A stretch of 47,188 nt of DNA from NCBI GenBank assembly GCA_002696645.1, contig NZSA01000054.1, positions 1 through 47,188 on the forward strand. The letters run 5' to 3'. This document shows, in pieces, positions 1 to 47,188 of the stretch. The notes under the pieces are model-generated. The model was not told the origin of the DNA and made no database searches. It saw only the letters and a list, made by a program, of their open reading frames with translations. A program made the position numbers and the translations under genes. This stretch comes from Rhodospirillales bacterium (lineage in GTDB: Bacteria > Pseudomonadota > Alphaproteobacteria > UBA8366 > Aestuariispiraceae). Every line of letters starts with the position of its first letter. Position 1 is the first letter of the stretch.

Positions 1-372
1 GCCGACAAGGTCGCCCGGTTCCTGGAAGCCCATTCCGCCGTGATATTGGTGCGGTATCCTGGTTTGGAAAGCCATCCCCAGCATAACCTGGCCAAGCGCC
101 AGATGACGGGTTTTGGCACCCTGGTCACCTTTGCGCTGCCCGGCGGGAAGGCTCAGGCGTTCAAATTCCTGAACGGCATGCGGCTGTTTGATATATCCAA
201 CAATCTGGGAGATGCAAAAAGCCTGGCAACCCATCCCGCAACCACGACCCACCAGAAACTGAAGCCCGAGGAACGACAGGCCCTTGGCATCGATGATGGC
301 ACAATCCGCCTTTCCATCGGTCTGGAAGATGTCGATGATCTGATCGAGGACCTGGATCAGGCGCTTGCGTGA
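1..372 (+). CDS. metZ: O-succinylhomoserine sulfhydrylase, C-terminal part (5' end outside the window)
   Basis: The reading frame is open from base 1 and ends in TGA, giving the last 123 residues of a protein normally near 400 aa. It is the C-terminal domain of the Cys/Met-metabolism PLP enzymes. The SLATHPATTTH segment, followed by an ERxALGI-like stretch and a final SIGLED helix, is typical of this fold, and the wording is closest to MetZ. MetZ makes homocysteine from O-succinylhomoserine and sulfide in the cytoplasm. The PLP lysine lies upstream and cannot be checked. A cystathionine gamma-synthase or O-acetylhomoserine sulfhydrylase paralogue is the alternative. The stop is 10 bp from the stop of the convergent dioxygenase gene. 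Confidence 0.8.
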   Translation, partial: ADKVARFLEAHSAVILVRYPGLESHPQHNLAKRQMTGFGTLVTFALPGGKAQAFKFLNGMRLFDISNNLGDAKSLATHPATTTHQKLKPEERQALGIDDGTIRLSIGLEDVDDLIEDLDQALA

Positions 373-382
373 CCCCGCTGTT

Positions 383-1141
383 TCAGCGCATCACAAACCG
401 TAATTCGAAGCTGCGCCGCTGTTTCGTCCGCTTAGGGGTGACATGACTGCGGTGCAGCGTGAATTGATCATGAATTATAAAATCGCCCAATTGCACTGGC
501 GGCACCCAATGGGGCAAGCGATCCAACGTTTCGCCAAATACTTCCAGATCAAGCGTGCCTTGAGCATTGGACGGCAATTCCTGGTTAAGCCAGGCGGGCA
601 GATATTCGATAGACGGCGTTTCATCGTCAATATCGTCCAGTGGAATCCAACATGTCACCGTCCGCTTGGGTTTGAAGTGGTCCTGAATGTTAGAAACCTT
701 GTTAAAAGTCGGATAATCTTGATGAAAGCCGACATGAGCGGACGCACCGCCGTCATTCCGCGCCTCTCTGGCATAGGCCATGATATATTGTATTTCACTG
801 CACCCGGCTGCGGCGGCGATGCTGTCACGATAGGGGAATTGTGGTGACAATACCTCGTTGAGCAGCATCACCAGTCGTTCATAGGTGGTGCGCATGGCGG
901 GATCAAATTCACTGCGCATGACGGTGATGTAGGGCACGCGCTCGCCGACCTGATTTTCCAGCCAGGCAAGCCCGTCTAATATCTCCGCCTTGATGGCCGC
1001 AAGCGTTTCCAGTGGGATTGCGTTTTGAACATGCAGTACGCCAAGTCCTTGAAACAGCGCCGCAGCGCTTGCCGAGCGAAAGTCGCGCGTGTCGATGGAA
1101 AGCCGTGTATAGGACGGCGGTGCTTGATGTGCATCTTGCAT
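383..1141 (-). CDS. Phytanoyl-CoA dioxygenase (PhyH) family protein
   Basis: This 252-aa protein looks like a non-heme Fe(II)/2-oxoglutarate dioxygenase of the PhyH family. Visible candidates for the metal triad are H140 and D142 (FHQDYP) and a distal H230 or H233 (LHRSHV). R243 or a neighbouring arginine could bind 2-oxoglutarate. A typical WIPLDD strand precedes the second half. Family members hydroxylate small molecules, acyl-CoAs or natural products, and the substrate here cannot be read. No clear ribosome-binding site precedes the chosen ATG. It is divergent from an MFS transporter gene about 215 bp away, which suggests, by inference only, that the two handle the same compound. Confidence 0.8.
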   Translation of the reverse strand: MQDAHQAPPSYTRLSIDTRDFRSASAAALFQGLGVLHVQNAIPLETLAAIKAEILDGLAWLENQVGERVPYITVMRSEFDPAMRTTYERLVMLLNEVLSPQFPYRDSIAAAAGCSEIQYIMAYAREARNDGGASAHVGFHQDYPTFNKVSNIQDHFKPKRTVTCWIPLDDIDDETPSIEYLPAWLNQELPSNAQGTLDLEVFGETLDRLPHWVPPVQLGDFIIHDQFTLHRSHVTPKRTKQRRSFELRFVMR

Positions 1142-1357
1142 GGATTATCAAATGATTAATGAATGATACGATTTACAATTCAATATAGCTGACCCGAACA
1201 TCCTGTACCACTGACAATCTGATGGTTTTCAGGCGGTCTTGCAATTGTTGCATGCCTGACAGGCAAAACACTTGATCTACTACACTCTGTATTTGCCCCC
1301 CTTTAAAAGCTGGGATACGGATATCGTACCGCGCGTCTTTTGAAGTTGGATTTTTCT

Positions 1358-2596
1358 ATGTCACAGGTTTCTGCTGACCATCCCGATGCAACTGACAGTC
1401 CCTATTCCTGGTTTAGGCTGGGGGTATGTCTGATCTTGAGCACGATCGGTGGTGTTGGGTTGTGGTCTTCCGTGGTCGTTCTGCCGTCCATTGAGCTGGA
1501 ATTTGGTCTGGATCGTGGCGGGGCGTCGTTTCCCTATACCGCAACGATGATTGGCTTTGCCCTGGGGGGCGTGCTGATGGGTCGGTTGGTGGATCGCTTT
1601 GGGATCGCCATACCGGTTATCATGGCGGCTACGATGATCTGCGCGGGCTATGTCCTGTCTTCCTTTGCCCCGAATTTCTGGACTTTCCTGGCCTGTCAGG
1701 CCGTGCTGATTGGGATGTTGGGCAGTTCCGCGACCTTCGGGCCCATGGTGGCTGATGTATCTCATTGGTTTCTGAAGCGCCGGGGCCTTGCTATTGCGAT
1801 TGTCGCCAGTGGCAATTATTTGGCCGGGGCGATTTGGCCACCGATCCTGCAGGAAGCGATTGTATCGATTGGTTGGCGGGGTGCCTATTTCTGGGTGGGT
1901 GTGTTTTGCTTCTGCACCATGATTCCCCTGGCCCTGTTGTTGCGGCGCCGCCCTGATATTGATCAGGGCTCTGTCCCCGTGGCGGCAAAGGCTGCGACCG
2001 CATCCGCGCCAGTATCGCCAAATGTCGTTCTGATGCTTTTGGTCGTTGCCGGGGTTGGATGCTGTGTGGCGATGTCCATGCCCCAGGTCCATATCGTCGC
2101 CTATTGCGGGGATCTGGGATACGGCCCGGCGGTGGGGGCGGAGATGCTGTCCCTTATGCTGGGGTTGGGCGTGGTCAGTCGGCTGGCATCAGGGGTAATT
2201 GCAGATAAGATCGGGGGCGTCGGTACGTTGATCCTGGGCTCGACCCTGCAATGCCTGGCCCTGCTCTTTTATCTGCCCTTTGATGGATTGGTCTCCCTAT
2301 ATCTGGTCTCTGCCTTGTTTGGCCTGTCACAGGGGGGGATCGTGCCCAGCTATGCCTTGATCGTGCGGGAATATTTCCCGGCCCGTCAGGCGGGGTCCCG
2401 GGTCGGGATCGTCCTGATGGCAACGGTTCTGGGCATGGCATTGGGCGGATGGATGTCGGGTGAAATCTATGATCTGACCGGCAGCTATCAGGCGGCCTTC
2501 CTGAATGGCATCGCATTTAACCTGCTGAACATGTCGATTGCCTTCTGGCTGCTGTATATCCGTCGCCCTAAAGGCCCAAAGGCGGCTGTGGCCTAA
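1358..2596 (+). CDS. MFS transporter (monocarboxylate / oxalate-formate antiporter type)
   Basis: This is a 412-aa integral membrane protein with about 12 hydrophobic segments in two halves. The loop-2/3 MFS motif appears as GRLVDRFG at roughly residue 75, and the central loop after the sixth segment is short and Ala/Pro-rich. The overall look is that of bacterial organic-acid MFS carriers. I chose the ATG at 1358. An in-frame TTG at 1340 would add six residues but looks unlikely. A GAAG/GGA stretch lies 7-12 bases before the ATG. It is divergent from the PhyH-type gene and convergent with the next hydrolase, its stop lying directly next to that gene's stop. The substrate is unknown. Confidence 0.85.
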   Translation: MSQVSADHPDATDSPYSWFRLGVCLILSTIGGVGLWSSVVVLPSIELEFGLDRGGASFPYTATMIGFALGGVLMGRLVDRFGIAIPVIMAATMICAGYVLSSFAPNFWTFLACQAVLIGMLGSSATFGPMVADVSHWFLKRRGLAIAIVASGNYLAGAIWPPILQEAIVSIGWRGAYFWVGVFCFCTMIPLALLLRRRPDIDQGSVPVAAKAATASAPVSPNVVLMLLVVAGVGCCVAMSMPQVHIVAYCGDLGYGPAVGAEMLSLMLGLGVVSRLASGVIADKIGGVGTLILGSTLQCLALLFYLPFDGLVSLYLVSALFGLSQGGIVPSYALIVREYFPARQAGSRVGIVLMATVLGMALGGWMSGEIYDLTGSYQAAFLNGIAFNLLNMSIAFWLLYIRRPKGPKAAVA

Positions 2597-3421
2597 TCAC
2601 TGCCCGGTGACGACCTGGCGGACAGCGTCCTTGAATTCGGCGCTGTCTGCCATGTCTGCCGTCAGGTTATGCGGGGACCCAGAAACTTCGGCAAAGGTGG
2701 CATCAATGCCTTTGGCTGATGCGTCCGCCGCATAGTCGCGCGACAGCCGTGACCAGGTATTGGTGTCCCGCGACCCCGTCACCAGCCGGATCATGGTTCC
2801 AGCCGGAATGCGGTCGATATAATCAAGCGGGTTTTCCGCGCGCGACAAGGGCTTGCGGTTGTTGATCTGTCGCCAGGTTGGCACATCGCAGGGGCAGCTT
2901 AACAACATCGCACGCTGCACCAGGCCAGGATGACGCCCCAAAATCACGCCGGTCATCACGGCGCCGCCGCTGTGGCCGATCATCACAACGGTATCGGCCC
3001 CATGATGGGCTTTCAGGCGCGTGGTGGCGTCGGCGATGGCGTCCATCTCGTCGGGTGTATAGATTTCTGACCGGTTTTCAGATCGACTGGCCCGCCCGGT
3101 GGAGGACCGACCACCGCCGCTATACCCGATGCGCATCATTGCGACGCCGACGGCTCCCAATTCAGAGGCTGTTTCGGCAACGGGGAAGATATAGTCGGCG
3201 GGACCGCCGCTGCTGAGATCGCCATGCAGAACCACAACCAGCGTCTTGGATTGGGCAGGCGTGCCGGGCAGGTAGGTCTGGATCGCCAGACATTCATCCC
3301 CACCCTGAACATAGTGTATCTGGTCCGCGGGCCTGCAGTCGTCATCGGATGCATTAAGATGGGAAAAATTACATAGACCTAAGAGACTGAACATGCATGT
3401 GAATATCGTTAAGTGCTTCAT
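2597..3421 (-). CDS. Secreted alpha/beta hydrolase
   Basis: The product is 274 aa with an N-terminal Sec signal peptide (MKHLTIF, hydrophobic to about residue 19, LNA cleavage near 24), so it acts in the periplasm or outside. Visible catalytic elements are the nucleophile elbow GHSGG with S151, a candidate acid D219 (GSRD) and a candidate histidine H251 (SPHN). An HGD near residue 66 fits the oxyanion region. The ATG at 3421 is preferred over an upstream ATG at 3484 because AGGA lies 8 bases before it and because it places the signal peptide at the N-terminus. The fold resembles dienelactone hydrolase or prolyl-oligopeptidase-like esterases. The substrate is not predictable. Confidence 0.8.
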   Translation of the reverse strand: MKHLTIFTCMFSLLGLCNFSHLNASDDDCRPADQIHYVQGGDECLAIQTYLPGTPAQSKTLVVVLHGDLSSGGPADYIFPVAETASELGAVGVAMMRIGYSGGGRSSTGRASRSENRSEIYTPDEMDAIADATTRLKAHHGADTVVMIGHSGGAVMTGVILGRHPGLVQRAMLLSCPCDVPTWRQINNRKPLSRAENPLDYIDRIPAGTMIRLVTGSRDTNTWSRLSRDYAADASAKGIDATFAEVSGSPHNLTADMADSAEFKDAVRQVVTGQ

Positions 3422-3553
3422 CCTCTGTGTCCTGTTTTTTTCATTATCAGGTTCAAATTTGCTTATGTCCGGTTTGGATATCAAATTTAATTGAATTTAG
3501 TTTTGGCCTGCCGATTTAAGAGTATGAATTAGAATCTTTTTTCGTGCCATAAA

Positions 3554-3583
3554 TTGTTATCAAGGCTACCTTAAGAATAATAT
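3554..3583 (+). promoter_or_regulatory. Putative promoter of the AT-rich ATPase gene
   Basis: TTGTTA at 3554-3559 and TAATAT at 3578-3583 are separated by 18 bases and lie 57 bases before the ATPase start. This resembles a housekeeping sigma-70 promoter. The surrounding sequence is AT-rich, so chance matches are common. Confidence 0.35.
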
Positions 3584-5317
3584 GATTAGAAATACAATTT
3601 GGGAAATCATACACTATATTCGAAAATTTTGGGGGAAATATGTCCAGAAAAGGAAAAACACAGAATCATTTAGCAAATAAGATTGAACTACGGCCCGGAG
3701 AAAACATCGGAAACAACTCCGCAGAGAATGATGATGAGTTTTTATTTTCGTGCTTTGTAGATCATCCAGCTCTTTCTGTAGTTGCGGATATTACTTCATC
3801 AAAGCACTTTGTATCGGCAAGAACTGGTGCAGGAAAGACTGCGATATTGAGAATGATATCTAAGAATAACACAAATGTAAGTGAGGTTGATTTACTGGAG
3901 TTATCACTTAGCTATGTCGCAAATTCTGATATTATACAGTTTCTTAGTTCGATTGGTGTTGATTTAGATTTATTTTTCCAGGTTCTTTGGAAACACATAT
4001 TCTGTATTGAATACATTAGATCAAGGTTTTCTGTCACGGATGCAAATAAGTCACGCAGTCTTTTTCGCAGAATTTTGGATACATTTGAAAGTGATGACAG
4101 GCGAAAATCGGCTCTAAAGTACTTGGCTGAATGGGAAAACAAATTCTTCATCACAATGGATGAAAATATTAAGGAGGTTACACAAAAAATAGAAAAACAA
4201 GTCGATACAAATCTTTCAGTTGATCTGGAAAAATTTAAATCAAAAGCAGGATACGCAAGGTCGTTGAGCCAGGAAAAGAAATCAGCCCTTGTCGCGCGCG
4301 CCAAGAAAATTGTCGATTCGGATCTTTTAGCGGATCTGGGAAAAGTTATGGACCTGCTTTCTACATTTGATAAAGAAGAAAAGTATAAGAAACAGAACCA
4401 CTATATATTAATTGACGGCATTGATGAAAAATGGGTTGATGAAACGATAAGGTACAAGCTCATTAGAGCATTAATTGAAAGTTTGAGGTCTTTTAGGAAG
4501 ATACAAAATCTAAAAATTATTGTGGCTATAAGAGCGGATGTTCTTGAGAGAGTAATTCAAGAGACAGATTTCTCCGGTGCTCAAAGAGAGAAGTATGATG
4601 ATTATTTCTTAAGAGTAAAATGGAATAAAGATCAAATGTTTGATCTGGTAAATAAAAGAATAAATTTTCTTTTTAGGAAGAAATACTCTTCAGAAAATGT
4701 ATATTATAGTGATATATTTGATCCAAAGGTTGGGAGTGTTGATTCTTTCTCTTATATATTGGATCGAACGTTATATAGGCCTAGAGATATAATATCTTAC
4801 CTAAATATATGCTTAAAATTGTGTGAAGGGAAAAGCAAGGTTTCCCAAACCGTTATTCGGAAGGCTGAAGAGGAGTATTCTCGAATTAGACTCCAGGCTT
4901 TAGTAGAGGAATGGAATACTGCACTACCTTATTTGCAGTTTGTTTTCAGTGCAATTAGATCTCGTGGAAATGCATTTCAAGAAAGTGACTTTTTTGACCA
5001 TACGTTTATTGACGAAATTGTTCTTTCCGTAGCCCAAGAAAATTATGAGCCTCGTGATCCGGTAAGTAAGTTGTCTAGGTCAAGTCTAACTCATGGAAAT
5101 GAAATACCTTATGAAGATATGTCAAAGCAAATCATATCGGACTTGTATCGAATTGGCGTTATCGGACTGAAGACAAATGTGAATCAAAGTTTCATTTTTT
5201 CTCATAAAGATATTGCGACGGTGCTTCCGGCCACAATATCGAAGGACACAAAGATAAGATTTCATCAAATGACGCGTATTGGATTGAACCTGTCAAACGT
5301 GAAATCGTAATATGATT
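3578..5317. repeat. 10-bp direct repeat TAATATGATT flanking ATPase gene A
   Basis: TAATATGATT occurs at 3578-3587, in the putative promoter, and again at 5308-5317, overlapping the TAA stop of the ATPase gene. The pair brackets the gene closely and could be a target-site duplication or recombination scar. The sequence is AT-rich, so chance cannot be excluded. Confidence 0.3.
3640..5310 (+). CDS. P-loop ATPase (Sll1717-like family), AT-rich solitary gene A
   Basis: A 556-aa soluble protein with a Walker A motif at residues 60-67 (ARTGAGKT) and a Walker B strand at about 255-262 (YILIDGID). A conserved sensor-like segment lies at 296-305 (AIRADVLERV) and an RPRDI motif at about 380-384. I relate it to the family labelled P-loop ATPase Sll1717 in public annotation; this is recognition, not a search. 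The region from residue 140 to 250 is charged and helical, while the C-terminal third has no motif I recognise. Codon use is very AT-rich compared with both neighbours, a sign of transfer. It stands alone and is convergent with rnpB. The start is supported by GGGGG four bases upstream. A role in defence is inference only. A second gene of the same family and the same length starts at 41621. Confidence 0.7.
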   Translation: MSRKGKTQNHLANKIELRPGENIGNNSAENDDEFLFSCFVDHPALSVVADITSSKHFVSARTGAGKTAILRMISKNNTNVSEVDLLELSLSYVANSDIIQFLSSIGVDLDLFFQVLWKHIFCIEYIRSRFSVTDANKSRSLFRRILDTFESDDRRKSALKYLAEWENKFFITMDENIKEVTQKIEKQVDTNLSVDLEKFKSKAGYARSLSQEKKSALVARAKKIVDSDLLADLGKVMDLLSTFDKEEKYKKQNHYILIDGIDEKWVDETIRYKLIRALIESLRSFRKIQNLKIIVAIRADVLERVIQETDFSGAQREKYDDYFLRVKWNKDQMFDLVNKRINFLFRKKYSSENVYYSDIFDPKVGSVDSFSYILDRTLYRPRDIISYLNICLKLCEGKSKVSQTVIRKAEEEYSRIRLQALVEEWNTALPYLQFVFSAIRSRGNAFQESDFFDHTFIDEIVLSVAQENYEPRDPVSKLSRSSLTHGNEIPYEDMSKQIISDLYRIGVIGLKTNVNQSFIFSHKDIATVLPATISKDTKIRFHQMTRIGLNLSNVKS

Positions 5318-5336
5318 TAGTGATCAATAATCAAAA

Positions 5337-5780
<444 letters not shown>

Positions 5781-5785
5781 GGGAG

Positions 5786-5814
5786 GAGATACGCTCTATT
5801 GTGGATGCTTTCAA
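5786..5814 (-). promoter_or_regulatory. Promoter of rnpB
   Basis: On the minus strand TTGAAA (5809-5814) and TATCTC (5786-5791) are separated by exactly 17 bases. The -10 box lies about 6 bases before the predicted 5' end of the RNase P RNA. Position and spacing fit a sigma-70 promoter for rnpB. Confidence 0.6.
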
Positions 5815-5844
5815 CGCCGGTGACATCCGAATAGACTAAAAGCC

Positions 5845-6936
5845 ATGAACAGGGATGATCGTATGTCGGGCAAGGGATCAGGTATGGCCACAGGCGGAAC
5901 TGTGCCAGCGGCCTTAAATGTTGGCATTGTGCCCTTACCTAATTTCACGCTGAACGCCTTTGCGTCCTTTATTGATGCCCTAAGATTAGCCGCTGATGAG
6001 CGGGACCGATCGCGCCCGATCCGATGCCGCTGGGAGGTGATGTCCCATGATGGGCGCATGATCCCGGCAAGCTGTGGTGTCAGCATTACCGCGACCGGCA
6101 CATTTCTGTCCCCGGAACGCTTTGACTATGTGGTTGTGATTGGTGGATTGCTGGGCCATGACGAGGATAAGGAAGATCCTGTCCTGGACTATTTGCGCCA
6201 GGCCGCCAGCCAGGGTGTCGCATTGGTGGGAATCTGTACCGGTGTTTTTGCGATGGCGCGGGCGGGATTACTGGATGGGCGCAAGGCCTGTGTCAGTTGG
6301 TTGCATTATCAGGATATGATCGACCGCTTTGATACGGTGGAACCCGATGCCAGCCGCCTGTTCGTCGCGGATGGCAAGCGTATCACCTGTGCAGGCGGTG
6401 TCGGCGCGGCGCGTTTGGCTGCCTGGATGATCGAACGGCATCTGGGGCGGGATCTGGCGCAAAAGGCCCTGAGTATCATGATGGTGGAAAACAGCCGTGC
6501 GACGGCAACGCCGCAACCCCAGCCCCCGGTGGCCCAGTCGGTGCGCGACCCCCGCGTTGCGCGCGCAATTCTGCTTTTGGAGGAAAAGCTGTCCGATCCA
6601 CCGCGCATTGATCAATTGGCGCACACAATCGGTATTTCCAGGCGACAGTTGGAACGCGGTTTTCGCGAAGAACTGGGCATGAGCTTTGGGAACTTTTCCC
6701 GGGCATTGCGGCTGGATCATGGCCTGTGGCTGGTCCTGACAACGGACCGATCCATTCTGGATATTACACTGGAATGTGGATTTAACGGTCAGTCCCACTT
6801 TGCGACTTTGTTTCGCAAGGCCTATGGCCTGACCCCGACAGAGGCACGGGGTTTACCTTTGTTGGACCGGGATGCGCTGATGCAGTCAAAACTGCGGTTC
6901 CGCCCTAGAGTCTCAAATGATCAAAAAACACACTAG
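5845..6936 (+). CDS. GlxA-family transcriptional regulator (DJ-1/PfpI domain plus AraC-type HTH)
   Basis: The 363-aa protein has an N-terminal DJ-1/PfpI-like domain (about 25-205) with the nucleophile-elbow cysteine C131 in GICTG. A C-terminal AraC/XylS domain (about 235-340) has two helix-turn-helix units, the second around residues 305-335 with the family pattern GFxxQSHFxxxFRKxYGxTPxE. GlxA-type regulators often control catabolism of quaternary amines, arginine or related nitrogen compounds and sense a ligand through the first domain. The start is uncertain, since in-frame ATGs also occur at residues 7 and 14 and none has a strong Shine-Dalgarno. Its TAG stop is the first three bases of the palindromic element. 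No target operon is adjacent. Confidence 0.88.
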   Translation: MNRDDRMSGKGSGMATGGTVPAALNVGIVPLPNFTLNAFASFIDALRLAADERDRSRPIRCRWEVMSHDGRMIPASCGVSITATGTFLSPERFDYVVVIGGLLGHDEDKEDPVLDYLRQAASQGVALVGICTGVFAMARAGLLDGRKACVSWLHYQDMIDRFDTVEPDASRLFVADGKRITCAGGVGAARLAAWMIERHLGRDLAQKALSIMMVENSRATATPQPQPPVAQSVRDPRVARAILLLEEKLSDPPRIDQLAHTIGISRRQLERGFREELGMSFGNFSRALRLDHGLWLVLTTDRSILDITLECGFNGQSHFATLFRKAYGLTPTEARGLPLLDRDALMQSKLRFRPRVSNDQKTH

Positions 6937-7198
6937 AGCAATATCAGGTCATTCATGGTCACTCTGATGTCTTTCGGCGAGGACGATGCGAGGCACCCGC
7001 CGCAGAGCGATGCGGGGCATCGCGCAAGGCGGGTAACGCAGCAGCGGTCCGCCGAAAGTCACCGTTCCGGCCGGATGTTTTAAGGCTGGCCTGCGTCGCA
7101 GCTCTTGCCCGTAGCCCCGCTACGCGCAGCAAGCTGCTCCTAATCCAGCCTTAAAACATCTCGGTCAGAGCGACCATGAATGACCTGATATTGCTCTA
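6934..7198. repeat. 265-bp palindromic element (MITE-like) between convergent genes
   Basis: The ends are perfect 27-bp inverted repeats (6934-6960 and 7172-7198), each TA followed by GAGCAATATCAGGTCATTCA and more. Two further pairs are nested inside: CTTTCGGCG at 6971-6979 with CGCCGAAAG at 7050-7058, and GATGTTTTAAGGCTGG at 7074-7089 with its complement at 7145-7160. The whole can fold as a stem with two arms. No protein is encoded. The TA bases at both outer ends would fit a TA target duplication, as left by IS630/Tc1-type transposases, but that is inference. The left end provides the TAG stop of the GlxA-type gene and the right end that of the TIGR02302-like gene. It may also act as a two-way terminator. 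Confidence 0.8.
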
Positions 7199-9814
7199 GA
7201 ATTGATCCAGCAGCCGGTCGATATAGTCCAATTCCTCAGGCGGACGGGCGCGCTCTCCCGCGCGACGGCGTAATTCATCACGAATTTCCCGGGCTTTTTC
7301 CAGGCCGCCTTTATCAGGAACTTTCACCTGACCCTGCATGCTGCCCCGGAATGTATCACTGGCTTCGCGTCCAAAGGGGTCCATTGTCTGTTCGCCAGAC
7401 TGGCCGGGCACTTGCTGACCCATTCCCATTTGTTGTTCAAACCGTTCAATAAAGGCATTTCGCGCTGCATCGGCGGCCTCCTGCATCGCATCCAGTGCCT
7501 TGCCTTGTGACTCAACGGCTTCGCCGGGCCTGCCATCGCCCAATTGCTCAGTTGCCTCGCCCATGCCTTCATCCGCGCGGCCAAAGGGTTCTGGAATCTG
7601 CCCCATCATTTCGCCAAATTTGCGCATCACTTCACCCAATTGTCGGCGCAGGGCATCCTGCAGGACGGCATCTGCACTATCCTGCGCACGCTGTTGGTCG
7701 CCGGATTCTCCCCGCTGGCCCTGTTCAGCCTGGCCCTGGCTTTGCTGATTGCGCTGGGCCTGGTTTTGCTGTCCGGCCTGCCCCTGTTCCGGGTTGCTTT
7801 CGCCCCGGCGTTCCAGGTCGCGGCGATGGGTTCTGTCCATCAATTCGCGCTGGCTTTCCATGATATCTTTCATGGAATTCAGCATTTCCATGGCTTGCTG
7901 ATTCTGCGGGGACATTTGCTGCTGCATCCCTGCTTGCATGTTTTCCATCATATTACGCAGCTGTTCCAGCATCTGCTGGGCGCTTTCGGTCATGCCATTC
8001 TGCATCATGTCGCGCAATTGCTGCATCATGTCTTCAAGGTCGCGCTGAGAAATGACATTTTCGCCGGGGGCCATTTCGGGGGGCTGTTCACCCTCGGCAA
8101 GGTTCTGGCGCATCTGGTCTGCCATGGCCTGCATGTAATCCTGCATGGCCTGCTGCAGTTCATCCATCAATTGGTCCAGTTCGGCCGCATCGGCGCCATT
8201 CTGGAGGGCGTCCATCAGGGCCTGTTGTGCCTCACGCAAGCGCTGCAGGGCCAGGGATACGCCACCATCTTCCAGATACAGCGCCGTTTTCCATAATAAT
8301 TCGATCACAGACGCAATGGCCTGTGGCTCAGGGGCGGCACCGGTGCGGCGATGGGGCGTCAGGGCGCGCACTGCCTGACGCAGCGCCATGAAAACCGTAA
8401 CCTTGTCATCAAATGTGTTATGTTCCCACGACAAGGCATCCAGCGCGTCTGAAACGGCCCGATAATTTTGTATCGGATTCCAGGCCAGTTCACGCCGCAA
8501 GTCGATAATGATCTTAGCCACTGGGTGGTTGAACTCCCGCGCGGGCAGGATCAAGGTCACGGGCTCGGATCGACCCTCCTGGCCCAGGGCGTCGGTTGCC
8601 ACCAGGGTCAGGCGCACTTCTCCGCCGGCCCAGGGATGGGCGGTATAGTCCCGGTAGGCGCGGCGTTTGGTGCCGTATTTGCTGGGGTCCGGGACGGGCA
8701 GTTGGGTGATGATCTTCATTTCCTCATTCCCCTGAGCACTGCTTTGCGCAGAGCCCGCAAGCCTGTCCGCGCGCTCTATCTCCGCCCTTAAGGAGAGAAC
8801 GCCAAAGTCATCGCTGACCGTATGGGTGATGGTCAGGGCGCGCTGAACACTGGCAATCGGGGGTTCTGGCAGGGTGACAACGGGGGGCGCATCCGGCACG
8901 GCGCGAATTTCCCAGGAGGCAACGGTTTCACCCTCAGACTGAATGGAAAATGTGCCGGACTTTAGAATTTCATGCTCCAGCGCCACGGCATTCTGGGCAA
9001 ATTGCGCCATTGGTTTTGGACCCTGCGGCGTTATCAGGGTCGCCCCGTCCGGGACGCCGCTGACCTGAACCACCAGGCGGGACCCGACCGGGGTGCTGTG
9101 TTCATCGCCCTGCATTGCTGTTGGGATCGTATCGGTCGTGTCAGGCGATTGTTTCTTGCTGCTGGACATAAAAAGCGGGGGCAGACCGGTATAGTCCGGC
9201 GGCGTCAGCCAGGCATCAATGCCAACCGTCAAGGTCGGTCCGCTGGTGCCGATATTGGGGACCAGTGCAGTCCGCAGGCGCTGAATACTCTCCCCGCCCG
9301 CAGCGATCAGCGCGATGATCAGGAAGAATGGCGCAATCAGGCGCAGGGCGCGGGGATCGCGCCGTGCCAATTGGGGATCCGGGGCGCCCACCGACAAGCT
9401 GCCGATTCGTTGACGCAGGCGCGCCTGATGCGCCTGCCACAGGGCCAGTTGAATTGGATTATCGCTGCTGGGACGATCCGCCAGACTTTCCAGTGGGCGG
9501 TGATCCAGTTTGTTGACCCGTTCGACCCGACGACGCGCGGCTTCATACCGGGGCAGGTGAAACCGTCGATAGCCCTGAACCATCAGGCCAGCGAAAAGGA
9601 TGGCCGATACTGCCAGGACGGTCGCATGCAGCCAGGGAGCAAGGTCTGGCAGAAGTCCGGTGATTGCGATGGCAAGAAACAGGATCAGGACGCTGACAGG
9701 TTTCCAGAAGGCAACTTCCAGCGCCTCCCAGATCAAAACCGCGCGGGAGAGACCGATGGGCATTTCCATACCCGTCGCGTCTTTTTGGCCCCCCCGAGCC
9801 GAGTGATCTGTCAT
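7196..9814 (-). CDS. TIGR02302-like membrane protein (DUF4175 family)
   Basis: An 872-aa alphaproteobacterial protein found downstream of lysA. I recognise it as the TIGR02302/DUF4175 type. It has hydrophobic segments near residues 35-75, a third near 160, a central region with beta-rich extracytoplasmic character, and a long Gln/Met/Glu-rich coiled-coil-like part (about 550-790). The C-terminus is basic and helical. The function is not established. The ATG at 9814 is chosen because GGAG lies 7 bases upstream and because it leaves 17 bases after the lysA stop. A longer frame starting at 9868 would overlap lysA. It probably forms an operon with argH, the lipoprotein gene and lysA. Its TAG stop is formed by the palindromic element. 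Confidence 0.82.
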   Translation of the reverse strand: MTDHSARGGQKDATGMEMPIGLSRAVLIWEALEVAFWKPVSVLILFLAIAITGLLPDLAPWLHATVLAVSAILFAGLMVQGYRRFHLPRYEAARRRVERVNKLDHRPLESLADRPSSDNPIQLALWQAHQARLRQRIGSLSVGAPDPQLARRDPRALRLIAPFFLIIALIAAGGESIQRLRTALVPNIGTSGPTLTVGIDAWLTPPDYTGLPPLFMSSSKKQSPDTTDTIPTAMQGDEHSTPVGSRLVVQVSGVPDGATLITPQGPKPMAQFAQNAVALEHEILKSGTFSIQSEGETVASWEIRAVPDAPPVVTLPEPPIASVQRALTITHTVSDDFGVLSLRAEIERADRLAGSAQSSAQGNEEMKIITQLPVPDPSKYGTKRRAYRDYTAHPWAGGEVRLTLVATDALGQEGRSEPVTLILPAREFNHPVAKIIIDLRRELAWNPIQNYRAVSDALDALSWEHNTFDDKVTVFMALRQAVRALTPHRRTGAAPEPQAIASVIELLWKTALYLEDGGVSLALQRLREAQQALMDALQNGADAAELDQLMDELQQAMQDYMQAMADQMRQNLAEGEQPPEMAPGENVISQRDLEDMMQQLRDMMQNGMTESAQQMLEQLRNMMENMQAGMQQQMSPQNQQAMEMLNSMKDIMESQRELMDRTHRRDLERRGESNPEQGQAGQQNQAQRNQQSQGQAEQGQRGESGDQQRAQDSADAVLQDALRRQLGEVMRKFGEMMGQIPEPFGRADEGMGEATEQLGDGRPGEAVESQGKALDAMQEAADAARNAFIERFEQQMGMGQQVPGQSGEQTMDPFGREASDTFRGSMQGQVKVPDKGGLEKAREIRDELRRRAGERARPPEELDYIDRLLDQF

Positions 9815-9831
9815 CCTGTCGCTCCAATCCT

Positions 9832-11124
9832 TTAAGCGGCGTGATCCTTTGAACCAGTCTGTAACCAATCTGGAATTCTGTCCATGCCGATCAACTCTTC
9901 ATAGGTCTGCCGAGGCCGGATCACAGCATAGTGATCGCCATCGATCAAAACCTCTGGGACCAGCAACCTTGTATTATAGGTCGATGCCATCACGGCGCCA
10001 TAGGCCCCTGCCGTCCCGAATGCGACCAGATCCCCTTCTTCTATCAAGGGCAGCATGCGGTCTTTGGCAAAGGTATCGCCGGATTCGCAAACTGGTCCTA
10101 CAACGTCAACCGGCATCAGCGGCGCATCCGCACCTGGTTGTTTGACGGGGCGCAAACCATGGTGACCATTGTACAGGGCAGGGCGGATCAGGTCATTCAT
10201 GGCCGCATCCAGGATCAGGAAGCGCTTCGCCTCGCCGGGCTTCACGACCAAGGCCCGCGACAGCAATATCCCGGCATTACCGACGATCATGCGTCCCGGT
10301 TCCAGCATCACCTGACAGTTCAAATGCGCGATTTCTTCTGCGGCCATTTTCGCATAGGCATCCGGCAGGGGCGGGTTTTCCGCGTCGTAAGGGATGCCCA
10401 GGCCACCGCCCAGATCAACGCGGGTGATTTTGTGCCCCAGGCTTCGCAGCCGCTCAACCAATTGAGCGACCCGGCGAAACGCCTGACGATAGGGATCCAG
10501 ATCGGTCAACTGGCTGCCGATATGGACAGCAACCGTGACTGGGGCAAGGCCTGGAAGAGAAGCAGCCAGTGCATAAATTTCCTCGGCACGGTCAATATCA
10601 ATGCCGAATTTATTTTCCTTTCGGCCGGTCGAAATCTTCTCATGGGTTTTGGCGTCAACGTCCGGATTGACCCGAACAGCGATTTCCGCCGTCACATTCA
10701 TGCTGGCGGCGATCCGCGATAACAGCCTGATTTCACTTTCGGATTCCACATTTATTTCATGAATTCCGGTTTCCAGGGCAAACCGAAGCTCACTTTCGCT
10801 TTTGCCAACGCCGGAAAAGACGATGCGGTCCGGGGGGATTCCAGCAGCCAGGGCACGGCGCAATTCCCCTTCGGATACGACATCCGCCCCCGCACCCAAT
10901 TGACCCAATAAGGCTATTACCGCCAGATTGCTGTTCGCCTTGACGGCATAACATATCTTGGCATCTAGACCAGCGGCGCGAAATGCGTCGGCAAAGACCG
11001 TATAGTGGCGGGTCAATGTTGCCCGGGAATAGACATAGACGGGGGTTCCGACCTCTTGCGCGATCTGCGTCAGGGGCACATTTTCAGCGCATAAAACCCC
11101 ATTGTGATACTCAAAATGGTTCAT
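9832..11124 (-). CDS. lysA: Diaminopimelate decarboxylase
   Basis: LysA converts meso-diaminopimelate to L-lysine, the last step of lysine synthesis, in the cytoplasm with PLP. The 430-aa length is normal. The N-terminal alanine-racemase-like barrel carries the PLP lysine K62 in YAVKANSN. The glycine-rich phosphate-binding segment DLGGGLGIP lies near residue 240 and the substrate-binding CESGDTF near 355. It lies in the order argH - lipoprotein - lysA - TIGR02302, a common alphaproteobacterial arrangement, and is likely co-transcribed with these genes. Confidence 0.96.
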   Translation of the reverse strand: MNHFEYHNGVLCAENVPLTQIAQEVGTPVYVYSRATLTRHYTVFADAFRAAGLDAKICYAVKANSNLAVIALLGQLGAGADVVSEGELRRALAAGIPPDRIVFSGVGKSESELRFALETGIHEINVESESEIRLLSRIAASMNVTAEIAVRVNPDVDAKTHEKISTGRKENKFGIDIDRAEEIYALAASLPGLAPVTVAVHIGSQLTDLDPYRQAFRRVAQLVERLRSLGHKITRVDLGGGLGIPYDAENPPLPDAYAKMAAEEIAHLNCQVMLEPGRMIVGNAGILLSRALVVKPGEAKRFLILDAAMNDLIRPALYNGHHGLRPVKQPGADAPLMPVDVVGPVCESGDTFAKDRMLPLIEEGDLVAFGTAGAYGAVMASTYNTRLLVPEVLIDGDHYAVIRPRQTYEELIGMDRIPDWLQTGSKDHAA

Positions 11125-11169
11125 TTCACAGGTGCCAATCTATATGGATGCAATTACAAAATCACGATG

Positions 11170-11343
11170 TCAGGAAGGGGCCGCCCCGGACGGATAGGTC
11201 CGCGGATAGGGCGCTTCCTCGCCTGAGGGTGGCTCGGGTTGCGATTTTTTGCCACAAGCCGCCAGGGGAAGACTGACCACAACGGTTAACAGCAAGGCTG
11301 TTCCGGCCCGGCGCAATAGTGCGCGACGTGTCGTTTCTTCCAT
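11170..11343 (-). CDS. Small lipoprotein, LptM-like
   Basis: This 57-aa gene starts at the ATG at 11341-11343 with GGGAG about 9 bases upstream. The product has a basic N-terminus (EETTRRALLRR), a hydrophobic stretch and a lipobox LAAC with C30, followed by GKKSQPEPP and a Pro-rich tail. It is therefore a lipid-anchored protein. Its place between argH and lysA matches the small lipoprotein (YifL/LptM type) that in enterobacteria helps LptD maturation in the lipopolysaccharide translocon. The assignment rests on size, lipobox, the GKK-Pro pattern and position; the sequence itself is too short for certainty. Confidence 0.75.
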   Translation of the reverse strand: MEETTRRALLRRAGTALLLTVVVSLPLAACGKKSQPEPPSGEEAPYPRTYPSGAAPS

Positions 11344-11367
11344 ATCCAGTTACTCCCTGCCAAATAC

Positions 11368-12750
<1,383 letters not shown>

Positions 12751-12801
12751 ACTGTCTCACCCTTGTTATCGTTACTCTATGATGAATTGGAGGTTCAGCC
12801 C

Positions 12802-13449
12802 GTGACCAATCCCGTGAAAACATCCCCTTTGGCGCCGACACGCCGCGACTTTGGCCTTGGTGCCTGCGCGATTGGCCTGACTGCCCTTGCGCCATCCATA
12901 CTGCATACACGCCCGGTTCAGGCGGCGGCGGACTATCCTCCGACAAATGGGGAGATGCAAGAATTCGTTCTGTTAAAGGAACGCGCGCCTGCCCCCGTTA
13001 CACCATTTTTTGATGGTGATGGCGTTGAACATCATTTCACTGATTTTACCGGGAAAGTGTTGCTGGTCAATTTCTGGGCGACGTGGTGTGCTCCCTGTAT
13101 CAAGGAAATGCCCAGCCTGGCCCGTTTGAACGATGTCTTGGCCGGGCCGAATTTTCGCCTGTTGACGATCAGCCAGGATCGGGGTGGTAAGGCCGTCGCA
13201 GAGCCCTTTCTGCGCGATCGGTTGGGACTGTCAGATCTGGAGCTGTTCTATGACCCCAAATTGAAGCTGGGTCGGGAACTGGGTCTGCGCGGCCTGCCCA
13301 GTACTTATTTGATCGATCAGCAGGGGCATTTGGTTGGCGGCCTTGCGGGTGCTGCGGAATGGGACAGTCCAGAGGCTATTGAAATGATCAAATTTGTCAT
13401 GCTGCAAGGCGGTGACATGCAAAAGACGGAAGATAATTCCAGCACTTAG
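12802..13449 (+). CDS. tlpA: TlpA-family thiol:disulfide oxidoreductase with Tat signal
   Basis: The protein is 215 aa and starts at a GTG with a strong GGAGG 8 bases upstream. A twin-arginine motif (TRRDFGLG, R14-R15) precedes a hydrophobic stretch and an Ala-rich cleavage region near residue 42, so export by Tat is likely. The thioredoxin fold carries the redox motif WCAPC at 95-99 and a cis-Pro in the GLPST segment. TlpA-like proteins reduce disulfides in the periplasm, for instance during cytochrome c or CuA maturation. Its place divergent from argH is common in alphaproteobacteria. The same frame stays open far upstream, antisense to argH, but that part is not coding. Confidence 0.88.
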   Translation: MTNPVKTSPLAPTRRDFGLGACAIGLTALAPSILHTRPVQAAADYPPTNGEMQEFVLLKERAPAPVTPFFDGDGVEHHFTDFTGKVLLVNFWATWCAPCIKEMPSLARLNDVLAGPNFRLLTISQDRGGKAVAEPFLRDRLGLSDLELFYDPKLKLGRELGLRGLPSTYLIDQQGHLVGGLAGAAEWDSPEAIEMIKFVMLQGGDMQKTEDNSST

Positions 13450-13474
13450 TGTGTCAGAATTTCCGTCCGTTGTG

Positions 13475-14749
13475 TCACTGTGTCTTGTGCCTGTCTGCCA
13501 ATAGTTGAGAGACAGGAAGCGCCAGGACGCACAGGAAGGAAACCTGCCACCAGGACGCCCAGATAGAGAAATTGGCCAGGGAACTGGTCCAGAACGACGC
13601 CATCACGGCGCAGGCAATCCAGGCACTGCCATTTCCGCGCAATGCTTTACGGGCGACCGCGATCACCAACAGCAATTGCGTGATGCAAAATAGAACCAGC
13701 CCCACGATGCCGGTTTCCGACCAGATTTCCAGAATCCAGTTATGTGGATGCCCTGGCACATATTCCGCATGCTGAAGACCGGGAACCATTTCAAGGGCGC
13801 CTTTGGTTTTATTGATCGTGTTGATGCCATACCCCGTCACAGGCGCATCCAGTGCCTTCTGATAAACGAAGCCCCAGATTGCTTGCCGGTGAAAATCGAT
13901 AACGGGTAGCGGGGGGGACGATACATCGTTTTCCGTGGTCGGGGGATGGGGCAACACCTGAAAGACAGAGACACCAAGTGCCACACAAAGGCCAAGAGTG
14001 GCGATAATCAAAAGGACACGGCCAGGTCGGGACAAATGGCGCGCGACAAACAGTAAAAACAGGATCAGGCTGGCCCCCATCATGCCACCAATCGCCGATT
14101 CCGCAGTCTGACCCGTGATGCCTGCGAACAGCGCGATATCACAAATCAGGGCAACGGAGACCACGCCGATCCAGACACCGCGCCGTTGCCACGCCAGATA
14201 CAGCAGAACCGGTACGGTCAGGGCCAGAACAGATTGTAAGGATTTAAACATGTTCTCAGCCATAATTGGGCCTTCATGCAACGGCTTGAAAACATGCAAC
14301 AGGGAGGGTTCGACAATAACTGCAATAACGGCCAGGGTACCCAGAACGGCAGAGCCAATCATAATGCTGGATTCAGCGATCTGGCGGGCCTTTGGACGTT
14401 CCGCCAAAGCAACGATCACCCAGATGAAGGCCATGATGTAAACCGCCATGCGGCTGACAACCTGTATCGAACTGACAGGATCAATAGAGGTGATGGCAAC
14501 GCCGACCCACCACAGCAATGTCAGCAACGCAGCCGTTCCAACCCGGGTTTTGGCCAGCGCCTTGGCCTGTTGCCTCGCGGATGGGTTTGCCATGGCGACA
14601 GCCGCCAGAAGCGCCGCAAAGCCAAAGGCGATGGCAAGGGCCAGATTACCCATATATGTGACAGGTACGGCTATACCGATCAGTAACCCCAAAGCCCAGG
14701 CATATCCACGACTGTAGGTGAACTGCTGGGGATTAAGTACGGTGGCCAC
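13475..14749 (-). CDS. O-antigen ligase family protein (Wzy_C)
   Basis: A 424-aa polytopic membrane protein with about 11 hydrophobic segments and a periplasmic loop in the second half that carries the family hallmark GHPHN...E...TG near residue 335. Members either ligate O-polysaccharide to lipid A-core (WaaL) or polymerise glycans (Wzy), and the sequence alone does not separate these. The GTG at 14749 is chosen because GAGGG lies 7 bases upstream. Longer frames reach 14989 but would overlap the divergent hydrolase gene. No other glycan genes lie nearby, so it is isolated. Confidence 0.82.
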   Translation of the reverse strand: MATVLNPQQFTYSRGYAWALGLLIGIAVPVTYMGNLALAIAFGFAALLAAVAMANPSARQQAKALAKTRVGTAALLTLLWWVGVAITSIDPVSSIQVVSRMAVYIMAFIWVIVALAERPKARQIAESSIMIGSAVLGTLAVIAVIVEPSLLHVFKPLHEGPIMAENMFKSLQSVLALTVPVLLYLAWQRRGVWIGVVSVALICDIALFAGITGQTAESAIGGMMGASLILFLLFVARHLSRPGRVLLIIATLGLCVALGVSVFQVLPHPPTTENDVSSPPLPVIDFHRQAIWGFVYQKALDAPVTGYGINTINKTKGALEMVPGLQHAEYVPGHPHNWILEIWSETGIVGLVLFCITQLLLVIAVARKALRGNGSAWIACAVMASFWTSSLANFSIWASWWQVSFLCVLALPVSQLLADRHKTQ

Positions 14750-14885
14750 GTTCACGCCCTCAGTGACCGGCCAGAGGGATTTCTGGCAACGGTTTCTAAA
14801 CGCTTGGTTTGTAAGAAAAAGTCTATTAGTTCTATGACACAAAGCGTTTAGCACGCCGATATCAGCAGCGCAATTGGCAGATTTT

Positions 14886-16001
14886 ATGGCAAGATTTAGA
14901 TGGATTTGGGCGATCCTCGCCACTATTGCAGCACTGGGGCTGCTGGTAGCGTTCGTCCGCACCAATGATGCGGCCTTTACAGTGTACAAACGCCTTAAGG
15001 CGAAAGATCAGTATGTCTATGAAGAGGTCCGGCCCAGTCTTGTGACACAGGATCCCGCTACTTTTTTATCAATCAAGACACCTGCGGATGTTATGGCGTA
15101 TCGCGATACGTTGACGCACTTGGTCTATGGCGCGGATGGTCTACGCCGGGCAGAAATCCCGATCCCGGCCGATGAAGACAGTTCAATTCTGAACGTCGTC
15201 CGACAGTTTTCAGGGGTTGCGGAGGCACATCGTTTTGCATTGGAGGTCCGACCCGGCCTTTATTCCTATATTTATCTTATGGTCCCAGCGCGCCCGATGC
15301 CGCAGCGTGGATTGATCTATCATCATGGCTTTGCAGGCAGTTTTCCCCAGCGCCAGGATTTGATTGAGGCCGCCCTGAAAAAGGGGCTGACGGTTATCGT
15401 CATGGACCAATTGGCCTATGGGGAGAATGTCGGGCAGGCCCCCTGTGATTTTCCCGCTGATGGTACTTGCCACGCAAATTTGCAATTTGATCTGACCAAA
15501 TTGAAGACCCCCCTGGCGATCCATGTTGAACCCGTACGTGTCGCAATTGATCTTTTGAACCAGCGGGGTATCAGCGATGTGACCGTAGTGGGCTTCTCCG
15601 CAGGGTCAGGAACAATCGTTCTGACCGCTGCTTTGGATGAAAGAATACGAACATCCATCGCGGTGGCGGGAACCTTGCCCTATTACCTGCGTGAAGGGCA
15701 GGACGCCCCGATTGGGGTTGCGGATTATGCCCCCTTGCGGGATGCGATGAGTTTGATGGATCTGTATATCCTGGGGGCATCGGGAGAAGGACGGGTGCAA
15801 ACGCATCTTTTCAACCGATATGACCGATGTTGCTTTCGGAATGTGAAAGGGTTGTTGTACGAACCGGTGATTTCTGATCGCCTGAAGGAACTGGACCTGG
15901 GCGGTCAGTTCCAGATACGCATCGACGAAAGTCACGCCCATCATGGTATTTCGAAATGGGGGATTGCCATGATCTTTGAGCTTATGGGGCTTCAGGAATA
16001 G
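14886..16001 (+). CDS. Alpha/beta hydrolase with N-terminal membrane anchor
   Basis: The product is 371 aa. One hydrophobic segment (about residues 5-24) anchors or exports it. The hydrolase core shows HHGFAG near 146-151 for the oxyanion region, the nucleophile elbow GFSAGS with S238, and a late histidine in the SHAHHG segment near 348. This resembles acyl-CoA thioester hydrolase or acetyl-xylan-esterase-like folds. The ATG at 14886 is preferred to a TTG four codons upstream; the Shine-Dalgarno is weak in both cases. The threonine aldolase gene follows after 23 bp with its own strong ribosome-binding site, so the two may form an operon. The substrate is unknown. Confidence 0.75.
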   Translation: MARFRWIWAILATIAALGLLVAFVRTNDAAFTVYKRLKAKDQYVYEEVRPSLVTQDPATFLSIKTPADVMAYRDTLTHLVYGADGLRRAEIPIPADEDSSILNVVRQFSGVAEAHRFALEVRPGLYSYIYLMVPARPMPQRGLIYHHGFAGSFPQRQDLIEAALKKGLTVIVMDQLAYGENVGQAPCDFPADGTCHANLQFDLTKLKTPLAIHVEPVRVAIDLLNQRGISDVTVVGFSAGSGTIVLTAALDERIRTSIAVAGTLPYYLREGQDAPIGVADYAPLRDAMSLMDLYILGASGEGRVQTHLFNRYDRCCFRNVKGLLYEPVISDRLKELDLGGQFQIRIDESHAHHGISKWGIAMIFELMGLQE

Positions 16002-16024
16002 TCCCTTTTCAAGGAGGATTTAGA

Positions 16025-17089
16025 ATGACCAATGTTTATGCCGGGGCTTCTGGCGCTGCTGTGGGGCACAATCACGCAGACTTTGTTGATTTGCGCAGCG
16101 ATACCGTGACGCGTCCGACACCTGGCATGCTGGCTGCCATGGCGGGGGCTGAGGTTGGGGATGATGTCTATGGCGATGATCCAACCGCCATTGCCTTGGA
16201 ACAGAAAGTAGCGGAAACCTTTGGCAAAGAGGCCGGGCTGTTCCTGCCCACCGGAACCCAGAGCAATTTCTGCGCCCTATTGGCCCATTGCGGGCGCGGG
16301 GAGGAAGTCTTGGTGGGGCGGGCCTATCACGTCTATTCCTATGAAGCCAAAGGGGCCTCTGTTTTGGGCGGTATAGGGCTGGAGCCATTGGATGTTGCGG
16401 CAGATAACGGGCTGGAACCTGAAACTGTCGCGAAGGCAGTCAAGGGCAATGACCCGCATTTGCCCATCACGCGCCTTTTGTCCCTGGAAAATACGGTCAG
16501 CGGCAAGGCCGTTCCCCTGACGCGGCAGGAGGCGGCGGCGGCAGCTGCGCGCGATGTCGGCCTGTCTGTGCATCTGGATGGTGCGCGGGCCTTTAATGCT
16601 GCGATTGCCCTGGGCATTGATCCCAAAACATTGGCGCGCTGTGCGGATTCCGTTTCGGTGTGCTTGTCAAAAGGACTGGGAACACCGGCCGGGTCGGTCC
16701 TGTGTGGTTCCAAATCTCTTATCCAGAAGGCACACCGATATCGCAAAATGTTGGGTGGTGGCATGCGTCAAGTCGGGATTCTGGCCGCAGCGGGGCTGTA
16801 TGCGTTGGAACACCATGCCCCGAATCTGGCGCAGGATCACCAGCGCGCAGAAAAACTGCGGCTCGCCTTAAGTGAGATTCCTGGCCTTTCTGTCGATCTG
16901 TCGCCGCTGCAAACCAATATGGTTCTGCTGCAAACACGCGATGTTGATGCGGCGTCGCTGGTCGTTGCCTTAAAGGCACAAGGGGTAATCGCCAGCGGCT
17001 CAGGGAAAAATATGCGCCTGGTCGTTCACCGCGATATCAATGATGATGGAATCGACCGGGTGATCGCAGGATTCAGGGCAAGTCTATAG
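16025..17089 (+). CDS. ltaE: Low-specificity L-threonine aldolase
   Basis: The enzyme splits L-threonine and allo-threonine to glycine and acetaldehyde using PLP. The 354-aa protein shows the N-terminal DLRSDTVTRPT (22-32), GDDVYGDDP (45-53), the PTGTQSN loop (75-81), HLDGAR with the PLP-contacting aspartate (183-188), and the Schiff-base lysine K216 in LSKGLGTPAGS. An ideal AAGGAGG lies about 7 bases before the ATG. Its stop overlaps the stop of the convergent carA gene by six bases. Confidence 0.93.
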   Translation: MTNVYAGASGAAVGHNHADFVDLRSDTVTRPTPGMLAAMAGAEVGDDVYGDDPTAIALEQKVAETFGKEAGLFLPTGTQSNFCALLAHCGRGEEVLVGRAYHVYSYEAKGASVLGGIGLEPLDVAADNGLEPETVAKAVKGNDPHLPITRLLSLENTVSGKAVPLTRQEAAAAAARDVGLSVHLDGARAFNAAIALGIDPKTLARCADSVSVCLSKGLGTPAGSVLCGSKSLIQKAHRYRKMLGGGMRQVGILAAAGLYALEHHAPNLAQDHQRAEKLRLALSEIPGLSVDLSPLQTNMVLLQTRDVDAASLVVALKAQGVIASGSGKNMRLVVHRDINDDGIDRVIAGFRASL

Positions 17090-18292
17090 ACGCGCCGCCA
17101 TCAAATCGACAAAGCGATTGAACAGATAATGACTGTCCTGCGGTCCGGGGGAGGCTTCCGGGTGGTATTGCACCGAAAACACGGGGCGCCCGGTGACTTG
17201 CAGGCCCGCCAATGACCCGTCGAACAGGGAAAAGTGGGTGCCCTCAACGCCATCTGGCAGGCTGTCCTTGTCGACCACGAAACCGTGGTTCTGGCTGGTG
17301 ATTTCAACCTTATTGGTGGTCAGGTCCTTGATGGGGTGATTGGCACCATGATGGCCCAAATGCATCTTTGCGGTCTTGGCGCCCAGCGCTAAAGCCAGCA
17401 TCTGGTGGCCCAGGCAAATTCCGAAAACCGGCGTGTCGGTCTTCAGGATGCCTTGGATCATTGGCACCGCATAGGTGCCGGTCGCCGCCGGGTCGCCCGG
17501 ACCATTGGACAGAAAGATACCATCTGGCTTATGGGCCAGGACTTCGTCGGCCGTAGCGGTCGCTGGCAGGACCGTGATTTCACAGCCCAGTGTCGCCAAC
17601 CGGCGCAGAATGTTTCTTTTGATCCCGAAATCAATGGCGACAACCTTGTATTTCGGATCTTTCAGGGTGCCGTATCCGTCCTTCAGGCTCCAGTCCGACT
17701 GGGACCAATCATAGGCCTGGGTGCAGGATACATCTTTCGCCAGGTCCATGCCTTCCAGTCCGGGCCAGTCGCGGGCCTGTTCCCACAGGGCGTGCAGGTC
17801 GAATTGACCATCGGCGCGATGGGACAGGACGGCATTAGGTGCACCAGCATTGCGAATGCGGCGGCTCAACTGGCGCGTATCCACCCCAGTCAGGGCTGGC
17901 AGGCCCTGTGCCTTCAACCAGCCGTCTAAATGGCTGACTGCGCGAAAATTTGATGGTTCGGTGATGTCCGCGCGCAGAATGCAGCCGCAGGCAGAGGGGG
18001 TTGTTGTTTCCAGGTCTTCCAGATTTGCGCCGACATTGCCGATATGAGGGAAGGTGAAAGTCACCATCTGTCCGGCATAGGATGGGTCAGTCATGATTTC
18101 CTGATAGCCGGTCATTGCCGTGTTGAAACAGACCTCGCCAACCCTAGTAACTTCCGCGCCTGCGCCGCGTCCCCACAATACGGTGCCATCTGCCAGAACC
18201 AGGACAGCCGTTGCCCCCTCGGGCTGAGGCGGAAAAGTCGGACCAGGGCTGCTTGAGACCGTGTTGTTGGTTGGCGCGCTGTCGGTGGGCAT
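17084..18292 (-). CDS. carA: Carbamoyl-phosphate synthase small (glutaminase) subunit
   Basis: CarA hydrolyses glutamine and passes ammonia to CarB for carbamoyl phosphate, the precursor of arginine and pyrimidines. The 402-aa protein has the N-terminal CarA-specific domain (GEVCFNTAMTGYQE near 52-65) and a class I glutamine amidotransferase domain with nucleophile C293 (GICLGHQ) and H377/E379 (YHPE). The first ~25 residues are a Pro/Ser-rich extension. GGAAG lies 8 bases before the ATG. The partner carB is not next to it on the 3' side, where ltaE is convergent, so it lies outside the window. Confidence 0.96.
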   Translation of the reverse strand: MPTDSAPTNNTVSSSPGPTFPPQPEGATAVLVLADGTVLWGRGAGAEVTRVGEVCFNTAMTGYQEIMTDPSYAGQMVTFTFPHIGNVGANLEDLETTTPSACGCILRADITEPSNFRAVSHLDGWLKAQGLPALTGVDTRQLSRRIRNAGAPNAVLSHRADGQFDLHALWEQARDWPGLEGMDLAKDVSCTQAYDWSQSDWSLKDGYGTLKDPKYKVVAIDFGIKRNILRRLATLGCEITVLPATATADEVLAHKPDGIFLSNGPGDPAATGTYAVPMIQGILKTDTPVFGICLGHQMLALALGAKTAKMHLGHHGANHPIKDLTTNKVEITSQNHGFVVDKDSLPDGVEGTHFSLFDGSLAGLQVTGRPVFSVQYHPEASPGPQDSHYLFNRFVDLMAARL

Positions 18293-18558
18293 GGTGTCAT
18301 TCTTCCAGTCTGTCAGAGGGTTAAGTCGAACCTGACGGTTTCAAAGACTGGGCTTCTGCGGGATGCCTGCTGAAGACCAGCGGATGGATACGCGACCCAC
18401 ACGAAAAGGTCAACCCAGATTTGATTCGTAAAACATATGTTTTTCAATAGCTTAGTGTTTTTCGTCTGAGTTGCGGGCGGCGGGTTGATCGGTTAATGTC
18501 CGCCACTTACAGCAAGAGCGTTCTTGCACTATTGTGAAACCGGGATGGGAGAGACCCA
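18293..18558. other. carA / yqeY divergent intergenic region with a 14-bp palindrome
   Basis: These 266 bp separate two divergent starts and must hold both promoters. The clearest structure is the perfect palindrome AAAACATATGTTTT at 18430-18443, which could bind a dimeric regulator. No leader peptide, attenuator or riboswitch that I can recognise precedes carA. Confidence 0.35.
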
Positions 18559-19011
18559 ATGCGCGATGCTTTAACCCAGGCGCTTAAGGAATCCATGCGC
18601 GCGAAGGATGAGCGCGCGGTATCCACGTTGCGCCTGATCCTGGCGGCTTTGAAGGACCGGGATATTGCGGCGCGTTCCAAAGGGAACACGACGGGCATTA
18701 CGGATGATGAAGTCCTGCAAATGCTGCAAAGCATGGTCAAACAGCGGCGGGATTCGATTGCGATGTACGAACAGGGCGGGCGTCTGGAACTTGCTGAACG
18801 CGAGCAACAGGAAATCGATGTCATTCAGCGGTATCTGCCAAAGCAGATGACGGAAGACGAAATTGAACAGGCCGTGCAGGATTTGATTGAAGAGATGAAT
18901 GCTTCCGGTCTGAAGCAGATGGGTGCCGTGATGGGGGAGTTGCGGGATCGCTATGCGGGCCAGATGGACTTTGCCAAGGCTTCCCCCATTGTTAAGCAAA
19001 AGCTGGCTTAA
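18559..19011 (+). CDS. GatB/YqeY domain-containing protein
   Basis: A 150-aa helical protein of the YqeY family, matching the tail domain of the GatB subunit of Asp/Glu-tRNA amidotransferase. Typical parts are the N-terminal LTQALKESMRAKD, LRLILAALKDRD, the KQRRDSI segment, the YLPKQM turn near residue 95 and the GxVMGxLRxRYAGQxD-like stretch near 120-132. YqeY may bind tRNA, but its cellular role is not settled. GGGAG precedes the ATG by about 8 bases. In many alphaproteobacteria this gene sits upstream of dnaG and rpoD; here the next gene is in the opposite direction. Confidence 0.9.
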   Translation: MRDALTQALKESMRAKDERAVSTLRLILAALKDRDIAARSKGNTTGITDDEVLQMLQSMVKQRRDSIAMYEQGGRLELAEREQQEIDVIQRYLPKQMTEDEIEQAVQDLIEEMNASGLKQMGAVMGELRDRYAGQMDFAKASPIVKQKLA

Positions 19012-19028
19012 TCGGACCGATGTGCCCC

Positions 19029-19520
19029 CTATTTCGGCTCGGGGCGCCGTTTCTCAGCCAGCATCTTGTATCCTTCGTCCGATAGACTGCCTGCAATATC
19101 CAATAGCAGGGCATTGGTCTCATCAAAGTAACGCGTCTGGGCATCGCGCGTCTGTCGCAGCGCTGCGGTCAACTGTTCCGGGTCCCGAACGCCATTCTGC
19201 ATCAAATCCCGCAGGCGGGCGCGTGTCGCCCATGTTTCCGCTTTTGCCCGGGACAGGGCAGGGCCGTGTTTCTCCCTCAACGTGATCAGGGCGTCACGAT
19301 CCTGATCAGGCATGTGCTTGAGGAAATGTGCGGACCGCCCCTCTTCACCCGGCGCATCGGTCTGCATGAACCGCATCATTTCGTAAAACGGACGGGGCGG
19401 TCGGTCATGGTCTTCATGATGCCGGAAAAACCCTATCGCCAAAAAGCCAATCAGGAACAGATTGAGCGCCAGTGACCCAATCAACACCCAACGCCGCGTT
19501 GTCACTGCAGGGGTGATCAT
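19029..19520 (-). CDS. Periplasmic heavy-metal sensor (CpxP/Spy-like)
   Basis: This 163-aa protein has a basic N-terminus, one membrane segment (about 10-32) and a His/Asp-rich start of the soluble part (FRHHEDHDRP). A helical domain with repeated Arg/Glu pairs follows. This is the metal-resistance / CpxP-like helical hairpin type that monitors envelope stress or metals. Its start overlaps the stop of the preceding gene by 4 bases, indicating translational coupling. It is the last gene of a set with an ECF sigma factor and a putative anti-sigma protein. Confidence 0.78.
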   Translation of the reverse strand: MITPAVTTRRWVLIGSLALNLFLIGFLAIGFFRHHEDHDRPPRPFYEMMRFMQTDAPGEEGRSAHFLKHMPDQDRDALITLREKHGPALSRAKAETWATRARLRDLMQNGVRDPEQLTAALRQTRDAQTRYFDETNALLLDIAGSLSDEGYKMLAEKRRPEPK

Positions 19521-20005
19521 AATGAATCCTCCGATCCCAGCAGGAATGCATCAAAGGGCGATGACGTATCCGTAGTATCTGTTGAGACATATTGTCCGGT
19601 CATGTCGGCCAATGCGGCTGATGTATCCGGATTGGCAAGGCCCAGCATAACCCCCAGCAACAAGGCCGCAGCCAATGCGCCAGTGGGTTGCCAGACAGGA
19701 CCCCACCAATCAAACAGAGCACGCAGCCGTATCATCAGGCCAGGCTGGGCCTTCGCCTGCATCGCGGTAATCGCTGATTCCGAAAGGGCGGGGACTGCTG
19801 CCGTTGCCAGCATCTGGTCCAGTATTCGCGCCTGCGCCAGCGCCTGGCGGATTGCCGGTGTATCCGTCGCGGCCCTTTGTTGCGCTGCCGTGCGCTCCGA
19901 TTCCGGCCAGTGCAGCGGATCCGCGCCATAGGCGGCGATCAGCACAAGCAATCGGTCTTCTGATATTTCAGAGAGCATGTCCGAACCCTTTCTTCCCATC
20001 ATCAT
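19517..20005 (-). CDS. Putative anti-sigma factor, single-pass membrane protein
   Basis: The product is 162 aa. The N-terminal cytoplasmic part is helical and carries the pattern AAYGADPLHWPESER near residues 24-38, which I have seen in alphaproteobacterial proteins next to ECF sigma genes. One membrane segment lies at about 105-125, followed by a short polar periplasmic tail. Topology and position between an ECF sigma gene and a periplasmic sensor suggest an anti-sigma factor. There is no zinc-binding HxxxCxxC motif, so this is inference. It overlaps the sigma gene by 4 bases (ATGA). A second possible start at 19978 has AAGGG about 8 bases upstream. Confidence 0.62.
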   Translation of the reverse strand: MMMGRKGSDMLSEISEDRLLVLIAAYGADPLHWPESERTAAQQRAATDTPAIRQALAQARILDQMLATAAVPALSESAITAMQAKAQPGLMIRLRALFDWWGPVWQPTGALAAALLLGVMLGLANPDTSAALADMTGQYVSTDTTDTSSPFDAFLLGSEDSL

Positions 20006-20613
20006 AGCAAATCCTGCTTTTCGTCCAACAACTGGCTGCGCAAAGTGCGTCGCCCGCGGGCTAAAAGTGATTCGAGAGCATCAACAGAGATTCCCATCGA
20101 AGTCGCGGCCTCGCTCTGTGAAATGCCTTCAAAATGAACCAGCGCCAGGGCTGCGCGTTGTCGATCTGGCAGACCTGCCAAGGCAGCTTGAACCCGAATG
20201 CTGATGTCTTGTGTCTGATGTAGCGCCTCAGCATTGGGCGTATCGTCTGGTTGCGCGTTCATCGTTTCGTCATCGGTAATCCAGCGTTTGCGCCGTCGCA
20301 GCTTGTCGATGCAAAGATTGCGGGATGTGCGCATCAGCCATCCGCCAGCATCGCGGTCTGGGGCCTGTGCGCCGGTATTGTTGCTTAATGCTTTCCACAG
20401 CCTGGAAAAACTTTCCTGCGTAGCGTCTTCGGCCTCACTGGATTCACCCAGGACGCGGTAACAATTGGCGAACACCCGTGTCATATAGCGGTCCAGCAAG
20501 TGCCGAAATGCCGTTCCGTCGCCTTTTGCGGCTGCGGATAACAGGTCGCCATCCCCTGATTGGCCATAAGAGGGAGCCTGGTTCTGGTTTGCGCCCGATG
20601 GCGGGGCTGTCAT
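20002..20613 (-). CDS. RNA polymerase ECF-type sigma factor
   Basis: A 203-aa sigma-70 family protein with region 2 (FRHLLDRYMTRVF, then DATQESFSRLW near 75) and region 4 (GLPDRQRAALALVHFEG, then the helix-turn-helix SQSEAATSMGISVDALESLLARGR near 160-185). It lacks regions 1 and 3, as ECF factors do. The ATG at 20613 is chosen because AGGA lies 6 bases upstream and it gives a normal ECF length. A frame opening at 20730 would add an unusual 39-residue extension. It is followed, overlapping, by the putative anti-sigma gene. The EF-hand gene starts upstream on the same strand and may belong to its regulon. Confidence 0.9.
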   Translation of the reverse strand: MTAPPSGANQNQAPSYGQSGDGDLLSAAAKGDGTAFRHLLDRYMTRVFANCYRVLGESSEAEDATQESFSRLWKALSNNTGAQAPDRDAGGWLMRTSRNLCIDKLRRRKRWITDDETMNAQPDDTPNAEALHQTQDISIRVQAALAGLPDRQRAALALVHFEGISQSEAATSMGISVDALESLLARGRRTLRSQLLDEKQDLL

Positions 20614-20738
20614 ACCGTATCCTAGTGCTGATGGTTTTGCTGGTCGCGGTTGCAGACAAGAGGGGGCGGCGCCAGTAACGGTGGCTTCTGAAAGCAAAAC
20701 CGCCATCCTGCGCCGCCCAACACGTCTCATGTCCGTGC

Positions 20739-21266
20739 TTAATCCTTAGGCTGATCATGCATGGGTTGCAACTCTTCCACACTGATGGTGTCGTCATTGT
20801 CGCGATCCATATGTTCGAACATATGATCTGACATTTCAGCCATTTCGGCGGCTTCAATACGGCCACTGCCATCCTTGTCCATACGCCAGAAGCGCTTGCC
20901 ACCGCGATGAGGGCCCATGTCAGACGTCAGGAATTCTTCCTGTGTGACGGTGCCATCGCCATTTTTGTCCAGCATCTTGAATTTCATCAATCGGGCTGCC
21001 GTCGCCATTTCTTTTGGTGTGATGGCGCCATCGCCATTGGTGTCTGCATCGGCGAATTTTGCGTCCCGAAAGGCCTGGGCTTCCGCTTTGGTAACGGATC
21101 CGTCGCCATTGGTGTCCATTTCAGCGATCATGCGTTCCATATGGGGCCCCGCCATTTTGTGCGGGCCGCCCTGCCATCCATTCGCCATGACCGTGGTGCC
21201 ACCCAATGCTGCGCCAATCAGACCAGCGCCAATCAAAAGGGCAAGTTTTTTGTTCGATAGTGCCAT
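20739..21266 (-). CDS. Secreted EF-hand calcium-binding protein
   Basis: A 175-aa protein with an N-terminal signal sequence (MALSNKK, hydrophobic to about residue 25, cleavage near VMA) and five EF-hand loops. Each loop has a DxDxDG-like calcium site: DTNGDGSVTKAE, DTNGDGAITPKE, DKNGDGTVTQEE, DKDGSGRIEAAE and DRDNDDTISVEE. The loops are spaced about 25-35 residues apart. It probably binds calcium in the periplasm. AAGGA lies 7 bases before the ATG at 21266, which is preferred to an ATG five codons upstream. It precedes the ECF sigma gene on the same strand, about 125 bp away. Confidence 0.9.
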   Translation of the reverse strand: MALSNKKLALLIGAGLIGAALGGTTVMANGWQGGPHKMAGPHMERMIAEMDTNGDGSVTKAEAQAFRDAKFADADTNGDGAITPKEMATAARLMKFKMLDKNGDGTVTQEEFLTSDMGPHRGGKRFWRMDKDGSGRIEAAEMAEMSDHMFEHMDRDNDDTISVEELQPMHDQPKD

Positions 21267-21447
21267 GTTGCGATCCTTCATTTACTGTTACGTCTCAGAG
21301 GGGTTGTCCCGCTGTCATGTCTCAAGGACGCTGGGTATTGTGTTTTCCGTCGCGATTATTTTGCATATGCGAAATAGCATTGCGGGTATCGGGCAGGCAT
21401 GCGAATTTAAGCAAGATGCCCTGTCCTGATTGGAGGAGAGCCGTGCT

Positions 21448-22083
21448 ATGACTGGAAAAATACTGACTATTGCCCAGCAGAAGGGCGGTGCCGGTAAGTC
21501 AACACTGGCGGCTCATTTAGCCCTGGCCTGGGCCCTGAAAAGGAAATCCGTCGCCCTGGTTGATATCGATCCCCAGCAAAGTCTGGCGGCATGGTACGAC
21601 CAACGGGAAATCACTTTGGGTGCGGATCAGACCCAAATCACCTTTGCATCCGCAACCGGTTGGCGTGCCGCTGGCGTCGTTGAGAAATTGGCGAAAACCC
21701 ATGACTATGTTCTGATCGACAGTCCCCCCCATGCTGACACCGACGCGCGTGTCGCGGTTCGGGCGGCGGATCTTGTGCTGGTCCCGGTACAGCCCAGCCC
21801 GTTGGATGTCTGGGCCACATTACCCACTTTGGAAATGGCAGTGAAGGAAAAGTCAGCGGTGCTGCTGGTGCTCAACAGGGTACCGCCGCGGGCTAATCTG
21901 ACGGCCCAGATGATCACCAAACTGGGCGGGTACAAGGTTACTGTCGCCAAATCGACGATCGGGAATCGTGTCGCCTTTGCCGATGCCATGGTTTCTGGCC
22001 GAACTGCCTTGGAAACAAAGGCGTCGTCGGTTGCTGCAAAAGAACTGCGCGCCCTGGCCAATGAGCTGTCAAAAGCACTTTAG
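21448..22083 (+). CDS. ParA-family ATPase, orphan
   Basis: A 211-aa MinD/ParA-type ATPase. It has the deviant Walker A KGGAGKST at 12-19 with both lysines, the switch segment VDIDPQQS near 39-46 and the Walker B YVLIDSPP near 86-93. The short N-terminus, with no DNA-binding extension, is like small ParA proteins that position plasmids, chemoreceptor arrays or other cargo on the nucleoid. No parB or cargo gene is adjacent, so the role is open. GGAG lies 9 bases before the ATG at 21448. Its stop overlaps the stop of the convergent oxygenase gene by 4 bases. Confidence 0.85.
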   Translation: MTGKILTIAQQKGGAGKSTLAAHLALAWALKRKSVALVDIDPQQSLAAWYDQREITLGADQTQITFASATGWRAAGVVEKLAKTHDYVLIDSPPHADTDARVAVRAADLVLVPVQPSPLDVWATLPTLEMAVKEKSAVLLVLNRVPPRANLTAQMITKLGGYKVTVAKSTIGNRVAFADAMVSGRTALETKASSVAAKELRALANELSKAL

Positions 22084-22748
22084 AGCAAGGGCTGATCGGC
22101 GACCTTGCCTGCCAGCTTCTCGCGGGCAATGTTCCAGGCGATGCTGATGCGATGCCCATCGCCCAGATAGGGCGTGACGTAATGCACAACAAAACTTGGG
22201 AACATCACCAAAGTGCCAGGATCCAGCGGTGGATAGATTTGTGATGTGACGCATCCAGGCGATGTCGGGCAGCATTTTGCCACGCGCGGGTCTGTTATTC
22301 CCAACGCTCCATTGAATTCCGCGCGGTCCTTAGGATCAGGCGGCTCCAGATGATAGACAAGGCTCATTTCCGTGCGACGATGCGCATGGGGACCAATGAA
22401 TTCGCCTTTACGATATACGCTGGCCCAACAATCATCGATCTCTGCTGTTTTTGCCTGGGTAATCATCTTAAAGGCCAGTTTTGCCCGTTCATGCAGCAGT
22501 CTCATCGCAGGACAGGGCCAGGACCCGATATCGCGGACCTTAGCACCTCCGGCACCGACCCAGCGATCCCCTTCCGCTTTCCGAAAGGCTTCTTCGCCCG
22601 CCAGCAGTTTTGGCCCGGCGACAGACCGGATCAAATCATTGTCTGGAAAAACCGCGAAATAGACCATCGGGTCCATGTTTTGGATGCGAACACCCTTTGG
22701 CCAAATTGGCACCGATATCGGCCCAATCTGGATATGCTCATCCGTCAT
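22080..22748 (-). CDS. Putative 2OG-Fe(II) oxygenase (TIGR02466-like)
   Basis: A 222-aa protein with the core of a 2-oxoglutarate/iron oxygenase. It has HAHRRTEMSLVYHL with H121 and H123, a GTLVMFPSFVVHYV segment with H189, and R200 in GHRISIAWN, which would bind the co-substrate. The pattern matches small prolyl-hydroxylase-like proteins annotated as putative 2OG-Fe(II) oxygenases, some from phage and marine bacteria. The substrate is unknown. The stop overlaps that of parA on the other strand. Confidence 0.72.
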   Translation of the reverse strand: MTDEHIQIGPISVPIWPKGVRIQNMDPMVYFAVFPDNDLIRSVAGPKLLAGEEAFRKAEGDRWVGAGGAKVRDIGSWPCPAMRLLHERAKLAFKMITQAKTAEIDDCWASVYRKGEFIGPHAHRRTEMSLVYHLEPPDPKDRAEFNGALGITDPRVAKCCPTSPGCVTSQIYPPLDPGTLVMFPSFVVHYVTPYLGDGHRISIAWNIAREKLAGKVADQPLL

Positions 22749-23039
22749 CAGGAATTCCCCCCCGGGTAATCCGAATTTTTATTACAATTTCACGAATTCG
22801 TGACCGGGGCAACCGCTCTGTGTAAAAATCAAGAAAAAACCCAATCAAAACGACCATTACTTGGATATATTATTTAAAAAATCGTTGTGTAAATGTTTTC
22901 AATACTACCCATGGAATAGTGTGCTGAACCATGTTAAGGCATTGTATGTAGTATGCTAATATTTCGTCCAGAATAGATTACCTAGTAGGGCGTCCTGAGG
23001 AGATATTTCATCGCTATTTTTCTTTGAACCGGGGGGTGT
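22749..23039. other. 291-bp AT-rich intergenic region between divergent genes
   Basis: It lies between the starts of the 2OG-oxygenase-like gene and an alpha/beta hydrolase gene and should contain both promoters. A perfect 12-bp palindrome CACGAATTCGTG is at 22791-22802, close to the oxygenase start. A promoter-like pair at 22934-22962 is given separately. I see no RNA gene or repeat here. Confidence 0.5.
22934..22962 (+). promoter_or_regulatory. Putative promoter of the alpha/beta hydrolase at 23040
   Basis: TTAAGG (22934-22939) and TAATAT (22957-22962) are separated by 17 bases, with TG two bases before the -10 box as in extended -10 promoters. The hydrolase ATG is 77 bases further on. The match is by eye only. 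Confidence 0.4.
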
Positions 23040-23966
23040 ATGAAAATCTTGTTGATCGGGATTATTGGTCTGGGGATTATTCTGTTTGTTGTAGGCGTTT
23101 GGTTTTGGACATCGGACAAGCCGCGCACTGAATTACAGGCGCGGTATCTGGAACGGCCGTCCGACCTTGTCGACGTGTTGGGGATATCCCTGCATGTAAG
23201 AGACCGCGGCCCGCGCGACGGGCCCGTCCTTATTATGATGCATGGATTTGGGTCCAGTTTGCATACATGGGACGGATGGGCAGATGAATTGGCAGACCGC
23301 TTTCGCGTCATTCGCTTTGATCTGCCTGGCAGTGGATTGTCCATGCCGGACCCGACAGGAGACTATTCTGATGCCCGGACATTGGACATTCTAAACATCT
23401 TAATGGATCAGTTGGGCATCGAAAAAGCAGCAATGATCGGCAATTCCATTGGGGGGCGATTGGCCTGGCAAATGGCGGCCAAATTTCCGGAACGGGTTAC
23501 GAAGCTGGTTCTTGTCTCCCCGGATGGATATGCCAGTCATGGATTTGACTATGGTAAGGCCCCGGATGTTCCGATATCGATCACTCTGATGCGGTATTTC
23601 CTGCCGAAATTCCTGTTGAAAATGAGCCTGCTGCCGGCCTATGGCGATCCCAGTCGTTTGGACACAGACACGGTTGATCGGTATTATGATTTGATGCTGG
23701 CCCCTGGATCGCGACAGGCCTTGATCCATCGCATGGAACAAACGGTGCTGGTCGACCCGGATCCTCTGTTGGCCACAATACAGGTGCCCGTTCTGCTGGT
23801 ATGGGGCGAAAAGGATGCGATGATCCCGATATCCAATGCAGCAGACTATCAGCGGGTACTACACGACAGCACCCTGGTTCGGCTTGAAGGGTTGGGCCAT
23901 GTGCCGCAGGAAGAAGCACCAGCATTAACACTGCCCCCGGTTCGCGCCTTTCTTGAGCGCAAATAG
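23040..23966 (+). CDS. Alpha/beta hydrolase, membrane-anchored
   Basis: This 308-aa protein has an N-terminal hydrophobic segment (2-23), which anchors or exports it, and a full alpha/beta hydrolase fold. HGFGSS at 68-73 forms the oxyanion region. S136 lies in GNSIGG, D259 in WGEKD and H287 in GLGHVPQ, giving a complete triad. It looks like the MhpC/haloperoxidase-like esterase group. GGGGGG directly precedes the start. Its stop lies three bases before that of the convergent histidine kinase gene. The substrate is unknown. Confidence 0.85.
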   Translation: MKILLIGIIGLGIILFVVGVWFWTSDKPRTELQARYLERPSDLVDVLGISLHVRDRGPRDGPVLIMMHGFGSSLHTWDGWADELADRFRVIRFDLPGSGLSMPDPTGDYSDARTLDILNILMDQLGIEKAAMIGNSIGGRLAWQMAAKFPERVTKLVLVSPDGYASHGFDYGKAPDVPISITLMRYFLPKFLLKMSLLPAYGDPSRLDTDTVDRYYDLMLAPGSRQALIHRMEQTVLVDPDPLLATIQVPVLLVWGEKDAMIPISNAADYQRVLHDSTLVRLEGLGHVPQEEAPALTLPPVRAFLERK

Positions 23967-23969
23967 TAA

Positions 23970-25421
23970 CTATTCGGGGGTGGCCTTAGACGGCGTGTCG
24001 CGGCGGCGTGCGGCGGGGAAACTTAGTGTAACCGTTGTGCCTTCACCAACGGTGCTTTCAATCAGGATTGTTCCATCATGGTGATCCATCAGGGCCTTTG
24101 TGATCGACAGGCCCAGGCCGACACCATCAATGACGCCCCCATCACTGCCCATGCTGCCATGATTGCTGCCGCGTTCGAAGGCGTTCTGAATGCGGGGCAG
24201 ATCCTCTTTGGGAATGCCAATGCCAGTGTCGCGTACGATAACATCCAAACTGCCCTGAGGACCTTCCGTCAATTGCAGCTCGATAAATCCGCCGCGTTGG
24301 GTGAACTTAATGGCATTGGTGACCAGATTGATCATCATCTGCTTGGTGGCGTTCCGATCTGCGAACAGGACTGCATCCCGCAAGGGGGCATCCCTGTCAG
24401 GCTGCAGCAATTTAAGATGCTTCTGGGGCAGACCCAGCGACATCATGTCCGACACTTCATCCAATATCGGCCCAATCGGAAACTCACTTTCACGCAACTC
24501 GGATTCTCCCAGTTCAATTCGGGACGTATCCAGGATCGAATTCACCAGCGATAAAAGATGCATGCCGCTCATATAAATATCTTCAGCATAATTCTTGGCA
24601 CGATCGCTGACGTCGCCCGCATAATTCAGTCGGATCATATCCGAAAAGCCGATTATGGCGTTCAAAGGTGTTCGCAACTCGTGGCTCATCCCCGCCAGGA
24701 AGTTTGATTTTGCCTGACTGGCCCGCTCTGCGGCAACGCGCGCCTGGAGGAGTTTTTTGGAAGTGTCCAACAAGGATACATTCGCCTCTGCCAACTTATC
24801 CAGCTGGCGCATATGTCTCCATACGATAAATCCAGACGCGACCAAGACCGCGACCACCAGAAGTATCAGGAACCGAAGACCAATCAGAATACGATTCTGG
24901 GAGTCTTGTCGCCGTTCCGCCATGTCCTGATTGATGCGCGATGCGAAGGACGCAAATACGGCGTCATATCCATTCAGATATCTTAGTGCTTGTGACGCCA
25001 GGGCAGGCACGTCCTCGGGCTGCGCGTTCCTCAGCTTGTTAATGATTGGGTCCGCGTTTCGGGTCGCGTCCTGAATCAGGGACAGTTTTTCAGCAAATTC
25101 TCCATCAACATGCCCACGATAGGGCGGGCGCATGGGCAGACTGCTGATTCGTTCATAAAGAATATCATAAGACAGGATGGTTTCTTCAACATTCGCATCG
25201 GCGTCAGAATGTGCCAGTTCAGTCAGGCCCAATCGAATTTTCGTATAATGGGTGCGCAGCTGATAGGCTGCGATTGGCGCACTTTCATAATTGATTTGTT
25301 GAAGGAAGATGCGTTGGGAAATTAGGATTATGAACAGACCTAACAGAAAAAAAACACAGATCGCCATTGCGATTACAAAAGTCCGTGTGGAGACGATCCG
25401 GCCCGTTGGGGTTTGGCTCAT
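23970..25421 (-). CDS. Membrane sensor histidine kinase
   Basis: A 483-aa kinase with two membrane segments (about 14-35 and 179-200) enclosing a helical periplasmic sensor domain of about 140 residues. The phosphoacceptor H247 lies in SHELRTPLN. A HATPase domain carries the N box NLVTNAIKFT near 375, the G1 box DTGIGIP near 405 and GLGLSI near 440. It has no receiver domain, and no response regulator gene is adjacent. Its ATG overlaps the stop of the upstream periplasmic protein by 4 bases, so the two are translated together, and that protein may supply the signal. Confidence 0.92.
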   Translation of the reverse strand: MSQTPTGRIVSTRTFVIAMAICVFFLLGLFIILISQRIFLQQINYESAPIAAYQLRTHYTKIRLGLTELAHSDADANVEETILSYDILYERISSLPMRPPYRGHVDGEFAEKLSLIQDATRNADPIINKLRNAQPEDVPALASQALRYLNGYDAVFASFASRINQDMAERRQDSQNRILIGLRFLILLVVAVLVASGFIVWRHMRQLDKLAEANVSLLDTSKKLLQARVAAERASQAKSNFLAGMSHELRTPLNAIIGFSDMIRLNYAGDVSDRAKNYAEDIYMSGMHLLSLVNSILDTSRIELGESELRESEFPIGPILDEVSDMMSLGLPQKHLKLLQPDRDAPLRDAVLFADRNATKQMMINLVTNAIKFTQRGGFIELQLTEGPQGSLDVIVRDTGIGIPKEDLPRIQNAFERGSNHGSMGSDGGVIDGVGLGLSITKALMDHHDGTILIESTVGEGTTVTLSFPAARRRDTPSKATPE

Positions 25422-25933
25422 TGAAATGCAATCCGTTCAATCTGCCAGACAGAACGGGCGGAATACTCCATTCCTCTGAGTTCAGAGGCACTATCAAATG
25501 GATAGATCAGCCACAATGGGCCTTTTTCCCGGATCGTCATAACCTTACCATTTCGTGCCCAGGCTAGGATTGGATCAAATTCTTTGATATCACTGGTGGG
25601 CACTGTCACCTCATACCCATCCAGGGCTGTTACAAACATGATTGTCCCATCGGCACCGGTTGCCTCCATCAGTTTCGATAGCCGGCATCCGGTGAATTCT
25701 GAAACACCCACATCCCAGGGGGTGGATGTCGTTATAGTGAACGTGTCCAGGTTCGCCAACATGGCGTGATCGAATACGGCCCTTTCACCATGGTTCTTAT
25801 TGGTGATCTTTCCTTCTATGGTCAGGATGATTTTGCCCTTGGGTTTTGACAAGGGGGTGTCGGCATGAAGTCGCTGCAGGGACATCAGGTTGAAGAGCAT
25901 GATGACAGAGAGAAAACACACGATGTACTTCAT
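25418..25933 (-). CDS. Periplasmic protein with molybdopterin-oxidoreductase-like (SUOX) fold
   Basis: A 171-aa protein with a signal peptide (about 1-24, cleavage near LHA). The mature part resembles the sulfite-oxidase/YedY cofactor-binding fold in miniature: LTIEGKI, FTGCRLSKLMEATGA, TALDGYEVTVP and GPLWLIYPF occur in the right order. Only one cysteine (C83 in the TGC segment) could face a cofactor, and the short length makes true molybdenum binding doubtful. It overlaps the following histidine kinase gene by 4 bases. By context it could be a ligand-binding partner of that kinase; this is inference. Confidence 0.68.
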   Translation of the reverse strand: MKYIVCFLSVIMLFNLMSLQRLHADTPLSKPKGKIILTIEGKITNKNHGERAVFDHAMLANLDTFTITTSTPWDVGVSEFTGCRLSKLMEATGADGTIMFVTALDGYEVTVPTSDIKEFDPILAWARNGKVMTIREKGPLWLIYPFDSASELRGMEYSARSVWQIERIAFQ

Positions 25934-25949
25934 TGAAATCTCCCAAATG

Positions 25950-27020
25950 TTACCGTCTGGGCAGGATTACGGTGTAATCTAAAGACAGGACAAGGTTATC
26001 CCCCGACTCCTGGAACTCTGTGCAAGGCTCGTTTTTGATTGCCCTTGTTACCACTCGTAAGGCTCCAATGTCAGACCGGTTTTGCAGGGCGATACATTCC
26101 TTGACCTCGGTCCAGGCATAAAGCGTGTCACCGGCATAAACGGGTGCTGAGTGACGTCCTGCATTGATGGCGGACAGAATGCATGCATTTGCTAAACCGT
26201 TATAAGATAGCGCCCGGGCAAGGGCAATGACATGCCCGCCGTAAACCAGGCGTTGGCCGTCGGCACTGTTCTTCATCTTCAAACCGTCGAAATGAACGCG
26301 CGCCGCATTTCGGTACAGCCTGGTTGCGGTCATATGTTCTGCGCCTTCTACCGTGACGCCATCAATATGATCGATTTTTTCACCGGCCTGAAAATCTTCC
26401 CATCGATAGGGGGATCCTGTGCGCAGGTCATTCCAGTTGCGGTTCAACCTGTGCGGCGGGACGGTAATCGGGTAGACATGGTCAGGTAGATCCGGAACAT
26501 GAGAGTCTCGCGGGGGGCTGTTTGGGTCTCGTTTGGGGATCAGAACCCAGCGGATGAATCGAAGTATAGGGACGTCACGATGGTCCAATCCTTCGGTTAG
26601 AACATAGACAATACCACTGTCCCCGGATGAAGTTTCGCGCAGGCCAATAACCTTTGACCGGGCGGAAAGCGTTTCACCTGTAAAAACCTGCGCCAGAAAA
26701 TCGCATCCGGCATAGCCCAGATTGGCTTTAGCGTTGCGGGAGATATCAGTGACCGATAGGCCAAATACCGCATTGAACAGGAAAATATCATCAATGGGTG
26801 CCGTGCTGTAGCCGACATCCCGCGCAAACTGATTAGACGTCTGAAGCGTGAAACGATTGCCGGTCAGGGCATGATACAGGGCTACATCGCCATCGGAAAT
26901 CGTCCTGGGGGCACCATGGATGATAACTTCATCAAGTGTGAAATCTTCAAAAAACCGCCCATTGGAGGATTTGGATCCCTTTGTGCCAATGGGGCCTTGA
27001 GAGGAAGCCAAAGGTGACAT
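25950..27020 (-). CDS. mch: MaoC-type mesaconyl-CoA (beta-methylmalyl-CoA) hydratase
   Basis: This 356-aa protein is a double hot-dog (MaoC-like) hydratase. The start GRFFEDFTLDE, the segment PRTISDGDVALYHALTG and the later FIRWVLIPKRDP closely follow the mesaconyl-CoA hydratases (Mch) of Rhodobacter and Methylobacterium as I remember them. Mch interconverts mesaconyl-CoA and beta-methylmalyl-CoA in the ethylmalonyl-CoA pathway for acetyl-CoA assimilation. The next gene upstream on the same strand is a malyl-CoA-type lyase, the enzyme that acts on its product. Other pathway genes (ccr, ecm, msd) are not in the window. Confidence 0.82.
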   Translation of the reverse strand: MSPLASSQGPIGTKGSKSSNGRFFEDFTLDEVIIHGAPRTISDGDVALYHALTGNRFTLQTSNQFARDVGYSTAPIDDIFLFNAVFGLSVTDISRNAKANLGYAGCDFLAQVFTGETLSARSKVIGLRETSSGDSGIVYVLTEGLDHRDVPILRFIRWVLIPKRDPNSPPRDSHVPDLPDHVYPITVPPHRLNRNWNDLRTGSPYRWEDFQAGEKIDHIDGVTVEGAEHMTATRLYRNAARVHFDGLKMKNSADGQRLVYGGHVIALARALSYNGLANACILSAINAGRHSAPVYAGDTLYAWTEVKECIALQNRSDIGALRVVTRAIKNEPCTEFQESGDNLVLSLDYTVILPRR

Positions 27021-27140
27021 TTGAGCATTCTCCTGAACGGATGAGAGAAGCGGCGAAAAGACTATACAGGGTATAATCCTGTGAAATCAGACATATGGAC
27101 CTGCCATTACCTAGGTACTCATCATCCGGTTCGACTATAT

Positions 27141-28025
27141 TTACTCCTTTTCCGTTGAGAGGTCTTCAATCATTTGCGCCAGGGTCAGGATGCGCCGTGC
27201 GTTCTCAACGTGCAAATTTTCAACAAGTTTTCCATTCAGCACCACGACCCCTTTTCCGGCAGACTGGGCTTCCTCAAAGGCCGCAATAATCTCTTTGCTG
27301 CTTTCCACTTCCTGCGCGTTGGGTCCAAAGGTCTGATTGGCCTGATCGATGGTTTTTGGATGGATCAGTGTTTTACCGTCAAACCCCAATTCCAGCCCTT
27401 GCTGACAACTTTCCGTGAATCCCTGATCATCAGACAGGTCCAGATGCACGCCATCTAATGCCGCCAATCCATAGGCGCGGGCAACCAGAACAACGTGGTT
27501 CAGGCTGGTCATGAACGGCAAGCGCTGGGGTGTATGCAGGCAATGCAGTTCTTTCGCCAAATCGGACGTCCCCATCACGAAACCAGCCATGCGCGGTGAC
27601 GCGGCGGCGATTTCTTCGGCGTGTAGCACACCCATGGGCGTTTCAATCATGCACCAGATGGCCAGATCGGCGGGACCGCCCGCCGCATCCAGGATCGACA
27701 GCGCCTTGCGCACCGCATCCGCGCTTTCGACCTTTGGCAGCAAAATTCCATCCGCGCCGCAAGATGCCAGGTCGGACAAATCCTCACGCCCCCAGGGGGC
27801 GTCCAACGCGTTTACGCGCACCAGAATCTCGCGTTTTCCATATCCGCCCTCCGCTAAAGCCGCAGCGATGTTGGTACGGGCAGCGGCCTTGGCATCCGGT
27901 GCAACGGCGTCTTCCAGATCCAGAATCAGCACGTCTGCCGACAGAGTGCGACCTTTCTCCAAGGCGCGGGGATTGGATCCTGGCATATAAAGAACGGAGC
28001 GACGGGGGCGGGCAGATGCAGGCAT
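27141..28025 (-). CDS. HpcH/HpaI-CitE-like CoA-ester lyase (malyl-CoA lyase or thioesterase type)
   Basis: A 294-aa TIM-barrel protein of the CitE-like family. The N-terminal RSVLYMPGSNPRALEK binds CoA. DLEDAVAPDAK lies near residue 36-46. A metal-binding glutamate is in MIETPMGV near 128, and the end carries GKTLIHPKTID near 218. Its pairing with mch suggests cleavage of beta-methylmalyl-CoA or malyl-CoA to glyoxylate and an acyl-CoA, or the (3S)-malyl-CoA thioesterase step. The sequence alone does not separate these. About 120 bp separate it from mch, so co-transcription is likely but unproven. Confidence 0.78.
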   Translation of the reverse strand: MPASARPRRSVLYMPGSNPRALEKGRTLSADVLILDLEDAVAPDAKAAARTNIAAALAEGGYGKREILVRVNALDAPWGREDLSDLASCGADGILLPKVESADAVRKALSILDAAGGPADLAIWCMIETPMGVLHAEEIAAASPRMAGFVMGTSDLAKELHCLHTPQRLPFMTSLNHVVLVARAYGLAALDGVHLDLSDDQGFTESCQQGLELGFDGKTLIHPKTIDQANQTFGPNAQEVESSKEIIAAFEEAQSAGKGVVVLNGKLVENLHVENARRILTLAQMIEDLSTEKE

Positions 28026-28113
28026 TCACAGTCTCCTGTAAGGGATTTTCCACTAGTTGGAATGTATTTCATTTTTTTAGGGGGTTAAATTCTTTTCTCG
28101 CGTCTGCACAGTT

Positions 28114-29058
28114 TTACTGTGTCGCTGGTGTGTCGCCGGGCATTTTCTTCCGTGCCAGATTCTCTCGCCAGGTCAGCAATAATGCGCCGCATACAATCAG
28201 ACCTGCCCCCACCAGGCTGTATAGACCCGGTATTTCATTGAATACGATCCAGCCGTAAACGCTGGCAAAAATCAGTGTTGTATAGAAGAACGGGGCGGCG
28301 ACATTCGCTTCTGCCATGGCGATGCCTTTCAGGAATAGGGACTGTGCAGATACCATGATGACGCCCAAGGCGACCAGCATGACCCATTGTATGGGAGTTG
28401 GTGGTTTCCAGAAGAAAATCACGGCAATGCTGATAATCAGGGCCGCGACGCCATTATTGATTGCCAGAATCTTCAACGGTCTTTCGCGCCCGCTCAGCAG
28501 TTTGATGAAAATCAGTTCGACCCCCAAAAAGGCGGCTGCGGACAGCGCGATCAATGCAGCGGGTTGGAACGTATCCAAACCTGGTCTGGTCAGGACCATG
28601 GCACCCAAAAAGGCAATGCCTGCGGCCAGCCAACGCCAGGGGCCGATGGTTTCCCGCAAGAAAAAGATGGCAAAAATCATGCTGAACAGCGGGCTTAGAA
28701 AGCTGATAGCCGTCGCATCGGTCAAAACCATCAACCCGGCGGCGGCGAACATTCCGATCACCCCGCCAAGCCCCAAGAGAATTCGCCCCAGATGCAATAG
28801 CCAGGGTGTATCGTTCAGCGTGACGCCTCGCATCATTGCGATGGGTAGGATCGTGCAGGCCGCGAAAAAGAACCGGGCCCAGGAAACCTGAACCGGATGC
28901 AGGGCTGCTTCTCCCGCAATTTGCGGCCCTAAGGCCCGCGCGATCAATGTTGTCATCGCCACCAGGACGCAACACATAACGATATAGGCGGCGCCCTGCA
29001 CATTGTTGGGGGCGGGCGCTTTGAAGATATAGGACTGGCTTGGCACCGAAAGGAACAC
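28114..29058 (-). CDS. EamA/DMT-family transporter
   Basis: A 314-aa membrane protein with ten predicted hydrophobic segments arranged as two EamA repeats. The first repeat ends with FLRETIGPWRWLA and the second with FNEIPGLYSLVGAGLIV, both typical of drug/metabolite transporters. The substrate is unknown; relatives export amino acids, nucleotides or other metabolites. It is divergent from pdxY and on the same strand as the CoA-ester lyase gene. Confidence 0.88.
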   Translation of the reverse strand: MFLSVPSQSYIFKAPAPNNVQGAAYIVMCCVLVAMTTLIARALGPQIAGEAALHPVQVSWARFFFAACTILPIAMMRGVTLNDTPWLLHLGRILLGLGGVIGMFAAAGLMVLTDATAISFLSPLFSMIFAIFFLRETIGPWRWLAAGIAFLGAMVLTRPGLDTFQPAALIALSAAAFLGVELIFIKLLSGRERPLKILAINNGVAALIISIAVIFFWKPPTPIQWVMLVALGVIMVSAQSLFLKGIAMAEANVAAPFFYTTLIFASVYGWIVFNEIPGLYSLVGAGLIVCGALLLTWRENLARKKMPGDTPATQ

Positions 29059-29186
29059 TCTCTAGAACAGAGGATAGGATTGCAGCGCAATGATAGGAAT
29101 GGGTTTCCCGATTGGCAATGTCGGGAGTAACCCTTTAAACAAGCGCATCGCTGATATCCCGCACAATGTTAGGCGCACGAGGTACC

Positions 29187-30044
29187 ATGGCCATTTTATC
29201 CATCCAATCGCATGTTGCTTACGGTCATGTGGGAAATGCCGCGATAACCTTTCCGTTGCAACGTTTGGGGCGCGAAGTCTGGGCGGTTCACACTGTCATG
29301 TTTGCGGCCCATGCCGGCTATGGTCCCCCAATGGGACCGGTGTTTTCTGCGCAAACCATACGGGATGTTGTTTCCGGGCTGGAGCAGATGCAGGTGCTTC
29401 CCCGATGCAAGGCAATCCTCAGCGGCTATTTGGGAGATGCGGATTTGGGTGCGGCTGTTCTGGATGCTGTGGCAACAGTCAAGCAAGCTAACCCGTCGGC
29501 TCTATATTGTTGTGACCCTGTTATGGGGGATGTTGCGCCTGGCATTTATGTGCGCGATAACATTCCAGCCTTTATGAAAGAACGTGCAATACCCGCCGCT
29601 GATATTGCGACCCCGAATGTGTTTGAATTGACCCTGCTGACCGGTATCGCGGTAACGGATATCGCATCCGCTCTGGCTGGGTGTCGGGCCCTTCTGGCGC
29701 TCGGCCCCAAGTTGATATTGCTGACCAGTTTAGAGGGGGATCAGACCCCACAGGGGCATATAGAAATGCTGGTTGTGACACAGCAGGCCGCGTGGCTGGT
29801 TTCCACACCCAAGCTGGATCTGAATCCTGCGCCGAATGGAGCGGGGGATTTAACGGCGGCCCTGTTCCTGGCATTTTATTTGGAAAATCGACAGGCGGAT
29901 GCGGCTTTGGCGCGAACCGCCGCGGCCGTGCACGCAGTTTTTGGCGCAACCCAGGCGGCTGGGACGCGGGAATTGGCGTTGTTGGATGCCCAGGATGATA
30001 TCCTGCACCCGAGACAGCTGTTTCAGGCGAGAATTGTTTCGTAA
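29187..30044 (+). CDS. pdxY: Pyridoxal kinase
   Basis: PdxY phosphorylates pyridoxal for the PLP salvage route. The 285-aa ribokinase-fold protein starts with ILSIQSHVAYGHVGN, the family signature for substrate binding. GYLGDADL lies near 80-87, TPNVFELTLLTG near 142-153, and NGAGDLTAALFLAF near 217-230 with catalytic D221. The ATG at 29187 fits the family start better than one seven codons upstream. Together with pdxJ at 37117 the window holds both salvage and de novo vitamin B6 genes. Confidence 0.9.
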   Translation: MAILSIQSHVAYGHVGNAAITFPLQRLGREVWAVHTVMFAAHAGYGPPMGPVFSAQTIRDVVSGLEQMQVLPRCKAILSGYLGDADLGAAVLDAVATVKQANPSALYCCDPVMGDVAPGIYVRDNIPAFMKERAIPAADIATPNVFELTLLTGIAVTDIASALAGCRALLALGPKLILLTSLEGDQTPQGHIEMLVVTQQAAWLVSTPKLDLNPAPNGAGDLTAALFLAFYLENRQADAALARTAAAVHAVFGATQAAGTRELALLDAQDDILHPRQLFQARIVS

Positions 30045-30166
30045 TAAATTTTGTTAACCTTATTTAATACGAGGCATTGCAAAATTGCGCTAATATGCGA
30101 AATATCTCGGGCAAATAATGTCGTGCGCTGGATGGGGCGATGGGCGCGGACAAAGGACAGTGAACA

Positions 30167-31195
30167 GTGGATGAGGCGCTGAAGCCGACAACCGAGCAAC
30201 AGGATAGCCTGCATATCCTGCCATTATGTATGATTCCGATAAAAACACCGGCTTTGCGCCGCGCCTGCCTGGTCAAAAACAGCCGGCTGGAAACAGCCGT
30301 TGAATTGTTCAGGGACAAGGCGGGGGTCAGCGGTCAGCTGTATGTGCAGGACCTGCCGGATTTTTTTGAAGAAACGGACGCTGAAAGTCTGCCCGACGAT
30401 ATGGTAAAAATCCGGGGCTTGGACAAGATGCCCAGCTTCGACGTTTATTCCTGTCGGATCTCCTTGCGCGCGCTGGGCATCGCCGTGAATGATGAAGAAT
30501 ACCTCAAGCTCTCTTCGGAGCGTCAGGCGATCCTGGCGGATCGAATGCGGGAATTCACCAGACCATTGATCGCGCAGGTTTTTGGCACGGATGTGGACGG
30601 GCTGGATGAAAGCATCGATCTGATCGCGATGTTGCGTAACCCGCATCAGGAGGATACACGCTCTAATCTTGCGAAATTAGCGCGAGAGCTTGATGTGAAG
30701 GTGATGGATATTCCCCGGTTCGTTGAAGATTATGGGGATATCTTCCTGTCGCTGGCCTATTTCCGGGACTGCCTGGATAAGATTGCGCCGACCGTAGAGC
30801 GATTCATTGTCTGGCTTCAGGAAATGAAGGGGGCCTGGACCATTCGCAATGATCGACCCAAAGAGCGAATGATCGATCAGGTCGAAGCGGATATGAAGGA
30901 AATTGTCCGCCTTATCAATTTGCGTTTCGACACATTCGACCGCAAAACCCATGATTTCTGGGATAATGCCTCTGCGGAGCATTTCAAGGCCGTTCGGCAA
31001 TATATTACCAGCCACCATACCTCTGTTGGCGGCGTCCTGTGTGGTCTGACCATGAAAATGGATTCCTGGAAGACCCGGTTTCCAAACAAAAACCCGGGTG
31101 GACCCCAGGCTCGTTTAGAGTTTTTGAATGGTGAAATCCTACCTGGCCTGGATACGATCAAGAAACTGGAACGCTCTGCAATTGATCTGAAGTAG
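30167..31195 (+). CDS. Conserved hypothetical protein, function unknown
   Basis: A 342-aa protein that I do not recognise by name. It starts at a GTG with AAGGA nine bases upstream. It has no membrane segment, signal peptide or nucleotide-binding motif. The second half is helical and charged, with long amphipathic stretches such as EADMKEIVRLINLRFD. Base and codon use match the surrounding core genes, so it is not an obvious import. It lies between pdxY and a permease gene, both on the same strand, with 120-bp gaps on each side that argue for its own promoter. Confidence 0.75.
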   Translation: MDEALKPTTEQQDSLHILPLCMIPIKTPALRRACLVKNSRLETAVELFRDKAGVSGQLYVQDLPDFFEETDAESLPDDMVKIRGLDKMPSFDVYSCRISLRALGIAVNDEEYLKLSSERQAILADRMREFTRPLIAQVFGTDVDGLDESIDLIAMLRNPHQEDTRSNLAKLARELDVKVMDIPRFVEDYGDIFLSLAYFRDCLDKIAPTVERFIVWLQEMKGAWTIRNDRPKERMIDQVEADMKEIVRLINLRFDTFDRKTHDFWDNASAEHFKAVRQYITSHHTSVGGVLCGLTMKMDSWKTRFPNKNPGGPQARLEFLNGEILPGLDTIKKLERSAIDLK

Positions 31196-31317
31196 CGGCT
31201 TTTGTGATTGAAATACTGGTTGCTTAACTTACGTGAAAACCAGTCTTTTAATAACAAATGGGCACGGATTGGGCTGTTTAACCTGCTTCTTCGCCATGAT
31301 CGGTTGCCGTACACGCT

Positions 31318-32520
31318 ATGTTTAGTTCTGAATTTTGGAATATTTATGCGGAGGCGACAAAGACCGCTCTTGGCTTTTTCTGGAAGGCCGGGTGGGCTTT
31401 TGTCCTGGGGTATTTTATCAGTGCAATGATTCAGACCTTCGTGCCCAAACGGAATTTAACCCGTGTTATGGGCAAGGCTTCGCCTCAATCTATCCTTTTT
31501 GCAACAGGCTTTGGCGCCGTATCTTCCTCTTGCTCCTTCGCTGCCTTGGCAGCCGCTAGGGCTCTGCTCAGCAAGGGAGCGCATTTCATTGCGGCGGTCG
31601 CGTTTATGTTTGCCTCAACCAATTTGGTTATCGAGCTGGGAATTCTGATTTATATCTTTCTGGGCTGGCAGTATTTGGCCGCCGAGATTATCGGTGGCTT
31701 GATCCTTATTGCGATCAGCAGCGTTTTAATCCGCCTGACCTATCCCAAATCTTGGATGCAGCGCGCCCGCGAGAAGGTGGAAGGAGAAGCCGAATCCGGC
31801 ACGGACGATTTCGATTGGCGCCAGCGGTTGGTTAGCCGGGAAGGCTGGCAAATGGTCGGCCATACCTTCGTGATGGATTGGCTGATGGTCTGGAAAGAGG
31901 TGCTGATTGGCTTTGTCGTTGCGGGCTTTGTCTCTGTCCTCGTTCCACCAGCAGTCTGGGGCCAGATATTCTTGATCGATATGACATCGACACTGCCAGC
32001 TTGGGTGATCGCTGTTGAAAATGCGCTGGTCGCACCCTTCGTTGCGGCAGCCACCTTCATCGGATCAATGGGTAACATCCCACTGGCAACAGTGCTCGCC
32101 TCCAATGGGGTGATGTTTGCCGGTTTGATGGGTTTCATCTATTCCGATCTGATGGTGCCTCCGCTGGTTGCCGTGAATGCAAAATACTATGGTTATCGCG
32201 TCGCCCTGTATATCGCTGGTATCATGTATATCAGTATCGTCGCCACCGCGCTGATCCTGTCCGGCAGCTTTGCCCTGCTGGGAATTTCCCCGGAAAGTGC
32301 GCGCACGGTCACTGATATCGTTCAGTTCCAGATTGACTACACATTCTGGCTGAACCTGGCCTTTATGGCCGTGACAGCCAGTCTTCTCTTCTTAGCCTCC
32401 AAACACAAACATGACGGTCATGGCCATGATATGGAAGGCGATGGCCCGATCAAACGTGTTGCTACCGCAGGGGCGATAGCGGTCTTAGGCGGAGGGGTTC
32501 TGGTTTGGGCCTTTGTCTGA
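31318..32520 (+). CDS. Permease, ArsP/DUF318 (UPF0718) family
   Basis: A 400-aa polytopic membrane protein with about 9-10 hydrophobic segments in two halves. The first carries the family pattern GAVSSSCSFAALAAARALLSKG near residues 65-85 and FASTNLVIELG just after. The second has FIGSMGNIPLATVLASNGVMFAG. Relatives include ArsP, which exports trivalent organoarsenicals. Near the C-terminus, before the last membrane segment, lies a His/Asp-rich loop (HKHDGHGHD, about 363-371) that could bind a metal. Export of a metal or metalloid is a reasonable inference. No arsenic genes lie nearby. Confidence 0.8.
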   Translation: MFSSEFWNIYAEATKTALGFFWKAGWAFVLGYFISAMIQTFVPKRNLTRVMGKASPQSILFATGFGAVSSSCSFAALAAARALLSKGAHFIAAVAFMFASTNLVIELGILIYIFLGWQYLAAEIIGGLILIAISSVLIRLTYPKSWMQRAREKVEGEAESGTDDFDWRQRLVSREGWQMVGHTFVMDWLMVWKEVLIGFVVAGFVSVLVPPAVWGQIFLIDMTSTLPAWVIAVENALVAPFVAAATFIGSMGNIPLATVLASNGVMFAGLMGFIYSDLMVPPLVAVNAKYYGYRVALYIAGIMYISIVATALILSGSFALLGISPESARTVTDIVQFQIDYTFWLNLAFMAVTASLLFLASKHKHDGHGHDMEGDGPIKRVATAGAIAVLGGGVLVWAFV

Positions 32521-32563
32521 TGGTTATCGTATTGCAACAGGTCGTCCTTTAACGTCGCTCTTA

Positions 32564-33367
32564 TCAAGCGGGGATAAGGACCGGAAATTCATCCGCCTGC
32601 AGCGGATCTCCGTCTTTTAACTGGACCTGAGTGAAGGGCGGGGAGGTGACAATACCCTCGCGCCGGGCGAACCGTACCCCATCGCCGACCAGGCGCAGGG
32701 AAAAGGCGCGGCGCTGTTCGCTGGGGCTGTTGTTTGCCGGTGCCCCATGGATGGTCCGATAATCAAAGGCAATGGCATCGCCCGGGGATACGTCCCAGGA
32801 GACAATGTCATAGTCGCCCCGGTTCTCATTCACATTGGGGATATCTTCCAGGATATCATTTTCGTTCAACGGCTGACCGTTAAACCGCTGCGGGCGATAG
32901 AATTTGCCCCATAGGTGGGACCCTGCGATGAATTCGACGCCCCGTTCACGCGGGACCTCATCCAGGGGAATCCAAAGGCTGGCCGTCTTGGGGCCATCCA
33001 CACAGTAATAGGGCATATCCTGGTGCCAGGGCGTTGGCACCCCAGCCTGAGCCTCTTTGACCAATACATGTTCGTGAAACAACTGCACCATCTTGCTGTC
33101 CATTAACTCTGCCCCGATTTCTGCGGCGGGAGAGTTAAAGATAAAGTCCTTGTACTGGGGGATACGCTGCCAATTGCAATAGTCGACGAAGAAGCGGCCA
33201 CCGCCATTCTCCCCGGTATAGATACGGGCCGTCGGATCTGGTTCACGCATGTTCAGGGCAACGCCGTCGCGCAGCGTTTCAACCCAGTCCTTAAACACAC
33301 CCCGCATTACAGTCACGCCATTGTTGCGGAACTCTGAAACGGTCCGTTCATCAAGATGCTGTGTCAT
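32564..33367 (-). CDS. Phytanoyl-CoA dioxygenase (PhyH) family protein
   Basis: A 267-aa Fe(II)/2-oxoglutarate dioxygenase. The iron triad is visible as H115 and D117 in WHQDMP and H207 in TIHGAP. An arginine at 219-220 (QRRAFSLR) should bind 2-oxoglutarate. A WIPLDEV strand and the GSHLWG segment match the family. The ATG at 33367 has GGAG five bases upstream and is preferred to one 11 codons earlier. It is divergent from a LysR-type regulator whose start is 70 bp away, so that regulator probably controls it. The substrate is unknown. Confidence 0.88.
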   Translation of the reverse strand: MTQHLDERTVSEFRNNGVTVMRGVFKDWVETLRDGVALNMREPDPTARIYTGENGGGRFFVDYCNWQRIPQYKDFIFNSPAAEIGAELMDSKMVQLFHEHVLVKEAQAGVPTPWHQDMPYYCVDGPKTASLWIPLDEVPRERGVEFIAGSHLWGKFYRPQRFNGQPLNENDILEDIPNVNENRGDYDIVSWDVSPGDAIAFDYRTIHGAPANNSPSEQRRAFSLRLVGDGVRFARREGIVTSPPFTQVQLKDGDPLQADEFPVLIPA

Positions 33368-33437
33368 GTCTACTCCGCGCGTTGAAAGGGCTGAGGGCAT
33401 CTTTACAAAACATTAGTCATCAAAGATAATAATATTA

Positions 33438-34358
33438 ATGTATACTCAATATCAAAAAATCAAATCGATAACTCTGAAACAAATCATTTATGCGCTGGCG
33501 GCTGCGGATGCGGGCAGCGTGACGGCGGCGGCGCATAATCTGCATGTGTCACAGCCATCGATTTCTACCGCCATTGCGGCCTTGGAACAGCATTATGGTC
33601 TGAAGCTGTTCACGCGGCATCCGGCCCACGGCGTCTCGCTGACACGGTTTGGTGTGAAGGTCATGGCGGAGGCCCACCTGTTATGCGATCAGGCGCAAAC
33701 AGTTGCCGCACTGGCAGGCCCCAATGCAGGATTAAGCGGTGAAATCGGCCTGTGCTGTTACGAGGCGATTGCGCCTTACATCCTGCCCCGGCTGCTAATG
33801 CGCCTTCGGGAAAAGCTGCCCGACGTCATCGTCCGCTATACGGAGGCGGATATGGAAGGGGTGGCCAACACCCTGAAACGGGGCGCGGCGGATCTGGCCA
33901 TCACCTATGATTTGGGTCTGGAAAGCGATATGCTGACCCAGACGATCTATAGCTTACAGCCCCATGTGATCTGTCCGGTCGATCATGAATTTGCCGACAG
34001 AAAGAGTGTGTTTCTGTCTGAATTGCATAATCAGAAACTGGTCCTGTTGGATCAACCGTTAAGCGCCCAATATGTCCTGGGGCTTTTGAGGGCCAGCAAG
34101 GTTGATCCCATCATCACGGCACAGGTCCGTGGCTTTGAACTGCTGCGGTCACTGGTCGCCAATGGGTTTGGCATTGCTGTTACCCACACTCATCCCAAAA
34201 CCGCCGTCACCTATGATGGCCGCCCCATCTGTTCCATCCCCATCGCCGATGATCTGGCGGAACAGCGGATCCTGCTGGCCTATATGCCCCAAACCCAAAT
34301 CCGCCCCGTCCTGAAAGCCGCCCAGGCGGAAATCATCAGCCTGTTTGCAAACGACTAA
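33438..34358 (+). CDS. LysR-family transcriptional regulator
   Basis: A 306-aa protein with an N-terminal winged helix-turn-helix (about 15-75). The recognition helix follows [24 protein letters not shown], and [16 protein letters not shown] closes the domain. The C-terminal part is a periplasmic-binding-protein-like effector domain. LysR regulators usually sit divergent to a gene they control and bind the shared interval; here that gene is the PhyH dioxygenase. A hairpin terminator follows the stop. Confidence 0.92.
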
Positions 34359-34369
34359 TGCATACAGCA

Positions 34370-34392
34370 GAGGGCGCAAATTGTGCGCCCTC
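34370..34392 (+). terminator. Hairpin between LysR gene and tRNA-Pro
   Basis: GAGGGCGCA and TGCGCCCTC form a perfect 9-bp GC-rich stem with a 5-base loop, 12 bases after the LysR stop and just before the 3' end of the convergent tRNA gene. A T-rich run follows only after about 17 bases on the plus strand, so it may stop both genes or act only as a barrier. Confidence 0.5.
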
Positions 34393-34414
34393 AAACTGCA
34401 TGATATTTTTGAAT

Positions 34415-34491
34415 TGGTCGGAGAGGCAGGATTCGAACCTGCGACCCCCTGCTCCCGAAGCAGGTGCGCTACCAGGCTGCGCTACACTCCG
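34415..34491 (-). tRNA. tRNA-Pro (anticodon CGG)
   Basis: The 77-nt minus-strand sequence folds as a full cloverleaf. It has a D arm with GCGC pairs, an anticodon stem CCTGC/GCAGG with loop TTCGGGA (anticodon CGG, reading CCG), the variable region GGGTC and the T arm GCAGG-TTCGAAT-CCTGC. The discriminator is A and CCA is encoded. The first acceptor base is C, as in bacterial tRNA-Pro. Acceptor positions 6 and 67 are both T, a mismatch in an otherwise paired stem. Confidence 0.95.
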
Positions 34492-34657
34492 ATAGGGTGC
34501 GATCGGATGATGGCGAACCATCACCATAAAGCGGAACGGCTTATAGCGCTCCGGCTCAGGCGGTGCAAGATGTGGATTGCATCGGGTCCTGGAATTTTCA
34601 AAACCGGCGGGAGTGCGATAGGCTTGCGGAAATAGACAGCAAGAGGGTGTTTCTTCA

Positions 34658-35206
34658 GTGATTACGGATGTTCTGGATTTTTGGTGCACGCAGCATGGAC
34701 CCAAGGATTGGTTTGCGCGGTCCGACGCGTTGGATGCGGCGATCCATCAGCAATTTTCTGATCTGCATCAGTCATTTTGCGATAGCAGCGAGGCGGCCTG
34801 GGCGGTGTCGGATACGCCGCTGGGCGCGCTGGCGGTGGTGATCGTGCTGGATCAGTTTTCCCGCAATTTGTATCGCGACTCGGCAAAGGCCTTCGCGATG
34901 GATCCATTGGCCCGGGACATTGCCCGCTATGTCATTGCGCGCGGATTTCATACCGATCCCGGTCTGCCTACCCTGTCGGAGCTCTTCTTCTATCTGCCAT
35001 TTGAACACAGTGAATCCCTGGCAGACCAGGACTGGTCCTGTGCGCTGATCGCCAGTATGGGGGATGAAACCTATGACGAATATGCCAGGCAGCATCGCGA
35101 CATTATCGTTCGGTTCGGGCGCTTTCCCCATCGCAATGCGGCGCTTGGTCGGATCAGCACCGATGCAGAGCGCGACTTTCTGACCCAGCCAGGCTCTTCT
35201 TTCTAG
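34658..35206 (+). CDS. DUF924 family protein
   Basis: A 182-aa protein starting at a GTG, with GAGGG about ten bases before it. It matches the DUF924 (YPL/TPR-like helical) family: the start VLDFWCTQHGPKDWFARSDALD, the centre VIVLDQFSRNLYRDSAKAFAMDPLA and the later FYLPFEHSES and RFPHRNAALGR are its conserved blocks. The fold is an all-helical repeat. No function is established. It is followed after about 95 bp by an MFS efflux gene. Confidence 0.9.
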   Translation: MITDVLDFWCTQHGPKDWFARSDALDAAIHQQFSDLHQSFCDSSEAAWAVSDTPLGALAVVIVLDQFSRNLYRDSAKAFAMDPLARDIARYVIARGFHTDPGLPTLSELFFYLPFEHSESLADQDWSCALIASMGDETYDEYARQHRDIIVRFGRFPHRNAALGRISTDAERDFLTQPGSSF

Positions 35207-35301
35207 GCATCGGGGCCAAATGCCTTTTCCTGACGCGGCGGGTCCAGTATGACTTTCGCACGTCAACAGATAATCCCGCCCCTTCTTCTCTTTGAGTTGT
35301 G

Positions 35302-36468
35302 ATGTCCAGTCTCCGCCCCATCCTGCCGCTTATTCTGGCCACTGTGTTCAGTATCATCGGCCTTGGCATCATCGTGCCGGTGCTGCCCTTTCAGGTGACG
35401 GCGCTGGGCGGTGAGTCGGGCGCGGCGCCGCTGATTTTTTCTGCATTCTCCATGGCTGCTGTGATCAGCGCACCGGTTTGGGGCTGGCTGTCTGACCGGA
35501 TCGGGCGCAAGCCGGTGCTGCTTGCCTCTGCTTTGGCGACGGTGCTGTCTTATCTTTGGCTGGCGAATGTTGAGGGACTGGCTGAAGTTTATGCCAGCCG
35601 GGTCATGGCGGGGCTGGCGGCGGGATGGTTCACAGCGGCGGCGGCCTATGTGTCGGATGTGACATCGGATGCAGACCGGGCAAAGGGTATGGGGATGCTG
35701 GGGGCTGCTTTCGGGGTCGGCTTTTGCATCGGGCCAGGCCTGGGTGCCTGGGCGGTCGGGGGCGATGCGCCAAATTATGCGCTGCCCGCCTATGCGGCGG
35801 CAGGCTGTGCGGCGCTGGGCCTGTTGATCGCGGTGCTGTTCGTTAAAGACCCCGCGCGACACAGTGACGACCAAATCGTTCGCTTTGCCACCAATGTGCT
35901 GCGCAACAACAATATCTCCCTGTTATTGGTGCTGCATTTCACAATCCATCTGGTCTTCACTGCGATGGAAGGGGTATTTGCCATTTGGGCGGCCGCAGAA
36001 TTTGGGCTGGGCGCGCGGGATGTTGGGTATTATCTGGCCTTTTCCGGATTGATCACCGTGCTGGTTCAGGGGGGATTGGTGCGCCGTGTTGTGCCCATAT
36101 TCGGGGAGGCGCGGGTGATCATCTTTGCGGCTGGAACACTGACTGCAACGATGCTGGCGATCCTGATCGTGGACGCCCCAATAATGATCCTGCTGCCCAT
36201 GGGCCTGCTGGCGATCGGGATGGGGTTGCACAATCCGGCCATGCAAAGCCTGTTGAGCCAGATTGCCCCCAAGGCAATGCGTGGCGGCACATTGGGCAAT
36301 GCCCAAAGCGCCCAGTCCTTCGCGCGAATCTTAGGGCCTGCCTGGGGGGCGGCGGTTTTCAGCGCCTTTGGGCCGGACTCCCCTTTTATCATTGGCGCGG
36401 TGATCTTCGTCGGAGCCACCATTTTCGCCTATTATCTGGCGCGACGGTTTCCCAAAACCGTAGTCTGA
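35302..36468 (+). CDS. MFS efflux transporter (TetA/multidrug type)
   Basis: A 388-aa protein with 12 predicted membrane segments. The loop-2/3 motif WGWLSDRIGRKPVLL near 55-70 and GAAFGVGFCIGPGLGAW near 135-150 (motif C-like antiporter signature) place it with proton-driven drug exporters of the TetA/Bcr type. A GTG directly before the ATG is an alternative start. No resistance regulator is adjacent. Native substrate unknown. Confidence 0.87.
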   Translation: MSSLRPILPLILATVFSIIGLGIIVPVLPFQVTALGGESGAAPLIFSAFSMAAVISAPVWGWLSDRIGRKPVLLASALATVLSYLWLANVEGLAEVYASRVMAGLAAGWFTAAAAYVSDVTSDADRAKGMGMLGAAFGVGFCIGPGLGAWAVGGDAPNYALPAYAAAGCAALGLLIAVLFVKDPARHSDDQIVRFATNVLRNNNISLLLVLHFTIHLVFTAMEGVFAIWAAAEFGLGARDVGYYLAFSGLITVLVQGGLVRRVVPIFGEARVIIFAAGTLTATMLAILIVDAPIMILLPMGLLAIGMGLHNPAMQSLLSQIAPKAMRGGTLGNAQSAQSFARILGPAWGAAVFSAFGPDSPFIIGAVIFVGATIFAYYLARRFPKTVV

Positions 36469-36638
36469 GCCGCTGAACCCGCCGTCAATTATCAGCGGAT
36501 GCTTAAGCGTTGGATATAGGCTATACTGCGCTGAATGGACCGGACCCCCGGCCCTCCCCTTCATGAATGGGCGATACTGTGTCGCCATTTGCGCGGGACC
36601 CCGTTTGGGGCCTACCCCCGCTTTACTCGGAGAGTCGC

Positions 36639-36896
36639 ATGGCAAAAGCAAAACCTAAGAAAACGCAGACGGTTGTTTCAAATACTCCCCTGACGGCCGC
36701 CCCTCGCGTGCCTTCGGGTAAGCCCACGGCCGTTGCGCAATTGAAGACATTTAAGGCGGAATTGGACCGTGCCCCGTCGGGTATGAAAAAAGATGCCGCC
36801 CTGCGCCAATACGCCATCGCCGATGCCGCGATGAAGGACAATAATGATCGCGGGCTTTTAAAGGCGCTGGAGGAAGCAAAGAAACTGCTGCGCTGA
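36639..36896 (+). CDS. Small basic conserved hypothetical protein
   Basis: An 85-aa lysine-rich protein. The N-terminus (MAKAKPKKTQ) is basic and probably disordered; the second half is helical (LKTFKAELDRAPSGMKKDAALRQ and similar). The ATG at 36639 has GGAG six bases upstream; a frame opening at 36567 has none. It has no recognised domain. Composition would suit binding to nucleic acid, but that is a guess. Confidence 0.7.
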   Translation: MAKAKPKKTQTVVSNTPLTAAPRVPSGKPTAVAQLKTFKAELDRAPSGMKKDAALRQYAIADAAMKDNNDRGLLKALEEAKKLLR

Positions 36897-36965
36897 GCGA
36901 TATTTACAGCGGGCCCGCCCTTCAAGACGAAACGCTTCTCAGGGAGAGGGTGCCTATGTCGTCGT

Positions 36966-37046
36966 CACCCCGGACTTGATCCGGGGTCCAGGGCGGCAGG
37001 CACGATGGGCGTGGGTGGCCCTGGGCTGTCGCCTGCGCGGGAGCGA
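36966..37046. repeat. Dispersed palindromic repeat (alphaproteobacterial REP-like)
   Basis: CCCCGGA at 36968-36974 pairs with TCCGGGG at 36980-36986. CCAGGGC at 36988-36994 pairs with GCCCTGG at 37018-37024. GTCGC at 37028-37032 pairs with GCGAC at 37042-37046. The wording (CCCGGACTTGATCCGGGG then TCCAGGG) is that of an intergenic repeat I know from many alphaproteobacterial genomes. It lies between the small basic protein gene and the 3' end of pdxJ and would also fold as RNA from either strand. Confidence 0.75.
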
Positions 37047-37116
37047 CGGCATTGTTTGCAGATATCACCACCCTCCTGTGAGGGACGGCAATGCCGCGTG
37101 CTTTCATCGGGAGAGT

Positions 37117-37908
37117 CTAGGCTGCTGCCGTCTTCTGGTCGCCCTTAAACTGCAAGGCCGTCAAATAAGCCTTCACGGTGGCATCGAAGCCCATCCACAA
37201 CGCATCTGCTGTGAAGGCATGACCGATGGAAACTTCGTCCAGCCGGGGCAGGGCGCGGATCAGGTTCGGCAGATTCTCTGTTGTCAGGTCATGTCCGGCA
37301 TTGATCAACATGCCGGCATCCAGCGCCGCCTGGGCCGATCTGGCATAGCGGGCCAATAACGCGGCCTCGTCCGCCGTGCCAAAGGCATCAGCATAGGGGC
37401 CGGTATAGAGTTCGACGCGGTCGGCCCCCAGGGCGGCGGCTTTTTGCATGGCCGGGGCCGGATCGTCGGTCGCATCCATGAACAGCGCGACACGACAGCC
37501 AAGGCCTTTTAAGGTGGCGATTGTCTGCTTCAGCCGGTCAGCCTCGCCAAACACATCCCAGCCACTGTCAGACGTGGCAGCATCGGGGGAGTCCGGGACC
37601 AGCGTTGCCTGATCCGGGCGGACCTTGTTGATGATGGCCAGGAAATCATCGAAGGGATTGCCTTCCACATTAAATTCCACCCCGCGCGCGGCCCATCCTT
37701 CATCGCGGATCATCGCGGCGATGTTCATCACATCGCTCTTTCGGATATGACGCTCATCCGGGCGCGGATGCACGGTCAGGCCATGGGCACCCGCCCGCAG
37801 CACGGTACGGCCCGCCTCAATGGGATCGGGATAGCCGACATGACGCTGGTTGCGCAGCAGGGCCACCTTGTTCAGGTTCACAGACAGTTTTGTTTCAACG
37901 CGTTTCAT
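37117..37908 (-). CDS. pdxJ: Pyridoxine 5'-phosphate synthase
   Basis: PdxJ condenses 1-deoxyxylulose 5-phosphate with 3-amino-2-oxopropyl phosphate, the last step of de novo vitamin B6 synthesis. The 263-aa TIM-barrel protein has the typical LSVNLNKVALLRNQR start, GLTVHPRPDERHI near 43-55, VEFNVEGNP near 77-85 and AGHDLTTENL near 205-214. The residues of the phosphate and metal sites seen in the family are present. It is isolated from its frequent neighbours recO and acpS. Confidence 0.96.
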   Translation of the reverse strand: MKRVETKLSVNLNKVALLRNQRHVGYPDPIEAGRTVLRAGAHGLTVHPRPDERHIRKSDVMNIAAMIRDEGWAARGVEFNVEGNPFDDFLAIINKVRPDQATLVPDSPDAATSDSGWDVFGEADRLKQTIATLKGLGCRVALFMDATDDPAPAMQKAAALGADRVELYTGPYADAFGTADEAALLARYARSAQAALDAGMLINAGHDLTTENLPNLIRALPRLDEVSIGHAFTADALWMGFDATVKAYLTALQFKGDQKTAAA

Positions 37909-38028
37909 ACCAGAAATCCCGAACTTTGCTTAATTGGCTTTAGATATAGGATGTTCACAGCACTTTGATAGGGCCATTTTGATGAAATCGTGCTGGACCT
38001 TTCGCAGGGATTGGTTGATAAGCCGCAG

Positions 38029-38928
38029 ATGGTTTTGTCCGATAATATAAAAGGCGCGTCCTTGATGGCGGCCAGCATGGCGGCGTTTATCGTCAATGAT
38101 ACATTGATGAAACTCGCCTATGATTTCGTTTCCATGTATCAGGCGATGTTGCTCCGGGGATTGGCCGCGACCGCAATGATCGTGGTGATTGCAGCCTGGC
38201 GACGCGAGTTGAAAGTCTCCGTTCCAAAGCGGGAGCGCGGCATTCTGGCCCTGCGTGTTCTGGGGGAGGTCGGGTCCACCACCGCCTTTCTGACGGCCCT
38301 GTTGCATATGCCGTTGGCCAATCTGACAGCCATCATGCAGACCATGCCGCTGGCCGTGACTCTGGCCGCCGCCGTGTTCCTGAAGGAGCCCCTGGGCTGG
38401 CGGCGCTGGTCGGCGATTGCGGTTGGATTCTGTGGTGTTCTGATGATCGTGCGGCCGGGGTCTGACGGGTTCAACAGCTTTTCCATATTGGCGCTGGTTG
38501 CGGTTGCCTTTGTCGTGCTGCGGGATATTTCGACCCGGCGGCTGAACGCCCAGATACCCTCAATCTTCGTTTCCCTGCTGACCTCCGTCGCGGTCACGGT
38601 TCTGGCGGCGGTCATGGCCCCGACGATGGAATGGCGCCCCTTAAGCGGGCACGCGCTTGCCTTGTTGGGCACGGCGGCCGTCTGTGTGATTTTCGGCTAT
38701 ATCTTCAGTGTGAAGGCCATGCGCGTTGGCGAAATCGCCTTCGTGGCCCCGTTCCGCTATACGATCATGATCTGGGCCATCCTGCTGGGGATCTTCGTCT
38801 TCAACGATTACCCCAGCCAATGGACCCTGATCGGTGCCGCCATCATCGTTGGCACCGGCGTCTATTCCTTCTACCGCGAGCGCAAACGTCGCCTGCTGGC
38901 CGCCAAAGTCGCACCGCGCAATCCTTAA
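38029..38928 (+). CDS. EamA/DMT-family transporter
   Basis: A 299-aa protein with ten hydrophobic segments in two EamA repeats. The start SDNIKGASLMAASMAAFIVNDTLMK and the LLRGLAAT segment are typical of alphaproteobacterial members. The ATG at 38029 is preferred because family proteins begin a few residues before SDN; a GTG at 37990 would add 13 residues, and neither start has a strong Shine-Dalgarno. It ends 15 bp before the stop of the convergent DMGDH-like gene. Substrate unknown. Confidence 0.85.
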   Translation: MVLSDNIKGASLMAASMAAFIVNDTLMKLAYDFVSMYQAMLLRGLAATAMIVVIAAWRRELKVSVPKRERGILALRVLGEVGSTTAFLTALLHMPLANLTAIMQTMPLAVTLAAAVFLKEPLGWRRWSAIAVGFCGVLMIVRPGSDGFNSFSILALVAVAFVVLRDISTRRLNAQIPSIFVSLLTSVAVTVLAAVMAPTMEWRPLSGHALALLGTAAVCVIFGYIFSVKAMRVGEIAFVAPFRYTIMIWAILLGIFVFNDYPSQWTLIGAAIIVGTGVYSFYRERKRRLLAAKVAPRNP

Positions 38929-38943
38929 GGCGGGCGGGCGGGG

Positions 38944-41373
38944 TTACCCCCGCATCCGCTCTGCCTTCGGGTCGAACAGGGCTTCGGTGATCAGGGTGGC
39001 CGTATGGGGCACCCCTAAGATTTCGATCTCGAACTTGCCGCCCTCGATAATGCGTTCCTTGGGGATCATGCCAATCGCGACGGACTTGCGGGCCCAATGG
39101 GCGTAGCCGCCTGATGTGACATAGCCGATGACCTTGCCGTCCTGCCAGATCGGCTCGTCTGCGACACAATCAGCAGATTCCGGGCTGTCTGGCACATCCA
39201 CGACGAAGGTTGCCAGATGGTTGGCAGGTGGATTTTCGCGCTCTGCAACGGCAACATCCCGACCAATGAAGTCATTCTTCTTGAAATTGCAGAAACGGTC
39301 CAAGCCGGTTTCTGCCGGGGTGAAGTCCGGGCGGAATTCCCGCAGCCAGGAACCGAAACTCTTTTCCAGCCGCAGCGACATCATGGCCCGCATGCCAAAG
39401 GGTTTCAGGCCCAGATCGGCCCCGGCACTCTTTAAGGCTTCATACAGCGCAACCTGATGATCGCGATGGACATAGATTTCATAGCCCAGATCACCGGTAT
39501 AGGTGACGCGGTTGACCAGGGCCGGGATCGGTCCGATCTCGATGGCTGTGCAGCTCAGGAAGGGCATGGCGGTATTGGACGTGTCGCTGTCGGTGACGCG
39601 GGACAGCAAGTCGCGGGCGTTCGGCCCGGCAATCTGAAAGCCGATCCGCTCCAGCGACACATTGCGCAGGCTGACCGATCCGTCTTCGGGCAGGTGCTGT
39701 TGGAACCAGCGCATATGGAAGGACTGGGCAGAGAAGGAGGCGGTCAATTGCACCTCTTCTTCCCCCAGGCGCGCCATGGTGAAATCCCCGATGATCTTGC
39801 CCTTGGTCGACAGCATCGCGGTCAGCGCGATTTTGCCGACGGCAGGCACGCGGTTGGTCATGATATGGTTCAGCCAGGCCACGGCACCCGTGCCAGTGAC
39901 CAGATACTTCCCGAAATTGTGGATCTCATTGATGCCCACCGCTTCCCGCACGGCGCGGCATTCGGCCCCGATGGCGTCAAAGGCACTGGAACGGCGGAAG
40001 CTTGGCGTTTCAAACAGCGGTTCGCCTTCGGGTGCGAAATAGTTCACATGCTCCATGCCATAGCCAGAGCCGAAGACCGCGCGTTCTGCCTTCCACAGGC
40101 CATAGGCGGGTGTGGTTTGTAGCGGGCGACCGACCGGCAGTTCTTCATTGGGGTAGGAGATGGAGAAGCGCCGCTGATAATTTTCCGTCACTTTCATGCG
40201 GGTATAGGGCCGGGTGCAGTAATCGCCAAAGCGCGCGACATCCATGGCATAGACGTTGCGGCTGGGCTCGCCCTCTACCATCCATTCCGCCAGCGTCAGG
40301 CCGACGCCGCCGCCCTGGCTGAAGCCTGCCATCACGGCACAAGCGGACCAGTAATTGCGCAGGCCCGGCACTGGACCGACCAGTGGGTTGCCGTCTGGCG
40401 CGAAGGTGAAGGGACCATTGATCACAGTCTTGATCCCCGCCGTGCCCAGCACGGGATAGCGCTTGAACGCCGCGTCCAGTGGCTCTGAAATGCGGTCCAG
40501 ATTGTTGTTCAGCAATTCATGGCCGAAATCCCACGGTGTGCCATTGACGGCCCAGGGGTCACAGTCCTGCTCATAAATCCCGATCACCAGCCCGCGGCCT
40601 TCCTGGCGCAGATAGGTCTCCCCCGCCGGGTCCATGACATGGGGCAATTCGGTCGGGTGGTTATAGACTTCGGGAATGTCGTCGGTGACCAGATATTGGT
40701 GTTCCATCGGGTGCAGCGGCAGGAAGACGCCCGCCATCTGCCCGACCTCGCGCGCCCACAGGCCCGCTGCGTTGATCAGGTGTTCGCAGGTGACCGTGCC
40801 CTGTTCAGTGACCACATCCCAGCCGCCATCGGCGCGGGGATTGGTTTCCAGCACGCGGTTGCGCAGCACGATTTCTGCGCCGGCCATGCGGGCGGCCTTG
40901 GCATAGGCATGGGTCGTGCCCGACGGGTCCAGATGTCCGTCCAGCGGATCATACAGCCCGCCCAACACGCCCTCGACATTGGTAATCGGCGACAGTTTTT
41001 GGATTTCCTCCGGCCCGACGATTTCGGTGTCCAGACCCATATAGCGATGCTTGGCACGCTCCGCCTTCAGGTAATCCAGCCGGTCGCGGGTCGTGGCAAT
41101 CGTGACCCCGCCGACATGGTGCAGGCCACAGGACATGCCCGTGATCTCTTCCAATTCCTTATACAGGCGGATCGTATATCCCTGCAGGGCGGCCATATTG
41201 GTATCGGCATTCAGTGTATGAAACCCGCCCGCCGCATGCCAGGTCGACCCGGAAGTCAGTTCAGACCGCTCAATCAGCAACAGGTCCGTCCAGCCCAGCT
41301 TGGTTAAGTGATACAGCACCGAACACCCAACAACACCCCCACCAATAACGACAACCCGGACATGCGATTTCAT
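38944..41373 (-). CDS. FAD-dependent oxidoreductase / aminomethyltransferase (DMGDH or sarcosine dehydrogenase type)
   Basis: This 809-aa protein joins a D-amino-acid-oxidase-like FAD domain (1 to about 370) to a bridging region and a GcvT-like tetrahydrofolate domain (about 430-800). The N-terminus has GGGVVGCS for FAD, and STWHAAGGF near 44-52 contains the histidine that carries covalent FAD in relatives. Enzymes of this layout demethylate dimethylglycine, sarcosine or related N-methyl compounds and pass the one-carbon unit to tetrahydrofolate. Many marine alphaproteobacteria carry several paralogues, so the exact substrate is open. It is convergent with a DMT transporter gene and starts just before the AT-rich island. 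Confidence 0.9.
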   Translation of the reverse strand: MKSHVRVVVIGGGVVGCSVLYHLTKLGWTDLLLIERSELTSGSTWHAAGGFHTLNADTNMAALQGYTIRLYKELEEITGMSCGLHHVGGVTIATTRDRLDYLKAERAKHRYMGLDTEIVGPEEIQKLSPITNVEGVLGGLYDPLDGHLDPSGTTHAYAKAARMAGAEIVLRNRVLETNPRADGGWDVVTEQGTVTCEHLINAAGLWAREVGQMAGVFLPLHPMEHQYLVTDDIPEVYNHPTELPHVMDPAGETYLRQEGRGLVIGIYEQDCDPWAVNGTPWDFGHELLNNNLDRISEPLDAAFKRYPVLGTAGIKTVINGPFTFAPDGNPLVGPVPGLRNYWSACAVMAGFSQGGGVGLTLAEWMVEGEPSRNVYAMDVARFGDYCTRPYTRMKVTENYQRRFSISYPNEELPVGRPLQTTPAYGLWKAERAVFGSGYGMEHVNYFAPEGEPLFETPSFRRSSAFDAIGAECRAVREAVGINEIHNFGKYLVTGTGAVAWLNHIMTNRVPAVGKIALTAMLSTKGKIIGDFTMARLGEEEVQLTASFSAQSFHMRWFQQHLPEDGSVSLRNVSLERIGFQIAGPNARDLLSRVTDSDTSNTAMPFLSCTAIEIGPIPALVNRVTYTGDLGYEIYVHRDHQVALYEALKSAGADLGLKPFGMRAMMSLRLEKSFGSWLREFRPDFTPAETGLDRFCNFKKNDFIGRDVAVAERENPPANHLATFVVDVPDSPESADCVADEPIWQDGKVIGYVTSGGYAHWARKSVAIGMIPKERIIEGGKFEIEILGVPHTATLITEALFDPKAERMRG

Positions 41374-41620
41374 GGAAAACCACCCTTTGCAACAGCGTCA
41401 GAAATTCAAAATCCGCCGCACTCTGCATCGGTTTTTCAGGGATGAAAAGGGAGTCGCAAATGTGATATTTGAGGGGTCGCTGTCAGGAAAACCAGCATGA
41501 AGCTCTTTGCACGGAATCCGTATATTGAAACCTTAAGCTAAAAATATGTATATTTTAGATTTTATTTATTATAAAAAGCCATTAAAGGTGATGTCATAAA
41601 AAGACTTAAAGGGTTTCATA
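41374..41620. other. Transition from core sequence to AT-rich island
   Basis: The first 140 bp have core-like composition and should carry the promoter of the DMGDH-like gene. From about 41520 the sequence turns strongly AT-rich. It contains a near-perfect palindrome, CTAAAAATA to TATTTTAG, at 41538-41558, about 60 bp before the start of ATPase gene B, possibly a regulatory site. CGCTGTCAG at 41478-41486 recurs at 43614. No gene is seen. Confidence 0.45.
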
Positions 41621-43291
41621 ATGCCACGAAAACAAAAGAATTTTAAATTTCCCAAAAGAAATAGACAAGCTGTGCATCTGCCGGAGAATCGGATTCAAAT
41701 TTCTGAAATGTATTTCGGATCTATTGATGCAACAGATGAGCTAGATGCGAATAGCAAAGATATTAGGAATAGATTTTTTGAGACATTTTTTATGCCCGAG
41801 GGTGTAAATATTGAAGATTTTATAAATGGAAATAAATATTTTATTTATGGATTAAAAGGAACAGGAAAAACTTCGTTTTTAAGATATATTCAGGAATATG
41901 TCCTAAGACAAAATGAATCAAATATTGAACCGGAGCTTTTTCGTTTTAGATCAGATTTCCCACGAGAAATCTATGATGACGTTCGAAAGGCCTTTCTCAA
42001 TGGTAAGGAGATAAAATCTGAGGATCGATCATCCATATACAGAGATTTGGATTATGAAGATGTCTGGATTTACATAATACTAAAAAGAATTTCGACTATA
42101 ATAAAAGATCCAAAAAACAAATTATATGTAGATGATAAACACCTTTCTGAATTTTTAAAATATGCACAATCAATTACGCAAAAAGAAGAATCTAGTAATA
42201 TATTTAGGTTTTTACCTAAAATAAAAGATGGGTCGGTGCGCCTTAGTTACAATCCTAAAATAGATTTAAAGTTTGAATTTGATGATCATGAAAATAACTT
42301 AATAAGTTTCCATAAATATTCAAAAAATCTTGAGGAATTATTTTCTAAGTTGACACCTGTATCAGAAAGTAAATTTTATCTTTGCTTTGATGAAATTGAT
42401 CCGCGTACAGGTGCTGGAGTTCTTTTTGAGATAGATTGTATACTTATTAGAGATCTTATTGTTGCAATAAAACGATTGAATAGGGTGCATTCAATTCAAT
42501 CTAGAAGCGTATATTTTTTGGCCGCAATTCGATCAGAAGTATTAGAAAAAGTTAAGTATCTCGGTAAAGAAATACAAAAGTCATTGGAGCAATTTGGTCT
42601 TTGTATGAACTGGGGCGATCATGGAAAAATAGATATCCATCATCCACTTGTTAAAATGATCTGCAAAAAAATTTCTTATTCTGAAAAAAATTGCGGTGTA
42701 TTGACTGCAGAAATTGGAAATATTGAGACATATATTTGGCCAAGATATTTTAGAAAATCTAAATATTATCAATTAAATCCAAAATTTATATTAGATATGT
42801 CTTGGCATAGACCGCGTGATATTGTTAGATTACTTTCAACTTGTAGGGATATTTCTGGTAATTCCAGAGAAATATCTGAGGGATTAATTTCAAGAGCACG
42901 AAAGCGCTATTCGAATCTAAGCTGGAGTGAGATTAGTGAGCATCTAACAATTTCCATTGATCCCTTCTCTTTAGAGGGTGTTGATAAGGTGCTAACAGGA
43001 ATACAAAAAGAATTCACACAGGAGGAGTTTTCTGAGATTCTTTTCCAAAGAGCTTTAATTGATACATCTACTGAGCGTTTAAGTAGAAGATACAAATCAG
43101 CTGATATATTGTACTTTTTGTATAAGGCTGGCGCTGTGGGTACTAGAAAGGGTTCATTTGAAAGATATGTGTTTCGAGGAGATTCTGATCCAGATTTTTC
43201 AGGGATTTTTTGTATCCACAACGGACTATATTCACATTTCTCAATACGATTTTCATCCCGAGATTATTCGAAAAGAAGTTCTAAAGATTAA
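41621..43291 (+). CDS. P-loop ATPase (Sll1717-like family), AT-rich solitary gene B
   Basis: A 556-aa soluble protein. Walker A is at 77-84 (GLKGTGKT), Walker B at about 252-260 (FYLCFDEID), a sensor-like AIRSEVLEKV at 302-311 and HRPRDI at 396-401. The same four elements occur in the same order in the ATPase at 3640, with similar distances, although most of the remaining sequence differs. The N-terminal 20 residues are basic (PRKQKNFKFPKRNR). AAAGGG lies about 7 bases before the ATG. Codon use is extremely AT-rich, unlike the neighbours, a mark of horizontal transfer. It stands alone on its strand between the DMGDH-like gene and the oxidoreductase remnant. A role in mobile-element biology or phage defence is inference; no partner effector is fused or adjacent on the same strand. 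Confidence 0.7.
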   Translation: MPRKQKNFKFPKRNRQAVHLPENRIQISEMYFGSIDATDELDANSKDIRNRFFETFFMPEGVNIEDFINGNKYFIYGLKGTGKTSFLRYIQEYVLRQNESNIEPELFRFRSDFPREIYDDVRKAFLNGKEIKSEDRSSIYRDLDYEDVWIYIILKRISTIIKDPKNKLYVDDKHLSEFLKYAQSITQKEESSNIFRFLPKIKDGSVRLSYNPKIDLKFEFDDHENNLISFHKYSKNLEELFSKLTPVSESKFYLCFDEIDPRTGAGVLFEIDCILIRDLIVAIKRLNRVHSIQSRSVYFLAAIRSEVLEKVKYLGKEIQKSLEQFGLCMNWGDHGKIDIHHPLVKMICKKISYSEKNCGVLTAEIGNIETYIWPRYFRKSKYYQLNPKFILDMSWHRPRDIVRLLSTCRDISGNSREISEGLISRARKRYSNLSWSEISEHLTISIDPFSLEGVDKVLTGIQKEFTQEEFSEILFQRALIDTSTERLSRRYKSADILYFLYKAGAVGTRKGSFERYVFRGDSDPDFSGIFCIHNGLYSHFSIRFSSRDYSKRSSKD

Positions 43292-43330
43292 TTTTTAATA
43301 GGGGTGAAAACTATCTCATCCAGGCGTTTT

Positions 43331-43613
43331 TCACCGCATCAAAAACCGCACCACCTTCCGCGACCGATCCGAAAACAGGTTGGGTGTGAAATAGCTGCCG
43401 GCGGTGCGTTTGGTGACTTCGGATAGGGTGGGGTAGGGGGCGATCAGGCTGGCGAGGGTGCTCATTTTCTGGCGGTTTTGTACGGCCATGATCCAGGGGA
43501 GCAACAGGTCCCCGGCATGGGGTCCGACGAGGGTGCAGCCCAGCGCCCGGCCCTTCGTGTCGACGATTGCTTTGACCAGCCCGTCGGTGCGACGTTCGGC
43601 CTGGGCGCGGTCG
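43331..43613 (-). pseudogene. 3' remnant of an FAD/disulfide oxidoreductase gene (second copy of the end of the gene at 45449)
   Basis: These 283 bp match 45457-45735, the last part of the intact oxidoreductase gene, at about 90% of bases by eye. The frame is intact for about 94 codons and encodes RAQAERRTDG, the PYPTLSEVTKR segment and an end KVVRFLMR followed by TGA. There is no start codon or upstream part. The intact copy ends in LMKLI instead. At the protein level about eight changes are seen, mostly conservative, so this end was under selection until recently or was brought in from a related strain. The hipBA operon lies between the two copies. The hairpin GGTGAAAA...TTTTCACC (43303-43335) just after its stop may be the old terminator. 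Confidence 0.85.
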
Positions 43614-43639
43614 CGCTGTCAGCAAAAATAGCAGTAAAA

Positions 43640-44950
43640 TTATTCCAAGCTGATCAATTGAGTTCTGAAAGTATTTTGCAGCCTGGATGCATCCCCTGAA
43701 GGCACGCCCGCAATTTTTGCATGTTGGGGCCATGCGCTGACCGCAGCGGCAATTTCTGCCAGGATTCTTTTTATTTTTGTTATTTTTATTCCGGCCATTT
43801 TTGCGAATGCCAGAAAGTCTTCCGGTGTGAAATCATCGCGTTTCCCATTCAGGCTCATCTGATGTTGGCTGGTCCACGCGCCATCCGGGTTATAGGAATA
43901 AGCGATGTCAAAGGCGGGCGCTAGGCGCCATGTCCCCGCGCGATCCATCAGGAAGGCGATGTTCTTGACGTGATCGTCTTGGTTTCGGGTGATGACGTTA
44001 AAGAGGGCGCGGCGATATTGCTCTTCAATGCTGGGCATCGGAATACTGAGTAATTTTAGAGTTTGGATTGCTTGTTCGTAAGAGTAGGCACCGGCCATAT
44101 TGAAATCGAAATGTTGCAGGGCGCATAGGCTCTGCATGTGAATTTTTTCACCTGATGTGGTTCGGTCAAATCGTTTGGTCATGAAATGCGCCCGCCCACC
44201 TTCCTCATGCAGGCGGCATGGCGTCATTTTGATTCCTGCCTGCCGGGCCATCAGGAAATAGGCATATTCAATACGCCCAAAACCTTGCGGATCCGCGATT
44301 TCCTTATCACGATTGCCGTCGATACCGTCGAATTTCATAATCCAGTAACCGAATTCCGGATCGTTGGGGATCTGACCCGATCGGAATTCACCAGTCTTTT
44401 CATTCCAGGCAAGTATTGCTTTCGCCCGGGCTCCGCCTGCGGACGTGCCGACACGCAGGATGTCTTCAATCGCGGATTGGTCATCAATGCCGTCGAATCG
44501 GCCGTTCAGGGTTCGGCGCGTGTCTAGGGCCTGATTGGCCAACTCAACCAGTGCTTCGATTTGGACTGTTCTGCTGGTGTTCGCGACGGAGCCTCGGCTT
44601 GGCTGAAACTCTAACGCGCCCATGCCTCTGGACCCGGTGTAGCACAAGCGATCAACGGGATTGAAACTGGCGGCAGTTCGGTTCTCGCGCGCCAGCCAGG
44701 CATCGATCAGGGCGTTCCCGAATTTATCCGGCAAGCTGTCCGCCAGCAATCCAGGCAGGCCTTTGAAGGTTTGTTGGTTCAGGTTGGGGAACTCATAGGG
44801 GGCGTCGCGCAAGGGCATGGTCAGGGGCGCGACCTCAATCCCACTTTTGGCAAAAGCTCCTGTATATTGGAAAACGCCGATCTGACGATCCTCCAACCAG
44901 GAGACAGCGCCGATCTCTGATCCCCATAGTAAAACCCGTGCGTCGGTCAT
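43640..44950 (-). CDS. hipA: HipA-family type II toxin (serine/threonine kinase)
   Basis: HipA toxins phosphorylate translation factors, such as glutamyl-tRNA synthetase in E. coli, and can induce persistence. The 436-aa protein is full length. It shows the N-terminal HipA subdomain (PLRDAPYEFPN, then GLLADSLPDKFGN near 67-79), a glycine-rich loop VGTSAGGARAKA at 167-178, FMTKRFDR at 256-263, the catalytic RNQDDHVKN at 322-330 and PAFDIAYS at 345-352, the equivalent of the kinase DFG region. All expected catalytic residues are present. Its ATG overlaps the hipB stop by 4 bases, so the pair is translationally coupled. It lies between two copies of the oxidoreductase 3' end and is therefore mobile by context. 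Confidence 0.93.
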   Translation of the reverse strand: MTDARVLLWGSEIGAVSWLEDRQIGVFQYTGAFAKSGIEVAPLTMPLRDAPYEFPNLNQQTFKGLPGLLADSLPDKFGNALIDAWLARENRTAASFNPVDRLCYTGSRGMGALEFQPSRGSVANTSRTVQIEALVELANQALDTRRTLNGRFDGIDDQSAIEDILRVGTSAGGARAKAILAWNEKTGEFRSGQIPNDPEFGYWIMKFDGIDGNRDKEIADPQGFGRIEYAYFLMARQAGIKMTPCRLHEEGGRAHFMTKRFDRTTSGEKIHMQSLCALQHFDFNMAGAYSYEQAIQTLKLLSIPMPSIEEQYRRALFNVITRNQDDHVKNIAFLMDRAGTWRLAPAFDIAYSYNPDGAWTSQHQMSLNGKRDDFTPEDFLAFAKMAGIKITKIKRILAEIAAAVSAWPQHAKIAGVPSGDASRLQNTFRTQLISLE

Positions 44951-45309
44951 TTTGTCGACCCGTCATCAGCCCAGGTCCAGGGCTCAGCCTCGGTTGGCTT
45001 TCGGCGCGCCCGCTGGCGCTGTTTCCCCTTGAATTGGACTCTTTCGATTGGGCGCACTGTCGGATCAGGAATGAAGTTCTCTAAATGATGGTGAAGATTC
45101 AGGGCTAACATCACGCGAATGATGGTATCGAAGGAAACCCCGCCTTCGCCTGTTGCAAGGCGGGTTAGGGTGCGCAAGGAAATACTGGCCCGTTTCGCCA
45201 GTTCGGATTGGTTCATATTCTGGCTGAGCCGAACCGCTTCCAGTCGGGCGCAGAGATAGGTTTCAATCTCTGCACTTGAGGCGATTTTAAAGTCAATTTT
45301 TTGCGTCAT
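44947..45309 (-). CDS. hipB: HipB-like antitoxin, XRE-type helix-turn-helix protein
   Basis: A 120-aa protein with an XRE/Cro helix-turn-helix (about 20-75: RLSQNMNQSELAKRASISLRT). A basic C-terminal tail follows (GKQRQRARRK) that could reach the toxin or DNA. It precedes hipA with a 4-base overlap, the usual antitoxin-first order. HipB binds HipA, blocks its activity and represses the operon. Three dyad sites upstream (45338-45452) are the probable operators. The protein is longer than E. coli HipB (88 aa) because of the tail. Confidence 0.88.
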   Translation of the reverse strand: MTQKIDFKIASSAEIETYLCARLEAVRLSQNMNQSELAKRASISLRTLTRLATGEGGVSFDTIIRVMLALNLHHHLENFIPDPTVRPIERVQFKGKQRQRARRKPTEAEPWTWADDGSTK

Positions 45310-45337
45310 TTTTCGCGCTTTATAGACGTATTAAGAG

Positions 45338-45452
45338 ATAACACGCGAATTATAGCGTATAATAAGGTTATACAATACTAAAAAATATAACACGCAAAAT
45401 ATCGCGTTTTATAGCGCTAATATGATATAAAAAGTAACATTTCGCGTGTTAT
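45338..45452 (-). promoter_or_regulatory. hipBA promoter with three HipB-type operators
   Basis: Three 26-bp dyads have the form ATAACACGC - 8 bases - GCGTGTTAT or a near variant: 45338-45363 (right arm GCGTATAAT), 45387-45412 (right arm GCGTTTTAT) and 45427-45452 (left arm ATAAAAAGT, right arm perfect). E. coli HipB operators also have two short arms around an 8-base spacer. On the minus strand a TATAAT box (45349-45354) lies inside the first dyad, about 40 bases before the hipB start, so binding there would block the promoter. The third dyad overlaps the stop codon of the oxidoreductase gene. Confidence 0.7.
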
Positions 45453-46882
45453 ATTAATTTCATCAAAAACCGTACCACTTTCCGCGTGCGCTCCGAAAAC
45501 AGGCTGGGTGTGAAATAGCTGCCGGCTGTGCGTTTGGTGACTTCGGATAGGGTGGGATAGGGGGCGATCAAGCTGGCGAGGGTGCTCATTTTCTGGCGGT
45601 TTTGCACGGCCATGATCCAGGGGAGGAGCAGGTCGCCTGCATGGGCGCCGACGATTGTGCAGCCCAGGGCGCGGCCTTTTTTGTCAACGATTGCTTTCAT
45701 CAGCCCGTCGGTGCGGCGTTCGGCCTGTGCGCGGTCGTTTTCGTCGAAATGCCAGCGCAGGACCTGATAGTTTCCGGCCCCCAATTCCTTCTCCGCCTGC
45801 GCTTCGGTCAGGCCGATCTGGGCGAGTTCGGGGTCGGTATAGGTGACCCAGGGGACGGCCCGATGGTCAACCTTGGTCCAGAACATCTTAAACAGCATCT
45901 GGCGGATGACGATGCCCGCGTCATAGCCCGCCATATGGGTAAATTGCAGGCCGCCCGTCACGTCGCCAATCGCAAAGATGCGGCGGTTGCTGGTTTTCAG
46001 ATGGTCATCGACGGTGACCGCACCGCGCTCTGTCTTAACGCCTGCCTTGTCCAGGTCCAGACCGGCGATATTGGCGCGGCGTCCTACGGCGACCAGCAGA
46101 TGACTGCCGGTAATAACCTCCTGCTTGCCGTCTTTTTCCACCGTGGCGGAAATGCCTGTATCGGTGGGCGCGACGCTTTTCAGGGCGGTTTCCTCGCGGA
46201 TGTCCAGGCCTTCGGCGCGCAGGCGGTCCAAAACCAGGGCGGTGGCTTCGGGATCATCCTTGGCCAGGGCCTTTGCCATTTCGATGACGGTGACCTTACA
46301 GCCCAGGCGGCGATGGGCCTGGGCCATCTCCATCCCGATGGGCCCGCCGCCGATGACCAGCAGGTGGTCAATGGGCTGGTCATTGTCGAAGACGGTTTCA
46401 TTGGTCCAATAAGGCGTCTTGTCCAGCCCGTCGATTGGGGGAACAAAGGGGGTGGAGCCGGTGGCGATGACAAAGTATTTCGCCTGGATTTTTGTATCGC
46501 CTGCCTGAACTTCCGCCGGACTGGTGAAGCGGCCATGTTGCTGGATCACGGTGACGCCTAGGCTTTCGAAGCGCTCAACGGAATCATTGGGTTCGATTGC
46601 GGCGATCACGCCGTTGACATGCGCGCGGACTTTTTTCCAGTCGACCTTGGGGGGGACGGGCTCGATCCCAAAAATGTCAGAATGGCGCTGGACATGGGCG
46701 GCATGACCGGCGGCCAGCAATGCCTTGGATGGAACACAGCCAAAATTCAGGCAATCGCCGCCCATCAGTCCCTTTTCGATCAGAACCACGCGGGCACCCA
46801 TCTGGGCGGCACCGGCCGCGACGCTTAACCCGCCAGAGCCTGCGCCGATGATGCAGATATCGGTCTTGATCGTGCCCGTCAT
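45449..46882 (-). CDS. FAD-dependent pyridine nucleotide-disulfide oxidoreductase (mercuric reductase/LPD-like)
   Basis: A 477-aa flavoprotein. The N-terminal FAD site is IIGAGSGGLSVA at 11-22, the redox-active disulfide is in CLNFGCVPSK near 44-53, the NAD(P)H site GGGPIGMEMA lies near 178-187 and the second FAD site FAIGDVTGG near 313-321. The C-terminal dimerisation domain has APYPTLSE instead of the HxHPTLxE of dihydrolipoamide dehydrogenase, so the catalytic histidine is missing. It also lacks the C-terminal cysteine pair of true MerA. The substrate is therefore uncertain. Its last residues (LI) and stop overlap sequence linked to the hipBA operators, and a second copy of its 3' end lies beyond hipBA. 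Confidence 0.88.
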   Translation of the reverse strand: MTGTIKTDICIIGAGSGGLSVAAGAAQMGARVVLIEKGLMGGDCLNFGCVPSKALLAAGHAAHVQRHSDIFGIEPVPPKVDWKKVRAHVNGVIAAIEPNDSVERFESLGVTVIQQHGRFTSPAEVQAGDTKIQAKYFVIATGSTPFVPPIDGLDKTPYWTNETVFDNDQPIDHLLVIGGGPIGMEMAQAHRRLGCKVTVIEMAKALAKDDPEATALVLDRLRAEGLDIREETALKSVAPTDTGISATVEKDGKQEVITGSHLLVAVGRRANIAGLDLDKAGVKTERGAVTVDDHLKTSNRRIFAIGDVTGGLQFTHMAGYDAGIVIRQMLFKMFWTKVDHRAVPWVTYTDPELAQIGLTEAQAEKELGAGNYQVLRWHFDENDRAQAERRTDGLMKAIVDKKGRALGCTIVGAHAGDLLLPWIMAVQNRQKMSTLASLIAPYPTLSEVTKRTAGSYFTPSLFSERTRKVVRFLMKLI

Positions 46883-46988
46883 AGTCTGTTCCCCGCAAAG
46901 GCGTTCGAGTTGATGTGAAACAAGGTGGCGATAGAGCGCCCCGTTTTGCGATACACATCATCTCACGTTGCCGTGACGAGACTCGATA

Positions 46989-47188
46989 TCACGACTTTGG
47001 GAAAATCTCTAATGTCCGATTGCCGATCTGGGTCGGGCGGCGGGGTGTGATTGCATTTGATTTGAACAGCCACCCCCGCCTGGCGAATTCAGCCCGCAGC
47101 AGGGATGTTACAACCGCTGCCAGAATGCCGCCTGCGATCACGTCGCTGAGGAAATGGGCATTCACCACGACCCGGCACAGGGCGACAC
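46989..47188 (-). CDS. PAP2-family phosphatase, C-terminal fragment (5' end outside the window)
   Basis: The frame is open from the right edge of the window to a TGA at 46989-46991, giving the last 66 residues. RVVVNAHFLSDVIAGG is the third signature of type 2 phosphatidic acid phosphatases (R...H...D with the catalytic His and Asp). A hydrophobic helix and a basic tail follow. Relatives dephosphorylate phosphatidic acid, undecaprenyl pyrophosphate or lipid A in the membrane. The remainder of the gene lies outside. Confidence 0.8.
   Translation of the reverse strand, partial: VALCRVVVNAHFLSDVIAGGILAAVVTSLLRAEFARRGWLFKSNAITPRRPTQIGNRTLEIFPKS

Follow-up and report, generated by a model that had tools for sequence, protein, structure and literature searches.

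A palindromic IS630-type MITE candidate that appears to rebuild TAG stop codons at the ends of two convergent genes

How does a small palindrome come to carry the stop codons of both genes that face it? In the 47,188-nt contig analysed here (from a Rhodospirillales bacterium, hereinafter the window), two genes converge on such an element. The gene on the plus strand (5845–6936) encodes a GlxA/FtrA-like AraC-type regulator with a DJ-1/PfpI domain (NCBIfam matches under cut-offs), and the gene on the minus strand (7196–9868) encodes a TIGR02302/DUF4175 family protein (TIGR02302 over cut-off). Specifically, G6936 completes a left TA to TAG, the stop of the GlxA-like gene, while C7196, a G on the minus strand, completes a right TA to TAG, the stop of the TIGR02302-family gene. 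The preliminary description reported 27-bp perfect terminal inverted repeats opening with TAG and assigned these TAGs as the two stops; both observations are confirmed, with the stops at 6934–6936 and 7196–7198. It further proposed that insertion at TA had re-ended two genes at once. Hereinafter, the source genome, its sister species and a further relative are designated G000, G005 and G002, respectively, contigs are designated C, and sequence records L.

The whole element, together with a flanking C and G, spans 6933–7199, as defined by its inverted repeats, its fold and the empty sites in G005 and G002. An inverted-repeat search places the left terminal repeat at 6933–6967 (plus) and the right one at 7165–7199 (minus). 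These arms are 35 nt long and differ by one mismatch; their first 28 nt are perfect, which equals 27 nt counted from the TAG. With up to three mismatches permitted, the terminal 27-mer gives two matches, both exact, and none in 100 shuffles. The mobile core, GAGC...GCTC, occupies 6936–7196. The TAs on its two sides (6934–6935 and 7197–7198) are interpreted as the two copies of a target duplication, consistent with the TA duplication seen at other sites. The element strand folds with a z-score of −16.2 (0 of 200 shuffles as good) into an outer stem and two inner arms, namely a G+C-rich hairpin at 6968–7061 and a second arm at 7074–7160. Fold and alignment indicate compensatory changes in related elements for both inner arms. 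The list of open reading frames contains none of at least 100 aa inside the 267-bp element, and no Rfam family matches it. When eight loci with related elements were compared with Rfam, only two matches appeared up to E 0.05, both to animal-type miRNA families and far under the gathering scores.

The source genome contains few copies. Other than the window, there is one copy that apparently straddles the ends of C30 and C68, with its middle unassembled, and there are degraded pieces on C23, C65 and C26; a match on C15 is the window locus again on an overlapping contig. A degenerate pattern of the ends gives eight matches in this genome and its reversed control none, so a high copy number was not found there. 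Among 59 genomes searched, the source genome included, matches occur in four relatives, and a full near-identical copy exists only in G005. This copy, on C7, is 267 bp long with one mismatch and lies at a different location from that of the window. A 21-base pattern scanned against about 85,000 species genomes hits only two stretches, in the sister MAG and in one Scytonema (a cyanobacterium), the latter probably by chance, and hits none in viral contigs; both collections may leave out records close to the window's own.

Comparison of G000 and G005 indicates mobility. The window site is empty in G005 C12 and G002 C199, and the flanks of the C30 and C68 copy adjoin in G005 C11 with no element between them. 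Conversely, G000 C78 lacks the element where G005 C7 carries its copy. Neither G005 nor G002 has the C23, C65 and C26 pieces at the corresponding positions. In total, six sites with the element or pieces of it were examined in G000 and G005, and each is occupied in just one of the two genomes. The element has terminal inverted repeats, no transposase gene, a duplicated TA target, and filled and empty sites, which are features of a MITE; the empty sites support both the MITE nature and the insertion at TA that the preliminary description had suggested.

Several further features of the locus and the genomes were observed. The last 7 kb of C15 overlap the window at 99.93% identity over 6967 bp and then continue into the element in the opposite orientation (L062 19902–20000), which reflects either a genuine strain-level inversion or an assembly artefact caused by the arms. 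G005 lacks, at the corresponding position, an A+T-rich islet that occupies 3353–5324 of the window (G+C content 34.8%, compared with 54.3% for the whole window); this islet carries a Sll1717-family P-loop ATPase (NF047389) and adjoins the RNase P RNA gene. A 35-bp sequence at 36964–36998 recurs in C15 and G005 C12. A separate repeat of about 106 bp (L014 366–471) has dozens of matches listed in G000 and G005 and fewer in G002, and is far commoner than the palindromic element.

The element belongs to a family whose members are about 270 bp long, and relatives were identified in nine other alphaproteobacterial sources. Related elements of the same layout are present in order- and class-level relatives (G018 and G043) and on plasmids of Thalassospira, Terrarubrum, Sinorhizobium, Rhizobium, Pararhizobium, Aminobacter and Phyllobacterium. 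The window element itself has no match among the plasmid records at E 0.01, and these relatives are reached only via the G018 and G043 elements; a query with L015 against the plasmid records also returned nothing. One rhizobial query matches 518 places in 203 plasmid records, some of them over partial length. The abundance considered in the preliminary description applies to related elements on Rhizobium plasmids; the copy number in the source genome is low. In the openly accessible literature, the family was not recognised among the listed titles, abstract openings and article text that were examined.

The filled and empty sites define the target. At a Rhizobium LysR gene, C-TA-G in the empty records L150 and L151 corresponds to C-TA-[GAGC...GCTC]-TA-G in the filled one. 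The empty site at a Rhizobium LacI gene (L149) has the same pattern. At both genes the filled and empty records differ by the element plus one TA, and the empty site contains a native TAG within CTAG, which the first G of the element restores after the TA duplication. Seventeen of the 29 element rows are flanked by CTAG on both sides, or 16 of 27 when two repeated insertions are merged (Rj_X1 with Rj_GT, and Rl_fuc with Rl_IS110, which have a common right flank), against a background of 51 CTAG per 2905 TA in 101 kb of this genus (G000 and G005). The remaining 12 rows are flanked by TTA, have mixed flanks or have a mutated TA. Two sites of this genus stand outside the 29-row count. The C30/C68 site has a TA/TA duplication with flanks C-TA..TA-A, and the G005 C7 site has TTA instead of TA on both sides, together with one base of indel. 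The end is TAAAGC at C23, C65 and Thalassospira marina L128, with A in place of the terminal G and hence a TAA stop. A tandem at the G005 empty site resembles the element end, probably by chance.

The TA duplication, the CTAG preference and the GAGC...GCTC ends make the element look like an IS630-type MITE. IS630 reportedly prefers TA in 5'-CTAG-3', a preference attributed to Tenzen and Ohtsubo in 1991. The source genome contains a resident insertion sequence (L100, on G000 C76) with ends TA-GAGC...TTAGACGG. It is split into two separate reading frames; PF13358 and PF01710 score over the cut-off, and the NCBIfam IS630 model scores under the cut-off for each fragment. TA-GAGC is present in nearly all element rows, and TTAGAnnGAA is present in the resident IS630-type copy and in several related elements. 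The match is partial: the arm of the window element resembles the resident copy only in TA-GAGC and in layout. DDE_3 (PF13358) was found in two of five genomes searched, G000 and G005, and not in G002, G018 or G043, of which G018 and G043 hold several related elements. ISY100, an IS630-family insertion sequence, inserts almost only at TA and duplicates it, according to the available text of PMC2170065; unlike the window element, it is autonomous and has its own transposase.

An IS5/IS1031-type origin had been suggested by the GAGC ends. Elements of this type have TNA targets. This origin was dropped: the empty sites gave TA, and the resident insertion sequence with such ends is IS630-like. As a separate observation, a 3231-bp stretch with the frame-split IS630-type copy is 100% identical between L100 (G000 C76) and L099 (G005 C7), whereas G000 and G005 are 90–95% identical at the window locus. 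The identity of this stretch reflects either recent transfer or shared contamination.

We compared the ends of the neighbouring genes with those of element-free relatives. The C-terminus of the TIGR02302-family protein, ...DRLLDQF*, falls at the same residue in G000, in element-free G005 (also TAG) and in element-free G002 (TAA). In ten further genomes of the family in which this end was translated, the stop lies within one residue of the LDQF* point (the G009 orthologue, a two-part match, was left out). The C-terminus of the GlxA-like protein reads KTH* in G000, KTHWTQ* in G005 and KYQWAG* in G002, and is three residues shorter in G000 than in G005; four more orthologues were examined, but their C-termini have diverged too far to be compared. 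The simultaneous re-ending of two genes is thus not supported, given the TIGR02302-family end, and a C-terminus unlike that of the relatives is seen in the GlxA-like protein only.

Gene ends at other sites were compared likewise. The gene ends at C23 (VV*, TAA) and C26 (SGS*) are identical in G000, G005 and G002. The gene end at C65 is FTR* in G000 and FTSQG* in G005, a difference of two residues, and G002 is unlike both. The Rhizobium LysR protein ends in EDWAL* in the filled L134 and in the empty L150 and L151. The Rhizobium LacI protein ends in APPRS* in the filled L141 and the empty L149, and in APPR* in L152, which has no TA there and stops one residue earlier. In total, five of seven gene ends are unchanged relative to at least one element-free relative, and two differ by two to three residues.

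These two ends bear on the possibility that insertion truly re-ended genes, with the element landing upstream of the old stops and a terminal or internal stop of the element replacing them. Consistent with such an event, the three residues are missing from the GlxA-like protein, about 37 nt present in G005 are missing from the G000 flank of the window site, where a clean CTAG ancestor was not seen, and C65 reads FTR* in place of FTSQG*. In a third case, L135, a gene annotated as dienelactone hydrolase runs on into the element in a different frame and meets its stop 19 nt past the boundary, so that its last residues and its stop are element-derived. However, TA is needed as the target, and in both changed cases of the source genome a single transition (TGG or CAG to TAG) could give the stop and the TA target together. 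For the GlxA-like protein, a TGG-to-TAG change before insertion would explain the shortening as well as the insertion itself; we infer the order of these events at both sites. Together with the unchanged TIGR02302-family, C23, C26, LacI and LysR ends, this makes re-ending an unlikely general explanation. The view of the element as a source of new gene ends consequently fails as a rule and perhaps applies at single sites such as L135.

Do the ends of the element meet stops more often than expected from the background? In this genus, the element end lies on a neighbour's stop at four of six sites (window, C23, C65 and C26); at C30/C68 and G005 C7, no open reading frame of at least 60 aa ends there. 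Among annotated plasmid sites taken irrespective of annotation (L128, L129, L132, L133 and L145–L148), four of eight touch a stop, and at L129 the stop is formed entirely by the TTA duplication. Because the gene tables of the plasmids are incomplete, sites scored as off a stop may adjoin uncounted genes. Combined, 8 of 14 sites have an end on a stop, compared with 5 of 24 CTAG that are non-coding or at a stop (P 0.003) and 62 of 648 such TA (P 1e-5); the background was taken from 101 kb of a single genus (G000 and G005) and relies on simple gene calls. The excess of element ends at stop codons is suggestive only. Both ends lie on stops at three sites, namely the window, Thalassospira marina L128 and Phyllobacterium L145.

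Further cases were kept out of the count of 14. Rhizobial ends lie on stops at L134, L137, L139, L141 and L153–L157 (scored by script) and at L142 and L143 (annotated stop position next to the end sequence), and these records were partly chosen for gene overlap. Among the unannotated G018 and G043 elements, the right ends supply the stops of a 158-codon open frame in G018a and a 267-codon one in G018b; all remaining ends terminate shorter frames or none, and two left ends have no stop.

Another alternative is chance, namely that the short gap between the convergent genes received the element by accident and both TAGs are incidental. TA followed by G gives TAG automatically, so that most such elements carry TAG, and the source genome has few copies, which fits a coincidence. 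The excess over both CTAG and TA argues against it, even with crude gene calls and a one-genus background, and chance is the least probable of the explanations considered, a very improbable one.

The three-armed fold of the family is conserved. In an alignment of seven sequences, 51 of 103 pairs are changed on both sides (shuffle mean 26.4) and 93.1% of the alignment cells are paired, and the signal is lost once the partners are shifted; the fold was predicted from this same alignment, which favours the result, and the sequences are few, with L004 a half-element. The changes on both sides comprise 20 of 32 pairs in the outer stem and 31 of 71 pairs in the inner arms. Covariation in the outer stem is expected, since binding of both ends by one transposase would require a symmetrical stem. 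Covariation of the inner pairs is not expected from end symmetry. The inner arms might thus be selected in their own right, with the fold as a working part (as cruciform DNA in transposition or as RNA at 3' ends), with terminal repeats that vary between lineages and a family drawn to or kept at stops; we regard this model as tentative and, on balance, doubtful.

The inner arms are also relevant to a possible domestication of the element as a bidirectional transcription terminator or RNA-processing hairpin that would be useful at convergent gene ends. The compensatory changes in the inner pairs are compatible with this role, as are the stops touched in the genus (4/6) and at annotated plasmid sites (4/8). 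A domesticated element does not fit the six G000/G005 sites, each occupied in only one of the two genomes, or the two genus sites away from the stop of any open reading frame of at least 60 aa (C30/C68 and G005 C7), and a terminator scan gave 1 match against 0.5 in shuffles. We therefore consider domestication improbable, marginally more so than re-ending.

Small palindromes of other bacteria provide comparisons, drawn here from the available text of the cited articles. RUP of Streptococcus pneumoniae, for which IS630-Spn1 is the proposed mover, is over-represented between convergent genes (PMC2229807, PMC3049150). Similar to the window element, it is a small non-coding palindrome with TA ends, and its ends resemble a resident IS630-family insertion sequence. 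However, RUP is 107 bp long with a 9 bp terminal repeat (table in PMC2229807) in a host of another phylum, whereas the element here is about 270 bp long with 34–35-nt repeats and two conserved inner arms. Thus, the window element is not RUP, but it may, by analogy, work in a RUP-like way. For BOX of S. pneumoniae, 36 annotated genes end in the element with an element-encoded stop, and alignments gave no strong evidence of truncation (PMC3049150), which is much the same conclusion on gene ends as reached here. BOX is set apart, by description, by its modular boxA/boxB/boxC structure and proposed ISSpn2 link, and in that text its stop is not described as rebuilt by target duplication. Correia/NEMIS of Neisseria is likewise a MITE with TA ends, a long terminal repeat, tabulated as 24 bp, and an RNA hairpin (PMC2229807); it differs in its host and in a proposed RNase III role (PMC2229807), and was compared by description, not by sequence. 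MITEPye1 of Paracoccus yeei is also an alphaproteobacterial, low-copy intergenic MITE with a long stem-loop, but its ends are reported to match IS1182-family elements (PMC11578231).

Taken together, the element is probably a non-autonomous IS630-type MITE that was moved in trans into CTAG, rebuilding TAG stops through near-neutral insertions. A transposase supplied in trans would move GAGC...GCTC into TA, preferably within CTAG, and duplicate the TA. Because the element starts with G and ends with C, CTAG would be rebuilt on both sides. A TAG stop within the target would be regenerated irrespective of its strand, and where two convergent TAG stops share a single CTAG, neither would be lost. 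Since the stops would be regenerated and the proteins would keep their ends, the insertions would be close to neutral and would therefore persist. The identity of the transposase, the neutrality and the shared-CTAG ancestor at the window locus are parts of this scheme that we infer. Several results weigh against the scheme: PF13358 was not found in G002, G018 or G043, the resident IS630-type copy is frame-split and matches the window arm only partially, the G005 C7 copy is flanked by TTA, the window flank lacks the 37 nt or so seen in G005, two of seven gene ends differ, LacI in L152 stops one residue early, three sites have TAA stops, the L135 gene ends within the element, and 12 of 29 rows do not have CTAG on both sides.

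The element seems to be a harmless passenger rather than a generator of new gene ends, and gene ends supplied by such elements may usually be native. TA duplication followed by a terminal G regenerates TAG, which offers a letter-level reason why palindromes can supply annotated stops harmlessly. Rhizobium plasmids offer natural pairs of filled and empty sites for tests. The results point to a widespread family of alphaproteobacterial elements with a fold conserved beyond its ends.

Follow-up and report, generated by a model that had tools for sequence, protein, structure and literature searches.

A hipBA operon at the 3′ end of an oxidoreductase gene in a Rhodospirillales bacterium, with a stranded copy of the gene end on its far side

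In the window analysed, a 47,188-nucleotide stretch of DNA from a Rhodospirillales bacterium (GCA_002696645.1 NZSA01000054.1:1-47188; genome G000), a hipBA operon was found inserted between an intact oxidoreductase gene and a further copy of its 3′ end. The best explanation of this arrangement, which we consider on balance probable, is the entry of a gene end together with hipBA by a single crossover and without a recombinase. Along the minus strand the oxidoreductase gene is followed by hipB, hipA and a startless oxidoreductase 3′ end. The first-pass annotation had noticed that the last ~280 bp of the oxidoreductase gene are present twice in direct orientation, about 90% identical, on both sides of hipBA; the repeat search gave 277 nt at 90% identity (43337–43613 and 45461–45737), one copy on each side of the operon, and the same duplication was seen again in the congener G005. 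This pair is not a chance match, since no other direct repeat in the 47-kb window reaches 100 bp. The features of the locus are the following.

45449–46882, minus strand: intact FAD/pyridine nucleotide-disulphide oxidoreductase gene, the target gene, 477 aa (Pfam PF07992/PF02852, NCBIfam PRK06370-like)
45461–45737, minus strand: 3′ end of the intact gene, repeat copy 1 (repeat search, alignment)
45449–45460, minus strand: K-L-I-stop, non-native final codons of the intact gene, which run on into the hipB upstream region and are common to G005 (alignment)
45310–45455, minus strand: AT-rich region (29% GC) upstream of hipB, in which CGCG/TATAA motifs occur repeatedly and also inverted (repeat search)
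44947–45309, minus strand: hipB antitoxin gene (HTH_3, Pfam)
43640–44950, minus strand: hipA toxin kinase gene, full length, 436 aa (HipA_C 3e-50, Couple_hipA 1e-20)
43614–43628, minus strand: junction spacer TTTTTGCTGACAGCG between hipA and the remnant, matching TTTTTCCTGACAGCG, which lies just past the end of the gene where the site is empty (G002)
43332–43613, minus strand: stranded 3′ remnant of the oxidoreductase gene, repeat copy 2, without a start codon (repeat search, alignment)
41495–43331, plus strand: AT-rich (31.5% GC) 1.8-kb insert that is not in G002, where 41494 adjoins 43332
41621–43291, plus strand: Sll1717-family P-loop ATPase gene in the AT-rich insert (NF047389, E 1.6e-63)
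41478–41497, minus strand: a further occurrence of the same CTGACAGCG motif, beyond the ATPase insert; in the G002-type haplotype it originally flanked the gene end

The PF13657 (HipA N-terminal coupling) and PF07804 (HipA_C kinase) domains are carried by one ORF and cover most of its 436 aa, and the HipA catalytic motifs NxDDHxKN (as NQDDHVKN) and PAFDI are intact when aligned with solved HipA-family kinases. The hipB gene lies directly upstream of hipA in one operon, with a 4-bp overlap. From these families HipA is predicted to be a kinase toxin and HipB a repressor antitoxin, and the CGCG/TATAA motifs at 45310–45455 are likely candidates for the HipB operators and promoter. The HipA proteins of the window and of G005 share 98% amino acid identity, and no flanking repeats were found at the other HipA copies of G000 and G005.

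Orthologues of the oxidoreductase gene are present in all five congeners. Among the five congeners searched, the hipBA of the window was found in G005 only, at the same place and with the same remnant and junction. An assembly artefact was ruled out by the same structure and junction in G005 (L033), where the hipA–remnant junction (7658–7690) is that of the window apart from one 2-bp and one 7-bp indel. The remnant starts 27 bp beyond the stop codon of hipA, and its other limit was moved out to 43332 by homology with the gene ends of relatives. G002 (L034) represents the empty site: it lacks hipBA and has one gene end, which passes directly into the flank of the following gene, encoding a DAO/GcvT-type oxidoreductase. 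In G003, G004 and G001 the site is occupied by other genes, judged by eye to include small ones resembling the PAS-domain gene that follows the remnant in G005.

The ATPase insert, located at exactly the same gene end, is an event separate from hipBA; it was not found in G002, G005 or any of 97 relatives, and is thus carried by one of the 98 genomes searched. A second, unrelated insert at one gene end would fit a degraded site-specific integrative element whose attachment site was the gene 3′ end and which carried a replacement end and has lost its integrase. The layout also has a likeness to icd-type elements, which insert at a gene 3′ end and restore that end. Such an element is nevertheless extremely unlikely: no recombinase family was detected among the tested ORFs (35–47 kb) or the tested neighbours in three of the comparable hipBA loci described below (L102, L139 and L107), and the repeats are long (91–396 bp), variable in length and derived from four unrelated genes, with no shared core site noticed.

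Evidence for single-crossover entry came from the two borders of the insert. The spacer TTTTTGCTGACAGCG agrees with the post-stop sequence TTTTTCCTGACAGCG of G002 at 14 of 15 positions (0 of 300 shuffles), and in G005 the spacer sequence and the remnant overlap by CGACC, so that the hipA–remnant junction is host-derived and contains a microhomology within the 3–10 bp range, plainest in G005. The G005 remnant ends L-M-R-W-V-S stop, which is the native type, as in G003 and G004, and continues into the native PAS gene of the genus. The intact genes of G000 and G005 both finish K-L-I stop, from which the native ends (G002, G003, G004 and the G005 remnant) differ. Because of this common K-L-I-stop, the native end and neighbour of the G005 remnant and the spacer matching the G002 post-stop sequence, it can be stated that the insert supplied at least part of the end of the intact gene. 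To this extent the earlier proposal is borne out: the insertion kept the gene whole, gave it a new end and stranded the old one. Most simply, hipBA would have lain at the gene stop in the donor, and CGACC would be the point at which the incoming fragment was joined to the beginning of the duplicated end; the window and G005 might also have been joined separately, each at this microhomology. At L102 and L107 no likeness of the junction to downstream sequence was seen.

The CGACC microhomology and the downstream-type spacer would likewise be in agreement with homology-facilitated illegitimate recombination. Here a linear fragment of conspecific DNA, made up of the gene end, hipBA and the start of the downstream sequence, would have paired by homology on the gene side and been end-joined at CGACC inside the resident gene. 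Junctions of 3–10 bp are typical of this process (PMC3240628), and the same model was put forward for T6SS effector–immunity modules displacing old ends (PMC5361080). However, it typically deletes recipient DNA, whereas recipient sequence is duplicated here, duplications of this kind in E. coli were ascribed to circularisation and a single crossover (PMC3240628), and its product would be nearly indistinguishable from that of the best explanation; we regard it as quite improbable. The same junction fits the join of a tandem duplication of gene end and hipBA by microhomology, the second hipBA being lost afterwards, but this history would need an extra step to restore the native sequence past the G005 remnant, no trace of a second hipBA was found, and its probability is very low.

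On the first-pass reading the ~280-bp end of the intact gene would be foreign. Four copies were compared, the intact ends of G000 (a0) and G005 (a5) and their remnants (r0 and r5). All combinations differ by 6–11% (89–94% identity), the 2:2 site splits among the four are 2/2/2 and the AU test rejected no tested topology; the copies form a star and are on the whole closer to one another than to congener sequences. This star speaks neither for nor against a foreign origin of the ~280-bp end in the window, and the clear signature of replacement is that of G441 tlyA, an independent case given below. Since the copies differ as much as the orthologous gene bodies of G000 and G005 (91% identity), the insertion is about as old as the split of these two lineages. 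A recent tandem duplication was ruled out, the structure being common to G005 and the divergence equal to that of orthologues; the earlier argument from 10% divergence is right in excluding a recent event, but only since the event is as old as the G000/G005 split.

The order tlyA, hipBA, tlyA remnant was found in both G460 and G441, and the other searched members of the genus have a single tlyA, with no close hipBA relative reported beside it. In the upstream part of G441 tlyA, 154 of the 189 informative sites go with the hipBA-free sister G435 (102:22, 28:6 and 24:7), and in its last 78 bp 18 of 19 go with the hipBA-bearing G460 (18:1). Within these 78 bp the identity of G441 to G435 drops from 89% to 72% and that to G460 increases from 74% to 94% (Fisher p < 1e-4 each), and the G441 remnant leans to G435 (9:4). 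The tail of G441 tlyA was swapped for that of another species, and the pattern named in the first-pass annotation as support for replacement is thus seen at a different gene. The last 78 bp of the intact tlyA end of G460 show a similar drop in identity to its sister G604, from 91% to 77%.

These results bear on a local insertion with long target duplication, in which ~280 bp of the resident end would have been copied in place without an incoming end. Copies equally close to each other and apart from all relatives had been named beforehand as the mark of such a local origin, and the window locus comes near to this pattern, its four copies being nearly equidistant and generally nearer to one another than to congener sequences. 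Duplications of this type, of the order of 100 bp, are known for restriction–modification (RM) genes (PMC3874152, PMC3031569). Local duplication leaves unexplained, however, both the host-derived sequence at the hipA–remnant junction and the foreign last 78 bp of G441 tlyA, and we consider it unlikely.

Divergence at third codon positions between G000 and G005 was 4.8% for hipA, 8.3% for hipB, 10% for the DAO-type gene and 21% for the oxidoreductase, and 24–42% for the other aligned genes between 20 and 36.5 kb. The low divergence of hipBA against these values of 21% and 24–42% indicates that hipBA moved between the G000 and G005 lineages after their split, by homologous exchange. The hipB upstream region is less similar (89% identity between G000 and G005), suggesting that both lineages may already have had hipBA at this place before the exchange. 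Comparison of 37117–41373 with L033 gave 10–15% third-position divergence for the DAO/GcvT-type oxidoreductase and its neighbours, versus 24–42% elsewhere, which suggests that the region adjoining hipBA was also recently exchanged between G000 and G005.

Insertion at a gene end recurs independently at different genes of other bacteria. Direct repeats of at least 60 bp closely flanked hipBA at 5 of 70 usable loci of the same HipA clade in other genomes, and at 3 of 18 in a second hipBA set, window and G005 being counted in neither. Control intervals from the same loci gave 2 of 1930 when sliding and 2 of 289 when non-overlapping (Fisher p = 0.004, or 0.014 without the array-like L086), and the enrichment of flanking repeats at hipBA loci is modest. 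Clear gene ends were recognised among the repeats of four loci.

L102: Ldh_2 gene, hipB, hipA and 3′ remnant; 396 bp, 80%, remnant frameshifted
L139: tlyA-like gene, hipB, hipA and 3′ remnant; 264 bp, 87%
L140: tlyA-like gene, hipB, hipA and 3′ remnant; 91 bp, 78%
L107: esterase gene in a mirrored layout; repeats 5244–5480 and 7447–7683

At L107 the operon has the intact esterase gene next to hipA, in convergent orientation, and the 3′ remnant upstream of hipB. Plasmid relatives of the L102 gene were too remote. The repeats of L058, L072, L104 and L124 were matched to no gene end; those of L124 look non-coding. L104 (Omnitrophota) carries 135-bp direct repeats of 96% identity around hipBA (5320–5454 and 8266–8400), and at L086 hipBA lies amid several diverged direct repeats of 114–249 bp, possibly an integron-like cassette array. 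Among control loci (other HipA_C subfamilies, C5-methylases and RecA) flanking repeats were found at 1 of 30 in each set, and none of these repeats was recognised as a gene end; the HipA_C match comes from a genome where two hipA genes are neighbours, the flanks in that set are short, and the methylase set, intended as a positive control, showed no excess of flanking repeats.

In the single-crossover mechanism that we prefer, the hipBA operon would arrive on a DNA fragment also carrying the 3′ end of the target gene. The fragment would be circularised or end-joined, and a single RecA-type crossover with the resident gene, within the shared 3′ end, would produce in one step a whole gene with the final codons of the fragment, followed by hipB–hipA and by the displaced 3′ end of the resident as the remnant. 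Addiction to the toxin would then fix the insert. The circular intermediate, the dependence on RecA and this fixation are steps that we infer. Against the mechanism stand the window ends, which are not assignable to different lineages, and the share of hipBA loci with flanking repeats, just 5 of 70, with gene ends not clear at some of the five; a donor genome with the bare gene–hipBA arrangement was not found. The general claim is held at moderate confidence because the enrichment statistics are modest and the window locus is equivocal. More tentatively, hipBA operons of this HipA clade might be recombinase-free mobile units with a copy of the 3′ end of their target gene. Acting on the flanking gene-end repeats, host homologous recombination would excise them, transfer them between species and re-insert them at one fixed gene, whose tail would be replaced each time while the gene stays unbroken.

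The movement of small chromosomal toxin–antitoxin pairs free of transposase or integrase is poorly understood. The insertion described here offers an empty site, an older common structure, an identifiable junction and a parallel tail replacement from another species, and the proposed route would leave the target gene unharmed, would require host recombination only and could be traced in any genome by the stranded gene-end remnant.

As a type II toxin–antitoxin system the pair of the window is ordinary, being an operon of a HipA kinase and an HTH antitoxin with the antitoxin first and the genes overlapping; what distinguishes it is the mode of insertion alone. DNA with one-sided homology introduced into E. 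coli gave mostly partial duplications of the homologous end beside the insert (109–950 bp), explained by circularisation and a single crossover (PMC3240628), but that system is a laboratory construct, whereas the hipBA case is natural and deduced from sequence. The displaced 3′ ends of T6SS/Rhs loci, attributed to homology-facilitated illegitimate recombination (PMC5361080), are similar in that a module is anchored by one-sided homology and an old 3′ piece is stranded downstream; in those loci the stranded piece, an immunity gene or a toxin tip, belongs to the system itself, and at hipBA it is a housekeeping gene, unrelated to the operon, whose end is stranded. A literature search, most subscription journals being outside its reach, found no paper describing this layout for hipBA. 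Spread of a toxin–antitoxin pair without a visible recombinase had been called unusual in the first-pass annotation, and it appears less so in view of RM genes, which are described as inserting with long target duplication and without a recombinase (Nobusato et al. 2000; Furuta et al. 2010; via PMC3031569, PMC1643837 and PMC3874152). The two have in common an addiction-type pair, no visible recombinase, long direct target repeats of variable length and an empty site in a relative. At hipBA, 277-bp repeats at both ends, the G002 empty site and the lack of a transposase or recombinase (Pfam, tested ORFs) agree with target duplication; on a derivation of both copies from the recipient the window copies split evenly (2/2/2), and G441 tlyA contradicts it. 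The hipBA cases differ from RM insertion in that the cargo is HipBA, the targets are gene 3′ ends in the solid cases, the repeats are 10–20% diverged and one case (G441) has a demonstrably foreign end, so that the "duplication" is really a replacement of the target end.
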